Below are positions 1 to 64,000 of a stretch of DNA of 64,000 bases, piece by piece. Below the pieces are notes generated by a model. That model saw nothing but the letters and a program-made list of their open reading frames with translations. It did not search any database and was not told the origin of the DNA. The translations under genes were made by a program, and so were the position numbers. Source of the stretch: Clostridia bacterium (GTDB lineage Bacteria > Bacillota > Clostridia > UMGS1883 > UMGS1540); the NCBI GenBank assembly GCA_017620205.1, contig JAFZQX010000007.1, positions 62,001 through 126,000 of the forward strand, read 5' to 3'. Position 1 is the first letter of the stretch, and each line of letters opens with the position of its first letter.

Positions 1-564
1 TATATCCCTTTCTTTTTCATCAAGAATATAATATCCGCCGCAGCTTGTAACTACTATGTGAAGGACGTCGAAAAACGGCTCGCGCTGTGTTACGAATTCC
101 CTCAAAAGCCTTAAAAAATCTTTGGATTCTCTGTCGGCGAGCATGCGCTCGGTAATATCGGCGGAGAGATTTTGTATTTCTTTGCGGAACGCAGTCAGCC
201 TGAAATTGATAAAACCGTCTATTGAAAGCGAATCGGAGTCTTTTAAAAATATTTTCAATTTATCTTTTATAAAGCTGTCCGTATAAGTGTGGTTTTTAAC
301 AAAATCCGCTGCGCTAAGCAGTTCGCTTTCGGTAAAAAGCGGCTCGACAGCGCGGAATTCACGTTTTATCAATTCGTGCTTGTAATGTGTTTTGATAGTG
401 TTTGCTATGGGGTTTATCAGAGTTTCCTTAAACCGGTCAAGCTCACTTTTTTCGGCTGAGGAAAAAAACACCGTGTTTTTGCGTGTTTCGGCCTTTATAT
501 TATCGGGGATTTTAATTTTCGGCAAAAAGGTTTCCAAATCCCCTGTTATAGATATTTTGTGCAA
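1..564 (-). CDS. ytxC: YtxC family sporulation protein, C-terminal part missing
   Basis: The reading frame runs off the left edge of the window, so 188 residues of the N-terminal and middle part are visible. The TTG start at 564 is set by a GGAGG Shine-Dalgarno sequence (571-575) six bases upstream. The segment around FVTQREPFFDVLHIV and the following GGYYILDE matches the conserved C-terminal half of the YtxC family, known from Bacillus and Clostridia as a putative sporulation protein of unknown biochemical role. It is the third gene of a minus-strand operon after tsaD and a DUF6873-like gene, with a 24-bp gap. Family assignment is from memory of motif pattern; function is not established. 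Confidence 0.75.
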   Translation of the reverse strand, partial: MHKISITGDLETFLPKIKIPDNIKAETRKNTVFFSSAEKSELDRFKETLINPIANTIKTHYKHELIKREFRAVEPLFTESELLSAADFVKNHTYTDSFIKDKLKIFLKDSDSLSIDGFINFRLTAFRKEIQNLSADITERMLADRESKDFLRLLREFVTQREPFFDVLHIVVTSCGGYYILDEKERDI

Positions 565-588
565 AAGATACCTCCGTTTTTTGTCTGT

Positions 589-1317
589 TTAAACTACTAT
601 AAGAGAACCGATGTCTGCGGGAGCCTTGTCCGCACCTTCGATAATCTTCACGTTTTGTTTTTCCAAGAACGGTATGATTTTATGCCTTGACGGATGATTT
701 TTTATACTGCCGTTTATAAATAATTTGTTTTTTGATATTTTTCCGCAGCAGCCGCCGAAAAAACCGTATGAAAAGCCTTCAAGCGTAACGCCGCCCGGCT
801 CTGTTAAAAGTACGTCAAAACCGGCGGTGTGAGCTGCCTTGTAAATACCCGTGTCCGCCGTAATTACGGCGCTTTCCGATATAACCGCGGTTGAGCATTT
901 GGTGTACCCTTGATTTACGTGGATAATATTAAATCCGTTATCCGAGAGTATGGAAAGCGCGGTTTTGTCCGCCGTTTTCGTGTTGCAGAAAGCCGTTTTT
1001 CCGGCTACACAAATATTATATGCCGCGTCATAGGGGTACGTACCTTGAAGGGAAGAGGTGCCGCAAATAACCTCGGCGCCAAGCGGCGCAAGCCGTTCCT
1101 TGTAATAATCGAAGCATTCGGGGCAGGTTAAGAATAAATTGTTTCCTATATATAATATCTGCAAATCCGCGTGTGCACGCATGGACGGAGGCAGAATATC
1201 TATGGGCTTCGTTTTTATGTAATGCTTAAAATTAAGTTTTAAAAGCGCCGGGCAGTCCTGCGCAATTAAAAGCAAAGCCCCGTCACCGGGGCAGTTTGAA
1301 AGTTTTGATAAAGTCAT
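589..1317 (-). CDS. DUF6873-like protein, possible pentein (GME) fold
   Basis: A 242-residue soluble protein without signal peptide or membrane segment. It resembles clostridial proteins annotated as DUF6873 family GME-fold proteins, a pentein-like fold that includes arginine deiminase and dimethylarginine hydrolase relatives. Features that fit are the central NQGYTKCSTA segment, the following ITADTGIYKAA strand-loop and the C-terminal GGCCGKI cysteine pair. Whether it keeps a catalytic cysteine/histidine pair cannot be decided by eye. It starts 10 bp after tsaD, and its ribosome-binding site overlaps the tsaD stop, so the two are translationally close. No function is claimed. Confidence 0.6.
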   Translation of the reverse strand: MTLSKLSNCPGDGALLLIAQDCPALLKLNFKHYIKTKPIDILPPSMRAHADLQILYIGNNLFLTCPECFDYYKERLAPLGAEVICGTSSLQGTYPYDAAYNICVAGKTAFCNTKTADKTALSILSDNGFNIIHVNQGYTKCSTAVISESAVITADTGIYKAAHTAGFDVLLTEPGGVTLEGFSYGFFGGCCGKISKNKLFINGSIKNHPSRHKIIPFLEKQNVKIIEGADKAPADIGSLIVV

Positions 1318-1327
1318 AGTATTACCT

Positions 1328-2323
1328 TCATATATTTAATGTAGCTTTCGCGTTTAGATTAAGCTCCGCGCGCTCGCCTGCCATAAACGCATAATATCCG
1401 GCGCACGAAATCATGGCGCCGTTGTCCGTACAAAGGCGTGGGGGAGGCAGGAAAAACTCAAAGCCGTTTTCTGCTGCCGCATCCGAGAGCGAGCTGCGCA
1501 AAGCTGCGTTTGAAGCGACGCCGCCTGCGATGGCAATTTTCTTTAAACCGCTTTCTTTTGCCGCGCGTATTGTAACATCGGTTAAAACGTCGCATACAGC
1601 CGCTTGAAAAGACGCGGCAATATCGGCGCGCGGGATGTCCGCGCCGGTCTGCTTAAGATTGTGTACATAATTTATAACGGAAGTTTTAACTCCGCTGAAG
1701 CTGAAATTAAAACCGTTTACGGGGCGGGGGAAATGGGTAGCTTTTGGGTTGCCGTCCTCCGCGAGACGGCTGAGCCCCGGCCCTCCGGGGTAACCGATAC
1801 CCAGAACGCGCGCCACCTTGTCAAATGCTTCGCCCGCGGCGTCGTCAAGCGTTGCGCCGAGTATTTCGCAGGTTTCATAGTCTTTTACGAGAGCGACGTG
1901 GCTGTGTCCGCCGGACGCCACAAGACAGATAAAAGGCGGTTCCAAAGTGGGGGACGCTATATAGTTTGCGCATATATGGCCGTTTATGTGGTTTACGGGC
2001 ACCAAAGGCTTTTTTATTGAATACGAATATCCTTTGGCAAAAGACACGCCGCATAAAAGCGCGCCTATAAGACCGGGCTTGCTTGTAACGGCAACGGCGT
2101 CAAGGTCATCCGCCGCAACATTTGCTTTAGCGAGCGCCTCGCGCACAACGTATACAATGGCCTCCATGTGCTTTCTCGAAGCTATTTCGGGAACAACGCC
2201 GCCGTATATTTTGTGTAAATCCGCCTGGGAATATATAATATCGCTTAAAACTTCGCGTCCGTCACGGGTTACGGAGGCGGCAGTTTCGTCGCACGATGTT
2301 TCTATACCTAATATAAGTTTCAA
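1328..2323 (-). CDS. tsaD: tRNA N6-adenosine threonylcarbamoyltransferase TsaD
   Basis: TsaD transfers the threonylcarbamoyl group to A37 of ANN-decoding tRNAs, working with TsaB and TsaE in the cytoplasm. The 331-residue protein shows the ASKHA-fold signature GIETSCDET at residues 6-14, the metal-binding HxxxH pair (H112, H116), the VASGGHSH nucleotide loop, GGPGLSRLA and the C-terminal AGGVASNAALR and CTDNGA motifs, at the usual full length. The start is TTG at 2323: GAGGTG lies seven bases upstream, while the nearby ATG is out of frame. It is the first gene of the operon with the DUF6873-like gene and ytxC. Confidence 0.97.
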   Translation of the reverse strand: MKLILGIETSCDETAASVTRDGREVLSDIIYSQADLHKIYGGVVPEIASRKHMEAIVYVVREALAKANVAADDLDAVAVTSKPGLIGALLCGVSFAKGYSYSIKKPLVPVNHINGHICANYIASPTLEPPFICLVASGGHSHVALVKDYETCEILGATLDDAAGEAFDKVARVLGIGYPGGPGLSRLAEDGNPKATHFPRPVNGFNFSFSGVKTSVINYVHNLKQTGADIPRADIAASFQAAVCDVLTDVTIRAAKESGLKKIAIAGGVASNAALRSSLSDAAAENGFEFFLPPPRLCTDNGAMISCAGYYAFMAGERAELNLNAKATLNI

Positions 2324-2524
2324 AAATGTTCACCTCGGGAGATATTTTACCAAAAATATTAAATTTAATCAAGCGAAAAAGTGTTAAAAAATTTGTCGAA
2401 TTATTAAAGATGTTTTAAAATGCAAAAACCCATAAAAGCCGCATAAAATAAGGAATATTTGAGAAAAATCATAAATATAATTAAAGGAAAATGTTAATAA
2501 ATTTTAAAAAAGTATTAAAAAAGT

Positions 2525-2553
2525 TTGACAAAATATAAAATTTGGTATATAAT
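2525..2553 (+). promoter_or_regulatory. sigma-A promoter of first NlpC/P60 gene
   Basis: A perfect TTGACA (2525-2530) and perfect TATAAT (2548-2553) are separated by 17 bp. The flanking GTTTGACAAAAT is shared with the promoter at 3327, so the two cell-wall hydrolase genes have near-identical core promoters. Confidence 0.85.
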
Positions 2554-2587
2554 GACACTCGACAAATGTCAGAAAGGAATGAAAAAA

Positions 2588-3217
2588 ATGAACAAAAAAA
2601 TGTTTGCGGCGCTTTTGTCCGTGGGTATGGCAGCGTCCGCAATGACGGTTACGGCAGACACAAAAGGAATCGTGACCGCCAGCGCTTTAAACGTAAGACA
2701 AGGAGCAGGAACAGAGTATAAGGCTATAGATATACTTCCCGAAGGAGACAAAGTTTCGGTTATCGGAGAAGAGGACAACTGGTATAAAATACTTTATAAT
2801 GATGAAATAGCGTATGTTTACGCGGATTACATTGAAAGCGCAGAAAATGAAACAACAGAAAAAACTGAGAATAGCAATACACCCGAAAGCGTTTTGGCTT
2901 TTGCCAAAAACTATTTGGGCGTACCGTATGTTTACGGGGGAACAACACCGGGCGGCTTTGACTGCAGCGGGTTTGTACAATATGTATACGCAAACTTCGG
3001 AATAAACCTTCCGAGAGTTACTTACGATCAGATGAACGTCGGCGTACCGGTCAGCTGTGACAGCCTTCAGGTCGGAGACCTTCTCTTTTTCAGAGGCGGA
3101 GGTCACGTTGGAATTTATGCGGGCAACGGAACGTATATTCACGCACCGAGAACCGGCAGAACAGTTTCAATCGATCCTTTAAACAGAGATGTTTATTGTG
3201 CAAGAAGAATTCTGTAA
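2588..3217 (+). CDS. secreted SH3b-NlpC/P60 peptidoglycan endopeptidase (one SH3 domain)
   Basis: A 209-residue exported protein: signal peptide (residues 1-23), one bacterial SH3 domain (about 28-83, with the LNVRQGAGTEYK motif), a short Glu/Thr-rich linker, and a C-terminal NlpC/P60 domain (about 98-209). The catalytic triad is visible: C126 in DCSGF, H173 in GGHVGIY and H185 in YIHAP. Family members cleave gamma-D-Glu-diaminopimelate bonds in peptidoglycan stem peptides. I start at ATG 2588 because AGAAAGGA lies nine bases upstream and the product begins with a clean signal peptide; earlier in-frame starts lie inside or next to the promoter. It is monocistronic, ending in the terminator at 3267. 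Confidence 0.93.
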   Translation: MNKKMFAALLSVGMAASAMTVTADTKGIVTASALNVRQGAGTEYKAIDILPEGDKVSVIGEEDNWYKILYNDEIAYVYADYIESAENETTEKTENSNTPESVLAFAKNYLGVPYVYGGTTPGGFDCSGFVQYVYANFGINLPRVTYDQMNVGVPVSCDSLQVGDLLFFRGGGHVGIYAGNGTYIHAPRTGRTVSIDPLNRDVYCARRIL

Positions 3218-3266
3218 CATTTTAAATTATTAAATATTATTAAATTGTTACATTTTTCTCAAAGTT

Positions 3267-3304
3267 GCCGAATCCCTTGTAAATCAGGGGGTTCGGCTTT
3301 TTTT
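3267..3304 (+). terminator. rho-independent terminator
   Basis: GCCGAATCCC pairs with GGGGGTTCGGC, followed by a run of seven T. It ends the first NlpC/P60 transcript before the next promoter. Confidence 0.9.
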
Positions 3305-3326
3305 GGTGAAAAAATGTTAAAAAAGT

Positions 3327-3355
3327 TTGACAAAATGAGAAAAATCTGCTATAAT
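3327..3355 (+). promoter_or_regulatory. sigma-A promoter of second NlpC/P60 gene
   Basis: TTGACA (3327-3332) and TATAAT (3350-3355) with a 17-bp spacer. The upstream GTTAAAAAAGTTTGACAAAA is nearly the same as in front of the 2588 gene. Confidence 0.85.
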
Positions 3356-3385
3356 TAGTCTGGATTTGTCGAAAGGAGGATTTTG

Positions 3386-4474
3386 ATGCGACAAAAACTT
3401 ATCTGCTCTTTTTTAATTATAATGTTTTTGCTTTCTATGCTTTGCACAGCTGTTTTTGCAGATTGCGTATACGTCACAGGAGACGTTTTAAATATAAGAA
3501 GCGGCCCCGATACTTCATATCAGGTTTTAGGGAAAGCTCAGTACGGAGATTATCTTGATGTTCTGGACAGAACAGGCAATTGGATAAAAGTTTCATATTG
3601 GGGCGTTACCGGTTTTGTTAATGCAGATTATGTATCTGTATCAAAACCTTCCGGAGAAGCGCCTGCTTATACTGCTCCCCAGGAAACACAGTATGTTTAT
3701 GCTACAGGTGATACGGTAAATCTCAGAAGCGGTCCCGATACTTCTTACGGCGTTGTAGGCAGAGTTATGTACGGTGATTCACTGCCCGTAGTAGGCAGAA
3801 GCGGCGAATGGCTTCAGGTTATGTACTGGGGCGTTACGGGTTACATCAGGGGAGACTACGTATCCTGCAACAAACCCGAACCCAGAACTTCTACAGTTTC
3901 CGAAGCACAGCAGTGCGTTTACGCAACCGGTGATAAGATAAATATAAGAACAGGTCCCGATACGTCTTATGACATTGCGGGAACTGCAAACTACGGCGAC
4001 TATCTCATAGTTGTCGGCAGAAGCGGCGAATGGCTTCAGGTTTCATACTGGGGCGTTACGGGTTATGTAAGAGGCGATATCGTTTCCTGCAACCAGCCAC
4101 CCGCTAAGCCGAGTGGCGGCGCGTCGGCATCCGGCGGCAACATGGGCGTTGTTGATTACGCGAAAACATTCATCGGAGTTCCGTATGTATACGGCGGCTC
4201 AACACCCAGCGGTTTTGACTGCAGCGGTTTTGTTAAATATGTATTTGCGCATTTCGGCGTAAGCCTTCCGAGAACATCTTATTCACAGATGAACGTAGGA
4301 ACGCCCGTATCGCGTGAAGAACTTCAGCCCGGCGACCTTGTTGTATTCCGCGGCGGCGGCCACGTAGGTATATACTGCGGTAATAACCAGTATATCCACG
4401 CTCCGCAGACCGGAAGAACGGTTTCGGTTGACGAGATGAACAGAACATTATACTGCGCAAGAAGAATTCTTTAG
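3386..4474 (+). CDS. secreted NlpC/P60 endopeptidase with three SH3b domains
   Basis: A 362-residue exported protein: signal peptide (1-25), three SH3b domains (about 27-84, 103-160 and 177-234), a Ser/Gly/Pro linker, and a C-terminal NlpC/P60 domain (about 253-362) with C279, H326 and H338 as the catalytic triad. The three SH3b copies share the NIRSGPDTSY and SYWGVTGYV cores and differ mainly at their ends, which indicates recent internal duplication. ATG 3386 follows GAAAGGAGG by five bases. The catalytic domain is close to that of the upstream one-SH3 protein, so the pair is a tandem duplication with domain-number variation. Expected role: peptidoglycan remodelling at the cell surface. Confidence 0.94.
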   Translation: MRQKLICSFLIIMFLLSMLCTAVFADCVYVTGDVLNIRSGPDTSYQVLGKAQYGDYLDVLDRTGNWIKVSYWGVTGFVNADYVSVSKPSGEAPAYTAPQETQYVYATGDTVNLRSGPDTSYGVVGRVMYGDSLPVVGRSGEWLQVMYWGVTGYIRGDYVSCNKPEPRTSTVSEAQQCVYATGDKINIRTGPDTSYDIAGTANYGDYLIVVGRSGEWLQVSYWGVTGYVRGDIVSCNQPPAKPSGGASASGGNMGVVDYAKTFIGVPYVYGGSTPSGFDCSGFVKYVFAHFGVSLPRTSYSQMNVGTPVSREELQPGDLVVFRGGGHVGIYCGNNQYIHAPQTGRTVSVDEMNRTLYCARRIL

Positions 4475-4487
4475 TTTTACGTTTATT

Positions 4488-4518
4488 AAAAGCCTGCTTT
4501 TTTAAAGCAGGCTTTTAA
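4488..4518 (+). terminator. rho-independent terminator
   Basis: AAAAGCCTGCTTT and AAAGCAGGCTTTT form a 13-bp stem with a three-base loop. It follows the second NlpC/P60 gene. Confidence 0.85.
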
Positions 4519-4548
4519 ATTATAAAAATAACGAAAGGACAGAGTTTG

Positions 4549-4950
4549 ATGAAAAAACGTCTTGTCATGATAATAAATCTGCTTCCCATTGTTTATTATA
4601 TCGTATCGTTTTATATGTCATATAAAAATGCAATACCGGATAATTATATAGGTTTTATAATAACCGTGTTTTTGTTTTTTGTATCGCCGGTTATATTTAC
4701 TCTTTTTAATGCAAATTTTTCCGATACGGCAGAGAGGTTTGCACTTCAAAATACTGTTTATGGTTTTTCTAAGATCATAGGACAATTTTTAGATTTTGTT
4801 TTGTACCACGACTATATATCAAATGACAGTGAATCAGAAATGCTGTCAGAAATTGGTCTGCTTTTCACAGTCATATATATTTTGATATTAACGCTCGTTT
4901 TTTACGCAATAAAGCGCTCGGATATAAAACACAGAGAAAACCGTAAATAA
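4549..4950 (+). CDS. small hypothetical membrane protein
   Basis: A 133-residue protein with hydrophobic segments near residues 5-24, 31-51, about 67-84 (weaker) and 102-121, and a basic C-terminus ending RSDIKHRENRK. I recognise no family. ATG 4549 follows AAAGGAC by eight bases. It lies between two strong terminator or promoter boundaries, so it is probably expressed by read-through or from a weak promoter not resolved here. AT-rich, Ile/Phe-rich composition fits a small integral membrane protein. Confidence 0.6.
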   Translation: MKKRLVMIINLLPIVYYIVSFYMSYKNAIPDNYIGFIITVFLFFVSPVIFTLFNANFSDTAERFALQNTVYGFSKIIGQFLDFVLYHDYISNDSESEMLSEIGLLFTVIYILILTLVFYAIKRSDIKHRENRK

Positions 4951-4967
4951 GGTTTTTAATAAAAAAC

Positions 4968-4996
4968 TTGCGTAAACATGCAATTTATGCTATTAT
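4968..4996 (+). promoter_or_regulatory. promoter of the queT leader
   Basis: TTGCGT (4968-4973) and TATTAT (4991-4996) with a 17-bp spacer. A start near 5003 would put the 7-bp stem-loop 5002-5027 at the very 5' end of the transcript. Confidence 0.6.
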
Positions 4997-5001
4997 AGAC
5001 G

Positions 5002-5218
5002 AAGCGAGTTCGAAACCATCCTCGCTTGTGAATTCCTAAATATGCACAGACCGCAAAAGGCAAAGCAACTCAAAAGCATAGAAAGCATATAAAAAAAGTA
5101 TTAGATTAAATATGCGGAAGGAAGACCTGTTTTACAGGTTTCCTTTGAATTTGAGCCTTTTGCTGCGAACAAACGTCACCTCTTACCGTACCTTTGTACG
5201 CCTTCGGGTTCCGTTTGT
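5002..5218 (+). ncRNA. structured leader RNA ahead of queT, candidate riboswitch
   Basis: About 220 nt of untranslated leader contain four nested or serial stems. (1) AAGCGAG/CTCGCTT (5002-5027) with a 12-nt loop. (2) An outer GCAAAAGGC/GCCTTTTGC pair (5053-5061 with 5155-5163). Inside it are (3) GCATAT/ATATGC (5085-5115) and a bulged hairpin (5118-5145). (4) ACAAACG/CGTTTGT (5169-5218) encloses CGTAC/GTACG. QueT genes are often controlled by preQ1 riboswitches. The first stem-loop has the size and UUC start of a preQ1-I loop, and its loop GAA could pair with the downstream UUC, but the A-rich tail of that class is missing. Identity is therefore open; structure is well supported by eye. Confidence 0.5.
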
Positions 5219-5277
5219 CCGTTCTGCACTATATTTTAGTTATTCACTAAATCAAAACTAAGGAGGAACTTAATAAC

Positions 5278-5769
5278 ATGTCAAAGGAGAAATTCGGGGT
5301 TAAAACGTTAACCCGCGCTGCGGCTATTGCCGCGCTTTACGTAGCTTTAACAGAGCTTTCGAATCTTTTCGGTCTTGCAGGAAACAATGTAATTCAGGTA
5401 AGGCTTTCAGAGGCTTTAACGGTATTGCCTGCATTTACGTTTGCTGCCGTACCGGGACTTACAATAGGGTGTATTGTTTCCAATATTATAATAGGCGCAA
5501 TGCCGCTTGATGTAATTTTCGGAAGCCTTGCAACGCTTATCGGCGCTGTTTTTACTTACAAACTTTGCCGTTCAAAGTATTTGGCGCCGATACCGCCGAT
5601 AGTATCAAACACATTGATAGTGCCGTTTGTGCTCAGATACGCATACGGACTTGAAGGAACAATTCCGTTTTTTATGTTGACGGTTTTCATAGGAGAGGTT
5701 ATTTCGTGCGGCGTTTTAGGCGTTCTGCTGTATGCACTGGTTAAAAAACACGAAAAACAATTATTCTGA
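5278..5769 (+). CDS. queT: QueT family transporter (queuosine precursor uptake)
   Basis: A 163-residue integral membrane protein with about five or six hydrophobic segments. It matches the QueT family, an ECF-type substrate-binding subunit thought to import queuine or preQ1. Typical features are the N-terminal LTRAAAIAALYVALTE segment, the IQVRLSEALTVLPAF motif, and GLTIGCIVSNII. ATG 5278 follows AGGAGG by about 11 bases. A long structured leader precedes it, which fits ligand control by a queuosine precursor. The lipoprotein gene 14 bp downstream is probably co-transcribed. No ECF ATPase or T component is nearby, as expected for group II ECF systems that share one energising module. Confidence 0.88.
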   Translation: MSKEKFGVKTLTRAAAIAALYVALTELSNLFGLAGNNVIQVRLSEALTVLPAFTFAAVPGLTIGCIVSNIIIGAMPLDVIFGSLATLIGAVFTYKLCRSKYLAPIPPIVSNTLIVPFVLRYAYGLEGTIPFFMLTVFIGEVISCGVLGVLLYALVKKHEKQLF

Positions 5770-5783
5770 AAAGGAGTAAGTTT

Positions 5784-6731
5784 ATGCTTAAAAGAATTAT
5801 TTGTCTTATCGCAGCAATCTCGCTTTTGTTTGTTGCGGGATGTGGGAAGGACACCGAAACAGTTAAAAAACAAAAGAACAAACCGAAGGTTACCGAGCAG
5901 CCCGCAGAAACGCCGGAGCCTTCCAAAGACGGTTGGTCATCGGAGCTTGTAACATTTGATTTGTCAGGCGGAGAAAACGGCGCTGATTCTGCCAAAGGCA
6001 AATATACTATAAATGATAATGACTATGACATAGACATAGCGCTCACAAACTCGGATGAAGACGATTATTTTGATCAGATAACCGTATCTGTAAACGGCAC
6101 GGAAAGCGTTTTGGATTCCCTTGGCTGTTACGAACTGTTTTACGCATCCGCCGCAGAATTTGACGGCGAAGACCTTATTATGTTCGTGGCAACAACGGGA
6201 GAAAACGATTGGTCAAGCCTGAACGCTTTGAAATATGACGGTGAAAGCCTGCAGCCTATAAGGTTTGCGGAAGGCGAAGTGAGCGATACGTTTCTGCCGC
6301 TTTCGCATTCATGGAATCCTGAAATCACTTTAAAAGATGACAACAGCTTTGAGATATGGAGAAGAACGTCAAGCCTCGGCATGTGGCAGACAAAAAGAAC
6401 GTGTACTCTGGAAGACGGCGTTATAACGGAAGCCAAAGAAGAAAAGTATGAAACAAACACAAAAGAATTCCTTACGCCGAAAATTGAGTATGATCCTTCA
6501 GAATCATATTTTGAAAGCGAGGAAGAATATAACCGCCTTTTTGACGGCTATGTGCTCTGCCGCAAAGATTATGATTTCCTGAAAGCGGGAGAATATTTCA
6601 CTTTACTTTATGATGACGGCAATAACAATATTTATGTTAAAACCGAAAGCGGAGAAGAGGGTTGGATCGCTATTCCCGAAGATTATTCGGGCTATGAAAT
6701 AGCTCCGATGCTTTTATATCTCGCAGGTTAA
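5784..6731 (+). CDS. hypothetical lipoprotein
   Basis: A 315-residue protein with a lipoprotein signal peptide ending in the lipobox VAGC, then a Lys/Pro/Glu-rich tether and an acidic extracellular domain. The last 70 residues (YFTLLYDDGNNNIYVKTE, then GEEGWIAIP) look like a divergent SH3b-type fold, which is an inference from the GW pattern. I recognise no family for the central part. It is probably co-transcribed with queT (14-bp gap, its own AAAGGAG site), but nothing in the sequence links it to queuosine uptake. A terminator follows at 6739. Confidence 0.75.
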   Translation: MLKRIICLIAAISLLFVAGCGKDTETVKKQKNKPKVTEQPAETPEPSKDGWSSELVTFDLSGGENGADSAKGKYTINDNDYDIDIALTNSDEDDYFDQITVSVNGTESVLDSLGCYELFYASAAEFDGEDLIMFVATTGENDWSSLNALKYDGESLQPIRFAEGEVSDTFLPLSHSWNPEITLKDDNSFEIWRRTSSLGMWQTKRTCTLEDGVITEAKEEKYETNTKEFLTPKIEYDPSESYFESEEEYNRLFDGYVLCRKDYDFLKAGEYFTLLYDDGNNNIYVKTESGEEGWIAIPEDYSGYEIAPMLLYLAG

Positions 6732-6738
6732 AAACTTC

Positions 6739-6768
6739 AAAACGCTGTGCGTAATGCACGGCGTTTTT
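6739..6768 (+). terminator. rho-independent terminator
   Basis: AAAACGC and GTGC pair with GCAC and GCGTTTTT across one mismatch. It ends the queT-lipoprotein transcript. Confidence 0.8.
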
Positions 6769-6774
6769 GCGTAT

Positions 6775-6803
6775 TTGACAATTTCTTTTGCGTATGCTAT
6801 AAT
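6775..6803 (+). promoter_or_regulatory. sigma-A promoter of the TetR gene
   Basis: TTGACA (6775-6780) and TATAAT (6798-6803) with 17 bp between them. Both hexamers are perfect. Confidence 0.85.
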
Positions 6804-6809
6804 CAAAAA

Positions 6810-6823
6810 TAACTAATTGGTTA
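6810..6823. promoter_or_regulatory. candidate TetR autoregulatory operator
   Basis: TAACTAATTGGTTA is an inverted repeat matching in 12 of 14 positions. It begins seven bases after the -10 box, over the expected transcription start and 16 bp before the TetR gene. That is where a TetR-family repressor would bind to block its own transcription. Confidence 0.55.
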
Positions 6824-6838
6824 CTTTGGTGAATTTCT

Positions 6839-7438
6839 ATGAGAAAATCAGACATTACAAGAGGAAAGATTTTAAAAGCGGCTGAAAAAGCTTTCGCGCT
6901 TCGCGGTTTTTACGGCGCGAGCGTAAACGATATTGCGGATACGGCTGCCGTCAATAAGCGCATGATATACGCACATTTTGAAAACAAAGAAAGCTTATAT
7001 ATTGCCGTAATTGACGAGGCGTTTCGCCGCCTTGCCGAAGCGGAGGATACGCTTTTAAAACAAAACCTTGACTGCGTGGAAGCGGTAGAGAAAATAATAG
7101 AGCACTACTTTAAGTTTTTTGCAAAGAACAAAGCGTTTGTAAAAATCATAATGCGTGAGAATATAAATGAAGGTATGTTTTTTAAAAAGACGAGCACGCA
7201 TTTTGTGAAAATAACATCGGTTGAGCTTCTTAAAACGAAAATCAAACAGGGGAAGGAAAACGGAACCTTTAAATCCTGTTTAGATGTTGAAGATGCGGCT
7301 TTTATGATAATTAACTTGTGTTTTTCGTGCTTTTCAAATGCGTATCTTTTAGGCGATATTATGCAGAAAAGCTTTGCGGGCGAAGTTCAAAAAATGTGTG
7401 CTGAAACAAAAGATATTTGCATGCGCCTTCTTTCATAG
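6839..7438 (+). CDS. TetR/AcrR family transcriptional regulator
   Basis: A 199-residue regulator. The N-terminal helix-turn-helix domain is typical: KILKAAEKAFALRGF, then SVNDIADTAAVNKRMIYAHF and ENKESLY. The C-terminal ligand-binding half has the usual all-helical character but no recognisable ligand signature. It has its own perfect sigma-A promoter with a palindrome over the start site, so autorepression is likely. No divergently transcribed efflux pump or enzyme gene adjoins it; the next gene is a small orphan, so its regulon cannot be read from context. The Shine-Dalgarno is weak. Confidence 0.93.
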   Translation: MRKSDITRGKILKAAEKAFALRGFYGASVNDIADTAAVNKRMIYAHFENKESLYIAVIDEAFRRLAEAEDTLLKQNLDCVEAVEKIIEHYFKFFAKNKAFVKIIMRENINEGMFFKKTSTHFVKITSVELLKTKIKQGKENGTFKSCLDVEDAAFMIINLCFSCFSNAYLLGDIMQKSFAGEVQKMCAETKDICMRLLS

Positions 7439-7550
7439 GCTTTATTGCAATAAAACGGCACTAAACTTTTGTGCAATTTACCTATTTGTTTTTTCGACGT
7501 TTTATGATAAAATATAATATAATATGATATATTTTGGGAGGTGCCGCTAA

Positions 7551-7889
7551 ATGGCAGCAGATAAAGTCACCCATATCACTTTCGGCAAAGGAAAAGTTAC
7601 AGAAGAAGGCGATACATATATAAAAGTTGCTTTTACCAAAAAAAGCATCGGAGAAAAAGCTTTCGTTTATCCCGACGCGTTTGCAAACTTCTTAACATAC
7701 GACGATAAAGAGCTTCAAAAAGAGGTAAACAAAAAGCTTGCGGCTAAAAAGCGCAAACTTGCGGCTGAGCAAAAGAAGCTGGAAAAGAAAAAAGAAGAAG
7801 CTATTAACGCGGAAAAAACGTATACCGCCATGCAGATGACGGCGGCACAAAATAAAAAGAAAGCCGAAGAAGAGGCTGAAGAAGAATAA
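7551..7889 (+). CDS. small protein with Tudor-like N-terminus and coiled coil
   Basis: A 112-residue protein in two parts. Residues 1-48 (THITFGKGKV, YIKVAFTKKSIGEKAFVYPD) resemble the Tudor-like module at the C-terminus of PcrA/UvrD helicases, which contacts RNA polymerase, and similar small KOW/Tudor barrels. Residues 52-112 are a Lys/Glu/Ala-rich coiled coil. ATG 7551 follows GGGAGGTG by six bases. I do not recognise a named family for the whole protein. It stands alone between the TetR gene and a terminator. The Tudor comparison is an inference from pattern only. Confidence 0.65.
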   Translation: MAADKVTHITFGKGKVTEEGDTYIKVAFTKKSIGEKAFVYPDAFANFLTYDDKELQKEVNKKLAAKKRKLAAEQKKLEKKKEEAINAEKTYTAMQMTAAQNKKKAEEEAEEE

Positions 7890-7980
7890 AACTGCATAAT
7901 GCTTATAAACCCGAGGCAGTTTAATCGGTTGAGCAACTCTAGCCCAATATCAGAAAACAGTTTTGGGTTTTATTTTATAA

Positions 7981-8013
7981 AAAAACGCGGAAGCTAAAGC
8001 TCCGCGTTTTTTA
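7981..8013. terminator. bidirectional terminator
   Basis: AAAAACGCGGA pairs with TCCGCGTTTTT, with T runs on both strands. It serves the plus-strand gene ending at 7889 and the minus-strand gene ending at 8015. Confidence 0.85.
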
Positions 8014-8014
8014 G

Positions 8015-8938
8015 TTACTTAATATACTTTTCAACAAGCTTGTCAATTTCCGATTCGTCAAAAGAGGGGATAGAGTCGTTATAGAGCGACCATTGCTCCG
8101 TGTGCTCCGTAGTCGCGCCGGGGGCGAGAGGTTTATATTCGCCGAGTGATTCCATTTCTATAAACAGCTGGTTTTCATACGTTTCAAAAGACATGCCGCC
8201 GTCCGGGTAGGTGCCGTCCAAAACGTGCTCAAATCTCTTTATAAACAAAAGTCCTTCGTTTAAATACATGGAATATCCGTCTTCGCAGTTTATGCCGAAC
8301 TTAAACATGTTGCGCTCCGTGGTATCCTGGCGCATTAAGATATATTTGTCGCCCCAAGATATCAGCGGACTGTTCATTTTCGCGTAAGGCCAAAGCGCTA
8401 TACGCCTGTTTGATACCGGCTGCGTCTGACGTGTCGGCTGAGGAACTATTTCCGTGCCGCCCGCGGAGAGCACCGTTACGCACCAGGGAGCGAAAGTTAT
8501 CTCCCAGGGAGATTTGTTTGTTATTCTGTGAATGAGCTTTACATCCGGCGTGCCGTCTTCCATTTCTATCTCAATTTGGAAAACGCACTGATTCCATTTT
8601 TGCTCCGGCTGAGTGAAAATTGCGCCCTTTTCTGTTTCTTCATACGAAATCGGATTGTTGTCGGGATAAAACGTTCTCGGCAATGTTTCCGGACTTGTCC
8701 AGAGACGGTGTCCGCCGTATGTATACCATTTATCGTCACCAAAATTTTCTTTCATGCCGTTGTGGCTTAAAACAAAATGGCGGTCAACATCTTCAAACAA
8801 TATGTTTTTCCCGTCTATATACGAAAAATTTATTACTCTCGGACCGATGTCAAGTGTTACTATAATCTTTACAATGCCGTTTGATATTTCAAGGCATTTC
8901 CCGAAATTCTTATAATCCGTAACTTTTTGCACTATCAT
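8015..8938 (-). CDS. aldose-epimerase-fold hypothetical protein
   Basis: A 307-residue cytoplasmic protein of a family with a galactose mutarotase-like beta-sandwich. Supporting motifs are VTLDIGPRVINFS near the start and YGGHRLWTSPE around residues 72-82, where conserved His and Glu sit, plus the alternating strand pattern. Relatives are usually annotated as hypothetical or DUF4380-like; the real substrate is unknown. The GTG at 8947 is part of the GAGGTG Shine-Dalgarno, so I start at ATG 8938, six bases downstream. It is divergent from the TPR gene at 9056. Confidence 0.7.
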   Translation of the reverse strand: MIVQKVTDYKNFGKCLEISNGIVKIIVTLDIGPRVINFSYIDGKNILFEDVDRHFVLSHNGMKENFGDDKWYTYGGHRLWTSPETLPRTFYPDNNPISYEETEKGAIFTQPEQKWNQCVFQIEIEMEDGTPDVKLIHRITNKSPWEITFAPWCVTVLSAGGTEIVPQPTRQTQPVSNRRIALWPYAKMNSPLISWGDKYILMRQDTTERNMFKFGINCEDGYSMYLNEGLLFIKRFEHVLDGTYPDGGMSFETYENQLFIEMESLGEYKPLAPGATTEHTEQWSLYNDSIPSFDESEIDKLVEKYIK

Positions 8939-9009
8939 TTTTTTCACCTCTAAATTTCATTTTATCACATTTATAAATAAATTTCCATACCAAAAACAAA
9001 TTTATTCTG

Positions 9010-9038
9010 TTGAATAAAGGCAAAAACCGTGATAAAAT
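9010..9038 (+). promoter_or_regulatory. promoter of the TPR-DUF4037 operon
   Basis: TTGAAT (9010-9015) and TAAAAT (9033-9038) with a 17-bp spacer, 17 bp before the ATG of the TPR gene. Confidence 0.65.
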
Positions 9039-9055
9039 ATTTATGAGGTGAAAAT

Positions 9056-9871
9056 ATGGAAGTTTACGATTATTGGGATCCGCAATGTCCTTTTAATACA
9101 GAATGGTTTATGAAAGAGCCGCCCGTGCGGGCAGTTCCGGTACGCGACGTTTTAAGTAAATTTGATGAGCACCTCGCAAAAGATGACAGCGAAAGCGCGA
9201 AAAAGCTTCTGCTTTACTGGCTTGAAGAGGCAAAAAACGGCAGAGACAAAAAAGCTGAGCTAATAATTCTAAATGAGCTTATGGGACTTTGCAGAAACCG
9301 CGGCGAGCGCGATGAAGCTGTAAAGTATGCGGAAGAGGGAATGGCCTTTGCAAAGGAAAACGGTTTTTGGGAGACCACAGAGGGCGCAACTGCGGCACTC
9401 AATGCCGCGACCGTTTATAAAGCATTTGATATGCCGCACCGCGCCATAGAGCTTTACGGATACGCGCGCGGAATATATGAAAAAAGCCTCGATAAAAATG
9501 ATTACAGAGTGGGCAGTCTTTATAATAATATGGGACTGGCGTATTTCGCTTTGGGCGAATATGAAAAAGCGGAAGAGCTTTATAATATGGCAATTTCCGT
9601 TATGGAAGCTTTGGGTGACAGACGCGCCGAACATGCTATAACACACTTAAATATCGCGGACGTTATAAACGCGCGCGACGGCATAAAGGGCGAAAAAGAG
9701 ATAGGCGTGTGCCTTGACAGAGCGCAGGCGCTTCTTGACGCGGTGAAAATAAGAGACGGTAAATACGCCTTTATGTGCGATAAATGCGCGTCCGTTTTCG
9801 GCTTTTACGGACGGTTTTTATACGAAAAAGAACTTAGAAAAAGGGTAAGGGAAATTTATGAAAGGTCTTGA
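9056..9871 (+). CDS. tetratricopeptide repeat protein
   Basis: A 271-residue soluble protein built from TPR-like helical hairpins. Clear units lie at about 66-104 (GLCRNRGERDEAVKYAEEGM), 108-145, and 149-190 (NNMGLAYFALGEYEKAEELY). The N-terminal 30 residues (DYWDPQCPFNTEWF) do not fit the repeat. It overlaps the downstream DUF4037 gene by 14 bp, so the two are translationally coupled and probably form a complex, with the TPR protein as scaffold (inference). ATG 9056 follows GAGGTG by five bases. Confidence 0.85.
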   Translation: MEVYDYWDPQCPFNTEWFMKEPPVRAVPVRDVLSKFDEHLAKDDSESAKKLLLYWLEEAKNGRDKKAELIILNELMGLCRNRGERDEAVKYAEEGMAFAKENGFWETTEGATAALNAATVYKAFDMPHRAIELYGYARGIYEKSLDKNDYRVGSLYNNMGLAYFALGEYEKAEELYNMAISVMEALGDRRAEHAITHLNIADVINARDGIKGEKEIGVCLDRAQALLDAVKIRDGKYAFMCDKCASVFGFYGRFLYEKELRKRVREIYERS

Positions 9872-10790
9872 GCTTTCGGTAAAATTTTACGAAGAATACG
9901 GAAAAAAGATGCTCCGGGATGAGTTTGCCGATGTTTTGCCTTATATAGCCGTGGGTCTTTGCGGTCAGGGCTCGGAGTGCATGGGGTTTGACGATGACGT
10001 CTCGCGCGACCATGATTTTGAACCGGGTTTTATGATTTTTCTGCCCGGTGAAGATAAAGTGGACCGCCGCCGCGCGTTTCTTTTAGAACGCGCATATACT
10101 GCGCTTCCGAAGGAGTTTTGCGGCGTAAAACGTCTTTCCCAAAATCCCGTCGGCGGTGCGAGACACGGCGTTTTCAGAACGGCCGAGTATTTCCTGAACA
10201 CTATTGGTACGGAAAACGGAGAACTGCCTGCGCAACAGTGGCTTTTAATACCGGGTTATATTTTATGTGAAGCAACAAACGGAGAAATTTTTGAAGACAA
10301 TTTCGGAGAGGTTACAAAAATCCGCGAAAAGCTTTTAAATATGCCCGAAGACATTATAAAAAAGCGCCTCGCGGGGCGGCTGATAGCCATGGCGCAGGCG
10401 GGGCAGTATAACTATAAAAGATGTCTTTTGCACGGGGAGGCGGGCGCGGCGCAGATAAGCATATTTGAGTTTGCAAAAGCCGCAATGGATGCGGTTTTTA
10501 TTCTAAACCGCAGGTATATGCCGTTTTATAAATGGCAGTTTCGCGCTTTGCGTCAGCTGCCCGTTTTGGGCAATTTGGCTGATGATTTGGAAGCTTTAAT
10601 TCTGGCGGATAATTCCAAAGAAAATGCAGAAAAAAAAGAAGCGCAAACAGAAACTGTTTGCGCGGCAATATCAAAAGAAATTGCAAAGCAGGGCATAGCG
10701 GCCGAAACAAGAAATATGGAACAACTTGCGTATGCTGTAAATGACGGCATAAAAGACTCAAATATCCGGTCTATGAGTATTTTCTGTTAA
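9858..10790 (+). CDS. DUF4037 nucleotidyltransferase-like protein
   Basis: A 310-residue protein of the DUF4037 family. The segment GLCGQGSECMGFDDDVSRDH (residues 33-52) carries a GS-x-n-G-x-D-x-D pattern like that of the pol-beta/MNT nucleotidyltransferase fold, which implies metal-dependent transfer of a nucleotide to an unknown acceptor. The rest is mostly helical, with the aromatic/basic stretch RRYMPFYKWQFRAL near residue 215 typical of the family. It is coupled to the TPR gene by a 14-bp overlap, and its stop overlaps the stop of the convergent DUF5131 gene by four bases. Substrate unknown. Confidence 0.8.
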   Translation: MKGLELSVKFYEEYGKKMLRDEFADVLPYIAVGLCGQGSECMGFDDDVSRDHDFEPGFMIFLPGEDKVDRRRAFLLERAYTALPKEFCGVKRLSQNPVGGARHGVFRTAEYFLNTIGTENGELPAQQWLLIPGYILCEATNGEIFEDNFGEVTKIREKLLNMPEDIIKKRLAGRLIAMAQAGQYNYKRCLLHGEAGAAQISIFEFAKAAMDAVFILNRRYMPFYKWQFRALRQLPVLGNLADDLEALILADNSKENAEKKEAQTETVCAAISKEIAKQGIAAETRNMEQLAYAVNDGIKDSNIRSMSIFC

Positions 10791-11503
10791 GTGTTGATTC
10801 CGGCCTTTCGCGCCTGCGAATGCTGAAATTTGCGCGGCACGCTGTAGCGCCTGCCGTCTTTTACAAAGTTTGCGCCCGTTTGCTTGAAATAAAAGGGGAC
10901 ATTATAGCGGAGGCACTGCTCACGCGTATATAAAACCCAGTCATAGTTACAATCGCGCGCCGCAGGTCCCGATTCGCCGCCGCATGTAACCTGCTCTATT
11001 TTACCTGTTTCAAGATACTTTTCGATATTTATTCTTTCAAGCATGGGTTCATGAATAATCATTCTGTGCTTTATGGGAAAAGACAGAAGCAGGGGAAGCC
11101 TTTCGTCCGTTCTTTTTTGATTTTCGCAAGTTGAGCATATTGTCACATTTTCATATCCTTCGCCTATGTCTTCGGGAAGGCAAACTTCATAGCGGCTTAT
11201 GCGCTTTGTTATAATGAAAAAGTTAAGGTCGCTTCGCTCTTTGATATAGCCCCAAGCGCGACCGCGCCAGGGATCCGCCGCGTCCAGAAAAAAGTCCGAC
11301 GTCATGCACGCAAAAACCGTTTCGCCGCTTTCTATCTTATATGCGCCGTTGCGGTTTTTCTTTACCGGCAAATCAAAGCTTTGCGTTTTATATGGAACAG
11401 AGCTGTCTAAATCATACTTTTCGTCGCGCCGGTAGACATAGCAGTTTTTGCAGCCGTCGCTGATTTTTGTGCACCCGTGCCACGGGTTCCATATAACAGA
11501 CAT
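10787..11503 (-). CDS. DUF5131 (phage Gp37/Gp68-type) radical-SAM-like protein
   Basis: A 238-residue protein of the DUF5131 family. The N-terminal WNPWHGCTKISDGCKNCY holds three cysteines (C11, C18, C21) suited to an iron-sulfur cluster, although the spacing differs from the classical radical SAM CxxxCxxC. Further family motifs are DFFLDAADPWRG, ITKR, the IHEPML strand and CGGESGPAAR. Members occur in phages and bacteria; biochemical activity is unsettled. It lies 3 bp downstream of the NrdG-like activase gene and is surely co-transcribed with it, so both Fe-S proteins may act together (inference). Confidence 0.82.
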   Translation of the reverse strand: MSVIWNPWHGCTKISDGCKNCYVYRRDEKYDLDSSVPYKTQSFDLPVKKNRNGAYKIESGETVFACMTSDFFLDAADPWRGRAWGYIKERSDLNFFIITKRISRYEVCLPEDIGEGYENVTICSTCENQKRTDERLPLLLSFPIKHRMIIHEPMLERINIEKYLETGKIEQVTCGGESGPAARDCNYDWVLYTREQCLRYNVPFYFKQTGANFVKDGRRYSVPRKFQHSQARKAGINT

Positions 11504-11506
11504 ATC

Positions 11507-12202
11507 TTAAACCCCGCGAAGGGCAACCTTCGGAATATATGGCCTCATAATCTCTGCAAAGCGATCCATACCTTCTTTTGAAACTGCGTGCAGACCGCTT
11601 TTCAAAACGTTGCCTGAATCTACAAATCCCTGAAGGAAGTAGTTTTCTGTGCCTTCGAGCCACTGCGCGATTTCTTTCATATCTTCCGCCGTGTGAAATT
11701 CGCGTACAACCGTTGTGCGGAATTCAAATGGGAGAGAGCCGCCCTTTAAAAAAGCTATGCTTTGCTTTATGGGCTCTAAATCAAAATTCTCAAGACCTAT
11801 TGTTTCCGCATATTTTCCGGGGCAATTCTTTATATCCATAGCAACTCTGTCAATAAGTCCCGCTTCGGCAGTTTCGCGAAGCCTTTCGGGGAAATGACCG
11901 TTTGTGTCAAGCTTTATATCAAAGCCGAGGTCTTTTACTTTGCGGAGAAACGCGGGCAGCTCCGTCTGCATTAAAGGCTCGCCGCCCGTGATGCTTACGC
12001 TGTCTAAAATGCCTTGCCTTTTTTTCAAGAACGATAAAACCTCGTCCTCTTCAATGTGCTCAAACGGCGCAGCGTTTATATCAATAAGCTCGCTGTTGTG
12101 GCAGAAAGGGCATTTGAAAGTGCACCCCTGCGTAAAAAGCGTGCATGAAACGTGCGTGGGGTCGTCAAGTAAAGTAAGTTTTTGAAAACCTGCAAAAATC
12201 AT
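11507..12202 (-). CDS. nrdG: anaerobic ribonucleotide reductase-type glycyl radical activase (NrdG2-like)
   Basis: A 231-residue radical SAM enzyme. The CxxxCxxC cluster motif is C27-C31-C34, followed by SITGGEPLMQ for SAM binding. Length and sequence fit the NrdG2 group, which installs the glycyl radical on anaerobic ribonucleoside-triphosphate reductase. No nrdD is in the window, so the partner is elsewhere, and an activase for another glycyl radical enzyme remains possible. The GTG at 12211 overlaps the AGGTG Shine-Dalgarno, so ATG 12202 is preferred. It heads a two-gene operon with the DUF5131 gene. Confidence 0.85.
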   Translation of the reverse strand: MIFAGFQKLTLLDDPTHVSCTLFTQGCTFKCPFCHNSELIDINAAPFEHIEEDEVLSFLKKRQGILDSVSITGGEPLMQTELPAFLRKVKDLGFDIKLDTNGHFPERLRETAEAGLIDRVAMDIKNCPGKYAETIGLENFDLEPIKQSIAFLKGGSLPFEFRTTVVREFHTAEDMKEIAQWLEGTENYFLQGFVDSGNVLKSGLHAVSKEGMDRFAEIMRPYIPKVALRGV

Positions 12203-12260
12203 AATTATCACCTACAATTAATTATATAGTATACGGAATAAAATTTCAATATATAAAAAC

Positions 12261-12289
12261 TTGACAAAAGAAAATAAGAAAAGTAAAAT
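12261..12289 (+). promoter_or_regulatory. promoter of the small membrane protein gene
   Basis: TTGACA (12261-12266) and TAAAAT (12284-12289) with a 17-bp spacer, 22 bp upstream of the ATG at 12311. Confidence 0.7.
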
Positions 12290-12310
12290 AAACGGTAAGG
12301 GGTTGATTTA

Positions 12311-12508
12311 ATGATTAAGAATAAAAAGACTGCATATGTTTTGTTTATCGTTTTATTTACTGCTTTATGGTATTTTATAGATTACCTGTATAACACGTTT
12401 ATAACAAAAAGCGGTTTTAAATTTGAACTTGGCTTTGATTTCGCAACGACCGTCGTGCTCGGCGCCGCGATAGGCTATATTTTCTTTTTAAGAGAAAAAA
12501 GAAAATAG
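12311..12508 (+). CDS. small two-helix membrane protein
   Basis: A 65-residue protein with two transmembrane segments (about residues 7-27 and 41-58) and basic termini (MIKNKKT, REKRK). It has its own promoter at 12261, an AAGGGG ribosome-binding site and a following terminator, so it is a complete single-gene unit. No family recognised. Confidence 0.65.
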   Translation: MIKNKKTAYVLFIVLFTALWYFIDYLYNTFITKSGFKFELGFDFATTVVLGAAIGYIFFLREKRK

Positions 12509-12514
12509 AAATAA

Positions 12515-12569
12515 AAAGGGCGTGTCTCAACAAGCGGTTTTCCGCAAGAGTGAGATACGCCCTTATTTT
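12515..12569. terminator. bidirectional terminator
   Basis: AAGGGCGT-TCTCA pairs with TGAGA-ACGCCCTT across a mismatch, followed by ATTTTG on the plus strand and A/T runs on the other side. It lies between the convergent genes ending at 12508 and 12579. Confidence 0.8.
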
Positions 12570-12578
12570 GTTTTGGGT

Positions 12579-12899
12579 TTAGCGCATTTTCGCTGAAGTT
12601 ACTATAAGCTTTATTCCGAAGCCTATTGCAAGAGCCGGAATAATCAAAGTAACGATAAAATCATAAGTTATAATTCCCTGCGCCGCCAAAAGAAGCAGAA
12701 CGCCGAACACGAGACCTATCGCATAACCAAGCTTTTCCGGCCTTGTTATAAGACCGTTTAAACACGGAACAATTATAAACAGCGTCCACCAACCTTCAAA
12801 AGTAAGGTCAATATCAGCTATTCCGAGCGAGTTTAAAAGATAAACCGCGCCGAAAAGTATAAGAAGAATACCTATTACAATTCCGGTAGCTTTTTTCAT
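12579..12899 (-). CDS. LiaF-type transmembrane domain protein
   Basis: A 106-residue membrane protein with four hydrophobic segments. The opening GIVIGILLILFGAVYLLNSL and the WWTLFIIVPCLNGL motif match the N-terminal transmembrane domain found in LiaF-like and related small proteins, here without the C-terminal extracellular domain. ATG 12899 is chosen over TTG 12905 because AAAGGA lies eight bases before the ATG but only two before the TTG. It follows ttdB by 19 bp and may share its transcript. Role unknown. Confidence 0.7.
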   Translation of the reverse strand: MKKATGIVIGILLILFGAVYLLNSLGIADIDLTFEGWWTLFIIVPCLNGLITRPEKLGYAIGLVFGVLLLLAAQGIITYDFIVTLIIPALAIGFGIKLIVTSAKMR

Positions 12900-12918
12900 T
12901 TTCAAAATCCTTTCGCGT

Positions 12919-13500
12919 TTAGTCTAAAACTTCAGAAAGTCTTTCTTTGTAAACCTTTTTGTTGTTTTCAAAAAGGTTATTGCCCTTTGTATCAATAGAG
13001 ACAACAAGCGGACCGAACTCATTAACGCGCATTATCCAGAGCGCTTCGGGCATGCCGAAATCGAGCCATTCAACGTTTGTAATCTCTTCAACTCTCTGTG
13101 CCGCAACAACGGCGCAGCCGCCGGGAAAAGCACAGTGAATTGCGCCGAACTTTTTGCAGGCTTCGGCAGTTTTGTCAAGCATACCGCCCTTACCTATAAC
13201 AACGCGAACGCCTGTCTGTTCAATAAAATCAGCTTCGGCAGCTTCCATACGGCGGCTTGTTGTAGGGCCGATGGATACCATATACTGTTTTCCGTTTTCG
13301 TCCTTGCCGACAATTGGGCCTGCATGGAAAATAGCGCCGTCGCGAAACTCAAAATGCTCGGGATAAATTCCGTCTTTTACAACGCGTCTGTGACCGCTGT
13401 CACGGCATGTTGCGAGCATACCCGTAAGATATACCGTGTCGCCTATTTTAAGGTCTTTTATCTGATCGTATGTAATCGGTGTTGTTAGTACTTTTTTCAT
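12919..13500 (-). CDS. ttdB: L(+)-tartrate dehydratase (class I fumarase-type) beta subunit
   Basis: A 193-residue beta subunit of the Fe-S hydro-lyase family. The sequence follows E. coli TtdB closely from memory: KKVLTTPI, GDTVYLTGML, TCRDSGHRR, AIFHAGPIV, SIGPTTSRRME, and EFGPLVVSIDTKGNNLF. With TtdA it makes the heteromeric enzyme that dehydrates L-tartrate to oxaloacetate; the related class I fumarase reaction is the alternative, and the two cannot be separated by eye. It starts 6 bp after ttdA. No tartrate transporter or TtdR regulator is nearby, which weakens a dedicated tartrate role. Confidence 0.85.
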   Translation of the reverse strand: MKKVLTTPITYDQIKDLKIGDTVYLTGMLATCRDSGHRRVVKDGIYPEHFEFRDGAIFHAGPIVGKDENGKQYMVSIGPTTSRRMEAAEADFIEQTGVRVVIGKGGMLDKTAEACKKFGAIHCAFPGGCAVVAAQRVEEITNVEWLDFGMPEALWIMRVNEFGPLVVSIDTKGNNLFENNKKVYKERLSEVLD

Positions 13501-13506
13501 TTTCCT

Positions 13507-14406
13507 TTACCCCCTTATCGAATTCTTGTGTGAAATAATTTCGGTTGAGAGATCCTTGTGGATTATCATCTCGCCGCGCCTTGTTGCCCAGCAGCCCGTT
13601 GTAATACCAACACCGAGCGTTGCGGGGTGATGACCTGCACATTCGATATTAACGCTTAATACGCTGTTGTCGCCGCCAAAGCCTAAGGGGGCTATACCGA
13701 GGTGGTTTAAGTCTTTTTCTATTTCATCTTCAAGAGCCGCAACCGCGGGGTTTTCGTTTCTTGTGCCGATAGGACGGAGCAACGCTTTCTTTGAAAGCAT
13801 ACCCGAGGTCGGAGCGCAAGTGCCGAGACCTATGCCGATGCATAGCGGGGGACAAGCGTTTATACCCCATTCAACAATTGTTTCATAAACAAATTTTTTA
13901 ACGCCCTCAACACCTTCAAGCGGCATCAAAACCTTGCTTCTGCCGGGCAGCGAGCAGCCGCCGCCTGCCATATACATGCGAAGTCTCAAATCCGAGCTGT
14001 TCGGAACGAGTTCAACTTCTATATACGGTGCGTCGTAGCCTACGTTGTTGCCCGTGTTGTGCTCGCCGAGGGGTTCTACAACATTCGGACGAAGCGGCGT
14101 TTCCATTGTGGATTTAGCCGACGCTTCGTATAAAACGTCTTTTAGCTCATTCATGTAGGGGAATTCCGTTCCTACATCAAGGAAAAACTGCAGAACGCCC
14201 GTGTCCTGACAAAGCGGTCTGTGAAGCTCCTTCGCGAGCTTTAAATCGTCCAAAATACAGCCGTACATTGTTTTGGCGGACTCCCCGGTTTCGCTTTCCG
14301 CGAGCCTTAAAATTGCCGCTTCAACATCGTCGGCAAGGTATATGCCGGTCATTGCGATAAAATCCGAAACAATGCCGACAAATTTTTCTTTCATTGCCTT
14401 ATCCAT
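13507..14406 (-). CDS. ttdA: L(+)-tartrate dehydratase (class I fumarase-type) alpha subunit
   Basis: A 299-residue alpha subunit that carries the [4Fe-4S] cluster. CQDTG (around residue 66) and the YMAGGGCSLPGRSKVLMP segment, the latter nearly identical to E. coli TtdA, hold two of the cluster cysteines; a third is probably in the TGCW motif near the C-terminus. The NACPP and LLRPIGTRNENP motifs also match. The complex is oxygen-sensitive, fitting an anaerobe. ATG 14406 follows AGGGAGGA by eight bases. The promoter at 14442-14470 is well placed. Fumarase remains a possible activity. Confidence 0.86.
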   Translation of the reverse strand: MDKAMKEKFVGIVSDFIAMTGIYLADDVEAAILRLAESETGESAKTMYGCILDDLKLAKELHRPLCQDTGVLQFFLDVGTEFPYMNELKDVLYEASAKSTMETPLRPNVVEPLGEHNTGNNVGYDAPYIEVELVPNSSDLRLRMYMAGGGCSLPGRSKVLMPLEGVEGVKKFVYETIVEWGINACPPLCIGIGLGTCAPTSGMLSKKALLRPIGTRNENPAVAALEDEIEKDLNHLGIAPLGFGGDNSVLSVNIECAGHHPATLGVGITTGCWATRRGEMIIHKDLSTEIISHKNSIRG

Positions 14407-14441
14407 ACATAATCCTCCCTATGTAATAATATTACTTGAAA

Positions 14442-14470
14442 ATTATACATTAATATGCCGGAAAAGTCAA
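14442..14470 (-). promoter_or_regulatory. promoter of ttdAB
   Basis: On the minus strand, TTGACT (14470-14465) and TATAAT (14447-14442) with a 17-bp spacer, about 35 bp ahead of the ttdA start. Confidence 0.75.
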
Positions 14471-14472
14471 GT

Positions 14473-14514
14473 AAAAACGGCTCTGAAGTTTTATGCTTCA
14501 CAGCCGTTTAAAAA
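14473..14514 (-). terminator. terminator of the Ltp lipoprotein gene
   Basis: AAACGGCT-TGAAG pairs with CTTCA-AGCCGTTT, with a T run on the minus strand. It separates the lipoprotein gene (14536-15171) from the ttdAB promoter. Confidence 0.75.
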
Positions 14515-14535
14515 CAGTATAAATAAAAGATAATT

Positions 14536-15171
14536 CTAATCGTCGAGATGGTCTATTGCATACTGCGCTTCTTCTTCCGTAAACTTTTCACCGTATTCGG
14601 AAACAAGCTGGTCATATATTTCCGAGGGGGACATATCAAGATTGTCTCTGTAAGATTTCGCGCTCTCGAGCGCTTCCTCGTTCCAGTCTGCTTCGAGATT
14701 GTCTATGGCGTACTGAGCCTCTTCTTCAGTGAATTCATCGCCGTATTCGGATGTCAGCTGATCATAAATCCCAAGCTTTGACTGATGCATGTTTTCAACG
14801 TAAGATTCGGCGCATTTTAGTGCCTGTTCTTTCCAATCGGCTTCAATATTGTCTATGGCGTACTGAGCCGCCTCTTCCGAAAACTTTTCGCCGTATTCGG
14901 ATGTCAGCTGTTTATAAAGCCCTTTTTTCGACATAGGCAAGGTATTCATGTACGATTCCGCTTTTTTGAGTGCGGATTTGTATTCCGAAGGTACGTTTGG
15001 ATCATCTTTTTCCGCCGCGTCGTTTTCGACCGCTTCTGTCTGATCCTGTGATTTTCCCGGTTTGTTTTTCTCCGCAGTTTCAGTATCCGTGCCGCAGGAG
15101 CAAAGAAGCAGTAAAACCGACATCAAAAGCGCGAGAAAAGTACACATTTTGCCATTTAAACTTATTTTCAT
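14536..15171 (-). CDS. Ltp family lipoprotein with three helical repeats
   Basis: A 211-residue lipoprotein. The signal peptide ends in a lipobox (LLCSC). After an acidic linker, three repeats of about 47 residues follow (about 63-110, 111-158, 159-209), each of the form A-SY-x-L-S-IYDQL-SEYG-FTEEEAQYAID. This is the Ltp repeat, a helix-turn-helix-like fold. The founding member, Ltp of Streptococcus temperate phage TP-J34, blocks DNA injection by other phages. Here there is no phage context, and clostridial chromosomal members are common, so a phage-exclusion role is only a possibility. ATG 15171 follows AGGAGAGGA. Confidence 0.85.
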   Translation of the reverse strand: MKISLNGKMCTFLALLMSVLLLLCSCGTDTETAEKNKPGKSQDQTEAVENDAAEKDDPNVPSEYKSALKKAESYMNTLPMSKKGLYKQLTSEYGEKFSEEAAQYAIDNIEADWKEQALKCAESYVENMHQSKLGIYDQLTSEYGDEFTEEEAQYAIDNLEADWNEEALESAKSYRDNLDMSPSEIYDQLVSEYGEKFTEEEAQYAIDHLDD

Positions 15172-15201
15172 TTTTATCCTCTCCTTTTATTTAACAGTTT
15201 T

Positions 15202-15230
15202 ATTATAACACTTGTTTTTTGATATTTCAA
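15202..15230 (-). promoter_or_regulatory. promoter of the Ltp lipoprotein gene
   Basis: On the minus strand, TTGAAA (15230-15225) and TATAAT (15207-15202) with a 17-bp spacer. Confidence 0.7.
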
Positions 15231-15270
15231 TATGTTAAAAGTATTGTCCGTATCACATTCGCGGTTTTTC

Positions 15271-15299
15271 TTGAAATGTTTTGATTATTATGATAAAAT
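15271..15299 (+). promoter_or_regulatory. promoter of the DUF4298-MmcQ operon
   Basis: TTGAAA (15271-15276) and TAAAAT (15294-15299) with a 17-bp spacer, 24 bp before the ATG at 15324. Confidence 0.65.
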
Positions 15300-15323
15300 C
15301 GAACATAAAGAGAGGCTGAAAAT

Positions 15324-15632
15324 ATGAAAAACAAGGAAACGCAAAAAGAGAGAATATCGCGTTTTGAAAAAAGCTTTGACAGAATTTCAAACGCCGCGAA
15401 AAACCTTAAAAGAGCAATTGAAGAGTTTGAAAAGCTGCGCCCGGAAGCGGAAGCACTTTCCGCTTATTACGAAAGCGGACTGTGGAAACGCGATTATGAA
15501 GATGATGAGGCGGGACGGCTTCCGAGAGTTTTAAAGCGAGGCGTTTTGTCACAAGACGGCGTTTATAATCTGCTTGAAGAAACTAAGGAACTTGAAAAAA
15601 GAATTTTGGCGGGAGAAATAAATGACGGTTGA
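15324..15632 (+). CDS. DUF4298 domain protein
   Basis: A 102-residue, highly charged, mostly helical protein. The family pattern is clear: ERISRFEKSFD at the start, LSAYYESGLWKRDYEDDEAG in the middle (about residues 45-64), and LPRVLKRGVLSQDGVYNLL after it. DUF4298 proteins are small and of unknown function. It overlaps the following MmcQ/YjbR gene by 11 bp, so the two are translationally coupled. Confidence 0.85.
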   Translation: MKNKETQKERISRFEKSFDRISNAAKNLKRAIEEFEKLRPEAEALSAYYESGLWKRDYEDDEAGRLPRVLKRGVLSQDGVYNLLEETKELEKRILAGEINDG

Positions 15633-16308
15633 AGAAAGAGTCTTTAAAAACAAACGATTTATCTTTGAAAAACTGAAAGACTGCGGTTTTGAAAAAACAG
15701 ACGGCGTATACAAATATAAAACCTGCTTTTTAAAAGGCGATTTTAAAGCTGAAATCTCGGTTTCCGATGCGGGAGAAGTATCGGGTAGGGTTATTGACAA
15801 TATGAGTGGGGAAGAGTATTCACAGCTTCGAAGCTCAGCGTTTGACGGCGCGTATGTAAATTCCGTCCGCGACGCATATGAAAAGCTTTTGATAGATATG
15901 TCGGAAAAATGCTGCAGAAACGTACTGTTTGCATCCGATCAGGCAAACAGAGTTACAAAACGGATTTTTGATATATTCGGCGTAAAACCAGATTTTCCGT
16001 TTAACGAAAAACCGCATGAAAAAAGCGGTGTATTCCGTCACGGCGACAGCGGCAAATGGTTCGCGCTTATTATGAACATAAAGTGGGACCGCCTTTTGAA
16101 AAACAAAAACGAAAATACGGTTGATGTAATAAACCTTAAAATAAACCCCGTGGAAGGCGATAAGCTGCGCGACATAAACGGCATTTATCCCGCGTATCAC
16201 ATGAATCGAAAAAACTGGATCTCAGTAGTTTTAAACGATACTCTTTCCGACGGAGAAGTGTCAGAGCTCATTGAAAAAAGCTTTGATTTAACGAAAAAAC
16301 AGAGATAA
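15622..16308 (+). CDS. MmcQ/YjbR family protein
   Basis: A 228-residue protein. The C-terminal half (from about residue 105) is a YjbR/MmcQ domain, with the KPDFPF segment, FRHGDSGKWFALIMNI, and the NRKNWISVVL region near the end, typical of this double-wing DNA-binding-like fold. The N-terminal 100 residues (CGFEKTDGVYKYKTCFLKGDF) form a separate alpha/beta domain seen in longer clostridial relatives. DNA binding is inferred for the family rather than proven here. Coupled to the DUF4298 gene. Confidence 0.83.
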   Translation: MTVEERVFKNKRFIFEKLKDCGFEKTDGVYKYKTCFLKGDFKAEISVSDAGEVSGRVIDNMSGEEYSQLRSSAFDGAYVNSVRDAYEKLLIDMSEKCCRNVLFASDQANRVTKRIFDIFGVKPDFPFNEKPHEKSGVFRHGDSGKWFALIMNIKWDRLLKNKNENTVDVINLKINPVEGDKLRDINGIYPAYHMNRKNWISVVLNDTLSDGEVSELIEKSFDLTKKQR

Positions 16309-16310
16309 TA

Positions 16311-16336
16311 AAAACGCGCCTGAAAAGGCGCGTTTT
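16311..16336. terminator. bidirectional terminator
   Basis: AAAACGCGCCT and AGGCGCGTTTT form an 11-bp stem with a GAAA loop, between the convergent genes ending at 16308 and 16344. Confidence 0.88.
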
Positions 16337-16343
16337 ATGTTTT

Positions 16344-18443
16344 CTAATCTAAAAATATTGCGGGCGAGTAAAGATAGCCCTGATAAATATCGCAGCCTGT
16401 TTCGTGCAAAGCTTCCTTCTGCTCTTCGGTTTCAACGTATTCCGCTATAACGCTTAAATTAAGGCTTTCCGCAAGGCTTGTTATCGACTGTATTATTTCT
16501 TTGCAGTTGTTGCCGCCGAAAATTCCCGTAACAAGAGTTCCGTCAAGCTTTATGAAGTCAAACAGGTTTTCTTTGAGATAATGAAGCGATGTTTGACCCA
16601 TGGAGAAGTCGTCAATCGCAAGGGACATACCGAGATCGCGCAGAGCATTAAATGTTTTTGTCATGCTCTCATCAAGAGAAAGGGCAACCTGCTCCGTAAC
16701 TTCAAGGCATATATTTTTGCCGGCGAATGGGTCCTTTGCACTGAGTTTTTGACAAAACTGCAGGAAGCGCGTTGTTTGTATTGTTCTGCCGGTTATGTTT
16801 ACCGAAAGTTTTGTGTTTTCACCGAATTTTTTTAAGAGAGCAGGTCTGTCGCGCAACGCACATTCAAGAACAGCTTCTTCAAGCTCGGGCAAAAAGCCGC
16901 CTTCTTCCGCAAGCTTTATAACTATCGGGGGATAGAGTATACCGTAAGCAGGGTGTTTCCACCTCAGAAGCGCCTCTGCGCCTACACACTCTCCCTGATA
17001 ATTGTATTGCGGCTGATATGCCAGTACAATACCTTGCTGCAAATCGTGCTTAAGCTCTGCACAAAGCGCTTTTGCAAATTCGCCGTAGATGTTTTTTTGT
17101 TCTATAAGTTTTACTGTCAAGAGTTCGTGCTCATTCTGGCGGAAATATTCTACGAACGAATCATATTCTCTGCGGTATTTCTCTTCGTCTCGCCTGTCAA
17201 GAAGGCGGATAAAGGGGAGGTATATCAAAACGCCGACTATTACGTTTACTATCTGAAGTATACTGCCCGCGGCGCTACCTGTTGCCCGGTATCCGCCGAG
17301 GATTATGGGCGTTGTCCATTCAACCGTTCCGGTAATTACGGGCACAAGCCCCAAGGCAGTCGCGATATATGCGATAGAATAGCAAACAAGAGGAACGGTT
17401 ACAAAAGGAATAAGCATTATGGGGTTAAAGATTATCGGCAGACCGAATACCATAAGCTCATTTATATTAAATATCATAGGCAGTGCCGCCGTATAGCCGA
17501 GACCGCGGCGCGCCCTGTTTCTTGAGAAAAGAATAATTGCTATAAGCAGGCAAATCGCAGAGCCGCAGCCGCCCATTAAAACAAAGCAGTCAAAGAACAC
17601 TTTGCTGAGTATCTTTGCGGGAGCGCCGCCTGCGGCAATTGCCGCTTGGTTTATCTCAAGGTTCGGCACAAAATACGTCTGCATAACGCTTTCGAGCGTA
17701 TCGCTTCCGTGAATACCGAAAAACCAAAGAACAGAAGAGAGCAATACAAAGAAAAAGCCTTTTAAAAAGCCTGTTTCTCCGAAAGAAAACAGCTTGTCAA
17801 ACGCTAAAACAAGAAGCTCTCTGAAAGAATCAACTTTGAAAACATATACGATAAATGCGTTAAAGGCGGCAAAGATAATTGCCGTTAGTGCCGTTGGAAT
17901 AACGTATGAAAGCATCTGGTTGAATTCGCGGTCTGCTCCGGTTGAATATGAACGGAGCTGACGTGAAATCAGCATGTTAAATATACGCAGATATAAAGCC
18001 GAAGCGCCGATACCCGTTATAATGGCAAGAAACATTGATTTCGGTCCAACGCTGGCGGTGCCGAATGTTTCAAGGTTAGTCCCCGCGAGAATAAAAAACG
18101 CGAGAAGCGAAGTGAAAATAACGCTTGCGGTCGAGGACATCGCGTTTTCTTTAAGTCGCGTATACGAACGGCTGATTGAGATTGTCATGTAAATACTCAG
18201 AACGCCGAAGGTTGCCGCATATACAAAGTCAAAAAACGATAATAAAAGACCGTTTGCAAAAGTTTCGATAAAATTCTGATATACTTCAAGCGGAAATGTT
18301 TTGAGTATAAGCGCAAAAGCGCCCAAAATAAGGATGGGTGTAATATTTAAAAGTCCGCCGCGTATGGCACGGACAATCGTCATGCTTTCTGTTTTTGCCA
18401 TGAAATCATAAATGCCGTTGTGTTTTTTTGTCTGTCCGGACAT
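16344..18443 (-). CDS. PTS EIIC-type membrane domain fused to a c-di-GMP phosphodiesterase (EAL) domain
   Basis: A 699-residue fusion. Residues 1-420 are an EIIC permease domain of the lactose/cellobiose type, with about ten membrane segments and motifs such as FGIHGSDTLESVM and FNINELMVFGLPI. Residues 440-699 are an EAL domain. It keeps the catalytic signature GAEALLRW (E490), SVNITG, EVTEQ, IDDFSMGQTSLHYL, KLDGTLV, AEYVETEEQ and QGYLYSP, so cyclic-di-GMP hydrolysis is likely. No EIIA or EIIB domain and no PTS gene is adjacent, so the EIIC part is more likely a sugar sensor than a transporter (inference). ATG 18443 follows AAAGGAGA. Confidence 0.9.
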   Translation of the reverse strand: MSGQTKKHNGIYDFMAKTESMTIVRAIRGGLLNITPILILGAFALILKTFPLEVYQNFIETFANGLLLSFFDFVYAATFGVLSIYMTISISRSYTRLKENAMSSTASVIFTSLLAFFILAGTNLETFGTASVGPKSMFLAIITGIGASALYLRIFNMLISRQLRSYSTGADREFNQMLSYVIPTALTAIIFAAFNAFIVYVFKVDSFRELLVLAFDKLFSFGETGFLKGFFFVLLSSVLWFFGIHGSDTLESVMQTYFVPNLEINQAAIAAGGAPAKILSKVFFDCFVLMGGCGSAICLLIAIILFSRNRARRGLGYTAALPMIFNINELMVFGLPIIFNPIMLIPFVTVPLVCYSIAYIATALGLVPVITGTVEWTTPIILGGYRATGSAAGSILQIVNVIVGVLIYLPFIRLLDRRDEEKYRREYDSFVEYFRQNEHELLTVKLIEQKNIYGEFAKALCAELKHDLQQGIVLAYQPQYNYQGECVGAEALLRWKHPAYGILYPPIVIKLAEEGGFLPELEEAVLECALRDRPALLKKFGENTKLSVNITGRTIQTTRFLQFCQKLSAKDPFAGKNICLEVTEQVALSLDESMTKTFNALRDLGMSLAIDDFSMGQTSLHYLKENLFDFIKLDGTLVTGIFGGNNCKEIIQSITSLAESLNLSVIAEYVETEEQKEALHETGCDIYQGYLYSPAIFLD

Positions 18444-18576
18444 AACCCAATCTCCTTTGTGAAAAATATCTTAATATAATAATAACACAAATCATTGAAA
18501 AATTCAATAAATATTACTATTGTATTTTTTGCTGTTTTGTATTAGAATGCAAGTATATATTGAAGGTGGTAAAAAA

Positions 18577-19464
18577 ATGACAGACTTAATAAGATATTTA
18601 TCGGGACCTCTTATAGGCTCGGTTATAGGTTATTTTACAAACTACATAGCGGTTAAAATGCTTTTCCGTCCGCACAGGGAAATAAAGCTTTTCGGTGTGC
18701 GGTTACCGTTTACGCCGGGGCTTATCCCAAAAAGGCAGGGTGATATGGCAAAAGCCGTGGGAAATGCGATCAGCCGTAATCTTTTTACTTCGTCCGACCT
18801 CAGTAAAACGTTTTTTTCCGAAGAAAATATGAGAAAAGTATCGGAAAAGATTATTGCTCTTACGGATTCCGAAAAGAGCATAGCTGAAATAATAGAATCC
18901 GTTTCGGCGGAAAGTGACGCTTCGGTTATCAGCGCAAAAGCTGCAAATGTCATAACGGACAAGCTTATTGATGCGGCGGAGAAAATGAATGCCGGAAAAG
19001 TTCTTACTGATATCGCGGCCGATACAATTGAAGAAAAGAAACAGTCTCTCGGCATGTTTGCTTTTATCATTAACGACGGCATTTTAAATTCACTTCTTGA
19101 AAGCTTTGAAAGAAAAATAAACAAATACATTGCGGAAAAAGGCCATGAAAAGCTTTATCCGCCTATTGAAGATATGGTCTTTGAATACTGCCGCAAGCCC
19201 ATTTGCGAGCTGAGCGCAAAAACAGATAAAGAAAAGGCGGTTGACATGCTCAATGACATTTTGAAGAGAGCTTTGCCGCCTGTATTTGAAAAGCTTCTTT
19301 CCGACATAGATATTGCCGGAACTGTAGAAAGCAAGATAAACGCCATGAATGTTTCAGAGCTTGAAGAGCTTTGTCTTTCGGTTATGAAAAAGGAACTCAA
19401 TGCCATAGTAAATCTCGGCGCTTTGATAGGTTTTATAATAGGCATTGTAAATTCTTTTATATAA
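18577..19464 (+). CDS. DUF445 family membrane protein
   Basis: A 295-residue protein of the DUF445/YheB family. The N-terminus (LIGSVIGYFTNYIAVKMLF, then RPHREI and LPFTPGLIPKRQ) is the family signature, with a first membrane helix at about residues 7-28. A long helical soluble region follows, and a last hydrophobic segment (LGALIGFIIGIVNSFI) closes the protein. The function is unknown; spore or envelope roles have been suggested for Bacillus relatives. I start at ATG 18577, seven bases after GAAGGTGGT; the upstream in-frame extension has no ribosome-binding site. Confidence 0.88.
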   Translation: MTDLIRYLSGPLIGSVIGYFTNYIAVKMLFRPHREIKLFGVRLPFTPGLIPKRQGDMAKAVGNAISRNLFTSSDLSKTFFSEENMRKVSEKIIALTDSEKSIAEIIESVSAESDASVISAKAANVITDKLIDAAEKMNAGKVLTDIAADTIEEKKQSLGMFAFIINDGILNSLLESFERKINKYIAEKGHEKLYPPIEDMVFEYCRKPICELSAKTDKEKAVDMLNDILKRALPPVFEKLLSDIDIAGTVESKINAMNVSELEELCLSVMKKELNAIVNLGALIGFIIGIVNSFI

Positions 19465-19476
19465 TTTTTTAAATGC

Positions 19477-19514
19477 ACCCCCAAATTTTACACATTCCAA
19501 ACGTATTATATAAT
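19477..19514 (+). promoter_or_regulatory. overlapping SigI-like and sigma-A-like promoter
   Basis: ACCCCC (19477-19482) followed by AAATTTT and, 19 bases on, CGTA (19502-19505) resembles the SigI -35 (CCCCC-A) and -10 (CGWA) elements described for Bacillus and Clostridium thermocellum. Overlapping it, TTTACA (19487-19492) and TATAAT (19509-19514) with a 16-bp spacer make a sigma-A promoter. It drives the heptad-repeat protein and possibly sigI-rsgI by read-through. The SigI reading is from remembered consensus. Confidence 0.45.
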
Positions 19515-19539
19515 GAAAACGGAAAAGGAGTGAAATTTT

Positions 19540-20670
19540 ATGAAAAAGTTATTGGCATTACTGATAAGCTGCGGCATTATTGCTATGTCGGGCACGGCGC
19601 TTGCGGAAGAAGCTTATGAAAGCGCCGAAACGCCTTCCGGCGAAGAAGCTTTGGTTAGCGAAGCGGCAGAAGAAAACGAAGAAGCTGTGGTTAGCGAAGC
19701 GGCAGAAGAAAACGAAGAAGCTGTGGCGGCAGAGGAAGAGTCAGAAGAGGAAACCGTTTCGGAAGAAGCGGAAGAGGAAGCCGCAAAGCAGGACGAAGAA
19801 AAAGAAAAAAGCGGCAAGAAAGCTTCAAAGGACAAAGGCGAGAAATCCAAAGAAAAGGGCGAAAAGTCGCAGGATAAAGGTGAAAAATCCAAGGACAAGG
19901 GCGAAAAGTCGCAGGATAAAGGTGAAAAATCCAAGGACAAGGGCGAAAAGTCGCAGGATAAAGGCGAGAAATCCAAGGACAAGGGCGAAAAGTCGCAGGA
20001 TAAAGGCGAGAAATCCAAAGAAAATGGCGAAAAGTCGCAGGATAAAGGTGAAAAATCCAAGGACAAGGGTCAGAAATCCCAAGATAAAGGCGAAAAGTCT
20101 AAAGACAAATCCGGCAATAAAAATACTTTGGGCAACGGCATAACAAAAGACATTCTCCGCGTCCGGAAAGAGCTCTTTAAATCAATTCACAAAGAGATTA
20201 AAGAATACATAAAAGCGGAAAAAGAGCTGTTTAAAAACGCCGACGCCGAGGCACGCGAAGAAATTTTAGCGGATATAGCCGCTTTAAAGCGCGAGCTTTC
20301 CGATTATACCATAGGCGCTTTTATAAAAGGCTGCGAGGTTGATTTTGAGGAATATGACGGCGTAAAACCCGAAATCGAAAATAACCGTACTCTTGTTCCG
20401 GTCCGCGCGATTCTCGAAAAATACGACGCCGAGCTTTCCTGGGACGGCGAGAGCAGAACAATTACGGTAACAAGAGGCGATACGGTTGTTGTTATGACAA
20501 TAGGCAGTACTGTCGCAGCCGTAAACGGCGAAGAAGTTACGGTTGAAGCTCCGCCCGTAATAAAAAATAACCGCACATTGGTGCCCATAAGGTTTTTGTC
20601 CGAGCAGTTTAATATGGACGTTTCGTGGGACGAAGACAGCCGCACGATAATAATAGAAGAACAAGAATAA
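19540..20670 (+). CDS. secreted heptad-repeat protein with copper amine oxidase N-like domain
   Basis: A 376-residue exported protein: signal peptide (1-22), an acidic Glu/Ala region (about 23-95, including two copies of SEAAEENEEAV), then about thirteen tandem copies of the heptad DKGEKS[K/Q] (about 98-188), a charged helical linker, and a C-terminal copper amine oxidase N-terminal-like domain (about 275-376) with the paired NNRTLVPVRAI and NNRTLVPIRFL motifs. Such domains are common clostridial surface modules of unknown ligand; the name does not imply oxidase activity. The repeat arm is probably an extended charged spacer in the cell wall. It lies just upstream of sigI-rsgI. Confidence 0.85.
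   Translation: MKKLLALLISCGIIAMSGTALAEEAYESAETPSGEEALVSEAAEENEEAVVSEAAEENEEAVAAEEESEEETVSEEAEEEAAKQDEEKEKSGKKASKDKGEKSKEKGEKSQDKGEKSKDKGEKSQDKGEKSKDKGEKSQDKGEKSKDKGEKSQDKGEKSKENGEKSQDKGEKSKDKGQKSQDKGEKSKDKSGNKNTLGNGITKDILRVRKELFKSIHKEIKEYIKAEKELFKNADAEAREEILADIAALKRELSDYTIGAFIKGCEVDFEEYDGVKPEIENNRTLVPVRAILEKYDAELSWDGESRTITVTRGDTVVVMTIGSTVAAVNGEEVTVEAPPVIKNNRTLVPIRFLSEQFNMDVSWDEDSRTIIIEEQE
19831..20103 (+). repeat. 21-bp coding tandem repeat
   Basis: About thirteen in-frame 21-bp units encoding DKGEKSK or DKGEKSQ alternate, so the higher-order unit is 42 bp. Adjacent units are nearly identical at the DNA level (GATAAAGGTGAAAAATCCAA variants), a setting for copy-number change by slippage or recombination without frameshift. 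Confidence 0.95.
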
Positions 20671-20677
20671 AGGTATA

Positions 20678-20708
20678 ATATGGAGGGGAGCCGCGCTTCC
20701 CTCCATAT
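20678..20708 (+). other. intercistronic hairpin between repeat protein and sigI
   Basis: ATATGGAGGGGA and TTCCCTCCATAT form a 12-bp stem (one G-U) with a 7-nt loop. The T tract after it is short (ATTTA), so it may attenuate or mark processing rather than fully terminate. It lies 15 bp before the sigI start. Confidence 0.6.
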
Positions 20709-20723
20709 TTACAGGATGAACAT

Positions 20724-21419
20724 ATGAACATAAACGAGCGGGCGATGTCCGCAAAAGAGCAGAAAGATATACGCGAAGAGCTTATTAAAGAATATCAGAA
20801 TTATATAATTTCCGTGTGCAGCAAAACGGCGGGCGGATTTGTCCCTGCCTCAAGCGACACGGCTTCTGCCGGCATGCTCGCTTTTAACGAAGCAATTGAC
20901 AAATACGATATATCAAAGGGCAACTTTTTTGTATTTGCGGCGCAGATTATTAAAAACCGTGTTATTGATCATCTGCGCGCAGAATCCCGTTATAATAACA
21001 CAATACCGTTCAGCGCGCTTTCCGGGAAAAACGACAGCGGCGAAGATGTGCCGTTTGATGTTGAGGATACGGGCGCCGCTGTAACGGACTCGGCACTGGA
21101 GATTACGCTCCTTAAAGACGAGCTGTCGGAATACGGCATATCTTTTTTCGATTTGCCCGATTTCTCCCCGAAATCGTATAAAACAAAAAGGCATTGTCAG
21201 GACGTAATACGCTATATTATATCTTCGCCCGTGCTGATTAATTTTATCAAAGAAAAAAAGGCGCTGCCCATAAAGCTTATTCTCGGCAAAGTAACAGTTC
21301 CGGAGAAGGTTTTGGAGCGCCACAGAAAATATATAATTGCCGCCGTCGTTATTCTGGACGGCGATTACGAAAATCTGTCGGGATACTTGAGTTTTGCGAA
21401 AGGAGGCGCTGAGGATTGA
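20724..21419 (+). CDS. sigI: RNA polymerase sigma factor SigI
   Basis: A 231-residue sigma factor of the SigI type. The region-2 core is visible around SAGMLAFNEAIDKYDISKGNF and FAAQIIKNRVIDHLRAESRY. It lacks a conventional region 4; the C-terminal segment (RHCQDVIRYIISSPVLINF, LPIKLILGKVTVPEKVLERH) is the SigI-specific DNA-binding region. SigI factors respond to heat in Bacillus and to extracellular polysaccharides in cellulolytic clostridia. The gene overlaps rsgI by four bases (TTGA), the standard sigma/anti-sigma arrangement. ATG 20724 follows AGGA by seven bases. Confidence 0.93.
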   Translation: MNINERAMSAKEQKDIREELIKEYQNYIISVCSKTAGGFVPASSDTASAGMLAFNEAIDKYDISKGNFFVFAAQIIKNRVIDHLRAESRYNNTIPFSALSGKNDSGEDVPFDVEDTGAAVTDSALEITLLKDELSEYGISFFDLPDFSPKSYKTKRHCQDVIRYIISSPVLINFIKEKKALPIKLILGKVTVPEKVLERHRKYIIAAVVILDGDYENLSGYLSFAKGGAED

Positions 21420-22585
21420 AGGGGATTGTTACGGATATTAAAGACGCCCGCGCGGTCATACTCAAAAGCGACGGCACCTTTGAAAAGATTAAGAATAAAA
21501 ACTATATAATAGGCCAGGAAATAAAAAAGGATACGTCCTCTGTCAAAAAGCAATTGCTCATCGCGGCTTGCTTTTTACTTGTATTTACGTTTTATTTCGG
21601 CGGTGTTTACGCATACCGTACGCCGGTTGAGTATATATACGTTGATATAAACCCGAGCCTGCGCCTTGATATAAATATGTTTCACAGGGTAATCTCCGTT
21701 ACGCGCCTTAACACAGACGCCGAAAGCATAAATTCTTTTGACAAAAAGCCCGAGAAATGCGTTGAGGGAATAATAGACGAGTGTATCGAAAAAGGGTATT
21801 TAAACGGGGACAATAACGGCATTGAAATCGCCGTTTCGGATAACTTTAAGGAAATAGAAACAAAACTGAATAAGGACTGTGAAAAATACAGTAAATCGGG
21901 TTATGACGTAGTCGTTTATTCGGCGGATAAGGAAGACGTTGAGTATGCGAATACTCACGGCGTATCCGTTAACAGGAAGAAAGCCTCAAAGAGAGAGAAC
22001 GAAAAGAAAGCCGCAGAGAAAGCTACGGTAAATAAAGATAAAAAAACTGCCGCGGATAATACGGAAAATTCAGGAAAAACGCAGGAAAACAGCGCGGCGG
22101 AGACGAAAAAACAAAAGGATTATAAGACATCAAACGGCAAGACAGGCGGAGTGGAAGGGAGCGCGGCTTCAAACGGCAAAAAAGCCGGAGCAGATAATAC
22201 CGCCAAATCAAACGTAAACAAATCGGAAACACCTGAAACCGCTATATCAAACGAAAACATTACGGAAACGCCGGAAACCGCCAAATCAAACGGAAATACG
22301 GCAGAAGATGAGAATAAGAAAAGTTCCGCGTCGCACAGCAAAAAGGAAGAAAAAGCTAAGAATAATCAAAGCGGCAGCTCCGCTAAAACTCAAAAAGAAG
22401 AAAACAAAGCACAAAATCCAAAAGAGGAAAAGATAAAAGAAAATAAGGAAACGCAAAAGGAAGCGCCGCAAAAGTCCGGAAAAAAAGCGAAAGAAGAAAA
22501 AACAAAGGAAAAGGGCGATATGGGCAATAACGGCAAAAAGGATTCCGATAAAGAAAACAAGAAACAAAACGATGAAAGCCAATAG
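21416..22585 (+). CDS. rsgI: anti-sigma-I factor RsgI with disordered extracellular tail
   Basis: A 389-residue single-pass membrane protein: cytoplasmic anti-sigma domain (1-45; GIVTDIKDARAVILKSDGTF), transmembrane helix (about 46-66), and a conserved extracellular domain (about 67-180) with VDINPS, where RsgI proteins autocleave between Asn and Pro (N79-P80 here). The tail from about residue 185 to 389 is low-complexity Lys/Glu/Asn/Thr-rich, with repeated SNxN(K/T)-TPETA-like units. No carbohydrate-binding module is present, unlike cellulosomal clostridia. TTG start overlapping the sigI stop, with GGAGG ten bases upstream. Expected to hold SigI until regulated proteolysis. Confidence 0.92.
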   Translation: MKGIVTDIKDARAVILKSDGTFEKIKNKNYIIGQEIKKDTSSVKKQLLIAACFLLVFTFYFGGVYAYRTPVEYIYVDINPSLRLDINMFHRVISVTRLNTDAESINSFDKKPEKCVEGIIDECIEKGYLNGDNNGIEIAVSDNFKEIETKLNKDCEKYSKSGYDVVVYSADKEDVEYANTHGVSVNRKKASKRENEKKAAEKATVNKDKKTAADNTENSGKTQENSAAETKKQKDYKTSNGKTGGVEGSAASNGKKAGADNTAKSNVNKSETPETAISNENITETPETAKSNGNTAEDENKKSSASHSKKEEKAKNNQSGSSAKTQKEENKAQNPKEEKIKENKETQKEAPQKSGKKAKEEKTKEKGDMGNNGKKDSDKENKKQNDESQ

Positions 22586-22606
22586 CGTTTTATAATTATT
22601 CAACGT

Positions 22607-22638
22607 AAAACTGCCGCAAGAATTTGCGGCAGTTTTTT
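22607..22638. terminator. bidirectional terminator
   Basis: AAAACTGCCGCAA pairs with TTGCGGCAGTTTT around a short loop, T-run on both strands, between rsgI and the convergent transporter gene. Confidence 0.9.
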
Positions 22639-22639
22639 G

Positions 22640-23995
22640 CTATATTGTTATAATTCCGAGGGCACTTAAAACCGAAGACACCAGAATAAGTATTATGCAA
22701 ACAGGCGCTATGTATTTAATCATTACGGTAAAGAGCTTTTTGCGTTTGAATTTACCTGAAAGCTCTGCCTCGTCTATAAGCGCCTGCGGTTTTATCATGT
22801 ATCCGGCAAATATACAGATAAGAAATGCTACTATAGGCATTAATACACTATTGCTTATAAAGTCGAAAAACGAAAGTATATCCATGCCGAGAAGCTTTAT
22901 ACCACTCCATATACCGAAGCCCAAAGACGACGGCATGCCGAGCAGTATGCTGCCTATGAAAACAGTAACGCACGTTACTTTTCTGCTCCATTTCAGCTTG
23001 TCGATTATTATTGAAACAACAGTTTCCATAAGAGAAATAGACGATGTAAGCGCCGCAAAAAACACGAGTATGAAAAATACCGAGCCGATTATATTGCCGC
23101 CCGCCATGCTCCCGAAAACCTTCGGCAGAGTTACGAACATAAGTCCCGGTCCCTGACCGAGAGCAGCTTCATCTCCGCCCGAGAAAACGAATACGGCGGG
23201 AATAATCATAAGACCGGCGAGAAATGCTATGCCGGTATCAAATATTTCTATCTGTTTAACAGACGACTCAAGATTTACGTCTTTTTTCATATAAGAGCCG
23301 TAAGTTATCATAATTCCCATAGAAAGCGACATTGAGTAAAAAAGCTGTCCCATGGCTGCAAGTACGGTTGTTGCGGAAAATCTGCCCAAATCGGGTGTAA
23401 TATAATAAAGAACGCCGCGGTAAGCGCCGGGCATAAGCATGGTGTATACGGCTACTACGACCGACAGTATCACCAGTATCGGCATCAATATACTGCTGAC
23501 TTTTTCTATGCCTTTTTCAACGCCGAAAAGAACAACAAGAGCTGTCAAAGCAAGAAAAAGAAAAAACCATAGGGCGGGTTCCGTGGGCTGTGCTATAAAA
23601 CTCCCGAAAAAACCGTCAGCCGCAGAAACTTCAGCGCCGCCGCTTAAAAACGCCCATGTGTATTTTAAAAGCCAGCCGCCTATAACGCAGTAATAAGGCA
23701 AAATTATAACCGGTACAAGCGATTCAAGGTAACCTAAAAAAGTAAACTTCTTTTTGAGTTTGCCGAACGCGCCTATGGCGCTGAGACCTGTTTTCCTGCC
23801 TATGGCAATTTCGGCAGTCATAAGTGCAAAGCCGAACGTAACGGCTAAAATAAGATAAACCAAAAGAAAAATACCGCCGCCGTATTTAGCGGCAAGATAG
23901 GGGAACCGCCAAAGATTGCCGAGACCTACGGCAGAACCTGCCGCGGCTAAAACAAAACCTATTTTTCCAGAAAAGGAACCTCTTTCTTTTTCCAT
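22640..23995 (-). CDS. sodium-dependent transporter, NSS family
   Basis: A 451-residue membrane protein with eleven to twelve helices, of the neurotransmitter:sodium symporter family. The sodium/substrate site motif of TM1 is clear (AAAGSAVGLGNLWRFPYL at about 15-32), followed by KYGGG and the TM6-region signatures (GQLFYSMSLSMGIMITYGSY). Bacterial members import amino acids such as tryptophan or leucine with Na+. ATG 23995 follows GGAGG by five bases; the upstream extension lacks a ribosome-binding site. A single-gene unit between two terminators. Confidence 0.95.
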   Translation of the reverse strand: MEKERGSFSGKIGFVLAAAGSAVGLGNLWRFPYLAAKYGGGIFLLVYLILAVTFGFALMTAEIAIGRKTGLSAIGAFGKLKKKFTFLGYLESLVPVIILPYYCVIGGWLLKYTWAFLSGGAEVSAADGFFGSFIAQPTEPALWFFLFLALTALVVLFGVEKGIEKVSSILMPILVILSVVVAVYTMLMPGAYRGVLYYITPDLGRFSATTVLAAMGQLFYSMSLSMGIMITYGSYMKKDVNLESSVKQIEIFDTGIAFLAGLMIIPAVFVFSGGDEAALGQGPGLMFVTLPKVFGSMAGGNIIGSVFFILVFFAALTSSISLMETVVSIIIDKLKWSRKVTCVTVFIGSILLGMPSSLGFGIWSGIKLLGMDILSFFDFISNSVLMPIVAFLICIFAGYMIKPQALIDEAELSGKFKRKKLFTVMIKYIAPVCIILILVSSVLSALGIITI

Positions 23996-24082
23996 ACCAA
24001 CCTCCGGAAAGTATATGTATATATTTTTAAAGTTAAAGCTTCTGAACATCCGATAAGCTTATTATATAAATTATAAGCAGAA

Positions 24083-24110
24083 ACCGACTCCGTTTTGCGG
24101 AGCCGGTTAT
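24083..24110 (-). terminator. possible terminator hairpin
   Basis: AACCG-CTCCG pairs with CGGAG-CGGTT across one mismatch. It lies downstream of the minus-strand glycosyltransferase gene, but the T tract on that strand is poor (TTTCTGCTT). Confidence 0.45.
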
Positions 24111-24127
24111 TATGTGCGTTGTTTATT

Positions 24128-25537
24128 CTATTGCGTTTGACCTGCGGATGAAATGCTCTTATCCACTTGCTCTGCAGGCTCATCTTGGTTTACGTTCTCA
24201 AACGAGGTCTGATCGTTATGAGGAATCGGTTCCCATTTAACTTCTGTTGAGCAAAAAGCCTGAACGTCTATTATGAACTGGATCAAAAGGAACAAAGGCC
24301 ATAAAACCGAGATTAAAACCTTTCTCCACAAGGAAATACCTTTGATTCTCTTGCGCTCTGCTATGAAGACCACAATTGCGCCGAGAAGCGTTATAATATA
24401 GAAAACCGACATCGCGCGCAGCCATCTGAACACCAATCCCTTTGAGCCCAGAAAATATGCCCAAAATGCAGGCATATTTAAAAAGAAGTCGGAAACGGGC
24501 TTTGCAAAGAACACTTCTTTGTATGTCATACCGTGGTCAAACACGGGTGCAAGCATCATCAAAACAAACTGTACAATCTGTATCGCAAATACAAATAAAG
24601 TTGAGGGCAAAACGTTTACCATAATATCGTAAACGGAACCTCTGTTTACTGTTTTTTTGCTGAATATATCGTGTAACAGTTCTTTGATTCTTGTATAGAA
24701 AACAATAAGATGTCCTTTTGACCAGCGTAAACGCTGACGCCACATGATACGGAATGACGTAGGCTGTTCGTCATAGAACACGGCGTCATCACATATACGG
24801 ATAGTGTTTGTTAAAAGAACACGGTCTGCCGTAAACTCCCAATCTTCTGCGAGAGTAACATAGGGCCAGCCGTCTTTTACTATTTTTGAATTAATAAGAT
24901 ATCCCGTTCCCTGAACACGTGTGGCGCATCCCAAAAAAGTACGTCCGCGGCACTCAAGGCGGCATCCGGTTACAAAGTAAAGACCGTAAAGACCTGATAT
25001 GAGATTTGAACCCCAGTTTTTTGTGTTTCTGAAAGACGTTACAACAGCATTTCTGTCGTAGTAAATAAAAGCGTCGTTCATACGCGAGAAATAGTCTTTA
25101 TCCAAAACGTTATCCGCATTGAAAATGAAAAAGCCGTCATAGTTTTGCGTTCCGTAATCACGTTCAATACAAGAAAACAAATGCTTAAACGCAAATCCCA
25201 TTGTATTTTCATCATGATTGGTATACTCATATACCGTAGCGCCAAGCTCGCGTGCCACTTTTGCGGTGTTGTCGGTACAGTTGTGAGCGATAACGAAAAT
25301 ATGAAGCTTATCCTGCGGATAATTGTTTTTTTGCATGCTTTCTATAAGCCCCGAAACAACAGCCTCTTCGTTACGGGCCGGAATAATTAAACCGTACTTA
25401 AGCTTTTCTTCGGCCTTCGGGTAGGAAGTTTTAAAAAACAATCCTACAAAGGCAAAAAATAGAAAATGCAAAAAAAGCAATGCCATCACGGCAAATAATA
25501 TGTTTGTGGAAACAATAACAATATTAGTATATGTCAT
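24128..25537 (-). CDS. membrane glycosyltransferase, family 2
   Basis: A 469-residue protein with an N-terminal helix, a cytosolic GT2 domain (about 40-300) and four to five C-terminal membrane helices. GT2 motifs: IPARNEE, FIFNADNVLD (DxD-like), AEDWEFT for the acceptor-side acid, and RQRLRWSKG, the QxxRW motif of processive synthases. It resembles IcaA/cellulose-synthase superfamily enzymes making extracellular polysaccharide or glycolipid; the sugar cannot be told. No partner genes adjoin. ATG 25537 follows AAGGAAT; its own perfect promoter is at 25606-25634. The C-terminal tail is Asn/Glu/Ser-rich. Confidence 0.88.
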   Translation of the reverse strand: MTYTNIVIVSTNILFAVMALLFLHFLFFAFVGLFFKTSYPKAEEKLKYGLIIPARNEEAVVSGLIESMQKNNYPQDKLHIFVIAHNCTDNTAKVARELGATVYEYTNHDENTMGFAFKHLFSCIERDYGTQNYDGFFIFNADNVLDKDYFSRMNDAFIYYDRNAVVTSFRNTKNWGSNLISGLYGLYFVTGCRLECRGRTFLGCATRVQGTGYLINSKIVKDGWPYVTLAEDWEFTADRVLLTNTIRICDDAVFYDEQPTSFRIMWRQRLRWSKGHLIVFYTRIKELLHDIFSKKTVNRGSVYDIMVNVLPSTLFVFAIQIVQFVLMMLAPVFDHGMTYKEVFFAKPVSDFFLNMPAFWAYFLGSKGLVFRWLRAMSVFYIITLLGAIVVFIAERKRIKGISLWRKVLISVLWPLFLLIQFIIDVQAFCSTEVKWEPIPHNDQTSFENVNQDEPAEQVDKSISSAGQTQ

Positions 25538-25605
25538 GGCTGATTCCTTCTGTTTATCTATTAAATATAAGGTAAAAAACAATAGTCTTCAATTAATTCT
25601 CAGCT

Positions 25606-25634
25606 ATTATAACATATCTGGTTTGCTATGTCAA
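25606..25634 (-). promoter_or_regulatory. sigma-A promoter of the glycosyltransferase gene
   Basis: On the minus strand, TTGACA (25634-25629) and TATAAT (25611-25606) with 17 bp between them; both perfect. The 322-bp gap 25538-25859 otherwise holds only this promoter and the divergent GH35 promoter at 25778. Confidence 0.85.
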
Positions 25635-25777
25635 TTAAATATTTTTTTTAGATAAAAAAAGAGATTTAACCGAAAAGAAAGCTGAGGCGAACAATGTTTT
25701 TTTGTGCAAAATGTCGAAAAACACTTCTGTTTCTTCACAAAACATACCGTTTATATAGGCATAATGTCTATAGCGTA

Positions 25778-25806
25778 TTGATTTTAAGAGCCTTTTGGTG
25801 TATAAT
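25778..25806 (+). promoter_or_regulatory. promoter of the GH35 operon
   Basis: TTGATT (25778-25783) and TATAAT (25801-25806) with a 17-bp spacer. Confidence 0.75.
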
Positions 25807-25859
25807 AATATATAATGCTTAAAAAGCAGAAATAAGAGGCAATAAAACGGAGAATATAA

Positions 25860-27671
25860 ATGAAATCGGAAGTAGTTAACGGAGAATTCTATATAGACGG
25901 GAGAAAAACAAAATTGCTGTCGGGCGCGGTGCATTATTTCAGAAACATGCCGGATACGTGGGATGATATTTTTGCGAAAATGCGCGCGCTCGGTTTAAAT
26001 TGTGTTGAAACGTACTGCGCGTGGAATATGCACGAAAAGAAGAAGGGGCAGTTTTGCTTTAAAGGTATGCTTGACGTTTCCGCTTTCATAAGAAAAGCGG
26101 GAGAAGCCGGGCTTTATGTTATTGTAAGACCGGGACCTTACATATGCGCGGAATGGGAGTTCGGCGGACTTCCCTGGTGGCTGCAAAACGAAGAAGATAT
26201 GGAAATCCGGTCTTCAAATTCCGCATATACAAAATGCTATGAAAGCTATCTCAAACGACTGTTTGAAGAAATAAAGCCGCTGCTTTGTACAAACGGCGGC
26301 CCCGTTATAATGCTGCAGTGTGAAAACGAATACGGGTATTACGGCAACGATAAGGAGTATTTAAAACATCTTTATGTCTTTTACCGCGAAAACGGAATAG
26401 ACGTTCCTCTTTTTACGTCCGACGGCGTATCGCAGGAGAATCTTATGGACGGGACAACCGAAGGCTGCTTTCCCACTCTTAATTTCGGGAGCCGCGTATC
26501 TGAAAAATTCAAAGCGCACGATAAACTGTTTCCAAACGACCCGAAAATGTGTATGGAGTTGTGGGACGGATGGTTTGACGCGTGGGGCGATGAATTTCAC
26601 CATACCGCGTCCGCGGAAAGCTATGCCGAAACCGTGCGCGACATGATAAAAAAAGGCAGCCTGAATATATATATGTTTATCGGAGGCACAAACTTCGGAT
26701 TTACAAACGGGGCGAATCACGACAGCAGCTATGCGCCTGTGGTTACAAGCTATGATTATGACGCGCTGCTGACTGAGTGCGGCGATATAACGCCTAAGTA
26801 TCTCGCGGTAAGAGAAGTTATAAAAGAAACCTTAGGTACCCCCTTGCCCGAAATCCCCGAAGACAGAGAAAAAAGAGCATACGGCAAGGTTTTATTTAAA
26901 GAATATGCGCCGCTGCTTCAAAACCTTAACAATATATCAAAATCCCATTTTTCGGTCACTCCGAAAAACATGGAAAAGTACGGTGAGGGATACGGGTATA
27001 TAGCGTACTGCACAGAGCTTAAAAGAGATTATAAAGACAGTTTGGTCTCCTTTGAAAGCATTGGTGATCGCGCGCATGTGTTTGTAAACCAAAAGCTTTG
27101 CGGAACCTTATATATAAACGATAAAAATAAAGAGGTTAAATTCAGCGCGAAAAGCGGCGATGTTCTGACCGTGCTTTGTGAAAACATGGGCAGGGCGGAT
27201 TTCGGTTCAAAAATGGCGCGCAAAAAAGGTATTATCGGCAGATGTCTTATAGACGGCAAACTGTATTTCGGATGGAAGGTATATCCTTTGCCGATGGAAG
27301 ACCTTGAGAATTTGGAGTTTTACAACGGCTGCTCTGAAAAAACGGCTCTGTTTTTAAAAGGCAGTTTTGATGCGGATAAGCCGTGCGACACTTTTTTAAG
27401 ACTCGATAATTTCAGAAAAGGTTTCGTTATGATAAACGGTTTTAATATCGGAAGGTATTGGGAAATCGGTCCGCAGAAAACCCTGTACGTTCCCGCGTCA
27501 ATTCTGAAGGAGGGACAAAACGAAATCATAGTGTTTGAATCCGACGGACTCAACGGCACCGCCGAAGCGGAGTTCGTAGCTGTTCCTGATTTGGGGCAAA
27601 CGGAGATAAAAAAGAAAGAGTGCTTTTTGCTGAGATTTTTTAAAAGTTTTCATATTAAACGGAGAAAATAA
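25860..27671 (+). CDS. glycoside hydrolase family 35 beta-galactosidase
   Basis: A 603-residue GH35 enzyme without a signal peptide, so it acts on imported beta-galactosides in the cytoplasm. The (beta/alpha)8 domain fills the N-terminal half: SGAVHYFRNMPDTWDD, VRPGPYICAEWEFGGLPWW, the acid/base E157 in QCENEYG and the nucleophile E233 in ELWDGWFDAWG. C-terminal jelly-roll domains follow, ending with a GFNIGRYWEIGPQKTLYVP segment that is typical of the family. It overlaps the MATE gene by one base (TAATG) and heads a run with ceramidase-like and CDP-alcohol transferase genes. The exact beta-linkage is unknown. Confidence 0.94.
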   Translation: MKSEVVNGEFYIDGRKTKLLSGAVHYFRNMPDTWDDIFAKMRALGLNCVETYCAWNMHEKKKGQFCFKGMLDVSAFIRKAGEAGLYVIVRPGPYICAEWEFGGLPWWLQNEEDMEIRSSNSAYTKCYESYLKRLFEEIKPLLCTNGGPVIMLQCENEYGYYGNDKEYLKHLYVFYRENGIDVPLFTSDGVSQENLMDGTTEGCFPTLNFGSRVSEKFKAHDKLFPNDPKMCMELWDGWFDAWGDEFHHTASAESYAETVRDMIKKGSLNIYMFIGGTNFGFTNGANHDSSYAPVVTSYDYDALLTECGDITPKYLAVREVIKETLGTPLPEIPEDREKRAYGKVLFKEYAPLLQNLNNISKSHFSVTPKNMEKYGEGYGYIAYCTELKRDYKDSLVSFESIGDRAHVFVNQKLCGTLYINDKNKEVKFSAKSGDVLTVLCENMGRADFGSKMARKKGIIGRCLIDGKLYFGWKVYPLPMEDLENLEFYNGCSEKTALFLKGSFDADKPCDTFLRLDNFRKGFVMINGFNIGRYWEIGPQKTLYVPASILKEGQNEIIVFESDGLNGTAEAEFVAVPDLGQTEIKKKECFLLRFFKSFHIKRRK

Positions 27672-29056
27672 TGGATAAACAAGAGTTATTCGCCAAAACG
27701 CCCGTGCCTCGTGCACTGTTTGTTATGGCGCTGCCGACTGTTATAAGTCAGCTTATAAACCTTATATATAACATGGTTGACGCTTTCTTTATCGGCAGGT
27801 GCGGAAACTCATATATGATGGCGGCAACGACCATTACAATTACAATGGTTATGATGACCGTTGCGCTGTCTAACCTTTTCGGCATAGGCGGCGGCAGCCT
27901 TATAGCAAGGCTCATGGGGGCGGGAGAGAGTGACAGAGCAAAGAATGTAAGCTCTTTTTCAGTCTGCGGCGCGGCTCTTATAGCATTTTTGTTTTCGCTC
28001 CTTATAGGCTTGTTTTTGGATCCTGTTTTAAAATTTCTGGGAGCATCTGCAGATACAATAGACTATGCCCGCAGTTATGCTCTTATAGTAATTGTAATAG
28101 GCAGCGTGCCCACAATTCTGGCGCTGACTTTGGCGCATCTTCTGAGAAACACCGGTTATTCCGCTAAGGCGAGCATAGGTCTCAGCGGCGGCGGCATTTT
28201 AAATGTGTTTTTAGATCCGCTTTTTATGTTTTATATAATGCCGCGCGGACAGGAGGTAACGGGCGCGGCAATAGCCACTGCGGTTTCAAATGTTTTGGCG
28301 TGCGTATATCTTTTATATGCTTACATAAAAGCTTCAAAAGAAGCGCCTTTATCATTAAAGATTAATAATGCCGTGAAAGCAAAAAAAGACGACATAAAGT
28401 CTCTCTTTGCGGTGGGCGTGCCGTCCGCTGTGCTGACGGGACTTTTTGACCTTGCCAATATTTGCGTAAACATCCTGGCGGCGGCGCATAACGATCTCGT
28501 TCTGGCGGGCATGGGAATTGTAATGAAAATCGAGCGTATCCCGAACGCCGTAAACATAGGCATTTGTCAGGGTATGCTGCCGATTGTAGCGTTTAACTAT
28601 GCCGCTGAAAACCGGGAGCGTATGAAAGAGACAATCAAAACCGCAAGGAATGTAGGGCTCTTTGTTTCAGTCATCTGCATAGTTCTTTTTGAAGTTTTTG
28701 CAAATCCCGCATCGCGCCTGTTCTTGAGTACAACGGCAGGGGACGCGGAAACGGCGCTGAAAACAGTGGCGTATGCCGCGCTGTTTTTAAGGATAAGATG
28801 CTTTGCGTCGCCAGTTCAGCTGATAAACTATCACACATCCTTCTGTATGCAGGCAATGGGGCATGGACGTGAAACATTGCTTCACGCTTTTGTGCGAGAG
28901 ATAGTCTTCTACATTCCGTTTATGTTTCTGCTCGACAGTGCTTTCGGAGAAGTTGGCCTTGCGGCGGCACTGCCTGCGGGCGAAGCTTGCGGCGCACTGT
29001 TTGCTCTTTATCTTCTTCAAAAGTGTTTAAAAAAGAGAGAAACAGCTTCGGAATAA
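27671..29056 (+). CDS. MATE family efflux transporter
   Basis: A 461-residue protein with twelve predicted helices in two related halves. MATE features include the opening PVPRALFVMALPTVISQLIN, the YNMVDAFFIGRCG loop and, in the second half, GVPSAVLTGLFDLANICVN and the NIGICQGMLPIVAFNY segment. Family members export cationic drugs or metabolites in exchange for Na+ or H+. ATG 27671 shares one base with the GH35 stop, so translation is coupled. The substrate may relate to the sugar pathway, but nothing in the sequence shows it. Confidence 0.94.
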   Translation: MDKQELFAKTPVPRALFVMALPTVISQLINLIYNMVDAFFIGRCGNSYMMAATTITITMVMMTVALSNLFGIGGGSLIARLMGAGESDRAKNVSSFSVCGAALIAFLFSLLIGLFLDPVLKFLGASADTIDYARSYALIVIVIGSVPTILALTLAHLLRNTGYSAKASIGLSGGGILNVFLDPLFMFYIMPRGQEVTGAAIATAVSNVLACVYLLYAYIKASKEAPLSLKINNAVKAKKDDIKSLFAVGVPSAVLTGLFDLANICVNILAAAHNDLVLAGMGIVMKIERIPNAVNIGICQGMLPIVAFNYAAENRERMKETIKTARNVGLFVSVICIVLFEVFANPASRLFLSTTAGDAETALKTVAYAALFLRIRCFASPVQLINYHTSFCMQAMGHGRETLLHAFVREIVFYIPFMFLLDSAFGEVGLAAALPAGEACGALFALYLLQKCLKKRETASE

Positions 29057-29084
29057 ATATAGCAGCCCGGGAGGGGAGATTTAT

Positions 29085-30440
29085 ATGAAGGTTGGATTCG
29101 GCTCGGCCCCAATTACGCCAAGAGGCGGAAAAATAGTAATAGCGGGTCAAATTCCCGTTCGGTACACAGATAAAGTACATGACGGTATTTATGCAACTGC
29201 CATGGTAACAGAGAGTGGAGGCGTGCGCACAATTTGGGTTTCGTGCGATATCTGCCACCCTACAAAAAAACTTACGGACGATGTTATAAAAAGCCTTAAA
29301 AAAAGCTTGCCCGGTTTTAAAGAGGATGAGCTTATTCTAAGCGCAACGCATTCTACCGCCTGCTTTTATCTTACGGACGACGAGTTTTTAAACTCGGCGT
29401 TTGACGTGGACAAAAGCATAATGATGCCTTTTGAAGAAACAAGGAAACAGGTTTGCGACGGTATAACTTCGGCTGTTTTAAAAGCTGTTTCTTGCATGAA
29501 AGAAGCTGCGGCGGAATTTGCCGCGGCGGATATTTTGACGGGCTATTGCAGAAGAGTTTTATATAAAGATAATACTGCCCAAATGTACGGCGACGTCAGC
29601 CGCGATGATTTTTTAAGAATGGAATACCCCGACGGCGGCGGCGCGCAGATAATCTATTTTTACGGAAAAGATAATCATGACCTTTTGGGGATTTTCACAG
29701 CCGTCCCGTGTCCCGCGCAGGCAGACGAAGCGTCCCTGTACATCACTGCGGACTATTGGCATTACGCGAGGGAAATTATAAAAGATACGCTCGGCAAAAA
29801 TATTCCCGTACTCGGCGTATGCCGCGCCGCAGGAGAACTTTCACCGCACAGGCTGTTAAGTATTGACGCGAAGTACGCTGAAGCCGAATGGGGCTCTAAA
29901 GCGGCGGAAAGGGTAGGCAGAAACATAGCTGAAGCAGTTTTGAGTGAAATGAAAAGACCGCTGCGCGCTTTTGAGGGCGATATAAGTCATTTGAGAATAA
30001 CAAAAGAAATACCGTTTCCCGTAAGAAAACCGTCGCAGAAGGAACTTGACAGCGCGAAAGAATATTTATCTTCAGACCACAGCGAAAGCGCAGATCCAAA
30101 TGAATGGATAAAAAAAGCGCAGGCGGCACATTCCGTAAAAGCTGCCGCCGCAGAGGATTTTTATAAAGCGAGAGTAAGCGTCTTAAGAATAGGAGAAATG
30201 CTTTTCTTTACGGCGCCTGCAGAGCTTTTTTCTGAGTACGCAAAAAGAATTACGGCAAAATTCCCTAAAAACCCCGTCTTTGATGTCCAGCTTACAAACG
30301 ATACTTTGGGATACCTGCCGACCGCCGAAGCAATTGAGCACGGCGGCTATTCGACCATGATTTTCAGTACGGTAACAACGCCCGAAGGCGGCGAAAAATT
30401 TGTAAACGAAATAACCTCTATGCTTAAAGAATTGGTTTAA
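29085..30440 (+). CDS. neutral/alkaline ceramidase-like protein
   Basis: A 451-residue protein without signal peptide. The start (KVGFGSAPITPRGG), the IWVSCDICHP strand and ILSATHST match the zinc-binding N-terminal domain of the neutral/alkaline non-lysosomal ceramidase family, where an ATHSHS-like motif carries a zinc histidine. The late QLTNDTLGYLPTAEAIEHGGYS segment is also typical. Many bacterial relatives lack proof of ceramide hydrolysis and may act on other amides or esters. It lies 28 bp after the MATE gene, with a strong GGGAGGGGAG site. Confidence 0.72.
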   Translation: MKVGFGSAPITPRGGKIVIAGQIPVRYTDKVHDGIYATAMVTESGGVRTIWVSCDICHPTKKLTDDVIKSLKKSLPGFKEDELILSATHSTACFYLTDDEFLNSAFDVDKSIMMPFEETRKQVCDGITSAVLKAVSCMKEAAAEFAAADILTGYCRRVLYKDNTAQMYGDVSRDDFLRMEYPDGGGAQIIYFYGKDNHDLLGIFTAVPCPAQADEASLYITADYWHYAREIIKDTLGKNIPVLGVCRAAGELSPHRLLSIDAKYAEAEWGSKAAERVGRNIAEAVLSEMKRPLRAFEGDISHLRITKEIPFPVRKPSQKELDSAKEYLSSDHSESADPNEWIKKAQAAHSVKAAAAEDFYKARVSVLRIGEMLFFTAPAELFSEYAKRITAKFPKNPVFDVQLTNDTLGYLPTAEAIEHGGYSTMIFSTVTTPEGGEKFVNEITSMLKELV

Positions 30441-30453
30441 AAGCGAGGTGCAA

Positions 30454-30942
30454 ATGGCAAATTTTATTACTGTTTTAAGAATTATACTTGCGGCGGCGAT
30501 TTTATTTCCCGCGCCGCTTACGCCGCTTTTTTATATCTTTTACATTTTGGCGGGGCTGACGGACATCGCGGACGGCACTGCTGCAAGAAAGCTAAATAGC
30601 GAAAGCACGTTTGGCGCAAAGCTTGATACTTTGGCAGACCTTGCTTTGTTTTTGGTGTGCTTTATAAAGCTTTGCCCCATGCTTAATATTCCAAAGTGGG
30701 TTTATGTTTGTACGGCGGTTATAGTTTTTATAAAAATCATAAATATAGTTTCGGGCTTTGTACTTCAAAAGAAGTTTGTATCCGTTCACAGCTTTATGAA
30801 TAAAGCTGTGGGAGCAATGCTTTTTTTGCTGCCGCTGACGTTTAAGCTCATTGACATAAAATATTCCGCGCCTTTTGTCTTAACTGCCGCGGCTTACGCG
30901 GCAATAGAGGAAGGGCATTTAATAAGAAACGGAAAAAACTAA
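30454..30942 (+). CDS. CDP-alcohol phosphatidyltransferase
   Basis: A 162-residue membrane protein with about five helices. It carries the complete family signature D-G-x2-A-R-x8-G-x3-D-x3-D starting at ADGTAARKL (about residue 42), which binds the metal ion and CDP-diacylglycerol. The product could be phosphatidylglycerophosphate, phosphatidylinositol phosphate or another headgroup; the short length and absence of extra motifs leave this open. The GTG at 30448 belongs to the GAGGTG Shine-Dalgarno, so ATG 30454 is preferred. Last gene of the run, ending in the terminator at 30943. Confidence 0.88.
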   Translation: MANFITVLRIILAAAILFPAPLTPLFYIFYILAGLTDIADGTAARKLNSESTFGAKLDTLADLALFLVCFIKLCPMLNIPKWVYVCTAVIVFIKIINIVSGFVLQKKFVSVHSFMNKAVGAMLFLLPLTFKLIDIKYSAPFVLTAAAYAAIEEGHLIRNGKN

Positions 30943-30965
30943 AAAAACACCGCAAGGTGTTTTTA
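30943..30965 (+). terminator. rho-independent terminator
   Basis: AAAAACACC and GGTGTTTTT form a 9-bp stem with a GCAA loop. Confidence 0.85.
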
Positions 30966-30969
30966 TGCT

Positions 30970-31001
30970 CTAATGTTGTTCTAATTTTGCCGTGTTATCA
31001 T
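30970..31001 (+). promoter_or_regulatory. promoter with 11-bp direct repeats in place of the -35
   Basis: CTAATGTTGTT (30970-30980) and CTAATTTTGCC (30981-30991) are direct repeats offset by exactly 11 bp. Five bases after the CTAATTTTGC core comes TATCAT (30996-31001). The same geometry appears at 31905-31936. Tandem 11-bp repeats abutting the -10 are the hallmark of OmpR/PhoB-type activator sites. Confidence 0.5.
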
Positions 31002-31032
31002 AAAACTACGAAAAGGAAAGAGGGTAATTAAT

Positions 31033-31899
31033 ATGACTTTACCGATAAAAAGAATATTATGTGTAACGCTTTGCGTGTTGGCTCTTTTGTTTCTTTGCTC
31101 TTGCAGCTTAAACGGCGCAGAAGTTGAAAACCTTGAAGCCCCTGAGGCCTCGGGAGAGTTTTCCGTAAGCGTTTTAAACCTCGGCAAGGCGGACGCAATA
31201 ATTCTTAAAACGCAGAATCACACGGTATTGATAGACACGGGCAACCGAGGCGACGGAAAAAAGATTTTGGAGCAGCTCGAAGCAAAAGGCATTGACGGCG
31301 TAGATTATCTTTTCATAACGCATTTTGACGAAGACCATGTTGGCGGCGCGGTAAAGCTTTTAAACAATCTCACGATAGGAGAAGTAGTGGCGCCGAAATA
31401 TAAAGGCTCTTCAAACGAATACACGAGATACATAAAGGCGCTGTCGGAAAACAGCAAAAAACAGTATACGCTGACTAAAAAGATGTCCTTCATATTAGAC
31501 GATGTGCTCTTTGAAGTTTATCCGCCGCAGAAAAATTCATACAGCGAGGACGATAACGACTATTCTATAGTAATAAGCGTAACCCACGGCGAAAACACTT
31601 TCCTCTTCGCGGGCGACGCGGAGAGCGAAAGACTAGCGGAGCTGCCGAAGCAGATAGAGAATATGCAGCATACGTTTTTGAAAGTTCCGCACCACGGAGT
31701 TTTGGAGAAAAACAGTGAAGAGTTTTTCTCTCTGGTAAATCCGGAAGCTGCGGTTATAACATGCAGCGAAGAAGAAATGTGCTCTGATGAGGTTATATCG
31801 CTTCTCCAAAACCTCGGCACAAAAGTGTATTTAACAACGGACGGACAGGTAGATTTGGTAAGTGACGGCAAGGAAGTAAAAATAAATCAACAAAATTAA
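31033..31899 (+). CDS. MBL-fold metallohydrolase lipoprotein (ComEC C-terminal type)
   Basis: A 288-residue lipoprotein: signal peptide with lipobox LCSC, a short linker, then a metallo-beta-lactamase-fold domain. The metal motif THFDEDHVGG (HxDxDH) lies around residue 96-105, and later VPHHG and a FAGDAE strand supply further ligands. The domain type matches ComEC/Rec2-related and competence-like MBL hydrolases; as an extracellular lipoprotein it may degrade nucleic acid or a phosphodiester outside the cell. Its promoter shares an unusual direct-repeat architecture with that of the next operon, so both are probably controlled by one activator. Confidence 0.85.
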   Translation: MTLPIKRILCVTLCVLALLFLCSCSLNGAEVENLEAPEASGEFSVSVLNLGKADAIILKTQNHTVLIDTGNRGDGKKILEQLEAKGIDGVDYLFITHFDEDHVGGAVKLLNNLTIGEVVAPKYKGSSNEYTRYIKALSENSKKQYTLTKKMSFILDDVLFEVYPPQKNSYSEDDNDYSIVISVTHGENTFLFAGDAESERLAELPKQIENMQHTFLKVPHHGVLEKNSEEFFSLVNPEAAVITCSEEEMCSDEVISLLQNLGTKVYLTTDGQVDLVSDGKEVKINQQN

Positions 31900-31904
31900 A
31901 TTTT

Positions 31905-31936
31905 CTAATTTTCATTTAATTTTGCGAAGTTATAAT
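31905..31936 (+). promoter_or_regulatory. promoter with 11-bp direct repeats in place of the -35
   Basis: CTAATTTTCA (31905-31914) and TTAATTTTGC (31916-31925) are offset by 11 bp; TATAAT (31931-31936) follows five bases after the second. It controls the VTC-DUF4956-beta-helix genes. Compare 30970-31001. Confidence 0.55.
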
Positions 31937-31961
31937 GAAGTCAAAGAAAGGAGATGGGTAT

Positions 31962-32696
31962 ATGGCACAGGAAGTATTCAGCCGCTTTGAACATAAATAT
32001 CTCTTAGACAGACAAACATACGAAAAAGTAATAGAAATAATGAATGAGCACATGGAAAGTGACCCGTACAATAAGGACGGTAAGCCATATACAATCTCAA
32101 ACATATATTTTGACACAGAGGAAGACGACCTTATAAGAACGTCTCTTGAAAAGCCCGTTTATAAAGAAAAACTGAGGCTCCGCGGATACGGCGTTCCGGG
32201 GATTGATTCAAAGGTTTATTTTGAAATAAAGAAAAAGTATAAAGGACTGGTCAACAAAAGAAGAACGGCACTTACATTGGCGGAAGCATACGACTTTGCG
32301 GAAACGGGCGTGGCGCCTTTGCCGAAAGATTATATGAACGCTCAGGTTTTAAAAGAGATTGCGTATTTCTTAAAACTCTATCAGCCGCAGCCTAAAGTAT
32401 ATCTGGCATATGACAGACTGGCGTTTTATGAAAAATGCAATTCCGATCTCCGTATATCGTTTGATACAAATATAAGAACGAGACGGTATAACATAGGCCT
32501 TGAAAAAGGCGATTACGGAAAACTGCTTCTGCCGGATGATTTATACATTATGGAGATTAAAACAGCCCTCGCAAAGCCCTTGTGGTTTGCGGATATGCTC
32601 TGTGAGCTTGACATAAAACGCAAAAGCTTTTCAAAATACGGTACGGAGTTTAAACAAAGCCTCGCATGCGAAAAAGAAATGGCTATGGCAATATAA
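31962..32696 (+). CDS. polyphosphate polymerase (VTC) domain protein
   Basis: A 244-residue protein with a VTC-type tunnel-fold domain, related to the catalytic subunit of the eukaryotic vacuolar transporter chaperone. Motifs: RFEHKYLLDRQTYEKV at the start, ISNIYFDTEEDDLI, the basic KEKLRLRGYG strand, YFEIKKKYKGLVNKRR and IMEIKTA, giving the Arg/Lys/Glu ring of the tunnel. Bacterial members sit beside DUF4956 and CotH or beta-helix genes, as here; polyphosphate synthesis is the family inference. ATG 31962 follows AAAGGAGAT; the upstream in-frame ATG overlaps the promoter. Confidence 0.9.
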   Translation: MAQEVFSRFEHKYLLDRQTYEKVIEIMNEHMESDPYNKDGKPYTISNIYFDTEEDDLIRTSLEKPVYKEKLRLRGYGVPGIDSKVYFEIKKKYKGLVNKRRTALTLAEAYDFAETGVAPLPKDYMNAQVLKEIAYFLKLYQPQPKVYLAYDRLAFYEKCNSDLRISFDTNIRTRRYNIGLEKGDYGKLLLPDDLYIMEIKTALAKPLWFADMLCELDIKRKSFSKYGTEFKQSLACEKEMAMAI

Positions 32697-32711
32697 AGGG
32701 AGGATACATAA

Positions 32712-33398
32712 ATGGATAATTTATTTAACAATATTTTGGTAAACGTTTCAAACGATATAACGCCTCAGTCGGCAATTCTGACAATAGTAATAGCAGCTTT
32801 GTTCGGTGCGGTGATAGCTTTCACGTATTACAAAACACAGGATGACGAAGTTTATCAGAAAAGTCTTGCGGTAACGCTTTTGATGCTCCCCGTAATTCTT
32901 TCGGTTATTATAATTTTTGTCGGCAGCAATATTGCAAGAGCGTTCAGTCTTGCCGGCACGCTTTCCATTATAAGATTCAGAAGCGCACCGGGAGACCCCA
33001 AGGATATTGGCTTTATCTTTTTTGACATAGCTGCGGGACTCGCTTGCGGCGTAGGCCTTTACGGATACGGAATACTTTTTGTTTTGGCGCTTTGCGTAAT
33101 CATTTTCGCGGTAACAAAATTCGGCTTTTTTGAGAAAAAGAAAACGCGTAAAACCTTAAAAATCACGATCCCGGAGGATTTAAACTATCAGGGCGCTTTT
33201 GACGATATTCTTGAAAAGTATACGGAAAAGTATACGCTCACAAAGATTAAAACAACGGATCTCGGCGCTTTGTTTGAGCTTTGCTACAGCGTACTGATGA
33301 ACGACGGACAAAACGAACAGGAATTTTTAAATGAGCTGAGAGTAAGAAACGGAAACCTTAAAATTACGCTTGCGGTTGCTCCGCAAAGCATAAAATGA
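32712..33398 (+). CDS. DUF4956 membrane protein
   Basis: A 228-residue protein with four membrane helices in the first 140 residues and a soluble C-terminal domain of about 85 residues. The motif FSLAGTLSIIRFRSAPGDPK, followed by DIGFIFFDIAAGLA, is the DUF4956 signature. Genes of this family almost always adjoin VTC-domain genes, which suggests a shared membrane process. It starts 15 bp after the VTC gene and its stop overlaps an ATG of the next frame. Confidence 0.9.
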   Translation: MDNLFNNILVNVSNDITPQSAILTIVIAALFGAVIAFTYYKTQDDEVYQKSLAVTLLMLPVILSVIIIFVGSNIARAFSLAGTLSIIRFRSAPGDPKDIGFIFFDIAAGLACGVGLYGYGILFVLALCVIIFAVTKFGFFEKKKTRKTLKITIPEDLNYQGAFDDILEKYTEKYTLTKIKTTDLGALFELCYSVLMNDGQNEQEFLNELRVRNGNLKITLAVAPQSIK

Positions 33399-33412
33399 AA
33401 GGGGTTGAAATT

Positions 33413-35794
33413 ATGAAAAGGTTAAGAACCATACTTATATTATTGCTTTCATTAATATTTCTTTGCTCGTGCACGGCTATAAGCGCGTACACCGAAAACA
33501 GTTCGGCTGAACAAACGGATGTAATAAAGGTTTATTTGGACGGCGAAGAAATAGTTTTTGACGTAGCCCCCGAAATTGAGGATGACAGAGTATTGGTTCC
33601 GATGCGCGCAGTGTTTGAGGCGTTCGGAGCAAAGGTAAAATGGGACGGTGAAACAAAAACCGTAACTTCAAAGAAAAAATCAAAAACGATTGAGCTGACA
33701 ATAGACAGTAAAGAAATTAAGAAAAACGATGAAACATATGAGTCGGACGTGGCGCCGAAAATCAAAGACGGCAGAACGCTGATTCCTTTAAGAGCTGTAA
33801 GCGAGCTGTTGGGACTTGACGTTTCATGGGACAATGATACAAGGACAGTTAATATTACAAGTGATAAGGAAGAGGACGAGAGCTGGAAGGAAAACACGGG
33901 CGCGATAAATCTTGATAATTTAAGCGTTTCGGGCGACGGCTTATCCGCAGACGGAAAAGTTATTACGGTTTCAAAGGGCGGCGACTATACAGTAACGGGA
34001 GAAGCCGGTGACGCGCAGATAGTTGTTGATACGGAAGACAAAGTAAAACTGAGACTTTCGGGAATGAGCCTTAAAAATGAGAGTGGCTCCGCGATCTTTA
34101 TTAAAAACGCGGACAAAGCATATATAACGCTCACGGAAGATACCGAAAACTATCTCGAAGACGCGGCGGTATACGAAGGTGCGGACGAAAAGGAAAAAGG
34201 CGCACTGACCGCGCGCGACAGTCTTGAAATTAAAGGCAAAGGCACGCTTTATGTTAAGGGCAATACGGGGCACGGCATTTTCGCTTCGGACAGCTTGGAG
34301 ATTGAAAACGGAAATATAAAGATTGACGCTGAAAATGACGGCGTTCATGTAAACGACACCTTTAAAATGACGGGCGGCAGCCTTAAAATAGAAGCCGGAG
34401 GCGACGGCATTGCTTCTGACGAAATAGTTGATATTTTGGACGGCACCATAGAAATCACAACAACGGGCGACGTACCCGCCGGCACAAACGAAAGAGGCTT
34501 CGGCCGGATGCAGACGGCAGAGCAAGAAACAGAGGAAGAAGATTCCGTTTCAAGCAAGGGCATTAAAGCAGGCTGGATGCTTGATATTTCGGGCGGCAGC
34601 ATAGATATAACTTCAACAGATCACGCAATCCACTGCACATCTGATATAAATATAAGCGGCGGCGATATTAATATTTCGTCCGGCAACAAGGGTATATCCG
34701 CACACGAGAATATTACAATCGACGGCGGAAACTTCAATATTCCGAAAGCGACCGAGGGTATTGAAAGCAAAGCTATAATGACAATAAATGACGGAAGCTT
34801 CTATATAATAGCAAGCGACGACGGCTTAAACGCAGGCGGCGGAGACGGATTCGGCGGTATGCCGTTCGGCGAAGGTTTTCCGCAGATGCAGGACGGAGAG
34901 TTTCCGCAGATGCCGCAGGACGGTCAGTTCCCCGGTATGCAGAACGGAGAATTTCCGCAGAGACAGAGGGGCGGCAGGGGCGATATGACGGTGCCCGATA
35001 TGACATCGGAAGCTACGCTGCAGGCTGAAAACGGCATGCGCGGCGAGAGAGACCGGGGAACGCCTCCCGAAATGGACGGCGGAAACGGAGAGTTTCAGCA
35101 GAGACAAAGAGGAAACGGCCGGGAAATGACGCCTCCGGATATGACATCAGAGGCAACGCCGCAGACCGGAAACGGCATGAGGGGCGGCAGAGATGATATG
35201 ATGATGCCTCCCGAAGCAAACGGTGAAAACGGCGGAAATCAAAGAATGCCAATGGGCGGCATGGGTTTCGGCGGCAATTCAACGGAGATAAGCACAGAGC
35301 ATCACATAGAGATAAACGGCGGCACGTTTTATATAAACGCAGTAAATGACGGAATTGACGCAAACGGTTCTCTCGTAATTGAAGGCGGAGACATTGTAAT
35401 AGAAGGAAGAGCAAATATAACTCCCGGCGAAATGGGTCTTGATACCGATAAGGCGCTTATAATAAGAGGCGGCACGGTGCTTGCTGCGGGCAGTACGATA
35501 AGCGAAGCGGGAGCAGAGCAGAATACGGCGGTTATATATTTAAGCGAAGCGGTTGCGGCAGGCTCGGAATTTAAAATAAATGATAAGAGTGGCAACACTG
35601 TGGCTTCAATAGATAAAACGCAGAAGCAGTTTTCGCAGATACTCTGTTCATCTTCTGAGCTTCGCGAAGGCGAAGAATATGAAATTACCGTAAACGGTAC
35701 GGTAACGGATACATTTACCGTTTCAGGAAGCGTTACAACAGTAGGAGAGGTGCAAATGGGCTCGTTTGGTATGGGCAGAGGAGAAATGCGGTAA
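33413..35794 (+). CDS. lipoprotein with copper amine oxidase N-like and Cthe_2159-type beta-helix domains
   Basis: A 793-residue surface protein: lipoprotein signal peptide (FLCSC), a copper amine oxidase N-terminal-like domain (about 36-150, paired DDRVLVPMRAVFEAFG and DGRTLIPLRAVSELLG motifs), then a right-handed beta-helix of the Cthe_2159 type (about 165-480 and 615-760) with repeated strand-turn units such as ISGGDINISSGNKGISA. Cthe_2159 binds polygalacturonate-like polymers. A Gly/Met/Pro/Gln/Arg-rich insert (about 475-620), with two copies of a DMTSEAT-x-Q-x2-NGMRG unit, interrupts the helix. I start at ATG 33413 because AAAGGGG precedes it; ATG 33395 overlaps the DUF4956 stop. Confidence 0.87.
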   Translation: MKRLRTILILLLSLIFLCSCTAISAYTENSSAEQTDVIKVYLDGEEIVFDVAPEIEDDRVLVPMRAVFEAFGAKVKWDGETKTVTSKKKSKTIELTIDSKEIKKNDETYESDVAPKIKDGRTLIPLRAVSELLGLDVSWDNDTRTVNITSDKEEDESWKENTGAINLDNLSVSGDGLSADGKVITVSKGGDYTVTGEAGDAQIVVDTEDKVKLRLSGMSLKNESGSAIFIKNADKAYITLTEDTENYLEDAAVYEGADEKEKGALTARDSLEIKGKGTLYVKGNTGHGIFASDSLEIENGNIKIDAENDGVHVNDTFKMTGGSLKIEAGGDGIASDEIVDILDGTIEITTTGDVPAGTNERGFGRMQTAEQETEEEDSVSSKGIKAGWMLDISGGSIDITSTDHAIHCTSDINISGGDINISSGNKGISAHENITIDGGNFNIPKATEGIESKAIMTINDGSFYIIASDDGLNAGGGDGFGGMPFGEGFPQMQDGEFPQMPQDGQFPGMQNGEFPQRQRGGRGDMTVPDMTSEATLQAENGMRGERDRGTPPEMDGGNGEFQQRQRGNGREMTPPDMTSEATPQTGNGMRGGRDDMMMPPEANGENGGNQRMPMGGMGFGGNSTEISTEHHIEINGGTFYINAVNDGIDANGSLVIEGGDIVIEGRANITPGEMGLDTDKALIIRGGTVLAAGSTISEAGAEQNTAVIYLSEAVAAGSEFKINDKSGNTVASIDKTQKQFSQILCSSSELREGEEYEITVNGTVTDTFTVSGSVTTVGEVQMGSFGMGRGEMR

Positions 35795-35798
35795 AATA

Positions 35799-35827
35799 TT
35801 TACTTTGTAAACAGTTTATGATAAAAT
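35799..35827 (+). promoter_or_regulatory. promoter of the two-component system
   Basis: TTTACT (35799-35804) and TAAAAT (35822-35827) with a 17-bp spacer. A start near 35834 places the hairpin 35838-35868 at the 5' end of the mRNA. Confidence 0.5.
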
Positions 35828-35837
35828 AAAGCTATAA

Positions 35838-35868
35838 ATATCACCGCGCCTTTGGGCGCGGTGATATA
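35838..35868 (+). other. 5'-end hairpin ahead of the response regulator gene
   Basis: ATATCACCGCGCC and GGCGCGGTGATAT form a perfect 13-bp stem with a five-base loop. There is no T tract, so it is probably not a terminator; an RNA-stabilising 5' stem or an upstream transcript end are both possible. Confidence 0.6.
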
Positions 35869-35886
35869 GGTAAGGCGGTGGTTTCC

Positions 35887-36567
35887 ATGAGAATTCTCGT
35901 TGTAGAAGATGAGGTAAAAATCAATAACGTAATAACAAAAAGACTTCAAAAAGAAGGCTACAGCGTTGACAGCTGTTATGACGGCGAAGAAGCGACGGAC
36001 TATTTAAACGTTGGCGAGTTTGACGCAGTTATACTTGATATTATGATGCCGAAAAAAGACGGACTCTCGGTGCTGCGCGAAATGCGCGCAAAGGGCAACG
36101 ATACTCCCGTTTTGCTCCTGACAGCGAAAGACGCCGTGCAAGACAGAGTTGCGGGGCTTGATTCGGGGGCTGAAGATTATCTTGTAAAGCCGTTTGCATT
36201 TGAAGAGCTTTTGGCGAGAATACGTGTAATAATCCGCAAATCCGCCGGGAACTCAACAAACACAATAACGGTCGGAGATCTGGTGCTTGATACAAACGCG
36301 AAAACCGTTCAAAGAGCCGGGAAAGACATAAGCCTCACGGCGAAAGAATATGACCTTCTTGAATATCTTATGATAAACAAAGGCATCGTGCTCTCGCGTG
36401 AGAAAATAGAAAACCACATCTGGAATTTTGACTATTCCGGCGGCACAAACGTTATTGACGTTTATATTCTCTATCTCCGCAAGAAAATTGACGCGCCGTT
36501 TCCTAAAAAGCTTATTCATACAGTTAAGGGAAAAGGATATGTTATAAAGGAGGAACAGGATGCGTAA
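35887..36567 (+). CDS. OmpR/PhoB family response regulator
   Basis: A 226-residue regulator. The receiver domain (1-118) has the acidic pocket ED at 7-8, phospho-acceptor D51, T79 and K101. The C-terminal winged-helix domain (about 125-222) has the ISLTAKEYDLLEYLMINKG and VIDVYILYLRKKID motifs of the OmpR class. It overlaps the histidine kinase gene by eight bases. ATG 35887 is preferred over the GTG at 35878, which overlaps the Shine-Dalgarno. Its position right after the beta-helix protein suggests control of the upstream cluster, whose two promoters carry OmpR-type direct repeats (inference). Confidence 0.94.
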   Translation: MRILVVEDEVKINNVITKRLQKEGYSVDSCYDGEEATDYLNVGEFDAVILDIMMPKKDGLSVLREMRAKGNDTPVLLLTAKDAVQDRVAGLDSGAEDYLVKPFAFEELLARIRVIIRKSAGNSTNTITVGDLVLDTNAKTVQRAGKDISLTAKEYDLLEYLMINKGIVLSREKIENHIWNFDYSGGTNVIDVYILYLRKKIDAPFPKKLIHTVKGKGYVIKEEQDA

Positions 36568-37918
36568 AATGTCCCTCAAGTTAAGGCTGACTCTTTGGTA
36601 TGTTCTGATAATGCTCATAATCTCTGCGATTGCGCTTGCGGCGATTACGTCTTTCAGCCGTTATATGGTTTTAAGAGACGCACAGGACAGGCTTATGAAA
36701 GCCGTTTCGGGAATGGAAATGCAGCTCTGCGCTCCCAAACGTGACAACAAACCCGGAGGTCCGCCGAGAAGGTTTTACGATAACGGCGTTCATACAATAA
36801 TTCTTGATGAAGATAAAAACGTAATAGAAGGCAACATTCCGTTTTCCATTACTGACGAGCTTGATATTAATGACGGCACCGTCAGAAAAGAGAGCTATGA
36901 CGGAAACAGCTTCCTGGTATATGACAAAAAGGTTGAAACGGCAAACGGAAACGTATATATAAAAGGCTTTGTTTCGATTGACGAAGGAAACCTGGCAGTA
37001 AAATCCATTCTGAGAAATAACATACTTTTAACGGCGCTTTTAATCCTTTTGGCGGCACTCGGCGGATATTTTATTACAAGCCGCGCCCTAAAGCCTGTTG
37101 ACATTATGTCGAAAACGGCTAACTCAATTATAAAAAGCAAAGATCTTTCGCAAAGAATAAACATAGGCAAATCAAACGATGAGCTCAGTTCCCTTGCGGC
37201 AACGCTTGACGAAATGCTCTCCGGGATAGAGGGGGCGTTTCAGCGGGAAAAGCAGTTTACGTCGGACGCGTCGCATGAGCTTCGAACGCCGATAGCCGTT
37301 ATTTTGTCGGAATGTGAATATATGACAGACTGCGCCGATACGGTTGATGAGCTCAAAGACTCTGCAGAGTCTGTAAAAGAAGAAGCGCAAAAAATGTCAA
37401 GACTTGTTTCGGAGCTTCTCTCTATTGCAAGAATGGATAAGGACTCATTAAAGCTTAACTTTGAAGAAACCGATATTTCAGAGCTTGTCTCTTTTGTTTG
37501 TGACGAGCAGGAAGAGATAAATACGGACGAAATAAAGCTCATACGCGAGATAAAACCGGGTATACTTGCCGAGGCGGACAAGTTCCTGCTCGCAAGACTG
37601 TTTATAAACCTTATATCAAACGCGTATAAATATAACAAAGAAAACGGAGAAATAAAAGTATCGCTTTCGGAAAATGACGGAGACGTCATATTTGCAGTAA
37701 GTGATACGGGTATAGGTATAGCGGAGGAAAACCTGCCGAAAATATGGGAACGCCTTTACCAGGTTGATCCGGCACGTTCCGATAATGAAAACGGCGGGAT
37801 GGGGCTTGGGCTTTCAATGGTAAAATGGATAGCCGAAAAACACAGCGGCAAGGCGGAAGTGCAGAGCGAACTCGGCAAAGGCACAACTTTTACATTTACG
37901 TTCCCTGCCCGCAGATAA
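36560..37918 (+). CDS. sensor histidine kinase
   Basis: A 452-residue transmembrane kinase: helix about 8-30, extracellular sensor about 31-150, second helix about 155-173, HAMP about 175-228, HisKA with the H-box SHELRTP (H239), and HATPase with N box NLISNAYKYN, G1 DTGIGI and G2 GGMGLGLSM. The sensor domain is short and has a basic, Pro/Gly-rich loop (KRDNKPGGPPRR). It is the partner of the response regulator at 35887. The signal is unknown; the surface polysaccharide or polyphosphate genes upstream hint at an envelope cue. Confidence 0.94.
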   Translation: MRKMSLKLRLTLWYVLIMLIISAIALAAITSFSRYMVLRDAQDRLMKAVSGMEMQLCAPKRDNKPGGPPRRFYDNGVHTIILDEDKNVIEGNIPFSITDELDINDGTVRKESYDGNSFLVYDKKVETANGNVYIKGFVSIDEGNLAVKSILRNNILLTALLILLAALGGYFITSRALKPVDIMSKTANSIIKSKDLSQRINIGKSNDELSSLAATLDEMLSGIEGAFQREKQFTSDASHELRTPIAVILSECEYMTDCADTVDELKDSAESVKEEAQKMSRLVSELLSIARMDKDSLKLNFEETDISELVSFVCDEQEEINTDEIKLIREIKPGILAEADKFLLARLFINLISNAYKYNKENGEIKVSLSENDGDVIFAVSDTGIGIAEENLPKIWERLYQVDPARSDNENGGMGLGLSMVKWIAEKHSGKAEVQSELGKGTTFTFTFPARR

Positions 37919-37928
37919 AAATTTAAAC

Positions 37929-37980
37929 AAAAGGACTTTGCCTGAATATTTTGCAAAAATATTCGGCAAGGTCTTTTTTT
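37929..37980 (+). terminator. rho-independent terminator
   Basis: AAAGGAC-TTGCC-GAATATTT pairs with AAATATTC-GGCAA-GTCTTT, followed by seven T. It ends the two-component operon. Confidence 0.85.
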
Positions 37981-38040
37981 GCGTGATTTGCTTTAAAATA
38001 AGGGGTTTTGGGACGGGTGAACAGATTTTATAATCTAATT

Positions 38041-38180
38041 TTGTAAACCTGTTTTTTCCCCTAAACACCACTGATTACAGTTATTAACATTTTGCCGAAA
38101 AGCCATTAAAAAACATGTGGAAAATGTGGAAAACTAAGTGTAAAACTCATCAAACAAGCCATTTTGATGTGGATAACTTT
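38041..38180. promoter_or_regulatory. DnaA-box-like cluster upstream of spoIIA
   Basis: TTATTAACA (38081-38089, one mismatch to TTATNCACA), two head-to-tail TGTGGAAAA nonamers (38116-38124 and 38125-38133), and a perfect inverted DnaA box TGTGGATAA (38168-38176) lie in an AT-rich, gene-free stretch between the kinase operon and spoIIAA. The gene-free interval 37919-38358 holds otherwise only the terminator and the spoIIA promoter. Confidence 0.45.
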
Positions 38181-38260
38181 TGCGCGGCACATTAAAAAGA
38201 ACATGCTGATTTTTGCGTTTGGTTTACATAATCATTATACATTTTGTATAAAATATTCAA

Positions 38261-38317
38261 TTTCGACAAAAGTACCGATTTTATGCCAAAGGGAAAGCCT
38301 CAGACGGTAAAGAAATA
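38261..38317 (+). promoter_or_regulatory. spoIIA control region: Spo0A box and sigma-H-like promoter
   Basis: TTTCGACAAA (38261-38270) is the complement of the Spo0A box TTTGTCGAAA. Downstream, AAAGGGAAA (38288-38296), 12 bases, then AAAGAAATA (38309-38317) resembles a sigma-H promoter (RnAGGAwww, 11-12 bp, RnnGAATww) with one mismatch in each half. spoIIA is under Spo0A and sigma-H in Bacillus and clostridia, so the layout is as expected. Confidence 0.6.
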
Positions 38318-38358
38318 AGATTTTGCATTATAAAATCATGCGGAAAGGAGTTTTAAAT

Positions 38359-38700
38359 ATGCATTTATCTTTTAAAAAACTGAGGCAAACTCTTATAGTT
38401 TCTTTAATAGGAGAACTTGATCACCACAATGCAGTAACTGTAAGAGAAGAAATTGACAGAAGATATTCATCATCGGGCGCCAGAAATCTTGTTTTCAATC
38501 TTGAAAAGCTTCATTTTATGGACAGCTCGGGGCTGGGGATACTTATAGGCAGGTATAAAATTGTATCTGCCATGGGCGGCAAAACGTCAATTGCACTGCC
38601 GTCAAGCTATACAAAGCGGCTTATAGTTCTTTCGGGCATTCATAAGATTATTCCGGTTTATCACAGCCTTGATGAAGCTGTCGGAGGTGACAGACCGTGA
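38359..38700 (+). CDS. spoIIAA: anti-sigma-F factor antagonist SpoIIAA
   Basis: A 113-residue STAS-domain protein. The phosphorylatable serine lies in FMDSSGLGILIGRYK (about residue 56), the hallmark of anti-anti-sigma factors; dephosphorylated SpoIIAA frees SigF from SpoIIAB in the forespore. ATG 38359 follows GGAAAGGAG by eight bases; the in-frame extension upstream has no site. First gene of the three-gene operon, overlapping spoIIAB by four bases (GTGA). Confidence 0.96.
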   Translation: MHLSFKKLRQTLIVSLIGELDHHNAVTVREEIDRRYSSSGARNLVFNLEKLHFMDSSGLGILIGRYKIVSAMGGKTSIALPSSYTKRLIVLSGIHKIIPVYHSLDEAVGGDRP

Positions 38701-39110
38701 ACACCGCAAAAATAGAATTTTCGTCATGCTCCGAAAACGAGGCTTTCGCGAGGGTTGCAGCCGCTGCATTTGTCGCACCGCTTGATCCTACCGTTGAAGA
38801 GCTTTCCGATATTAAAACTGCAGTAAGCGAAGCTGTTACAAATGCTGTAATACACGGTTACGAAGACAGTGTGGGTAAGGTTTTTATGGAGCTTTCAATA
38901 TCGGGACGCCTTCTTACAATAGAAATAACCGATTACGGACGCGGCATCGCGGATATAAAGAAGGCCATGACTCCCATGTATACCTCAAAGCCTCGTCTAG
39001 AACGCAGCGGAATGGGTTTTACGGTCATGGAAAGCTTTATGGATTCGCTTTCGGTAAAATCCGCAGTAGGAAAAGGTACAAGTGTTTTGATGACAAAAAG
39101 AATACTATGA
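38697..39110 (+). CDS. spoIIAB: anti-sigma-F factor / SpoIIAA kinase SpoIIAB
   Basis: A 137-residue GHKL-fold ATPase and serine kinase. The N box EAVTNAVIHGYE, the G1 box DYGRGI and the RSGMGFTVMESF lid/G2 segment are intact. It binds SigF with ATP, or SpoIIAA with ADP. The GTG start overlaps the spoIIAA stop and its own stop overlaps the sigF ATG, so the three proteins are made in coupled fashion. Confidence 0.96.
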   Translation: MNTAKIEFSSCSENEAFARVAAAAFVAPLDPTVEELSDIKTAVSEAVTNAVIHGYEDSVGKVFMELSISGRLLTIEITDYGRGIADIKKAMTPMYTSKPRLERSGMGFTVMESFMDSLSVKSAVGKGTSVLMTKRIL

Positions 39111-39802
39111 CAGAGGATTTATTCTGCAGAGCGCAGCAAGGGGATAAAGCTGCGCTTGAAATACTTACGGAGGAAAATATCCGCCTTGTACACAGCGTTG
39201 CGCAAAGATTCCGCGGCAGAGGCACGGAGTATGAAGATTTGGTACAGCTCGGCTCCATAGGGCTTATAAACGCCATAAAGCGTTTTGATATATCAAGAGG
39301 ATATTGTTTTTCAACGTATGCCGTGCCGCTGATAATGGGCGAGATACGAAAGTCTCTGCGCGATGACGGAATAATAAAGGTCAGCCGCCGCCTGAGGGAA
39401 AACGCCGTCCGCGCGCATGTTTCCGTAAATAAACTGCGCGCAAAACTCGGCAGAGAGCCGACAATAAATGAGATTTCAAGTGACAGCGGCATACCTTTGG
39501 AGGAGCTTGCCCAGTCACTTGAAGCCACACGCGTGCCCGAGTCTTTATATGGGGACGAAGAGGGGGTGTCCGCAATAGATACATTTATTTCGGACAGTTT
39601 AAATGAGGATGGGTGTTTAGAGAGGATATCTATACTTAAAGCTCTTTCAAAAATGGAAAAACGCGATAAAATGCTTATAATAAACAGATATTTCAGAGAC
39701 AAAACACAGGCGGAGACTGCAAAGGAGCTCGGAATCAGCCAGGTTCAGGTGTCAAGATGTGAAAAAAAGCTGCTCGAAACACTCAAAAATGAGCTGAAAT
39801 AG
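39107..39802 (+). CDS. sigF: forespore sigma factor SigF
   Basis: A 231-residue sporulation sigma factor. Region 2 shows EDLVQLGSIGLINAIKRFD, region 3 the KVSRRLRENAVR start, and region 4 the C-terminal RYFRDKTQAETAKELGISQVQ helix-turn-helix. It directs the first forespore-specific transcription after asymmetric division. Last gene of the spoIIA operon. Confidence 0.96.
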   Translation: MTEDLFCRAQQGDKAALEILTEENIRLVHSVAQRFRGRGTEYEDLVQLGSIGLINAIKRFDISRGYCFSTYAVPLIMGEIRKSLRDDGIIKVSRRLRENAVRAHVSVNKLRAKLGREPTINEISSDSGIPLEELAQSLEATRVPESLYGDEEGVSAIDTFISDSLNEDGCLERISILKALSKMEKRDKMLIINRYFRDKTQAETAKELGISQVQVSRCEKKLLETLKNELK

Positions 39803-39853
39803 TTATAAATTTGCCAAAAATACGCTTTTTTTAGGGTTTTTTTAAAAATTTCA

Positions 39854-39882
39854 TTGAATTTTCAGAAAAACCGTAGTATAAT
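39854..39882 (+). promoter_or_regulatory. promoter of the PHP-mazG unit
   Basis: TTGAAT (39854-39859) and TATAAT (39877-39882) with a 17-bp spacer. Confidence 0.75.
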
Positions 39883-39919
39883 AGGCACATTGAAAGATTT
39901 TTGAAAAGGGATGAAGATA

Positions 39920-41044
39920 ATGGATTTGCTGAACAGTAATTCTTTAGAAGAAAGATTATCCGAGATAGAAAAACTTTTTAAAGAGACGGAGAAACCCGAA
40001 AAGCTCGGATATGTAAATAACCATATACATACGTTTTATTCCTTTTCTCCTTATTCGCCCACAAAGGCGCTGTGGCTTGCGTATACCTCGGGCCTTGAAA
40101 CCGCGGGTATTATGGACCATGACAGCGTAGGCGGCTGCAGAGAGTTTTTAAAGGCGGGCGAGATAATAGGCATGGCGACGACGATAGGCGCCGAATGCAG
40201 AGCTGATTTTTCAAAGACAAGCCTTGCAGGCAAGAGGATAAATAACCCCGATCAAAAGTCTATAGCTTATATGACAATTCATTCAATTCCGCATAAAAAT
40301 ATAGACAAAGTTGCGGACTTTTTCGCGCCGCTTACAAAAGCACGTTGCGAAAGAAATAAAAAAATGACCGAAAAGCTTTCGAGTATTACGGGCATTTCTC
40401 TTGATTTTGAACGCGATGTTGTACCGCTTTCAAAGCTTTCGGAGGGCGGCAGCGTAACGGAGCGCCATATCCTTTTCGCTTTGGCTAAAAAGATTTTGGC
40501 TGAAAAGAGCGACGTATTGGCATTCCTTTCGGAACTGGGCATTACCCCTTCCGAAAAGGCAAAAGCATTTTTGCAGGATAAAGACAATAAGATAGCGGAC
40601 TATGACCTTTTAAACGTTTTAAAAGGCAGTCTCGTTGAGCAGTTTTATATTGACGCTACGGACGAATGCGCGGACGTTAAAGACGTTTTGGCGTTTTCAA
40701 AAGAAGTGGGCGCTATTGCGGCTTACGCTTATCTCGGCGACGTAGGCGATTCTGTCACGGGCGATAAGAAAACGCAGAAATTCGAAGACGATTATCTTCC
40801 CGAGCTTTTTGAAGAAATATCGTCCCTCGGCTTTGACGCCGTTACATATATGCCTTCAAGAAATACTATGGAGCAGCTTTTAAAAGTTAAAGAATTTGCG
40901 AAGAAATATAACCTTATGGAAATTTCGGGAGAGGATATAAATTCTCCGAGACAGCAGTTTATCTGTCCGGCAATTAAAAATCCCGTATTTGCAAATCTTT
41001 ATGACTCTACTTGGGAGCTTATAAGACACGAAAGGCAGGAATAG
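39920..41044 (+). CDS. PHP-domain phosphoesterase-like protein
   Basis: A 374-residue cytoplasmic protein with a PHP fold. The first metal motif is NNHIHTFYSFSPYSP (about 34-48), followed by GIMDHDSVGG, and ECRADF; later YIDATDECADV and the C-terminal ISGEDINSPRQQF segment complete the pattern. PHP proteins hydrolyse phosphoesters with a trinuclear metal site; the substrate is not evident and no DNA polymerase domain is attached. Start ATG 39920, seven bases after AAGGGAT; the ATG at 39911 directly abuts the Shine-Dalgarno. mazG begins two bases after the stop. Confidence 0.82.
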   Translation: MDLLNSNSLEERLSEIEKLFKETEKPEKLGYVNNHIHTFYSFSPYSPTKALWLAYTSGLETAGIMDHDSVGGCREFLKAGEIIGMATTIGAECRADFSKTSLAGKRINNPDQKSIAYMTIHSIPHKNIDKVADFFAPLTKARCERNKKMTEKLSSITGISLDFERDVVPLSKLSEGGSVTERHILFALAKKILAEKSDVLAFLSELGITPSEKAKAFLQDKDNKIADYDLLNVLKGSLVEQFYIDATDECADVKDVLAFSKEVGAIAAYAYLGDVGDSVTGDKKTQKFEDDYLPELFEEISSLGFDAVTYMPSRNTMEQLLKVKEFAKKYNLMEISGEDINSPRQQFICPAIKNPVFANLYDSTWELIRHERQE

Positions 41045-41046
41045 AC

Positions 41047-41502
41047 TTGAAAAAATACGGTTTTGAAGACCTTCTTAACATAATGGCAAAGCTGAGAAGC
41101 GATGAGGGTTGTCCGTGGGACAGAGAGCAGACGCATAAATCCATCCGCGAAAACATGCTTGAAGAAGCGGAGGAAGCGTGCGAAGCTATTGACAGCGGCG
41201 AGCCGTATAAGCTCTATGACGAACTCGGGGACGTTTTGCTGCAGGTTGTGTTTCACGCGCAAATTGCAAAAGAAAACGGCGACTTTGATATAGAGGATGT
41301 TACAAACTCAATTTGCCGCAAGCTTATAAGACGCCATCCGCATATATTCGGCGAAACGAATGTTTCGGGCAGCGGCGAGGTGCTCTATAACTGGGATCTT
41401 ATCAAAGAGCAGGAAAAAGAGCTTACAAAACAAGGCGTAAGACTTGATGAGCTTACCGATGACGAAGTCAAAAACATCTGGAAAAATGCCCGCGTTAACT
41501 AA
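41047..41502 (+). CDS. mazG: MazG nucleotide pyrophosphohydrolase, single domain
   Basis: A 151-residue MazG domain. The LRSDEGCPWDREQTHKSI opening, the EEAEEACEAI helix and DELGDVLLQVVFHAQIA carry the acidic Mg2+ ligands (ExxE and ExxD). It hydrolyses NTPs or dNTPs to monophosphates, a house-cleaning role. Only one domain is present, versus two in E. coli MazG. I choose the TTG at 41047, six bases after AGGA; the frame extends upstream into the PHP gene without a better start. Confidence 0.92.
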   Translation: MKKYGFEDLLNIMAKLRSDEGCPWDREQTHKSIRENMLEEAEEACEAIDSGEPYKLYDELGDVLLQVVFHAQIAKENGDFDIEDVTNSICRKLIRRHPHIFGETNVSGSGEVLYNWDLIKEQEKELTKQGVRLDELTDDEVKNIWKNARVN

Positions 41503-41565
41503 AGCTGGTTTTGACAGAGTTTTTGTATATAAACACAATAATAATTTTAAGGAGGATTTTGTACT

Positions 41566-41838
41566 ATGAACAAAGGCAATTTAGTTGCTGCAGTTGCAAA
41601 AAAAGCAGACCTTTCAAAGAAAGATGCAGAAGCTGCTGTTGATGCGTTTTTCGCAAGCATTAAAGAAGCTTTAAAGAAAGGCGACAAAGTTGCTGTAATG
41701 GGCTTCGGTTCCTTTGAGGTTAAAAAACGTGCCGCAAGAGAAGGTATCAATCCTTTGACAAAGGCAAAAATCAAAATACCCGCAACAAAGGTTCCCGGTT
41801 TCAAAGCCGGAAAAGCACTCAAAGACGCTGTAAAATAA
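41566..41838 (+). CDS. hup: HU-family DNA-binding protein
   Basis: A 90-residue histone-like protein of standard length. The conserved core [19 protein letters not shown] lies at the start of the DNA-binding arms, preceded by [12 protein letters not shown] helices and ending in [15 protein letters not shown]. It bends and compacts DNA as a homodimer. The strong AAGGAGGA site and Lys/Ala-rich codon use fit high expression. Terminator at 41853. Confidence 0.97.
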
Positions 41839-41852
41839 TTATTAAATACAGC

Positions 41853-41881
41853 AAAAAGGCAGCCTCAGGGCTGCTTTTTTT
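41853..41881 (+). terminator. rho-independent terminator
   Basis: GGCAGCC pairs with GGGCTGC (flanked by A and T runs) around a short loop, after hup. Confidence 0.85.
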
Positions 41882-41886
41882 ATGCC

Positions 41887-41915
41887 TTGATTTTCGCAAG
41901 GGAGGATGATATAAT
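41887..41915 (+). promoter_or_regulatory. promoter of the WG-repeat protein
   Basis: TTGATT (41887-41892) and TATAAT (41910-41915) with a 17-bp spacer. Confidence 0.7.
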
Positions 41916-41965
41916 AAAAATGAATAAAAGTGAAGAATAAGTGGTAATCAAAAAGAGGTTTGTTT

Positions 41966-43429
41966 ATGAAAAAAGTATTTATTTTCTTGTTGTTAACATG
42001 TTTCCTTGTTTCATTTACTGCTTTTGCGGACGGCGCAAAGCTTGTTGGCTACAAAATAATAATAGAAGGCAAAGAGGAAAGCTCTGTTACGTTTAACATA
42101 AATGACCGCACGTATGTGCCGCTTCGCGGCATTTCCGAGCTTTTCGGCATGGAAGTTTTGTGGGATGCGGAGACGGAAAATATAAGCATTAATACATTAC
42201 CGAAAATTGAAGTTGAAAACAAAATTTCGTGCGATGAATTTTCGGGCGGTATAAATGCTATTGAAGTTTCTTACGGCATTTCTGTTGACGGCGTAAAAGG
42301 CAATATAAGTGAAAAAATATATAACATAAACGGCAGAACGTTTGTGCCGCTTCGCGCAATATCGGAGCTTCTGAATAAAAACGTAGATTGGGACGGCAAC
42401 AACGAAACGGTTTATATTTCGGATTTTTCAAACAGTGTGCTCTATCCGTTTGAAAAAGACGGACTGTACGGTTATATGGATGAAAACGGAAATGTTTTGG
42501 TTGCGCCCAAATATGAGTTTTGCACGGATTTTTCCGACGGCGTAGGAATAGCGAGAGATGCGGACGGTTATGAGCGTTATGTATATGCAAACGGCGAAAT
42601 GTCCGAAAAATACTGTTATCACGCGCTCGGGTTTTATTCGGAAGGCGTTGCCGCAAGATATGTGCGCGACTATAAAGAGGGAGAAAAGCAGCACACTTTT
42701 GACGGCATTGAATGCATAGTAAAAGTGTTTGATAAAGAGGGCAACATCGTCATAGATGAAGAATTTGAAGACGTTTACGGCTTTACGGGCGGTATAGCAA
42801 GAGTTATAGATTTAAGCGGAAAACCGCGTTATATAAATAAAGCGGGAGAAACTGTAAAAATTTCCGGAATAGCGGAAGTTGAAGATTTGTTTGACTCCGG
42901 TTATATAAGTCTCAAATCAGACGGCAAAGAAATGCTTTATGACAACAAAATGAATAAGATTTCCGATGCAGAATATGACTGTATTCTTGATGCCCGTGAC
43001 GGATTTGTTATCGCCATGAGAAACGGCAAAAAATCGGCATTTGATTTTCAAGGCAATATAGTCATAGACTCTGTTTCATCTTATTTGGGTGAAGGCTTGT
43101 TTGCAAAGTTAAAAACCGTAGGAGAGCAAAAGCAAGCTTATGAAATAATAAATGCAAGCGGCGAAATAATAGCCGATGTGAAACTTTTAGACCGTTTAAA
43201 ATTTCAAAACGGCAGCGCGGTTGTTGTAACGGAAGATAATGATTTTGCTCTTTTAACACCTGACGGAAATCTTAATGTGATTTGCAAAGCTGAGAGCGGC
43301 AAAGAGTGGGAAAGAGTAGGAAATCTAATAAGAATTATTGACAAAAACGAATATAACGATGAAGAAGAAAAAGACGAAATTGAATTTCACTATATTGATT
43401 TTGACGGTAAAACAGTTCAGCCGAGATAA
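41966..43429 (+). CDS. secreted protein with copper amine oxidase N-like domain and WG repeats
   Basis: A 487-residue exported protein: signal peptide (about 1-22), a copper amine oxidase N-like region with two NDRTYVPLRGISELFG / NGRTFVPLRAISELLN hairpins (about 30-152), then WG-like beta-propeller repeats to the C-terminus, of the form GLYGYMDENGNVLVAPKYE, each 30-45 residues with a Y/F-D-G-F or F-S-D-G turn. WG repeats occur in many surface and sporulation-linked proteins; their ligands are unknown. ATG 41966 follows AAGAGG. Third such domain protein in the window. Confidence 0.85.
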   Translation: MKKVFIFLLLTCFLVSFTAFADGAKLVGYKIIIEGKEESSVTFNINDRTYVPLRGISELFGMEVLWDAETENISINTLPKIEVENKISCDEFSGGINAIEVSYGISVDGVKGNISEKIYNINGRTFVPLRAISELLNKNVDWDGNNETVYISDFSNSVLYPFEKDGLYGYMDENGNVLVAPKYEFCTDFSDGVGIARDADGYERYVYANGEMSEKYCYHALGFYSEGVAARYVRDYKEGEKQHTFDGIECIVKVFDKEGNIVIDEEFEDVYGFTGGIARVIDLSGKPRYINKAGETVKISGIAEVEDLFDSGYISLKSDGKEMLYDNKMNKISDAEYDCILDARDGFVIAMRNGKKSAFDFQGNIVIDSVSSYLGEGLFAKLKTVGEQKQAYEIINASGEIIADVKLLDRLKFQNGSAVVVTEDNDFALLTPDGNLNVICKAESGKEWERVGNLIRIIDKNEYNDEEEKDEIEFHYIDFDGKTVQPR

Positions 43430-43447
43430 CTTTGATATTTGATAATA

Positions 43448-43477
43448 GAAAAGGCAGCCTTCGGGCTGCCTTTTTTT
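43448..43477. terminator. bidirectional terminator
   Basis: AAAGGCAGCC and GGGCTGCCTTT with a TTC loop and T runs, between the WG-repeat gene and cmk. Confidence 0.85.
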
Positions 43478-43491
43478 GTGTATTGAAATAC

Positions 43492-44172
43492 TCATTTAAT
43501 CTTTTTGATTTTATCTTTCACCGCTTTTTTAACCGCTTCTATAGACTGCGGAAGAGTTAAATGCGTTGTGTCTATCTCTATCGCGTCATCCGCTTTGCAA
43601 AGCGGCGCTATGGCGCGTTCGCTGTCGTTTTTGTCGCGGAATTTCATATCTTTTAAAACCTCGTCAAAAGTTACGTTTTCACCTTTTTGAACGAGCTCCG
43701 CAAGTCTTCTGCGCGCTCTTATGGCCACATCGGCAGTTAAAAATATTTTAACCTGTGCGTTAGGCAAAACGTGCGAGCCTATATCCCTGCCGTCCATAAC
43801 AACGCTCTGCTCGGACGCTATTTTCCTCTGCATCTGCAAAAGCTTTTCGCGCACTTCGGGGATAGTTCCGACATCGGACGCGCCGCGCGAAACTTCCGGT
43901 GTTCTTATAAGAGACGAAACGTCCTCGCCGTTTAAATAAACGGTTATTGCGCCGTCCTTTTGGCGAAGGTCTATATCGATATCATCGAGCATGGAGTTTA
44001 CGCTCTTTGAGCTTTCCGTATCTCCGCCGTGGCTTAAAACGTAATATGCTACGGCGCGAAACATTGCGCCCGTGTCTATATAGAGATAGTGCATCTCTTT
44101 TGATATTTCTTTTGAAATTGTGCTTTTGCCTGCGCCGGCAGGACCGTCTATTGCAATATTTATTATTTTCAT
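43492..44172 (-). CDS. cmk: cytidylate kinase
   Basis: A 226-residue (d)CMP kinase. The P-loop is GPAGAGKST (about 10-18), followed by YIDTGAMFRAVAYY for CMP binding, VVMDGRDIGSHVLP, and the KFRDKNDSERAIAPL lid segment. It phosphorylates CMP and dCMP with ATP. Last gene of a minus-strand operon with HutP-like, flavoprotein, methyltransferase and YerC genes, an order common in Clostridia. Confidence 0.97.
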   Translation of the reverse strand: MKIINIAIDGPAGAGKSTISKEISKEMHYLYIDTGAMFRAVAYYVLSHGGDTESSKSVNSMLDDIDIDLRQKDGAITVYLNGEDVSSLIRTPEVSRGASDVGTIPEVREKLLQMQRKIASEQSVVMDGRDIGSHVLPNAQVKIFLTADVAIRARRRLAELVQKGENVTFDEVLKDMKFRDKNDSERAIAPLCKADDAIEIDTTHLTLPQSIEAVKKAVKDKIKKIK

Positions 44173-44190
44173 GGCTAATCTCCTTATATA

Positions 44191-44607
44191 CTAAATAGCT
44201 CTGTGACCGAGTGCAACTGCCATTTCATTAAGATGCAGAAGACCTATTCCGAAAAATACACATACGCAGATATGCTCGCCGCTTCTTGCTATGCCTATTT
44301 TTCCGCCTACGTTAAGTCCCAATGCTTTATTTGCTATCTGGGATACGGCTTCCTTAGCCGCGCCCGCAACAGCGCCTTCCTCTGCGTGCGTTTCGCCTAT
44401 AACGCCTTCGCGCTTTGCCGCTACCACCGTTCTTTCTATTATTTTATTAACGGATGAAATAAATTCGCCGCCGAAATTAACAGCCGCCGCCGAAACGCCC
44501 TTGTCGCGAAGATCCTGCTTTAAAGCGTTTTCGGTATCAAGATCCTCAGTTAAAGCGAGCTTTACGGCGTCCGCGCAAATCTCTTTACTGCCGTATGTAG
44601 TTTTCAT
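44191..44607 (-). CDS. HutP family protein
   Basis: A 138-residue protein of the HutP family, whose Bacillus member is an L-histidine- and Mg2+-dependent RNA-binding antiterminator of the hut operon. The C-terminal FFGIGLLHLNEMAVALGHRA motif is close to Bacillus HutP, and GETHAEEGAVAGAA aligns with the metal/histidine site region. No hut genes are present; in Clostridia this gene sits constantly between the BaiN-like flavoprotein and cmk, so a broader role is likely. Confidence 0.85.
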   Translation of the reverse strand: MKTTYGSKEICADAVKLALTEDLDTENALKQDLRDKGVSAAAVNFGGEFISSVNKIIERTVVAAKREGVIGETHAEEGAVAGAAKEAVSQIANKALGLNVGGKIGIARSGEHICVCVFFGIGLLHLNEMAVALGHRAI

Positions 44608-44623
44608 ATATAAATCAATCCTT

Positions 44624-45832
44624 TCAGCCTATACTGTTACCTGCTGCGTAACCTGTTGAATATGCGATTTGTAAGTTATAACCGCCCGTGTACGCGGAAA
44701 CATCTATCATTTCACCTGCGAAATAAAGCCCCTTTATAAGCTTGCTCTCCATCGTTTTGGGGTTTATCTCATCTACGCAGACGCCGCCCTCCGTAACTAT
44801 TGCTTCCGCAATAGGGCGAAAGCCCGTAAGCTCTATTTTAAAGTTTTTAAGTGTATCTGAGAAGCGGTGCCTCTCTTCTTTGGTTATCTCACAGGATTTT
44901 TTTCTTCCGTCAATGCCCGACATTTTTACCGCCGTTTCAAAAAGCGCATGGGGGAGGAGCTTGTCGAGTGAATTTATGAAATCCTTTCTCGAAAACTCAG
45001 ATAAATCTCTTATCAGCCTTTTGTCAAGCGTTTCAAAATCAAGCGCGGGTTTTAAATCTATTACGGCAAAAAGCCCTTCCGGTTTTTTTATATGGCAGCT
45101 CGCGCTTAAGACCACGGGGCCGCTTATCCCGAAATGAGTAAAAAGCATTTCTCCGAAATCTTCGTATACGGTTTTTTGCCCGTCAATTATTTTAAAGCCT
45201 ATGTTTTTAAGGCTTAATCCCATTAAAGGCCTGCATATCTTTTCATCTGCCGCAAGCGGCACCAGGGAAGGCTTTAAGGGCGTTATTGTATGCCCCAGAA
45301 GCTTTGCCATTTTAAGCCCGTCGCCGCGTGAGCCCGTTTGAGGATAGCTTACGCCGCCGGTTGCCAGAATAAGCGCGTCGCAAGGAAATTTTCTGTTTTT
45401 GTCATCCGCAATGCCGCAGATCCTGCCGTTTTCGACTACCGGCTTTTTCGCGCGGACATTATAGCACTTAACACCGAGACTTTTAAGATGATTTGAAAAC
45501 GCCGCGACAACAGAAGGCGCGCTGTCGTTTTCGGGGAAAACGCGATTGCCGCGTTCAACCTTTGTTTTAACGCCTATACTTTCAAAAAAATCTATAGCGT
45601 CGTAATTTGAAAACCCGTTTAAAGCGCTGTATAAAAAGCGAGGGTTTTTCGTAATGTTTGCGATAATGTCATCGCCCGCGTTTGTTATATTGCAGCGGCC
45701 CTTGCCCGTTATTCGCATCTTTTTGCCGAGCATTTTATTCTGTTCAAGCAGTATTACGCTGTGTCCGCACTGTGCGGCGCGCGAAGCCGCCATCATACCG
45801 GCAGGTCCGCCGCCGACTACCGCCACTTTCAT
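44624..45832 (-). CDS. NAD(P)/FAD-dependent oxidoreductase (BaiN/RdsA, aminoacetone oxidase family)
   Basis: A 402-residue flavoprotein. The N-terminal dinucleotide fold opens VAVVGGGPAGMMAA, with a GKGRCNITNAGDD motif near residue 45 and ALILATGGVSYPQTGS in the second half of the FAD domain. The C-terminal GLYFAGEMIDVSAYTGGYN is the family hallmark. Members include aminoacetone oxidase and the bile-acid BaiN reductase; the physiological substrate here is unknown. ATG 45832 overlaps the methyltransferase stop by four bases (ATGA). Confidence 0.93.
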   Translation of the reverse strand: MKVAVVGGGPAGMMAASRAAQCGHSVILLEQNKMLGKKMRITGKGRCNITNAGDDIIANITKNPRFLYSALNGFSNYDAIDFFESIGVKTKVERGNRVFPENDSAPSVVAAFSNHLKSLGVKCYNVRAKKPVVENGRICGIADDKNRKFPCDALILATGGVSYPQTGSRGDGLKMAKLLGHTITPLKPSLVPLAADEKICRPLMGLSLKNIGFKIIDGQKTVYEDFGEMLFTHFGISGPVVLSASCHIKKPEGLFAVIDLKPALDFETLDKRLIRDLSEFSRKDFINSLDKLLPHALFETAVKMSGIDGRKKSCEITKEERHRFSDTLKNFKIELTGFRPIAEAIVTEGGVCVDEINPKTMESKLIKGLYFAGEMIDVSAYTGGYNLQIAYSTGYAAGNSIG

Positions 45833-46551
45833 TTTCCGCACTCCCTCATAACAAAGACAAGCCTTTCGCTGTCATCATTAGCTTTGTTAAGTGAAAATCC
45901 GTCAAAAACGTCTTCGCAGATAAGTCCCGCTTTTTCCGCGTTTTTGAGAATTTCGTCAATAGAATATGCCCTTTGCGTCTGTTCTTCTTCCGAACGCTTG
46001 TAAAGATTTCCGTCTTTTTCAAAGAAATTCAGACGCATATCGAGTATATTTCCCTCAAAAGAATTTTCCCAGGTATAAAATATATTATCCTCTTCAAATA
46101 TAAATGTATTGTTGCCGAGCGTTTCCGAGAGCTTTTTAAAGCTGCTTATATCAAAAATAAAAAGCGCTTTGGGATCTAAATAATTATTTATAAGCGAAAG
46201 CATTTTGAAAAGCTCATCCTCTTCGAGGAGATAATTTGCGCAGTCAAGACAACTTACCGCGGCGCCTACCGTGCCGTAAAGCTCAAAATCCGTCATGCTC
46301 TGGCAAAGGTAGAGAATATCCCCGTCCTTTTCCTTCGCGCGCATAAGCATTTCTTCCGAAGCGTCAACGCCTATCATGTCATAGCCGCGCTTGTGCAGCA
46401 TATGCGTAAGCGTGCCCGTGCCGCAGCCGAGGTCAAGCATGAGGTGCGGCTTTTGCCCGTACTTTTCAAATACTTTTTCATAAAAATCGGCTATTTTTTT
46501 ATAATCAACATCTATCAGTCTGTCATATATGCTTGCAAATCCGCCGTACAT
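45829..46551 (-). CDS. class I SAM-dependent methyltransferase
   Basis: A 240-residue Rossmann-fold methyltransferase. Motif I is LDLGCGTGTLTH (about 39-50), followed by GVDASEEML for the ribose-binding acid and a SCLDCANYLL motif-IV-like strand. The substrate cannot be told. It overlaps yerC by one base upstream and the flavoprotein gene by four bases downstream, so the operon is tightly coupled. Confidence 0.92.
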   Translation of the reverse strand: MYGGFASIYDRLIDVDYKKIADFYEKVFEKYGQKPHLMLDLGCGTGTLTHMLHKRGYDMIGVDASEEMLMRAKEKDGDILYLCQSMTDFELYGTVGAAVSCLDCANYLLEEDELFKMLSLINNYLDPKALFIFDISSFKKLSETLGNNTFIFEEDNIFYTWENSFEGNILDMRLNFFEKDGNLYKRSEEEQTQRAYSIDEILKNAEKAGLICEDVFDGFSLNKANDDSERLVFVMRECGK

Positions 46552-46835
46552 TACATTCTCTCCAACACGGTTTTATATCCGCCTTCGCCGCGCCCTTTAA
46601 GGAAAGCGGAAACGCGTGAAATTGTTGCGCTGCTGGCGCTTGTTTCTTCCTCAATTTCGTTATAGGCGCAGTTTTCCACAAGCATTTGCGCAACTCTGAA
46701 GCGCTGCGCCATAGCGGCAAGCTCCGCCTTTGTGCATAAATCAAACAAAAAGTTTTTTACTTCATCCTCGTTTTGGAGAAGAGTAAAAGCAGTATATAAC
46801 TGTTTAAGCTGATCGTCTGTTCTGTCGTTTTTCAC
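46551..46835 (-). CDS. YerC/YecD family TrpR-like regulator
   Basis: A 94-residue protein of the YerC/YecD family, which has the TrpR-type helix-turn-helix fold: LCTKAELAAMAQRFRVAQML and the recognition helix region SASSATISRVSAFLK. Bacillus YerC has been linked to DNA binding without a firm regulon. The start is GTG 46835, ten bases after AAAGGTG. First gene of the five-gene operon. Confidence 0.92.
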   Translation of the reverse strand: MKNDRTDDQLKQLYTAFTLLQNEDEVKNFLFDLCTKAELAAMAQRFRVAQMLVENCAYNEIEEETSASSATISRVSAFLKGRGEGGYKTVLERM

Positions 46836-46929
46836 TTTATCTCAGCACCTTTCTTTTCCGTATTATTATATAGCTTTCGCAAGCTAAAGTCAATACTAAA
46901 ATTCTTGCTTTAAAAATACTGTAAATATA

Positions 46930-46958
46930 TTGACTCAAAGGTGCACAGGTGATAAAAT
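46930..46958 (+). promoter_or_regulatory. promoter of the first polysaccharide deacetylase gene
   Basis: TTGACT (46930-46935) and TAAAAT (46953-46958) with a 17-bp spacer. A second AT-rich -10-like tract (TATAATAT) lies downstream. Confidence 0.65.
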
Positions 46959-46998
46959 AATAATATAATATTTTATCAGCAAAGGGGTACGCCTGCAA

Positions 46999-48180
46999 AT
47001 GAAAAGAATTCTTGTTTTATTACTTGCCGCGTGTTTTATTCTGACAACCGGCGCTTATGCCGACACCGTAAAAATGTACAGCTTGGACGGCAGAGAAACT
47101 TATGTTGACAGTTCCGAGGTTGAATCGTTAAAATCGGTCGGCTGGTATGAGAACTTTGAAGAAGTCACAACTACTATTTTTGCGCCTGACGGCAGAACCG
47201 CGCTTATATACAAGGCGGAGCTTGAAAACTATTTGGCGCTTGGCTGGTTTGAAAAGTATGAGGACGTTGCCGTAACCGTTTATGCTCCCGACGGCAGATA
47301 CGCAAATGTTTACATAGCGGATTTACCGGCGTATAAGGCACAGGGCTGGTACGATAAAATTGAGGATGTAACCGCTACGGTTTACGCGCTTGACGGCAGA
47401 CAGGCAACAGTATATAAAGCCGAGGTACCTGCCTATAAGTCGGTGGGATGGTATGATAAATATGAAGATGTTGTAATGAAAATATATGCTCCCGGCGGCG
47501 TGTCGGCAGTGATTTATAAAGCAGATTGGCCGGCTTATAAAGCGCAGGGCTGGTACGATACGGCTGTGTTTGCAGACCCGTCGCGTCCGATGGTGGCGTT
47601 TACTTATGATGACGGACCGAGTCAGTATACATCGTCAATTCTCGATACGCTTTCGGCTAACGGCTGTAGAGCGACATTCTTTGTTGTAGGTCAGAATGCC
47701 GCCGTTTATAAATCAACAATAGCGCGCGAAGCGTCGCTCGGAATGGAAATAGGAAACCATACATATTCGCATCCGGATTTAACAAAACAGTCATACGGAA
47801 ATATTCAGTCCCAGATAAGCAGAACGGATACGGCCGTATATAACGCATGCGGACAATATACGCGCCTTATGCGTCCGCCGTACGGCTCGCAGAATTCCAC
47901 GGTGCGCTCCGCTGTCGGCAAACCTCTTATTCTCTGGTCTGTTGACACGCGCGACTGGGAAAGCAGAAATGCGGATAAAGTAGTTGCAAATATCTTAAAC
48001 AACGTAAAAGACGGAGATATTATTCTGATGCATGATTTGTATCCGTCAACAGCCGCAGCAACGGCGCGCATTGTTCCGGAACTCGTAAGGCGTGGTTATC
48101 AGATAGTAACGGTAAGCGAGCTTGCACGCTGCAAGGGTGTAAATCTTCAAAGCGGAGGAACCTACAGCGCAATCAGATAA
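46999..48180 (+). CDS. secreted polysaccharide deacetylase with five 34-residue repeats
   Basis: A 393-residue exported protein: signal peptide (1-21), five tandem repeats of 34 residues (about 23-192) with the pattern [IV]YAPDGR-x-A-x-[IV]YKA-x4-YK-x2-GWY-x-KYEDV, then a NodB domain (about 195-375). NodB motifs: TYDDGP (catalytic and metal Asp), HTYSH (metal histidines), RPPYGS, WSVDTRDW and ILMHD. Likely substrate: N-acetylated peptidoglycan or another surface glycan. The repeat presumably binds cell wall, but I know no named family for it. First of a tandem pair with the gene at 48248. Confidence 0.92.
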   Translation: MKRILVLLLAACFILTTGAYADTVKMYSLDGRETYVDSSEVESLKSVGWYENFEEVTTTIFAPDGRTALIYKAELENYLALGWFEKYEDVAVTVYAPDGRYANVYIADLPAYKAQGWYDKIEDVTATVYALDGRQATVYKAEVPAYKSVGWYDKYEDVVMKIYAPGGVSAVIYKADWPAYKAQGWYDTAVFADPSRPMVAFTYDDGPSQYTSSILDTLSANGCRATFFVVGQNAAVYKSTIAREASLGMEIGNHTYSHPDLTKQSYGNIQSQISRTDTAVYNACGQYTRLMRPPYGSQNSTVRSAVGKPLILWSVDTRDWESRNADKVVANILNNVKDGDIILMHDLYPSTAAATARIVPELVRRGYQIVTVSELARCKGVNLQSGGTYSAIR

Positions 48181-48185
48181 TATAA

Positions 48186-48212
48186 GAAAGCCGCAAATAA
48201 TTGCGGCTTTTG
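48186..48212 (+). terminator. terminator between the two deacetylase genes
   Basis: AAAGCCGCAA and TTGCGGCTTT form a 10-bp stem, with a short TGTT tail. Termination may be partial; no clear promoter separates it from the second gene. Confidence 0.6.
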
Positions 48213-48247
48213 TTACGGAGGAAAATTACTGAAGGATGTATGTGTGG

Positions 48248-49432
48248 ATGAAAAGGATAGCGGTATTATTACTTGCGGCGTGGATTTTGCTTGCGTTTGC
48301 CGCGGGCGCGGATGCTGTTAAGATGTACAGCATGGACGGAAGAGAAATAACTGTTGACGGTTCTGAAGTTGAATCGTATAAAACTGTCGGTTGGTATGAA
48401 AATATTGAGGAAGTAACAACATGGATTTTTGCGCTTGACGGAAGATGCGCGCGTATATATAAAGCGGATTTGTGGGATTACCTGAGCCTTGGTTGGTTTG
48501 AAAAGTATGAGGATGTAGTTGTAACCGTGTATGCGCCCGACGGCAGATGTGCCAATATTTATAAGGCTGATTTGCCCGCGTATAAAGCGCAGGGATGGTA
48601 TGACAGATACGAAGATGTAATAACCACCGTTTTTTCAAACGACGGCAGACAGGCTGTTATATATAAGGGACAGCTTCCCGCGTATAAAGCACAGGGCTGG
48701 CAAGAAAAATACGAAGATGTAATAATGACGATTTACGCCACCGGCGGCAGAAGCGCAACCATATATAAAGCCGATTGGGCAAAGTATAAAAAACAGGGCT
48801 GGTACGACAGACCTTTAAACGCAGACCCGTCAAAGCCGATGGTCGCTTTGACTTTTGATGACGGACCGAGCCTGTATACGCAGTCAATTCTAAACACATT
48901 GAGCGCAAACGGCGGCAGGGCAACTTTCTTTGTAGTAGGGGAGTGCGCCTTGACATACCCTTCCGTACTTCAGTGCGAGGAAGCGCTCAAAATGGAGATA
49001 GGAAACCATTCATATTCGCACCCTAAGCTTGACGGAATGTCATATAATAATATAAGAATTCAGCTAAACGCCGCGGATAACGCCGTTTATAAAGCCGTAG
49101 GTCACTTTACGCACCTTCTGCGTCCGCCAAACGGCGCGAAAAACACAAACGTATGCGCAGCAGCGGGAAAACCAATAATTTTATGGTCCCTCGATACGCA
49201 CGATTGGGAAACTCAAAACGCGGACATGATTTGCGCGGCTGTTTTAAACAATGTAAAAGACGGAGATATTATTCTTATGCATGACGATTACGAAGCTACG
49301 GCCGCGGCTGTGGCGCGCATTGTGCCTGAGCTTCGAAACCGCGGATTTCAGTTAGTTACCGTCAGCGAGCTGGCAAGCTACAGGGGAAAAACACTTGAAA
49401 GCGGGGTAGTATACACCGCATTTAGAAAATAA
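48248..49432 (+). CDS. secreted polysaccharide deacetylase, paralogue with altered RPPYG motif
   Basis: A 394-residue tandem paralogue of the preceding gene, with the same signal peptide, five 34-residue repeats and NodB domain. Metal and catalytic motifs are kept (TFDDGP, HSYSH, LDTHDW, ILMHDD), but the usual RPPYG is RPPNG here, losing the motif tyrosine in a loop of the substrate groove. Cysteine content is also higher. Start chosen by comparison with the paralogue (MKRI); the in-frame ATG at 48236 is the alternative and has GGAGG 14 bases upstream. Probably different glycan preference or reduced activity (inference). Confidence 0.88.
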   Translation: MKRIAVLLLAAWILLAFAAGADAVKMYSMDGREITVDGSEVESYKTVGWYENIEEVTTWIFALDGRCARIYKADLWDYLSLGWFEKYEDVVVTVYAPDGRCANIYKADLPAYKAQGWYDRYEDVITTVFSNDGRQAVIYKGQLPAYKAQGWQEKYEDVIMTIYATGGRSATIYKADWAKYKKQGWYDRPLNADPSKPMVALTFDDGPSLYTQSILNTLSANGGRATFFVVGECALTYPSVLQCEEALKMEIGNHSYSHPKLDGMSYNNIRIQLNAADNAVYKAVGHFTHLLRPPNGAKNTNVCAAAGKPIILWSLDTHDWETQNADMICAAVLNNVKDGDIILMHDDYEATAAAVARIVPELRNRGFQLVTVSELASYRGKTLESGVVYTAFRK

Positions 49433-49457
49433 GCCGCATTATTGCGGCTTATTTTTG
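49431..49457 (+). terminator. rho-independent terminator
   Basis: AAGCCGCA and TGCGGCTT then ATTTTT. The stem begins within the stop codon of the deacetylase gene. Confidence 0.75.
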
Positions 49458-49491
49458 CATATTTTTTTCAAAATGCAAGATAATAAATAAT

Positions 49492-49746
49492 ATGATAGTA
49501 GCTGTTGATAAAAAACTTAAAAGTTTAAAAAGTAAACTTGCCGCGTTGGGGTATGACACGGTATACTTCGGAGAATACGAGTATCCTTATGACGCGGCGG
49601 TTGTTTGCGGCATTAAAGGAAAACTGACAAACAGCCTTGAAACACATACAAATTACGGCGTATTCTATGTTGACGGTACGGGGAAAAGCGCAAAAGAAGT
49701 TTCGGATATCCTTCAAAGAAAGCTCTATTCTCCGCTGTTTTTTTGA
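49492..49746 (+). CDS. YkuS-like (UPF0180) small protein
   Basis: An 84-residue protein resembling Bacillus YkuS/UPF0180: VDKKLKSLKSKLAALGYDTV, the AAVVCGIK strand, and YVDGTGKSAKEVSDILQRK near the end. Function unknown. There is no convincing Shine-Dalgarno in the AT-rich leader (GATAATAAATAATATG), so it may be translated from a leaderless or weakly initiated message. It is bounded by terminators on both sides. Confidence 0.62.
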   Translation: MIVAVDKKLKSLKSKLAALGYDTVYFGEYEYPYDAAVVCGIKGKLTNSLETHTNYGVFYVDGTGKSAKEVSDILQRKLYSPLFF

Positions 49747-49752
49747 ATAGCT

Positions 49753-49790
49753 AAAAAGCCGTCCCGCAGGAAAGCGGGACGGCTTTTTTT
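49753..49790. terminator. strong bidirectional terminator
   Basis: AAAAAGCCGTCCCGC and GCGGGACGGCTTTTT form a 15-bp stem, T runs on both sides. Confidence 0.93.
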
Positions 49791-50576
49791 TTACACTTCC
49801 GTGTGTTTGCTGATTGCGTTCCAGGCAACGAAATTAATTGTATATGAAGAAAAAGCAATAAGGAAAAATACAATCAGGATAATCCACCAGATGGGGAATT
49901 TAAGCATAAGAAATATATTTATCAGAATAAGCAGTATTAATACAAGTAAATTTTGCGGCAGATTAATAAACGCAAAAAGCAAAGAGTTTTTAAATACTGT
50001 TTTAAGCGGCATGTCAAACGTCACAATAAGCGGAAAAACATAAAAAGACGCCATACTGATTATGATGCCTATCATAGATGTCAAACACAGCATTACAATG
50101 TTTGTTGACGAATAAAAGAAAAATGCCGTCAAATATAAATATAAAACCGCAGTCATAATAAAGCCTGCAATTATGGATTGTTTAAAGTTCTTTTTTGTCT
50201 GTTCAAAAAAATCGCTTACAAGAAATACCGGTAGTTGTCTTGCATAATTCCGGCATAAATACGTAAGTCCCGCAACCGTCGGTGAAAAGAGCCAAAAAAC
50301 GATGAAAGGGAACGGTGACATTAATTGCTTCCCTTGTATAACTAAAGACAGATGCTCAATAAAGGAGCTCGTGTCCTGATTATCCATACTTGTAAAAAGC
50401 GGTAAAAAGAAAAACAAAAGCAGTGCAAACAGAATAATATTTACACCGAAAAAGAGTAAATTTGTTTTTAATAAAAGTGTTGTTTTCCTGAATAATATAG
50501 GGAAGTATTCTCGCTTTTCCGCTTCTTCGCGCGAGATTCCTTTGCCCGGTTTACTGTAGCTATTGAATAAACCCAA
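49791..50576 (-). CDS. DUF624 (YesL-like) membrane protein
   Basis: A 261-residue protein with five to six membrane helices. YesL-type features: N-terminal FNSYSKPGKGI, the LFSPTVAGLTYLCRNYAR segment and FFEQTKKNFKQSIIAG. DUF624 proteins occur next to sugar ABC transporters and LacI/AraC regulators in Firmicutes; role unknown. TTG start at 50576, seven bases after GGAGG. It lies 38 bp after the LacI gene and is probably in its transcript. Confidence 0.85.
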   Translation of the reverse strand: MGLFNSYSKPGKGISREEAEKREYFPILFRKTTLLLKTNLLFFGVNIILFALLLFFFLPLFTSMDNQDTSSFIEHLSLVIQGKQLMSPFPFIVFWLFSPTVAGLTYLCRNYARQLPVFLVSDFFEQTKKNFKQSIIAGFIMTAVLYLYLTAFFFYSSTNIVMLCLTSMIGIIISMASFYVFPLIVTFDMPLKTVFKNSLLFAFINLPQNLLVLILLILINIFLMLKFPIWWIILIVFFLIAFSSYTINFVAWNAISKHTEV

Positions 50577-50614
50577 TGTTTTGCCTCCTTGTATATCTTT
50601 AGGCGGTACCGTTT

Positions 50615-51595
50615 TTATGATTGGTTTGACGCGGGACCTATTGTGTCTCCCGGTTCAAACTCGCGGGTTACGGAAATTGCCTGTTCTATTCTTATATATC
50701 CGCGTTTTATTTTCTGATAAAGCATGTCTATTGCGATGCAGGAAAGCTCGTCGAGATGCATTTTAATGCATGAGAGCGTTTTGTCGGAATACGGCATGAC
50801 GTTTATATCATCCATGCAAATTACAGATATATCTTCCGGCACACGCAGTCCGCATTCTTTGATTCTCTGCATCATTCCTACCGATATATGACTGTATGCG
50901 GCAATAATTGCCGTAGGCAAAGAACCGTTTTTAAGCATTTCTTCCATACCGAAATATCCCGCGTCAAGAAAACGCTTGTCACTTATAACGATATGCTTTT
51001 TGCGAACATAAATCTCTTTTTTTGCCATGGCGTTTTTAAAGAATTCAAATTCGGCAGTTGCATATTTTTCTCCGATGAATCCTATTTTTGTGTGTCCGAG
51101 ATTTTGCAAAGTTGTAAGTGCTTCATTTAAAGCCGGGTAAATATCGGCTTTTACACTGTAAACGTTTTTTGCCGCGTTTTCAAAGCTTATCTGAACTATC
51201 GGAATATCCGTGTTGTTTTTAATTGTTCCGGCGGGCTCTATTACTATAATTCCGTCCGGTTTTAAATACTTTGTATAATAATCTATAAGGTCATTTTGTC
51301 TTGCGGCGGAGAAATTGCTTACGGAAAGCACCATTGTGTCTCCGTTTTCTGTTATTTCCTTTTCAATATTAGTTGCCATTTGTCCGTAATGAAGTCCCAA
51401 AATCTCGGGGCATATTACAACAATGAGTTTTTTCGGATATTTGGGTCTGTAGTATTTTTCGTAACAGTTTGTTTCTTTTGCGAGTTCAATTATACGTTCC
51501 TTTGTTTCTTTGCTTATTTCATCGCTGTCAGCAAAAGCTTTGGAAACGGTTGATACCGAAACATTTGCAAGCTTGGCAAGTTTAGAGAGATTCAT
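50615..51595 (-). CDS. LacI family transcriptional regulator
   Basis: A 326-residue regulator: N-terminal LacI helix-turn-helix (LSKLAKLANVSVSTVSKAFA, hinge helix to about residue 55) and a periplasmic-binding-protein-like sensor domain (about 60-326). It diverges from a NagA-like gene, and two perfect palindromes with a shared CGAAAA-x-TTTTCG core lie between the two promoters, so it likely controls both itself and the catabolic operon. The effector is probably a sugar intermediate. Streptococcal glycosaminoglycan loci use a LacI regulator (RegR) in a comparable position. Confidence 0.94.
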   Translation of the reverse strand: MNLSKLAKLANVSVSTVSKAFADSDEISKETKERIIELAKETNCYEKYYRPKYPKKLIVVICPEILGLHYGQMATNIEKEITENGDTMVLSVSNFSAARQNDLIDYYTKYLKPDGIIVIEPAGTIKNNTDIPIVQISFENAAKNVYSVKADIYPALNEALTTLQNLGHTKIGFIGEKYATAEFEFFKNAMAKKEIYVRKKHIVISDKRFLDAGYFGMEEMLKNGSLPTAIIAAYSHISVGMMQRIKECGLRVPEDISVICMDDINVMPYSDKTLSCIKMHLDELSCIAIDMLYQKIKRGYIRIEQAISVTREFEPGDTIGPASNQS

Positions 51596-51627
51596 TATGC
51601 AAACCCTCCTATAATCAGTATAAATCC

Positions 51628-51656
51628 ATTATAACACGGCTGAATTCAAAATTCAA
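51628..51656 (-). promoter_or_regulatory. promoter of the lacI-type regulator gene
   Basis: On the minus strand, TTGAAT (51656-51651) and TATAAT (51633-51628) with a 17-bp spacer. The first operator palindrome begins four bases upstream of the -35. Confidence 0.75.
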
Positions 51657-51660
51657 CAAT

Positions 51661-51698
51661 TTACGAAAATTTTTCGTAATCGGGCGAAAAATTTTCGC
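51661..51698. promoter_or_regulatory. paired LacI-type operators
   Basis: TTACGAAAATTTTTCGTAA (51661-51679) is a perfect 9-1-9 palindrome, and GCGAAAAATTTTCGC (51684-51698) a perfect 7-1-7 palindrome. Both share the CGAAAA-x-TTTTCG core, and their centres (51670, 51691) are 21 bp apart, two helical turns. They lie between the divergent promoters at 51628 and 51709. Confidence 0.75.
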
Positions 51699-51708
51699 AC
51701 GGATTCAA

Positions 51709-51737
51709 TTGACTTTGATTTTTTGCTTATATATAAT
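51709..51737 (+). promoter_or_regulatory. promoter of the NagA-like operon
   Basis: TTGACT (51709-51714) and TATAAT (51732-51737) with a 17-bp spacer, 10 bp downstream of the second operator. Confidence 0.8.
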
Positions 51738-51761
51738 TTGTATATAAGGAGGCATTTTATC

Positions 51762-52898
51762 ATGCTTGCGATTGTTAATGTTACCATAGTAAAAGAGGAT
51801 TATCTTATTCCGGACGGCGTGATTCTCGTTGAAAACGGCAGAATATTTGATTTCGGGCGTAAGCTCCGGGTGCCTGAAGGCGCTGAGATAATAGACGGCG
51901 GCGGCAATTTTGCGGGTCCCGGTCTTATTGATATACATACTCACGCGGACGGCAAGTATTACTTTTACGAAAATCCCGAAAGCTGTTCCGAAACACTCTT
52001 GGATCACGGCGTTACATCGGTTATGCCCGCGCTTTATTATAATATGAACAAAGAACAGTATTTAAAGGCGATTGATGTAATAGACGGCGCCGTTAAAGAG
52101 GGAAAATTCGAAAACTTCCTCGGGTATTATATGGAAGGTCCGTATTTGAACCCTAAATTCGGATGCGACAGGGAAAACAATCCCTGGAAGGGCGATATTG
52201 ACGGAAAAGATTATGAAGAGATTTTAGATAAGGTTACAAATACCGCTAAAGTTTGGTGCCTATCTCCCGAAAGGGAAGGGACATTGGAGTTTGCAAAAAG
52301 TGTTAAGGCGAAAATTCCTAACATCGTTTTTTCCGTAGCGCACAGTGAATCAACTCCCGAAAAGATAGAAGAACTAATGCCGTACGGCTTAAAGCTCGGC
52401 ACGCATCATACAAATGCTACGGGAACTTTAGAAAACTATCCCGAGTGCCGCGGCGTATGTGTTGATGAAACGGTAAACTATCATAACGATATATATGCCG
52501 AGCTTATCTGCGACTCAATGGGCATACACGTTCATCCCTATATGCTCCGTTTGGTAAGAAAGATAAAAGGCGATGAGAGAATAATTCTTATTTCGGATGC
52601 CTGTGTATTTGACGGCCCTCCTATACCGGGCTGCGAAGAAGCATTTGATATTAATTTTGATGATAACGGCGAGATAGCGGGCTCCAAAATGACGCTTGAC
52701 ATTGCCTGCGGCAACATGATAAAGCACACGGGCTGCTCAGTTTGCGACGCGTTCCGTTTTGCATCCGGAAACCCCGCACGTCTTTTGGGACTTTGCGATA
52801 TGGGCGCTGTTAAAAAAGGAAATATTGCCAATATCATAATAGTTGATAATTGGTTTAAAGTTAAGAATACCATATTAAAAGGAGAAATTGTAAAATGA
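51762..52898 (+). CDS. nagA: N-acetylglucosamine-6-phosphate deacetylase-like amidohydrolase
   Basis: A 378-residue amidohydrolase. The metal motif DIHTHAD, the YMEGPYLNP segment with its metal Glu, VAHSE, a LGTHHTNA motif (THxxNA in NagA) and the catalytic ISDA aspartate follow the NagA order. NagA deacetylates GlcNAc-6-P to GlcN-6-P. Differences from typical NagA, such as GCDRENNPWKGD after the Glu motif, leave other N-acetylhexosamine phosphates possible. ATG 51762 follows AAGGAGG; the earlier in-frame start lies inside the promoter. It overlaps the NagB-like gene by four bases. Confidence 0.8.
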   Translation: MLAIVNVTIVKEDYLIPDGVILVENGRIFDFGRKLRVPEGAEIIDGGGNFAGPGLIDIHTHADGKYYFYENPESCSETLLDHGVTSVMPALYYNMNKEQYLKAIDVIDGAVKEGKFENFLGYYMEGPYLNPKFGCDRENNPWKGDIDGKDYEEILDKVTNTAKVWCLSPEREGTLEFAKSVKAKIPNIVFSVAHSESTPEKIEELMPYGLKLGTHHTNATGTLENYPECRGVCVDETVNYHNDIYAELICDSMGIHVHPYMLRLVRKIKGDERIILISDACVFDGPPIPGCEEAFDINFDDNGEIAGSKMTLDIACGNMIKHTGCSVCDAFRFASGNPARLLGLCDMGAVKKGNIANIIIVDNWFKVKNTILKGEIVK

Positions 52899-53854
52899 AA
52901 AACATTATTTTTGACCCCCCGACAGATTTTAATTTTGTACCCGGTGATTATGTTCCTTTTAAGGACAGAGAACTGTGCGAAAAGCTTCGCAAAATAAGCG
53001 GAACGGATCTTGAAAAGCATCCTAATCCCGATTTTAAAATCAAGGTTATGATGAATCCGCATCCCGTTTTAATCGCAACGCTTTTTTCAAGAATTAAAGA
53101 AGCTTCGGAAAACGGCAGAAAGATTACTCTTATTTTAGGTAACCCCGAACCCGAAACATATATACCGCTTGCACAGCTTATTAATTATTTCAAAGTTGAC
53201 TGCAGCAAGGTACATATTTTCGCTATGGACGAATGGGCAGACGATCAGGGCAATATAGCTCCCGAAACATACAAAGCGGGTTTTGCACATTCAATGCTTA
53301 AATACCTCGTTTACCAGATAGACGAAAAACTCCGTATGCCTCTTGAAAACGTTCATTATCCGACAAACGCAAATATAAACGACTATTCAAAAATGATTAC
53401 GGATTGCGGCGAAGGCGGCGCTGATATATGCAGCTCTTCACCCGGTTGGACAGGTCACATGGCATTTATCGACCCCGTAAGCGATTTTATAACAGACACC
53501 ATGGAAGAATACTTAGAGCAGGAAGCAAAAATCGTTACGCTTCATCCCTTAACGGTTGCGCAGAACTCTCTGCACGGCGTATTCGGTCAGTCCGGCTACG
53601 TTGCAGACGTTCCCCCGAAGGCTGCTACAATCGGACCTGTTGACGTTAAGAATGCAAGAGAGAGAATAGAAGTTCACGCGCTCTTAACAAACAACACATT
53701 CTCTTCATGGCAGAGAATGACATCACGTCTTGTTCTCCACGGCCCCGTAACTCCGCTTGTCCCGAGCTCAATGCTCCAGCTTATGAAGACTCAGGTTTAC
53801 GTGAGCGAAGAAATCGCGGCTCCGTTCGAGTGCTGGGAAAAAGTGGGATATTAA
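52895..53854 (+). CDS. glucosamine-6-phosphate isomerase-like (NagB-type) protein
   Basis: A 319-residue protein with the NagB/RpiA/6-phosphogluconolactonase fold: FAMDEWADD (the DE-x catalytic region of NagB) and SSSPGWTGHMAFIDP in place of the usual G-x-G-x-D-GHIAFNEP. It is longer than NagB (about 240-265 residues). The acetyl-sugar gene upstream, coupled by ATGA, supports an amino-sugar phosphate isomerase or deaminase role, but the altered loop could mean a different sugar such as galactosamine-6-P or a ketose. No other NagB is nearby. Confidence 0.72.
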   Translation: MKNIIFDPPTDFNFVPGDYVPFKDRELCEKLRKISGTDLEKHPNPDFKIKVMMNPHPVLIATLFSRIKEASENGRKITLILGNPEPETYIPLAQLINYFKVDCSKVHIFAMDEWADDQGNIAPETYKAGFAHSMLKYLVYQIDEKLRMPLENVHYPTNANINDYSKMITDCGEGGADICSSSPGWTGHMAFIDPVSDFITDTMEEYLEQEAKIVTLHPLTVAQNSLHGVFGQSGYVADVPPKAATIGPVDVKNARERIEVHALLTNNTFSSWQRMTSRLVLHGPVTPLVPSSMLQLMKTQVYVSEEIAAPFECWEKVGY

Positions 53855-53947
53855 TCTTGCTTATAAAGCTCTTTTGAGTTTTATTTACATACAATCCTTT
53901 CATAAACAGAGGATAACACTCTTCTTAAAAATCTTTTGTGTATATAA

Positions 53948-54022
53948 CGGGAGCTGTCACCGATATGTATGACAGCTTCCCGGACACAGAAGACATTAAA
54001 ACTGTATTCCGTTAAAAAACGG
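53948..54022 (+). other. intergenic hairpins ahead of the kduI fusion gene
   Basis: GGGAGCTGTCA pairs with TGACAGC-TCCC (53948-53982; one bulged T), then CCGTT/AACGG (54009-54022) sits 12 bp before the ATG. No T tract follows the first, so it is probably not a terminator. The stretch 53885-53920 contains CATACAATCCT and AGAGGATAAC, weakly like the ends of the repeated leader at 56483 and 60466. Confidence 0.5.
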
Positions 54023-54034
54023 CGGGTGATTAAA

Positions 54035-55663
54035 ATGCTGGAAGTATCGATTATTGACGCTTGCGGCGCGGTACTTAAAAAGTGCGGCGGCAGCGATATA
54101 GACATGACATATAACGCAGAATATTCCGAAGGCGATAAGATAGTTATAGCAAAAAAGGATTCGGAATACATCTCGTTGCAGCTTGATGAGTTTTTAAAAG
54201 AAAGCATTATATTTTCGGAATCAAGCCAAATAGTATTTGAAATACCGTTCGGAAATCTGAAACACGGTTATGATAAACAAGCGTTTTCAGGAGACAAACA
54301 CCGTATAAGGGTTTATGAGCCTTCTGATGAGCAAACCTTCGGTTACCGCAATATAGCTCTAAATTCTCACGACAGACGCGGACAGAAAAAGTATTATCCG
54401 CACGCATACGCAAATCTCGTTACGCGCGACGAAGTTTGGTTCTTTGAGAGAAACGCGATTGACGGAGTGTGCGACAACACGAGTCACGGCGTATATCCGT
54501 ACCATTCATGGGCGGGCGGCGCCAGAGAGGATCTTGAATACTATATAGATTTCGGCACAAAAGCCCAAATAGATAAACTCACATTTTATTTGAGGGCGGA
54601 TTTTCCGCACGATACATATTGGAAGTCTGTTGACGTTGAGTTTGATGACGGGACGAGAGAAACCGCAAACTTTACAAAAACGGCAGACGGACAGGAACTT
54701 ATTTTAAGTGAAAGCAAAGTAACAAGAAAAATACATTTAACCAATTTCAAACAGGCGGAACTGCCGTTTTCGTGGGCGGCGTTATCGCAGATAGAAGTAT
54801 ACGGCAAGTATATAAAGGAGGATTTAAGTAAAATGGAAGTTAGATGCGCGTCAAACCCGAAAGACGTAAAGTTTTATACAACGGATAGACTCAGAGAAGA
54901 ATTCCATATTTCAAAACTCTTTACAAAAGATAATATAAGAATGGTTTACAGCCATATAGACAGAATTATAACAGCCGGCATAATGCCCGTTTTCCAGACT
55001 TTAAAACTTGAAGCCGGAAAAGAGCTCGCGGCGGACTATTTCCTTGAAAGACGTGAAATGGGCTGCATAAACGTAGGCGGCAAAGGCATTATAACAGTTG
55101 ACGGCACGGACTACGAAATGAACCCGAGAGACGGTATTTATATAGGCATGGGCAATAAGGACATCACATTTAAAAGCGCGGATGAAAACGATCCCGCAAA
55201 ATTCTATGTTTCATCCTGCCCCGCACATACGTCTTATCCGATAGTTAAAATAGATATAACAAAAGCTAAAAAAGTTCCCTGCGGCTCGGTGGAAGAGTGC
55301 AACAAGCGCGTAATAAATCAGTACATTCACCCCGAGGTTATGAAAAGCTGTCAGCTCGCTATGGGACTTACTCAGCTTGAAACGGGCTCCAACTGGAACA
55401 CGATGCCCTGCCATACTCATGACAGAAGAATGGAAGTTTATCTCTATCTCGATATGGACGAAAACGACGTTGTATTCCACATGATGGGAGAACCCAACGA
55501 AACAAGACATATCATCATGCATAACGAAGAAGCGGTTATATCACCCAGCTGGTCAATCCATTCCGGCGTCGGCACAAAGAACTATTCGTTTATTTGGGCT
55601 ATGTGCGGCGAAAACCAGGAATTTACCGATATGGATCACATTGAAACACGCGATTTAAGATAA
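54035..55663 (+). CDS. kduI: beta-sandwich domain fused to 5-keto-4-deoxyuronate isomerase KduI
   Basis: A 542-residue fusion. Residues 267-542 are a complete KduI of standard length (276 residues), with PCHTHDRRMEVYLY carrying zinc ligands and the ISPSWSIHSGVGTKNYSFIW cupin strand; it converts 4-deoxy-L-threo-5-hexosulose uronate to 3-deoxy-D-glycero-2,5-hexodiulosonate. Residues 1-266 are a separate domain with jelly-roll-like character (YPYHSWAGGAREDLEYYIDF, then PFSWAALSQIEVYGKY, as in galactose-binding-like modules). At the junction lies an intact AGGAGG (54816-54821) 11 bases before ATG 54833, the natural kduI start, so free KduI could also be made. The N-terminal part has no signal peptide. 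Confidence 0.88.
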   Translation: MLEVSIIDACGAVLKKCGGSDIDMTYNAEYSEGDKIVIAKKDSEYISLQLDEFLKESIIFSESSQIVFEIPFGNLKHGYDKQAFSGDKHRIRVYEPSDEQTFGYRNIALNSHDRRGQKKYYPHAYANLVTRDEVWFFERNAIDGVCDNTSHGVYPYHSWAGGAREDLEYYIDFGTKAQIDKLTFYLRADFPHDTYWKSVDVEFDDGTRETANFTKTADGQELILSESKVTRKIHLTNFKQAELPFSWAALSQIEVYGKYIKEDLSKMEVRCASNPKDVKFYTTDRLREEFHISKLFTKDNIRMVYSHIDRIITAGIMPVFQTLKLEAGKELAADYFLERREMGCINVGGKGIITVDGTDYEMNPRDGIYIGMGNKDITFKSADENDPAKFYVSSCPAHTSYPIVKIDITKAKKVPCGSVEECNKRVINQYIHPEVMKSCQLAMGLTQLETGSNWNTMPCHTHDRRMEVYLYLDMDENDVVFHMMGEPNETRHIIMHNEEAVISPSWSIHSGVGTKNYSFIWAMCGENQEFTDMDHIETRDLR

Positions 55664-55676
55664 AGGAGATGTGAAT

Positions 55677-56462
55677 ATGTTCAGATTAGACGGAAAAGTA
55701 GCACTTGTAACAGGCGCGTCATACGGCATAGGTTTTGCAATCGCAAAAGGCTTTGCAAAAGCGGGCGCAACTATTGTGTTTAACGATATCAATGGGGAGC
55801 TTGTCGATAAAGGCATTGAAGCTTATAAGGCAGAAGGCATAAAAGCGCACGGCTATGTTTGCGACGTAACCGATGAAGACGCCGTAAACGAGCTCGTTTC
55901 AAAAATCGAAAAAGAAGTAGGCGTTATAGATATACTCGTAAATAACGCAGGCATCATAAAGAGAATACCCATGACCGAAATGAAGGCATCGGAATTCAGA
56001 CAGGTTATAGACGTTGACCTCAATGCACCGTTTATAGTTTCGAAAGCCGTTATCCCTTCAATGATTAAAAAAGGTCACGGCAAAATAATAAACATCTGCT
56101 CCATGATGAGTGAACTCGGCCGTGAAACTGTTTCGGCATATGCTGCGGCTAAGGGCGGTCTTAAAATGCTTACAAGAAATATCTGCTCCGAGTACGGTCA
56201 GTATAACATTCAGTGTAACGGCATAGGCCCCGGCTACATCGCAACGCCGCAGACGGCACCGCTTCGCGAAATCCAGCCGGACGGCTCAAGACATCCGTTT
56301 GACAAGTTCATCTGCGCTAAAACACCCGCGGGCAGATGGCTCGACCCGGATGAACTCGCAGGTCCTGCAGTGTTCCTCGCTTCCGAAGCGTCAAATGCAG
56401 TAAACGGTCACATTTTATATGTTGACGGCGGCATACTTGCATACATCGGCAAGCAGCCCTAA
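55677..56462 (+). CDS. kduD: 2-deoxy-D-gluconate 3-dehydrogenase KduD (SDR)
   Basis: A 261-residue short-chain dehydrogenase. GASYGIGFAIAKGFA is the nucleotide motif, NNAGI the structural motif, and S-x-Y-A-A-x-K (SAYAAAKGGL) the catalytic pair. Length and the GIGPGYIATPQTAPLR segment fit the KduD/gluconate-5-dehydrogenase group. After KduI it would reduce the diketo-uronate to 2-keto-3-deoxygluconate. ATG 55677 (AAAGGAG eight bases upstream) is preferred over the GTG at 55671, which lies too close to the Shine-Dalgarno. Confidence 0.9.
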   Translation: MFRLDGKVALVTGASYGIGFAIAKGFAKAGATIVFNDINGELVDKGIEAYKAEGIKAHGYVCDVTDEDAVNELVSKIEKEVGVIDILVNNAGIIKRIPMTEMKASEFRQVIDVDLNAPFIVSKAVIPSMIKKGHGKIINICSMMSELGRETVSAYAAAKGGLKMLTRNICSEYGQYNIQCNGIGPGYIATPQTAPLREIQPDGSRHPFDKFICAKTPAGRWLDPDELAGPAVFLASEASNAVNGHILYVDGGILAYIGKQP

Positions 56463-56482
56463 ATAAAGCTATTTTCATTTTT

Positions 56483-56566
56483 CATACATCTCTCTATTGT
56501 GCAACTGCTAAAAGCGGCTCCCTTTAAGCGCGAGTCGCTGAAAGCATGTGCACCATATAAGAGATA
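56483..56566 (+). ncRNA. repeated structured leader, copy A (ahead of eda)
   Basis: An 84-nt element with four stems: ATCTCT/AGAGAT (56488-56493 with 56560-56565), GTGCA/TGCAC (56499-56503 with 56549-56553), TGCT/AGCA (56506-56509 with 56543-56546) and AGCGGCTC/GAGTCGCT (56513-56520 with 56532-56539). The block TTCATACATCTCTCTATT and the segment GAGTCGCTGAAAG are identical to copy B at 60465-60546, while loop and linker bases differ. It ends 32 bp before the eda start. No T tract follows. Confidence 0.6.
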
Positions 56567-56598
56567 ACCGGAAAATTTTTGATAAAAGGATGAGCAAT

Positions 56599-57153
56599 AT
56601 GGATAAATATATACCTGTTGTTGTTATAAAAGAAATCGGAGAAGTTGATAAAATACTTCCGGCACTCAAAGCAAACGGCATAAACTGTGCCGAGATAACC
56701 TTCAGAACATCCTGCGCCGAGGAAGCCATAAAACTTGCTTCGGAAAAATACACCGATATGCTTATCGGCGCCGGAACCGTTATAAACGCGGAGCAGTGCG
56801 AAGCCGCACTTAAAGCGGGAGCAAAATTTATAGTATCTCCCGGCCTTTCCGTATCTGTTGCAAAGATATGCAGCGAGAAAAACATTCCTTACTATCCCGG
56901 CTGTGTAACACCTACCGAGATAATGCAGGCATTGGAGCTTGGTATTACAACGGTTAAATTTTTTCCCGCAAACGTATACGGAGGACTTAAAGCTTTAAAA
57001 GCGCTTTCCGGTCCCTTCCCGCAGGTTAAATTTATTCCGACGGGCGGCGTTGACAGAAGCAACATAGACGAGTTCCTGGCTTTTGACAAGATAGCGGCTA
57101 TAGGCGGCAGCTTCTTTGTTAAAGAAGCGCTTGAAAAAATGGGGGATAAGTAA
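56599..57153 (+). CDS. eda: 2-keto-3-deoxy-6-phosphogluconate aldolase
   Basis: A 184-residue class I aldolase with E32 in AEITFRT, GAGTV, the phosphate-binding SPGL and TPTEI, Schiff-base K120 in KFFPAN, and TGGV. It splits KDPG into pyruvate and glyceraldehyde-3-phosphate. It is shorter than most KDPG aldolases (about 205-215 residues) at the C-terminus but keeps all catalytic positions. ATG 56599 follows AAAGGA by eight bases; upstream in-frame starts fall in the structured leader. kdgK starts one base after the stop (TAATATG). Confidence 0.92.
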   Translation: MDKYIPVVVIKEIGEVDKILPALKANGINCAEITFRTSCAEEAIKLASEKYTDMLIGAGTVINAEQCEAALKAGAKFIVSPGLSVSVAKICSEKNIPYYPGCVTPTEIMQALELGITTVKFFPANVYGGLKALKALSGPFPQVKFIPTGGVDRSNIDEFLAFDKIAAIGGSFFVKEALEKMGDK

Positions 57154-57154
57154 T

Positions 57155-58177
57155 ATGACAAAAGTAGTTACTTTCGGCGAAATAATGTTAAGGCTTGCGC
57201 CTAACGGATACTATAGATTTTTCCAGAACGATCAGATGCAGGCAACCTTCGGCGGCGGCGAGGCAAACGTTGCGGTATCGCTTGCAAACTACGGAATCGA
57301 CAGCGTATACGTAACAAAGCTTCCGAAGCATGCGATAGGTCAGGCTGCTATAAACAGCTTAAGATATTTCGGAGTTGATACTTCAAAAATAGTCAGAGGC
57401 GGCGACAGAGTAGGTATATACTTCCTTGAAAAAGGCGCGTCTCAAAGAGGCTCCGTATGTATATACGACAGAGCACACTCCGCTATTCAGATGGCTTCAA
57501 AAGAAGACTTTGATTGGGACAGCATTTTCGAAGGCGCGGATTGGTTCCACTTTACCGGAATTACTCCGGCACTCGGCGAAAACCTCGTAGAAATATGCAG
57601 AGAAGCCTGCAAAGCGGCAAAGGCAAAAGGCGTTAAAATCTCCTGCGACTTAAATTACCGTGGCAAGCTCTGGACAAGAGAAGAAGCGCGCCGTGCTATG
57701 ACAGACCTTTGCCAATACGTAGACGTTTGCATATCAAATGAAGAAGACGCAAAAGATGTTTTCGGCATAGAAGCCGAGGACACTGATATATACGGCGGAA
57801 AGCTAAATCACGAAGGCTATAAGAGCGTTGCAAAACAGCTCGCCGACAAATTCGGCTTTGAAAAGGTTGCAATAACGCTTCGCACTTCAATTTCCGCAAG
57901 CGACAACGATTGGGCGGGAATGCTCTATGACGGAAGAGATTTCCACTTCTCAAAGTCGTACCACCTGCACATTGTTGATAGGGTAGGCGGCGGTGATTCA
58001 TTTGGCGGCGGACTTATCTATTCGCTCACATCGGGCAAAAACTCAAAAGAAGCTATCGAGTTTGCCGTTGCGGCATCGGCACTTAAGCACTCCGTAGAGG
58101 GCGACTATAACAGAGTCTCGGTCGCTGAAGTAGAAAAGCTCGCCGGCGGCGATGCCAGCGGCAGAGTTCAGAGATAA
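57155..58177 (+). CDS. kdgK: 2-keto-3-deoxygluconate kinase
   Basis: A 340-residue PfkB-family sugar kinase. N-terminal FGEIMLRLAPNGYYRFFQND and FGGGEANVAVSLANYG, and the C-terminal DRVGGGDSFGGGL (the PfkB GAGD motif with the catalytic Asp), support KDG kinase; SCDLNYRGKLW is typical of this subgroup. It supplies KDPG to the adjacent aldolase. Last gene before the convergent terminator at 58184. Confidence 0.92.
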   Translation: MTKVVTFGEIMLRLAPNGYYRFFQNDQMQATFGGGEANVAVSLANYGIDSVYVTKLPKHAIGQAAINSLRYFGVDTSKIVRGGDRVGIYFLEKGASQRGSVCIYDRAHSAIQMASKEDFDWDSIFEGADWFHFTGITPALGENLVEICREACKAAKAKGVKISCDLNYRGKLWTREEARRAMTDLCQYVDVCISNEEDAKDVFGIEAEDTDIYGGKLNHEGYKSVAKQLADKFGFEKVAITLRTSISASDNDWAGMLYDGRDFHFSKSYHLHIVDRVGGGDSFGGGLIYSLTSGKNSKEAIEFAVAASALKHSVEGDYNRVSVAEVEKLAGGDASGRVQR

Positions 58178-58183
58178 ATATAC

Positions 58184-58217
58184 AAAAAACAAGGCTTGCA
58201 GCTGCAAGCCTCGTTTT
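58184..58217. terminator. bidirectional terminator
   Basis: AGGCTTGCA and TGCAAGCCT form a 9-bp stem with a two-base loop; A-rich and T-rich flanks. Between kdgK and the convergent DeoR gene. Confidence 0.85.
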
Positions 58218-58238
58218 TGGCGGATTTAATTCCCGTTC

Positions 58239-58988
58239 TTAAAGGAACGTTATATTATCATACTTATCGTCAAGGTATTCCTCAATTTCAACATCACTTA
58301 CAACATAGTCAAGCTCAGATACATTGCAGAGCTTATATGCGGAATGCCTGTTTAATTTGTGACTGTCACATAAAAATACTTTTTTTTCAGCGTTTTTAAG
58401 CATTGTTTTCCGGGGGACAAGTTCATCGGAAAAACAGTCAAAAAGCTCTCCGCTTTTTGTCAGCGACTGAACGGAAAAGAAACAGTAATCAGCGTGAAGA
58501 GAATTGATAAACTCTTCTGTATACGGGCCTACACAGCAGGTGCGGTTTTCGCTGTTTATGTGCCCGCCTATAAGAATTGAATTTATGTTGAACTGCGATA
58601 AAGCGGTCATGCCGGTAAGGCTGTTTGTTATAACCGTTATATTCTTTAATGACACAAGGTGCTCAATCATATAGTACGTGCTTGTTGAGCTGTCCAAAAA
58701 TATAACATCTTCGCTTTTAACCAGAGAAGCTGCTTTTGATGCAACTATTGATTTTTCCTTAGTGTTTAGGTGATAGCGCAAATCAAACGGGATCTGCCTG
58801 TTTAAAGAATGCTTTAGTTCCGCACCTCCGTAGCTTCTGGTAATCAGACCGCTTTGCTCAAGTCTTTTAAGGTCACGCCTTATGCTTGAAGGACTTATAT
58901 GAATTTTATCTGCGAGATAATCAACAGTTGCGTAGCCTGACTTAGTCAGTATTTGCATTATTTCCTGTTCTCTTTCATTGCCGTACAT
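58239..58988 (-). CDS. DeoR/GlpR family transcriptional regulator
   Basis: A 249-residue regulator: N-terminal DeoR winged helix (EREQEIMQILTKSGYATVDYLA and SPSSIRRDLKRLEQSGLI), then a DeoR-type sugar-phosphate sensor domain (about 70-249) with the LDSSTSTYYM and VITNSLTGM motifs. It lies between the uronate genes and the Ldh-family/glycerophosphodiester genes. Repeats of TTGCG[CT] in its leader (59001-59083) are candidate self-operators. ATG 58988, eight bases after GGAG. Confidence 0.93.
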   Translation of the reverse strand: MYGNEREQEIMQILTKSGYATVDYLADKIHISPSSIRRDLKRLEQSGLITRSYGGAELKHSLNRQIPFDLRYHLNTKEKSIVASKAASLVKSEDVIFLDSSTSTYYMIEHLVSLKNITVITNSLTGMTALSQFNINSILIGGHINSENRTCCVGPYTEEFINSLHADYCFFSVQSLTKSGELFDCFSDELVPRKTMLKNAEKKVFLCDSHKLNRHSAYKLCNVSELDYVVSDVEIEEYLDDKYDNITFL

Positions 58989-59000
58989 TTTATTTGCTCC

Positions 59001-59083
59001 TTGCGTTTGCGCATTGTTGCGCAGTTCTAATCAAAAAGCTTAAAAAGTGTCGTTTTTTGCGCCAATATTGCTTTTTGTTGCGT
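59001..59083. promoter_or_regulatory. TTGCG repeat cluster in the deoR leader
   Basis: Five TTGCG[CT] motifs occur in 83 bp: 59001, 59007, 59017, 59057 and 59078. The pair at 59007 and 59017 (TTGCGCA) is offset by 10 bp. The last one overlaps the predicted deoR start point. They are candidate operators for the DeoR regulator, whose family often binds direct repeats. Confidence 0.45.
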
Positions 59084-59087
59084 ATTT

Positions 59088-59116
59088 ATTATATAATACA
59101 TAATTGGAAAAGTAAA
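59088..59116 (-). promoter_or_regulatory. promoter of the deoR gene
   Basis: On the minus strand, TTTACT (59116-59111) and TATAAT (59093-59088) with a 17-bp spacer. The gene-free stretch 58989-59311 holds this promoter, TTGCG repeats, two TCCACGT direct repeats 20 bp apart (59196, 59216) and the promoter at 59232. Confidence 0.65.
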
Positions 59117-59195
59117 GGGTTTTTAAAAAATTTGCGGTCAAAATGTACCGAATTTTTCTTGGTATTATGGTAAAACTGTAAATTTGCATAAAAAA

Positions 59196-59260
59196 TCCAC
59201 GTAATCAAAAACTTTTCCACGTTTTTGAAAATTGTATTAATGTTTCAAAAATGTTAAAAT
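59196..59260 (+). promoter_or_regulatory. promoter of the Ldh-family gene with upstream direct repeats
   Basis: TTGTAT (59232-59237) and TAAAAT (59255-59260) with a 17-bp spacer. Two TCCACGT direct repeats (59196-59202 and 59216-59222) lie 20 bp apart just upstream, a good position for an activator or repressor. A 7-bp stem, GTAAGAA/TTCTTAC (59268-59291), is at the 5' end of the message. Confidence 0.5.
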
Positions 59261-59311
59261 AAAATATGTAAGAAGACATTTCTGTTCTTACGATTATTGG
59301 AGGAGTAAAAA

Positions 59312-60424
59312 ATGGCAAAGACAAGTGTAGTAGACTGGAAAACAATTACGGATTTTGTAACAGACGCGTTTGTAGGTTACGGAATTCCGAGAGAGGACGC
59401 GGAAATCTGTGCGGACATTCTGCTTGAAGCAGACAAAAGAGGTATTGAGTCTCACGGTGTTAACCGTTTTAAACCCATTTACCTTGACCGTATAAAAGAC
59501 GGTATTCAAAACCCCGTAACTAATTTTGAAATTGTTAAAGAAACGCCTACCACGGCTGTTATTGACGGACATGACGGCATGGGTCAGGTTATCGGCTATA
59601 AGTCGATGAGAATGGCTATCGATAAGGCTAAAGAGTACGGCATGGGCATGGTTGTTGTCCGCAATTCCTGCCACTACGGCATCGCGGGTTATTATCCCGA
59701 TATGGCGTGTAAGGAAGGCTGCATAGGTATAACGGGCACAAACGCACGTCCCTCTGTAGCTCCTACATTCGGTGTTGAAGGCATGTTCGGCACAAACCCC
59801 TTGACAATCGGCATTCCGACAGATGAAGAGTTTAACTTCCTTATCGACTGCGCAACATCAATTACCCAGAATGGTAAGATTGAATATTACGAAAGAATCG
59901 GCGAAGACGTACATCCCGGAACGGTTATCGGTCAGGACGGCAGTCCCGTAGAAGGTGACTCCGGCGAAGCGCTCCGCATGATAAGACAAGGCACGGCGGC
60001 GCTCACAACGCTCGGAGGCATCGGTGAAGCACTCGGCGGATACAAGGGTTACGGTTACGCTATGGCAATAGAGCTTCTTTCTGCTGTTTTACAGGACGGA
60101 AACTACGGCAAAATGCTTGACGGTAAAGATGAAAACGGAAATAAAGCTCCTTATCATCTCGGTCACTTCTTTATAGCAATAGATACAAACCACTTCCTCG
60201 GCGAAGACCTTTGCAGAAAGAAAGCCGGCGAAATCATCCGAAAGGTTAGAAATTCCAAGAAAATGCCCGGCGCTGAAAGAATTTATTCTGCGGGAGAGAA
60301 AGAGTATCTCATACGCCTTTCAAGGCGCGACGGCGTTCCGATTAACGAATCGGTACAGAAAGAGATCACGGCGGTACGTGACGAGCTTGGTCTTACACAG
60401 TATAAGTTCCCGTGGGAAGCTTAA
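59312..60424 (+). CDS. Ldh family (malate/L-lactate-type) NAD(P) oxidoreductase
   Basis: A 370-residue member of the LDH2/MDH2 family, unrelated to Rossmann-fold LDH. Family motifs: SHGVNRF near residue 48, RNSCHYGIAGYY (His catalytic) near 118, GTNPLTIGIP around 170 and LGGYKGYGYAMAIELLSAVL near 240. Relatives reduce or oxidise malate, ureidoglycolate, sulfolactate or 2,3-diketo-L-gulonate. Its neighbours suggest a keto-acid from sugar-acid breakdown. ATG 59312 follows GGAGGAG. Confidence 0.9.
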   Translation: MAKTSVVDWKTITDFVTDAFVGYGIPREDAEICADILLEADKRGIESHGVNRFKPIYLDRIKDGIQNPVTNFEIVKETPTTAVIDGHDGMGQVIGYKSMRMAIDKAKEYGMGMVVVRNSCHYGIAGYYPDMACKEGCIGITGTNARPSVAPTFGVEGMFGTNPLTIGIPTDEEFNFLIDCATSITQNGKIEYYERIGEDVHPGTVIGQDGSPVEGDSGEALRMIRQGTAALTTLGGIGEALGGYKGYGYAMAIELLSAVLQDGNYGKMLDGKDENGNKAPYHLGHFFIAIDTNHFLGEDLCRKKAGEIIRKVRNSKKMPGAERIYSAGEKEYLIRLSRRDGVPINESVQKEITAVRDELGLTQYKFPWEA

Positions 60425-60464
60425 ATCTGTAAAAACCTTATTATTTATTGACATTATCGTTTTT

Positions 60465-60546
60465 TCATACATCTCTCTATTTGCGGCCTTAAGCGGCTCT
60501 CATAATAGCGGGAGTCGCTGAAAGAGCTGCATTAACCTGAGATATG
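60465..60546 (+). ncRNA. repeated structured leader, copy B (ahead of the phosphodiesterase gene)
   Basis: An 82-nt element related to copy A at 56483. Stems: ATCTC/GAGAT (60471-60475 with 60539-60543), TGCGGC/GCTGCA (60482-60487 with 60526-60531) and AGCGGCTC/GAGTCGCT (60492-60499 with 60512-60519). The second stem has a different sequence from that of copy A but pairs at the same position, which is covariation. It ends 33 bp before the ATG at 60580. Confidence 0.6.
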
Positions 60547-60579
60547 AAAAGAGTAGAGATATAAAAACCGGAGGAAAAA

Positions 60580-61341
60580 ATGAGTATAAAACATGTTGGC
60601 TCAATGACAGTAGCGGCACATCGCGGTGACAGCTACAATTATTACGAAAATACAATGACCGCATATAAAAAAGCAATTGAATGCGGCTCGGATATGATAG
60701 AAACAGATGTACATTTAACGGCAGACGGCGTCCTCGTTTTGATTCACGACCACAAGGTTGACAGAACAACAAACGGCAAGGGGGATGTTGCGGGCTTTAC
60801 ATATGAAGAGCTTAAAAAGCTAAACGCGGGCGATACGGACAATCCCGAAGAAATCCCGCTTTTTGAATCTCTTTTAGAGCTCCTGAAAGATACAGAGATT
60901 ACACTCAATATTGAAATCAAAGAGTATTTTAGTAAAGAAAACGAGCAAAGATGCGTAAAATGCATCGAAGATGTAATCGCGCTTGTTGAAAAGTATAACA
61001 TGGGCGACAGAATTCTTTTAAACAGCTTTGACGCATGGGTGCTTGAATATGTTTATAAGAAATACGGCAAGAAATACATGCTTCACGGCTTTTACCCCTA
61101 TGACATAATGAGCAACGTAAGTTTAAATCCCGATGATTACTTATACTGCGCATGTATCTTTGACGATATGAACAAAGACCTCTACGATTATCTGAGTTCA
61201 AAGAATATAGAAACGTGGATCGGCGCGGGAGTTACTCAGGAAGGATTGCTCGGCGTTTGCGCAAAGCTCGGAGCGAAACTCGTTACAACAAACAATCCGA
61301 AGGACGCTTTGGAGAAGCTTAAAAGATTGGGGTTAAGATAA
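60580..61341 (+). CDS. glycerophosphodiester phosphodiesterase
   Basis: A 253-residue cytoplasmic GDPD domain. AAHRGDSYNYYENT (catalytic His and metal Glu), IETDVHLTADG and LIHDHKVDRTT at the start, and a late WIGAGVTQEG are the family motifs. It hydrolyses glycerophosphodiesters such as glycerophosphocholine or glycerophosphoglycerol to glycerol phosphate and alcohol. There is no signal peptide, so substrates must be imported or made inside. Its stop shares a base with the next ATG. Confidence 0.92.
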   Translation: MSIKHVGSMTVAAHRGDSYNYYENTMTAYKKAIECGSDMIETDVHLTADGVLVLIHDHKVDRTTNGKGDVAGFTYEELKKLNAGDTDNPEEIPLFESLLELLKDTEITLNIEIKEYFSKENEQRCVKCIEDVIALVEKYNMGDRILLNSFDAWVLEYVYKKYGKKYMLHGFYPYDIMSNVSLNPDDYLYCACIFDDMNKDLYDYLSSKNIETWIGAGVTQEGLLGVCAKLGAKLVTTNNPKDALEKLKRLGLR

Positions 61342-62066
61342 TGGATAAAGATAAAATAAAAGTAGTTGCGATGGATCTTGACGGCACATTGACGCAGCAT
61401 AAATCTCAACTTGACGCGGCGCATAAAGAAGCGCTTGATAAGATGTCTGAAAAATATAAGCTTCTTATGGCGGGAGCAGGTCAGGTTATGAGAATTTTCA
61501 ATCAGCTCGGCCGTTATCCCATTGACATTATCGGAAACTACGGTCTTCAGTACGGCGAATACGTTCCCGAAACAAAGGACATGAAAATGCTCAGAGACGA
61601 CAGTTTCTCCGTTAATAAAGAAGAAATTGAAAAAAAGGTTACGTTCTTGAGAGAAAAATACGGTTTTACCGATTTTGCCGGAGAGAGCGTTGAATATCAT
61701 CCGTCGGGTTGTCTTACTTTTCCGATTTTAGGGACAAAGGCTGACCAGGCGGATAAACTGGCGTTTGACCCCGATCGCGTAAAAAGAAGAAAAATATATG
61801 ACGAGGTTACGGCGCTTTTTGACGATTATTGCGTTTTTGTAGGCGGTTCGTCGTCGTTTGATATGGCGCCGAAGCCCTACAACAAATACCATGCGCTAGA
61901 TATTTACTGCAAAGAAAAAGGTCTTACGCATGAAAACGTTGTGTATATAGGCGATGATTACGGTCTCGGCGGCAACGATGAATCGGTTTATAAATCCGAT
62001 TTTCCGTATATTACAATAGACGATTACAGGGATTTCCCCAAAATCGTAGCGGCGCAGTTACTATAA
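61341..62066 (+). CDS. HAD superfamily (IIB-type) phosphatase
   Basis: A 241-residue HAD protein. Motif I is MDLDGTL, with a type IIB-like cap; the second half ends in a YIGDDYGLGGND motif IV. Segments such as GNYGLQYGEYVPE and SSSFDMAPKPYNK resemble eukaryotic-type phosphomannomutase/HAD-IIB proteins. Substrate likely a small sugar or polyol phosphate. Coupled by one base to the GDPD gene. Confidence 0.87.
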   Translation: MDKDKIKVVAMDLDGTLTQHKSQLDAAHKEALDKMSEKYKLLMAGAGQVMRIFNQLGRYPIDIIGNYGLQYGEYVPETKDMKMLRDDSFSVNKEEIEKKVTFLREKYGFTDFAGESVEYHPSGCLTFPILGTKADQADKLAFDPDRVKRRKIYDEVTALFDDYCVFVGGSSSFDMAPKPYNKYHALDIYCKEKGLTHENVVYIGDDYGLGGNDESVYKSDFPYITIDDYRDFPKIVAAQLL

Positions 62067-62085
62067 AATTCCGGGGGAGTATTAA

Positions 62086-62889
62086 ATGAGCGAATTACAT
62101 AAAAAAAGACTGTTCTTACTTGATATGGACGGTACTATTTATCTTGATAACGATCTTTTTGACGGAACAGTCGATTTTTTGAATTATGTTAAAAGCATAA
62201 ACGGAAAATACGTTTTCCTTACAAATAATTCCTCGAAAAGTGTAGACAAATACATAGACAAGATGGCTTCTTTGGGAATTAAAACAGAAAAGGACGATTT
62301 TCTTACATCGACGGATTCGACAATCAGCGTTGTAAAGAAAAGAAATTATAAAAAAATATACGCTTTCGGAACGGCTTCGTTTAAAGAACAGCTTAAAAAC
62401 GCCGGTCTGCCCGTAACGGACAAACGCGAAGACGGTATCGACTGCCTTTTGATGGGCTTTGATACAGAGCTTACGTTTCAAAAGCTTGAAGATGCATGCA
62501 TCATATTAAACAGCGGCGTTGACTATGTAGCGACAAACCCTGACCTGGTTTGTCCCACGTGGTACGGATACGTTCCCGACTGCGGTTCGGTTACGATAAT
62601 GCTTTATAACGCAACGAAGAGAATGCCCGAGGTTATCGGCAAGCCGAAACCGACAATGGCACAAACCGCAATGGAAAAATACGGTTTCACAAAAGAAGAA
62701 ACAGCGCTTATGGGCGACAGATTATACACAGACATCGCCTGCGGCGTAAACGCAGGCATAACATCAATACTTGTTTTAAGCGGCGAAGCCACTATGGACG
62801 ACGTTGAAAAGAGCGATGTAAAACCCACACTGATATATAAAAATATAAAAGAAATTTACAATGAGCTGATTGAAGGAGAAATCCGATGA
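62086..62889 (+). CDS. HAD-IIA (NagD/AraL-like) phosphatase
   Basis: A 267-residue HAD-IIA phosphatase. Motif I LLDMDGTIYL, the YVFLTNNSSK motif II, the IGKPKPTMAQTAMEKYG Lys motif and MGDRLYTDIACGVNAG motif IV are all present. In Bacillus subtilis araL, a gene of this family, is followed by araM, as here. Glycerol phosphate or sugar phosphates are plausible substrates. Its stop overlaps the AraM gene start by four bases. Confidence 0.92.
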   Translation: MSELHKKRLFLLDMDGTIYLDNDLFDGTVDFLNYVKSINGKYVFLTNNSSKSVDKYIDKMASLGIKTEKDDFLTSTDSTISVVKKRNYKKIYAFGTASFKEQLKNAGLPVTDKREDGIDCLLMGFDTELTFQKLEDACIILNSGVDYVATNPDLVCPTWYGYVPDCGSVTIMLYNATKRMPEVIGKPKPTMAQTAMEKYGFTKEETALMGDRLYTDIACGVNAGITSILVLSGEATMDDVEKSDVKPTLIYKNIKEIYNELIEGEIR

Positions 62890-64000
62890 AGAATATAAAC
62901 GGTTTGTTATGTGAAAAAAAGTGCAGCTGCGGAAAGACGCATAACTGCAATATAAAATATGTTTTCATTGAAGAAAACGCAATTTCAAAAGTAAAAGACA
63001 TTACAGAAGGGTATAAAAACATTGTACTTGTCGCAGACAACAATACATACGCCGTATGCGGCGACGAAGCTAAAGCGCAAATAGCAGACAAGTGCGAAAA
63101 CGTCATAGTTTTTGAAACCGAAGGCTTTTTGGTTCCAAACGAAGAAGCGGTTGAAAAGGTCCAGAAAGCAATGAGCGACAAGACTGACCTTCTACTCGGC
63201 ATAGGATCGGGCGTTATTCAGGACTTATGCAAATATGTAAGCTTTAACGCAGGAATTCCTTATATGATTGTTGCAACGGCGCCTTCGATGGACGGTTACG
63301 CATCCGTCGGTGCGGCAATGATAATGAATAATATGAAAATAACATATTCGGCGCACGTTCCCGAAGCTATAATAGCTGACGTAAACGTTATAAAAGACGC
63401 GCCTATGGATATGATTAAATCCGGTTACGGAGATATACTCGGCAAGTATTCGTGTCTTAACGACTGGAAGCTTTCAAAAGCGGTAAACGGCGAATACTTC
63501 TGTGATTATATATATGATTTAACTTATGAAATGCTTCTTGAAACTAAAGATTTGGGAAAGAGACTTTTAAACAGGGAAAAAGAAGCGGTTAAAACTCTTA
63601 TGGAGGCTCTTGTGGGAGTCGGCGTTGCAATGGCTTATGCCGGCAACTCAAGACCGGCTTCGGGAAGCGAACACCATTTGTCGCATTTCTTTGAGCTTAC
63701 CGGCATAATGCGCGGCGAACCGTATTTTATGCACGGCACGGATGTAGCTTTTTCAGCCGTTTATACCGAAAAGCTCCGCGAAGAGTTGTTGAAAATTGAA
63801 ACTCCTCGCAAAAAGGAAGCGGACGGCAATTGGGAGAACGAAATCAGACGCATTTACGGAAAGGCGGCTGACGGTGTTATAGCCCTTCAAAATAAACTCG
63901 GCTGGTATAAAGAAGATAAAACTGATATTTATAAAGAAAAATGGGATGAGATTAAAGCAATTCTCAGTGAATGTCCTTCTTCTAAAGAGCTTACAAACTA
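62886..64000 (+). CDS. araM: sn-glycerol-1-phosphate dehydrogenase AraM-like, 3' end missing
   Basis: At least 371 residues are visible before the window edge. The sequence fits the AraM/EgsA family of glycerol-1-phosphate dehydrogenases: LLGIGSGVIQDLCKYVS for NAD(P) binding, TAPSMDGYAS, a SGSEHHLSHFFE metal-histidine motif, and HGTDVAFSAVYT. It would reduce dihydroxyacetone phosphate to G1P. The N-terminal CEKKCSCGKTH cysteines form a possible small metal site also seen in bacterial relatives. In Bacillus, AraM supplies the glyceryl headgroup precursor for heptaprenylglyceryl phosphate. ATG 62886 overlaps the preceding stop. Confidence 0.88.
   Translation, partial: MKNINGLLCEKKCSCGKTHNCNIKYVFIEENAISKVKDITEGYKNIVLVADNNTYAVCGDEAKAQIADKCENVIVFETEGFLVPNEEAVEKVQKAMSDKTDLLLGIGSGVIQDLCKYVSFNAGIPYMIVATAPSMDGYASVGAAMIMNNMKITYSAHVPEAIIADVNVIKDAPMDMIKSGYGDILGKYSCLNDWKLSKAVNGEYFCDYIYDLTYEMLLETKDLGKRLLNREKEAVKTLMEALVGVGVAMAYAGNSRPASGSEHHLSHFFELTGIMRGEPYFMHGTDVAFSAVYTEKLREELLKIETPRKKEADGNWENEIRRIYGKAADGVIALQNKLGWYKEDKTDIYKEKWDEIKAILSECPSSKELTN

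Follow-up and report, generated by a model that had tools for sequence, protein, structure and literature searches.

RESULTS

A gene joining an EIIC permease to an EAL domain

The window, a stretch of 64,000 nucleotides from a Clostridia bacterium, carries on its minus strand a gene for a single protein with two halves. The N-terminal half is a PTS EIIC permease, and the C-terminal half is an EAL domain. The gene-level features are as follows.

16344..18443, minus strand: EIIC-EAL fusion gene, 699 aa (open frame, ATG start, two Pfam domains)
17184..18398, minus strand: EIIC half, lactose/cellobiose type, aa 16 to 420 (TIGR00410, 3qnq match, model)
16362..17051, minus strand: EAL c-di-GMP phosphodiesterase domain, aa 465 to 694 (PF00563, catalytic residues, solved EAL structures)
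18452..18457, minus strand: likely ribosome-binding site AAGGAG, seen in the sequence 8 bases upstream of the ATG
18479..18507, minus strand: promoter-like site TTGAAT-17-TATTAT (consensus scan; 9 such sites in the region against 7.4 expected)
16311..16336, no strand assigned: weak terminator-like hairpin with an 11-pair stem, located between the fusion gene and the YjbR gene convergent to it (5 such sites in the region against 4.8 expected)

Pfam found exactly two domains in the 699-aa protein. PTS_EIIC (PF02378) spans aa 30 to 351 (E = 1.2e-27; 97.3 bits against a cutoff of 30.7, which places this half in the EIIC fold), and EAL (PF00563) spans aa 465 to 694 (E = 5.9e-54; 183.4 bits against a cutoff of 31.3, which assigns the second half to the EAL domain). 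Neither an EIIA nor an EIIB domain was found by Pfam within the protein, in agreement with the sequence-only reading, an earlier model-made note on this DNA. The TIGR00410 model matched aa 16 to 420 at 210.9 bits, which is below the curated cutoff of 236 for this subfamily (NCBIfam lactose/cellobiose EIIC models). In a phmmer search, the best solved relative of the EIIC half was the ChbC transporter 3qnq (E = 2e-47), and the EAL half matched many solved EAL proteins, with E-values down to 2.2e-34. These E-values and the related loci, of which there are at least 80, rule out a chance match or a miscalled frame. The promoter and terminator scans of the region barely exceeded shuffled sequence and are weak evidence.

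The fusion gene stands alone, flanked by a divergent DUF445 gene and a convergent YjbR-type gene. Given these neighbors, we rejected the idea that the window's copy sits in a sugar or c-di-GMP operon. The host genome (G000) has 3 EAL and 7 GGDEF hits, and the only one on the window's contig (C28) is the EAL domain of the fusion itself. The earlier statement that the window has no further c-di-GMP gene therefore holds for GGDEF and EAL genes. Rfam gave no match on the window at the gathering score, and thus no catalogued c-di-GMP riboswitch.

Other genes of the window were recorded in passing. Two genes from the fusion, a Sigma70_r2 sigma factor (20724 to 21419, plus strand) overlaps an RsgI-type anti-sigma factor (21416 to 22585, plus strand) that has a long low-complexity tail. 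SigI/RsgI pairs serve in polysaccharide sensing in some clostridia. The gene at 19540 to 20670 (plus strand) encodes near-identical short Lys/Glu/Asp/Ser/Gly repeats (GEKSKDKGEKSQDK...) followed by a Cu_amine_oxidN1 domain. The minus-strand gene at 14536 to 15171 encodes a lipoprotein that carries three copies of the Lipoprotein_Ltp repeat (PF07553, E = 9.7e-75), and the plus-strand gene at 33395 to 35794 encodes a 799-aa protein with Cu_amine_oxidN1 and Cthe_2159 carbohydrate-binding domains.

The fusion occurs under several phylum labels

A scan of genome contigs gave near full-length fusion matches at at least 80 loci (L049 to L128), under ten phylum labels. The order EIIC then EAL, whose conservation in relatives had been proposed as a check, is thus kept widely. 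At two of these loci (L072 and L104) the reading frame is broken, by sequencing error or decay. Among the loci listed, most record titles are Clostridia, many of them from rumen. Further titles are Zoogloeaceae, other Betaproteobacteria, Campylobacterota, Desulfovibrio, Desulfamplus, Synergistaceae, Treponema, Rhizobiales, and Cohaesibacter. Planctomycetaceae, Gordonibacter, and Abditibacteriota are each represented by a single bin, and some of these single-bin labels may reflect mis-binning.

The fusion is patchy even inside the window's own family. The full fusion was present in 3 of 147 host relatives (G000, G001, and G114), and a fourth copy (G049) is cut by a contig end. A full-length copy in a same-family genome is 73% identical to the window's protein, and one in another family of the class is 37% identical; the aligned fusions are 30 to 72% identical to it. 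A tree built on the EIIC region (93 rows) separates the 83 fused sequences from 10 stand-alone EIICs by a single branch (SH-aLRT 99). This was a quick tree without bootstrap, and its small outgroup consisted of 3qnq and 9 stand-alone EIICs. Because those nine were found with the fusion as the query, the one-branch result holds on a narrow sample.

The sugar site is kept and the PxxVP loop motif is lost

We then mapped the following elements of the EIIC half.

17709..17711, minus strand: H245, sugar-site histidine, equivalent to 3qnq H250 (83 of 83 fusions, alignment to 3qnq)
17457..17459, minus strand: E329, sugar-site glutamate, equivalent to 3qnq E334 (83 of 83 fusions, alignment to 3qnq)
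17931..17957, minus strand: TM4-TM5 loop, aa 163 to 171, with PxxVP replaced (coil between modelled helices 134-162 and 172-202)

W240, H245, N326, E329, and W376 do not vary among the 83 aligned fusions, and they align to W245, H250, N331, E334, and W382 of 3qnq. We take H250 and E334 of 3qnq to contact the sugar, from the ChbC literature. The TM4-TM5 loop shows the opposite pattern. Every one of the 10 stand-alone EIICs and of the 10 plasmid EIICs (cellobiose, chitobiose, and lactose types) has PxxVP in this loop, but only 1 of 83 fusions does (L125). The plasmid proteins were hand-picked from 40 listed hits of 678 records; nine were annotated and one was not. The window's protein has SYSTGADREF at this position. 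In the usual EIIC topology the N terminus is inside, which makes the TM4-TM5 loop cytoplasmic. The loss of PxxVP would correspond to a lost contact with EIIB.

The EAL half retains its catalytic residues

The key EAL residues named in the sequence-only reading are present in the window's protein (E490, N549, E581/E584, D611/D612, K632, and E668/E671). In the alignment, E490, N549, E581, E584, D611, K632, and E668 are identical in all 82 fusion rows that have letters at these positions. Loop 6 is mostly DDF[SG]MG[HQ][TS]S across the family and DDFSMGQTS in the window's protein, compared with DDFGTGYSS in the two solved EAL enzymes that were aligned. From these residues, the EAL half is likely, but not certain, to be catalytically active.

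One predicted helix links the two halves

An AlphaFold2 model built from 52 of the 83 aligned fusions had a mean pLDDT of 89.8 and a pTM of 0.78. A single-sequence fold of the EIIC half alone reached a mean pLDDT of only 42.2 and was discarded. The fusion model matched 3qnq_D with a Z score of 29.7 (327 residues aligned, rmsd 9.3) and solved EAL structures with Z scores of up to 27.3. It places one feature at the junction.

17136..17273, minus strand: one continuous helix, aa 391 to 436, running out of the last membrane span and into the linker towards EAL (AlphaFold2 model)

The spacing between F411 and Y476 is 64 to 67 residues in 76 of 82 fusions, and the sequence between them varies. Near-constant length with free sequence is the pattern that a signalling helix would show. 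EAL enzymes are commonly dimers. ChbC is a dimer as well, and ChbC and MalT work by an elevator mechanism, according to the available excerpt of PMC7329351. A dimer-to-dimer coupling of EIIC and EAL is therefore plausible.

The host genome lacks enzyme I and a lactose/cellobiose-type EIIB

The host genome is 2.34 Mb and is rated 100% complete. Six-frame searches of it found neither the enzyme I N-terminal domain (PF05524) nor an EIIB of the lactose/cellobiose type (PF02302). The only PF02378 EIIC was the fusion itself. The PF05524, PF02302, and PF02378 searches were positive in 7, 6, and 7 of 14 control genomes, respectively. They covered enzyme I, the PF02302 type of EIIB, and the PF02378 type of EIIC. 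An EIIB elsewhere in the host genome was thus rejected for the PF02302 type. The genome does have an HPr gene (G000:C15:5964-6206; L044 1477-1770, minus strand) with intact GLHARPA and KSLLG motifs, yet no enzyme I, and there is a second, weak HPr match. HPr by itself is no phosphorelay.

We surveyed enzyme I in 77 genomes, represented by 78 of the 80 loci listed (L124 and L128 share a genome, and L110 and L119 fell outside the survey). Among the loci listed, enzyme I was absent from 26 of the 77 fusion genomes (21 of 40 plus 5 of 37), a count inflated by the fact that most of these genomes, like those of the comparison set, are metagenome bins of unknown completeness. For the best-ranked loci listed, L049 to L070, the count was 14 of 22. 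The PF02302 EIIB was also absent in 24 of the 26. Enzyme I was present in the other 51 of 77, which refutes its absence as a family-wide rule. In 14 of these 51 genomes, chosen by hand, PF02302 was present in 8 and absent in 6. Desulfosporosinus hippei DSM 8344, a culture-collection strain, has the fusion and neither enzyme I nor a PF02302 EIIB.

PF02378 EIIC scored over the cutoff in 46 of the 147 host relatives, which leaves 42 once the four with the fusion are removed. Of these non-fusion relatives, 38 had enzyme I and 4 did not. The four without it are G014, G020, and G024, which share one genus code, and G074, and they may reflect incompleteness or other PTS-free EIICs. A Fisher test, with relatedness ignored, gave p = 0.0038. 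On the EIIC tree, the enzyme I label requires at least 18 changes; counting the starred branches only, 10 are forced for the group without enzyme I. The fusion is therefore kept in many lineages without a PTS, and it also occurs alongside one.

A chitoporin-like gene adjoins the fusion in some diderm bacteria

In 10 of the 80 loci listed, a porin gene lies directly downstream of the fusion, often with an overlap of a few bases (L096, L097, L100, L102, L103, L108, L110, L117, L119, and L127). The labels of these ten loci are all diderm, with eight Betaproteobacteria, one Campylobacterota, and one Desulfovibrio. The porins are chitoporin-like and of the OprD family. A profile of the ten matched solved chitoporins with E = 1.4e-104, and the next porin with E = 1.5e-7. 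The NCBIfam chitoporin model led for the four porins that were scanned, at 299 to 354 bits, below its cutoff of 750. Chitoporin admits chitooligosaccharides. The 3qnq-type ChbC serves a diacetylchitobiose PTS, as the title of the structure states. Because of these two associations, a chitobiose-like ligand is our best guess for the chitoporin branch.

Other neighborhoods differ. In one sub-branch (L073, L074, L077, and L098), an FGGY carbohydrate kinase lies directly upstream (3 to 59 bp) and an AraC regulator lies on the other side, as assigned by a Pfam scan of one member per group. These neighbors are a further hint of a sugar link. GGDEF genes adjoin L106 and L120, a GGDEF-EAL gene adjoins L112, an alpha-amylase adjoins L069, and a phosphoglucomutase adjoins L064. 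In the window's own branch, the ten upstream neighbors that were scanned gave no common theme and no pointer to a sugar. They were a macro domain, a hybrid kinase, a response regulator, a GH31 match under the cutoff, an iron alcohol dehydrogenase, an AI-2E transporter, a PLP enzyme, a helicase, a serpin, and one protein without a match. Therefore, the ligand in this branch may differ.

DISCUSSION

We suggest that the fusion is probably a membrane sugar receptor derived from a PTS permease, in which disaccharide occupancy, and not phosphorylation, sets c-di-GMP hydrolysis via the last helix. Uptake through such channels normally depends on machinery that is missing from the host, and this is why we regard the protein as a receptor. 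The EIIC half would bind a disaccharide of the chitobiose or cellobiose type, with a chitobiose-like sugar as the leading candidate. It would no longer meet EIIB or be driven by phosphate. Ligand binding may shift the EIIC transport domain between conformations, and the last membrane helix, which is predicted to continue as one helix, may relay this shift to the EAL domain. The rate of c-di-GMP hydrolysis, by an enzyme whose retained residues suggest activity, would then go up or down. The sequence-only reading had pictured a membrane sensor that probably does not phosphorylate sugar. Both parts of this picture gain from a host genome that has no enzyme I and no PF02302 EIIB anywhere and from the family-wide loss of PxxVP, and the sensor from the retained sugar site as well. 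The same reading had sugar binding lower c-di-GMP, but binding might instead slow the enzyme. The receptor model also draws on the conserved EAL catalytic residues, on the long predicted helix with its near-constant linker, and on the chitoporin gene in 10 of the 80 loci listed. The presence of enzyme I in 51 of 77 fusion genomes, of PF02302 EIIB in 8 of the 14 of these that were sampled, the four non-fusion relatives without enzyme I, the lack of a sugar-related neighbor in the window's branch, and the departure of loop 6 from DFGTGYSS count against it. For the family as a whole, we lean slightly towards a single origin of receptor-permeases now spread over several phyla, with disaccharide occupancy setting hydrolysis without phosphotransfer and with a diderm branch that has its own chitoporin.

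The main rival is a transceptor whose EIIC still passes sugar by facilitated diffusion and whose EAL domain reports the flux. The retained transport domain and sugar-site residues would suit it, as would the match of the model to the elevator-type PTS permease fold (available excerpt of PMC7329351). However, there is no dedicated sugar-catabolic neighbor in the window, and none recurs as a theme across its branch; we consider continued transport unlikely. The anchor alternative holds that EIIC merely tethers the protein to the membrane, or that EAL is inactive and only binds c-di-GMP. It could draw on the altered loop 6 across the family. It is hard to reconcile with a sugar site as invariant as the EAL catalytic residues among proteins only 30 to 72% identical to the window's, because a mere anchor would not retain such residues. 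An inactive EAL is likewise at odds with the counted catalytic residues, retained in 82 of 82. We regard this alternative as very improbable.

A third possibility is that EIIC receives the phosphorylation state of the PTS and passes it on to control EAL. According to a 2022 review, PTS_EIIC acts in c-di-GMP proteins as a phosphoreceiver, and its state of phosphorylation determines the output (available excerpt of PMC8846402). In the nearest studied case, the EAL phosphodiesterase PdeS of Vibrio cholerae is controlled by EIIA-Glc phosphorylation (available excerpt of PMC6877527). The host's HPr with its GLHARPA motif and the enzyme I of 51 of the 77 fusion genomes listed would agree with this mode. 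However, the host has no enzyme I, nor do 26 of the 77 fusion genomes surveyed; PF02302 is missing as well from 24 of these 26, and the PxxVP loop motif is gone in 82 of 83 fusions. Neither the phosphoreceiver view nor the PdeS mode fits a genome without enzyme I, and our data argue against the phosphoreceiver view of EIIC in such proteins. We therefore give PTS control of the fusion little credence.

The receptor that we favor can be compared with several known systems. Transceptors are transporter-derived receptors, in which a permease body is reused to report a nutrient. The fusion would share this reuse, but its output is a joined second-messenger enzyme. It has the fold (Z score 29.7) and the sugar-site residues of the lactose, cellobiose, and chitobiose EIICs of the PTS (LacE, CelB, and ChbC; 3qnq). 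Unlike them, it has no PxxVP and is joined to EAL, and its host has neither PF02302 EIIB nor enzyme I. With the solved EAL phosphodiesterases RocR, YahA, PdeA, and MorA it shares the domain, the catalytic residues, and the modelled fold, whereas its input domain is a transporter and its loop 6 is mostly DDF[SG]MG[HQ][TS]S. In PdeS, sugar supply governs an EAL phosphodiesterase, as we propose for the fusion. However, PdeS is controlled by a separate PTS protein through the phosphorylation state of the latter (available excerpt of PMC6877527), and the fusion has a sugar-binding permease within the enzyme.

A 2011 PLoS Genetics survey reportedly listed EAL proteins of Clostridioides difficile that contain a PTS EIIC domain. 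The pairing of EIIC with an EAL-type domain is already in print, since the 2022 review includes PTS_EIIC, from Pfam listings, as a rare one among the domains found with c-di-GMP enzymes (available excerpt of PMC8846402). The proteins of that excerpt show the same kind of domain pairing as ours, but it calls EIIC a phosphoreceiver, whereas here the phosphorylating PTS is missing. In the open-licence PMC literature we found no functional study of an EIIC-EAL protein and one relevant review, PMC8846402. The available excerpts of PMC10333796, PMC6200980, PMC11139211, PMC9371280, and PMC3764933 contained nothing on such a protein.

The pairing with chitoporin offers a testable ligand, chitobiose. 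Genomes without enzyme I, such as that of Desulfosporosinus hippei DSM 8344, offer a clean test of PTS-free sensing. If the receptor model is true, the fusion would be an example of an elevator-type transporter that became a receptor. It would also connect an extracellular disaccharide to c-di-GMP directly and without the PTS, in a family that, by its record titles, is rich in rumen bacteria.
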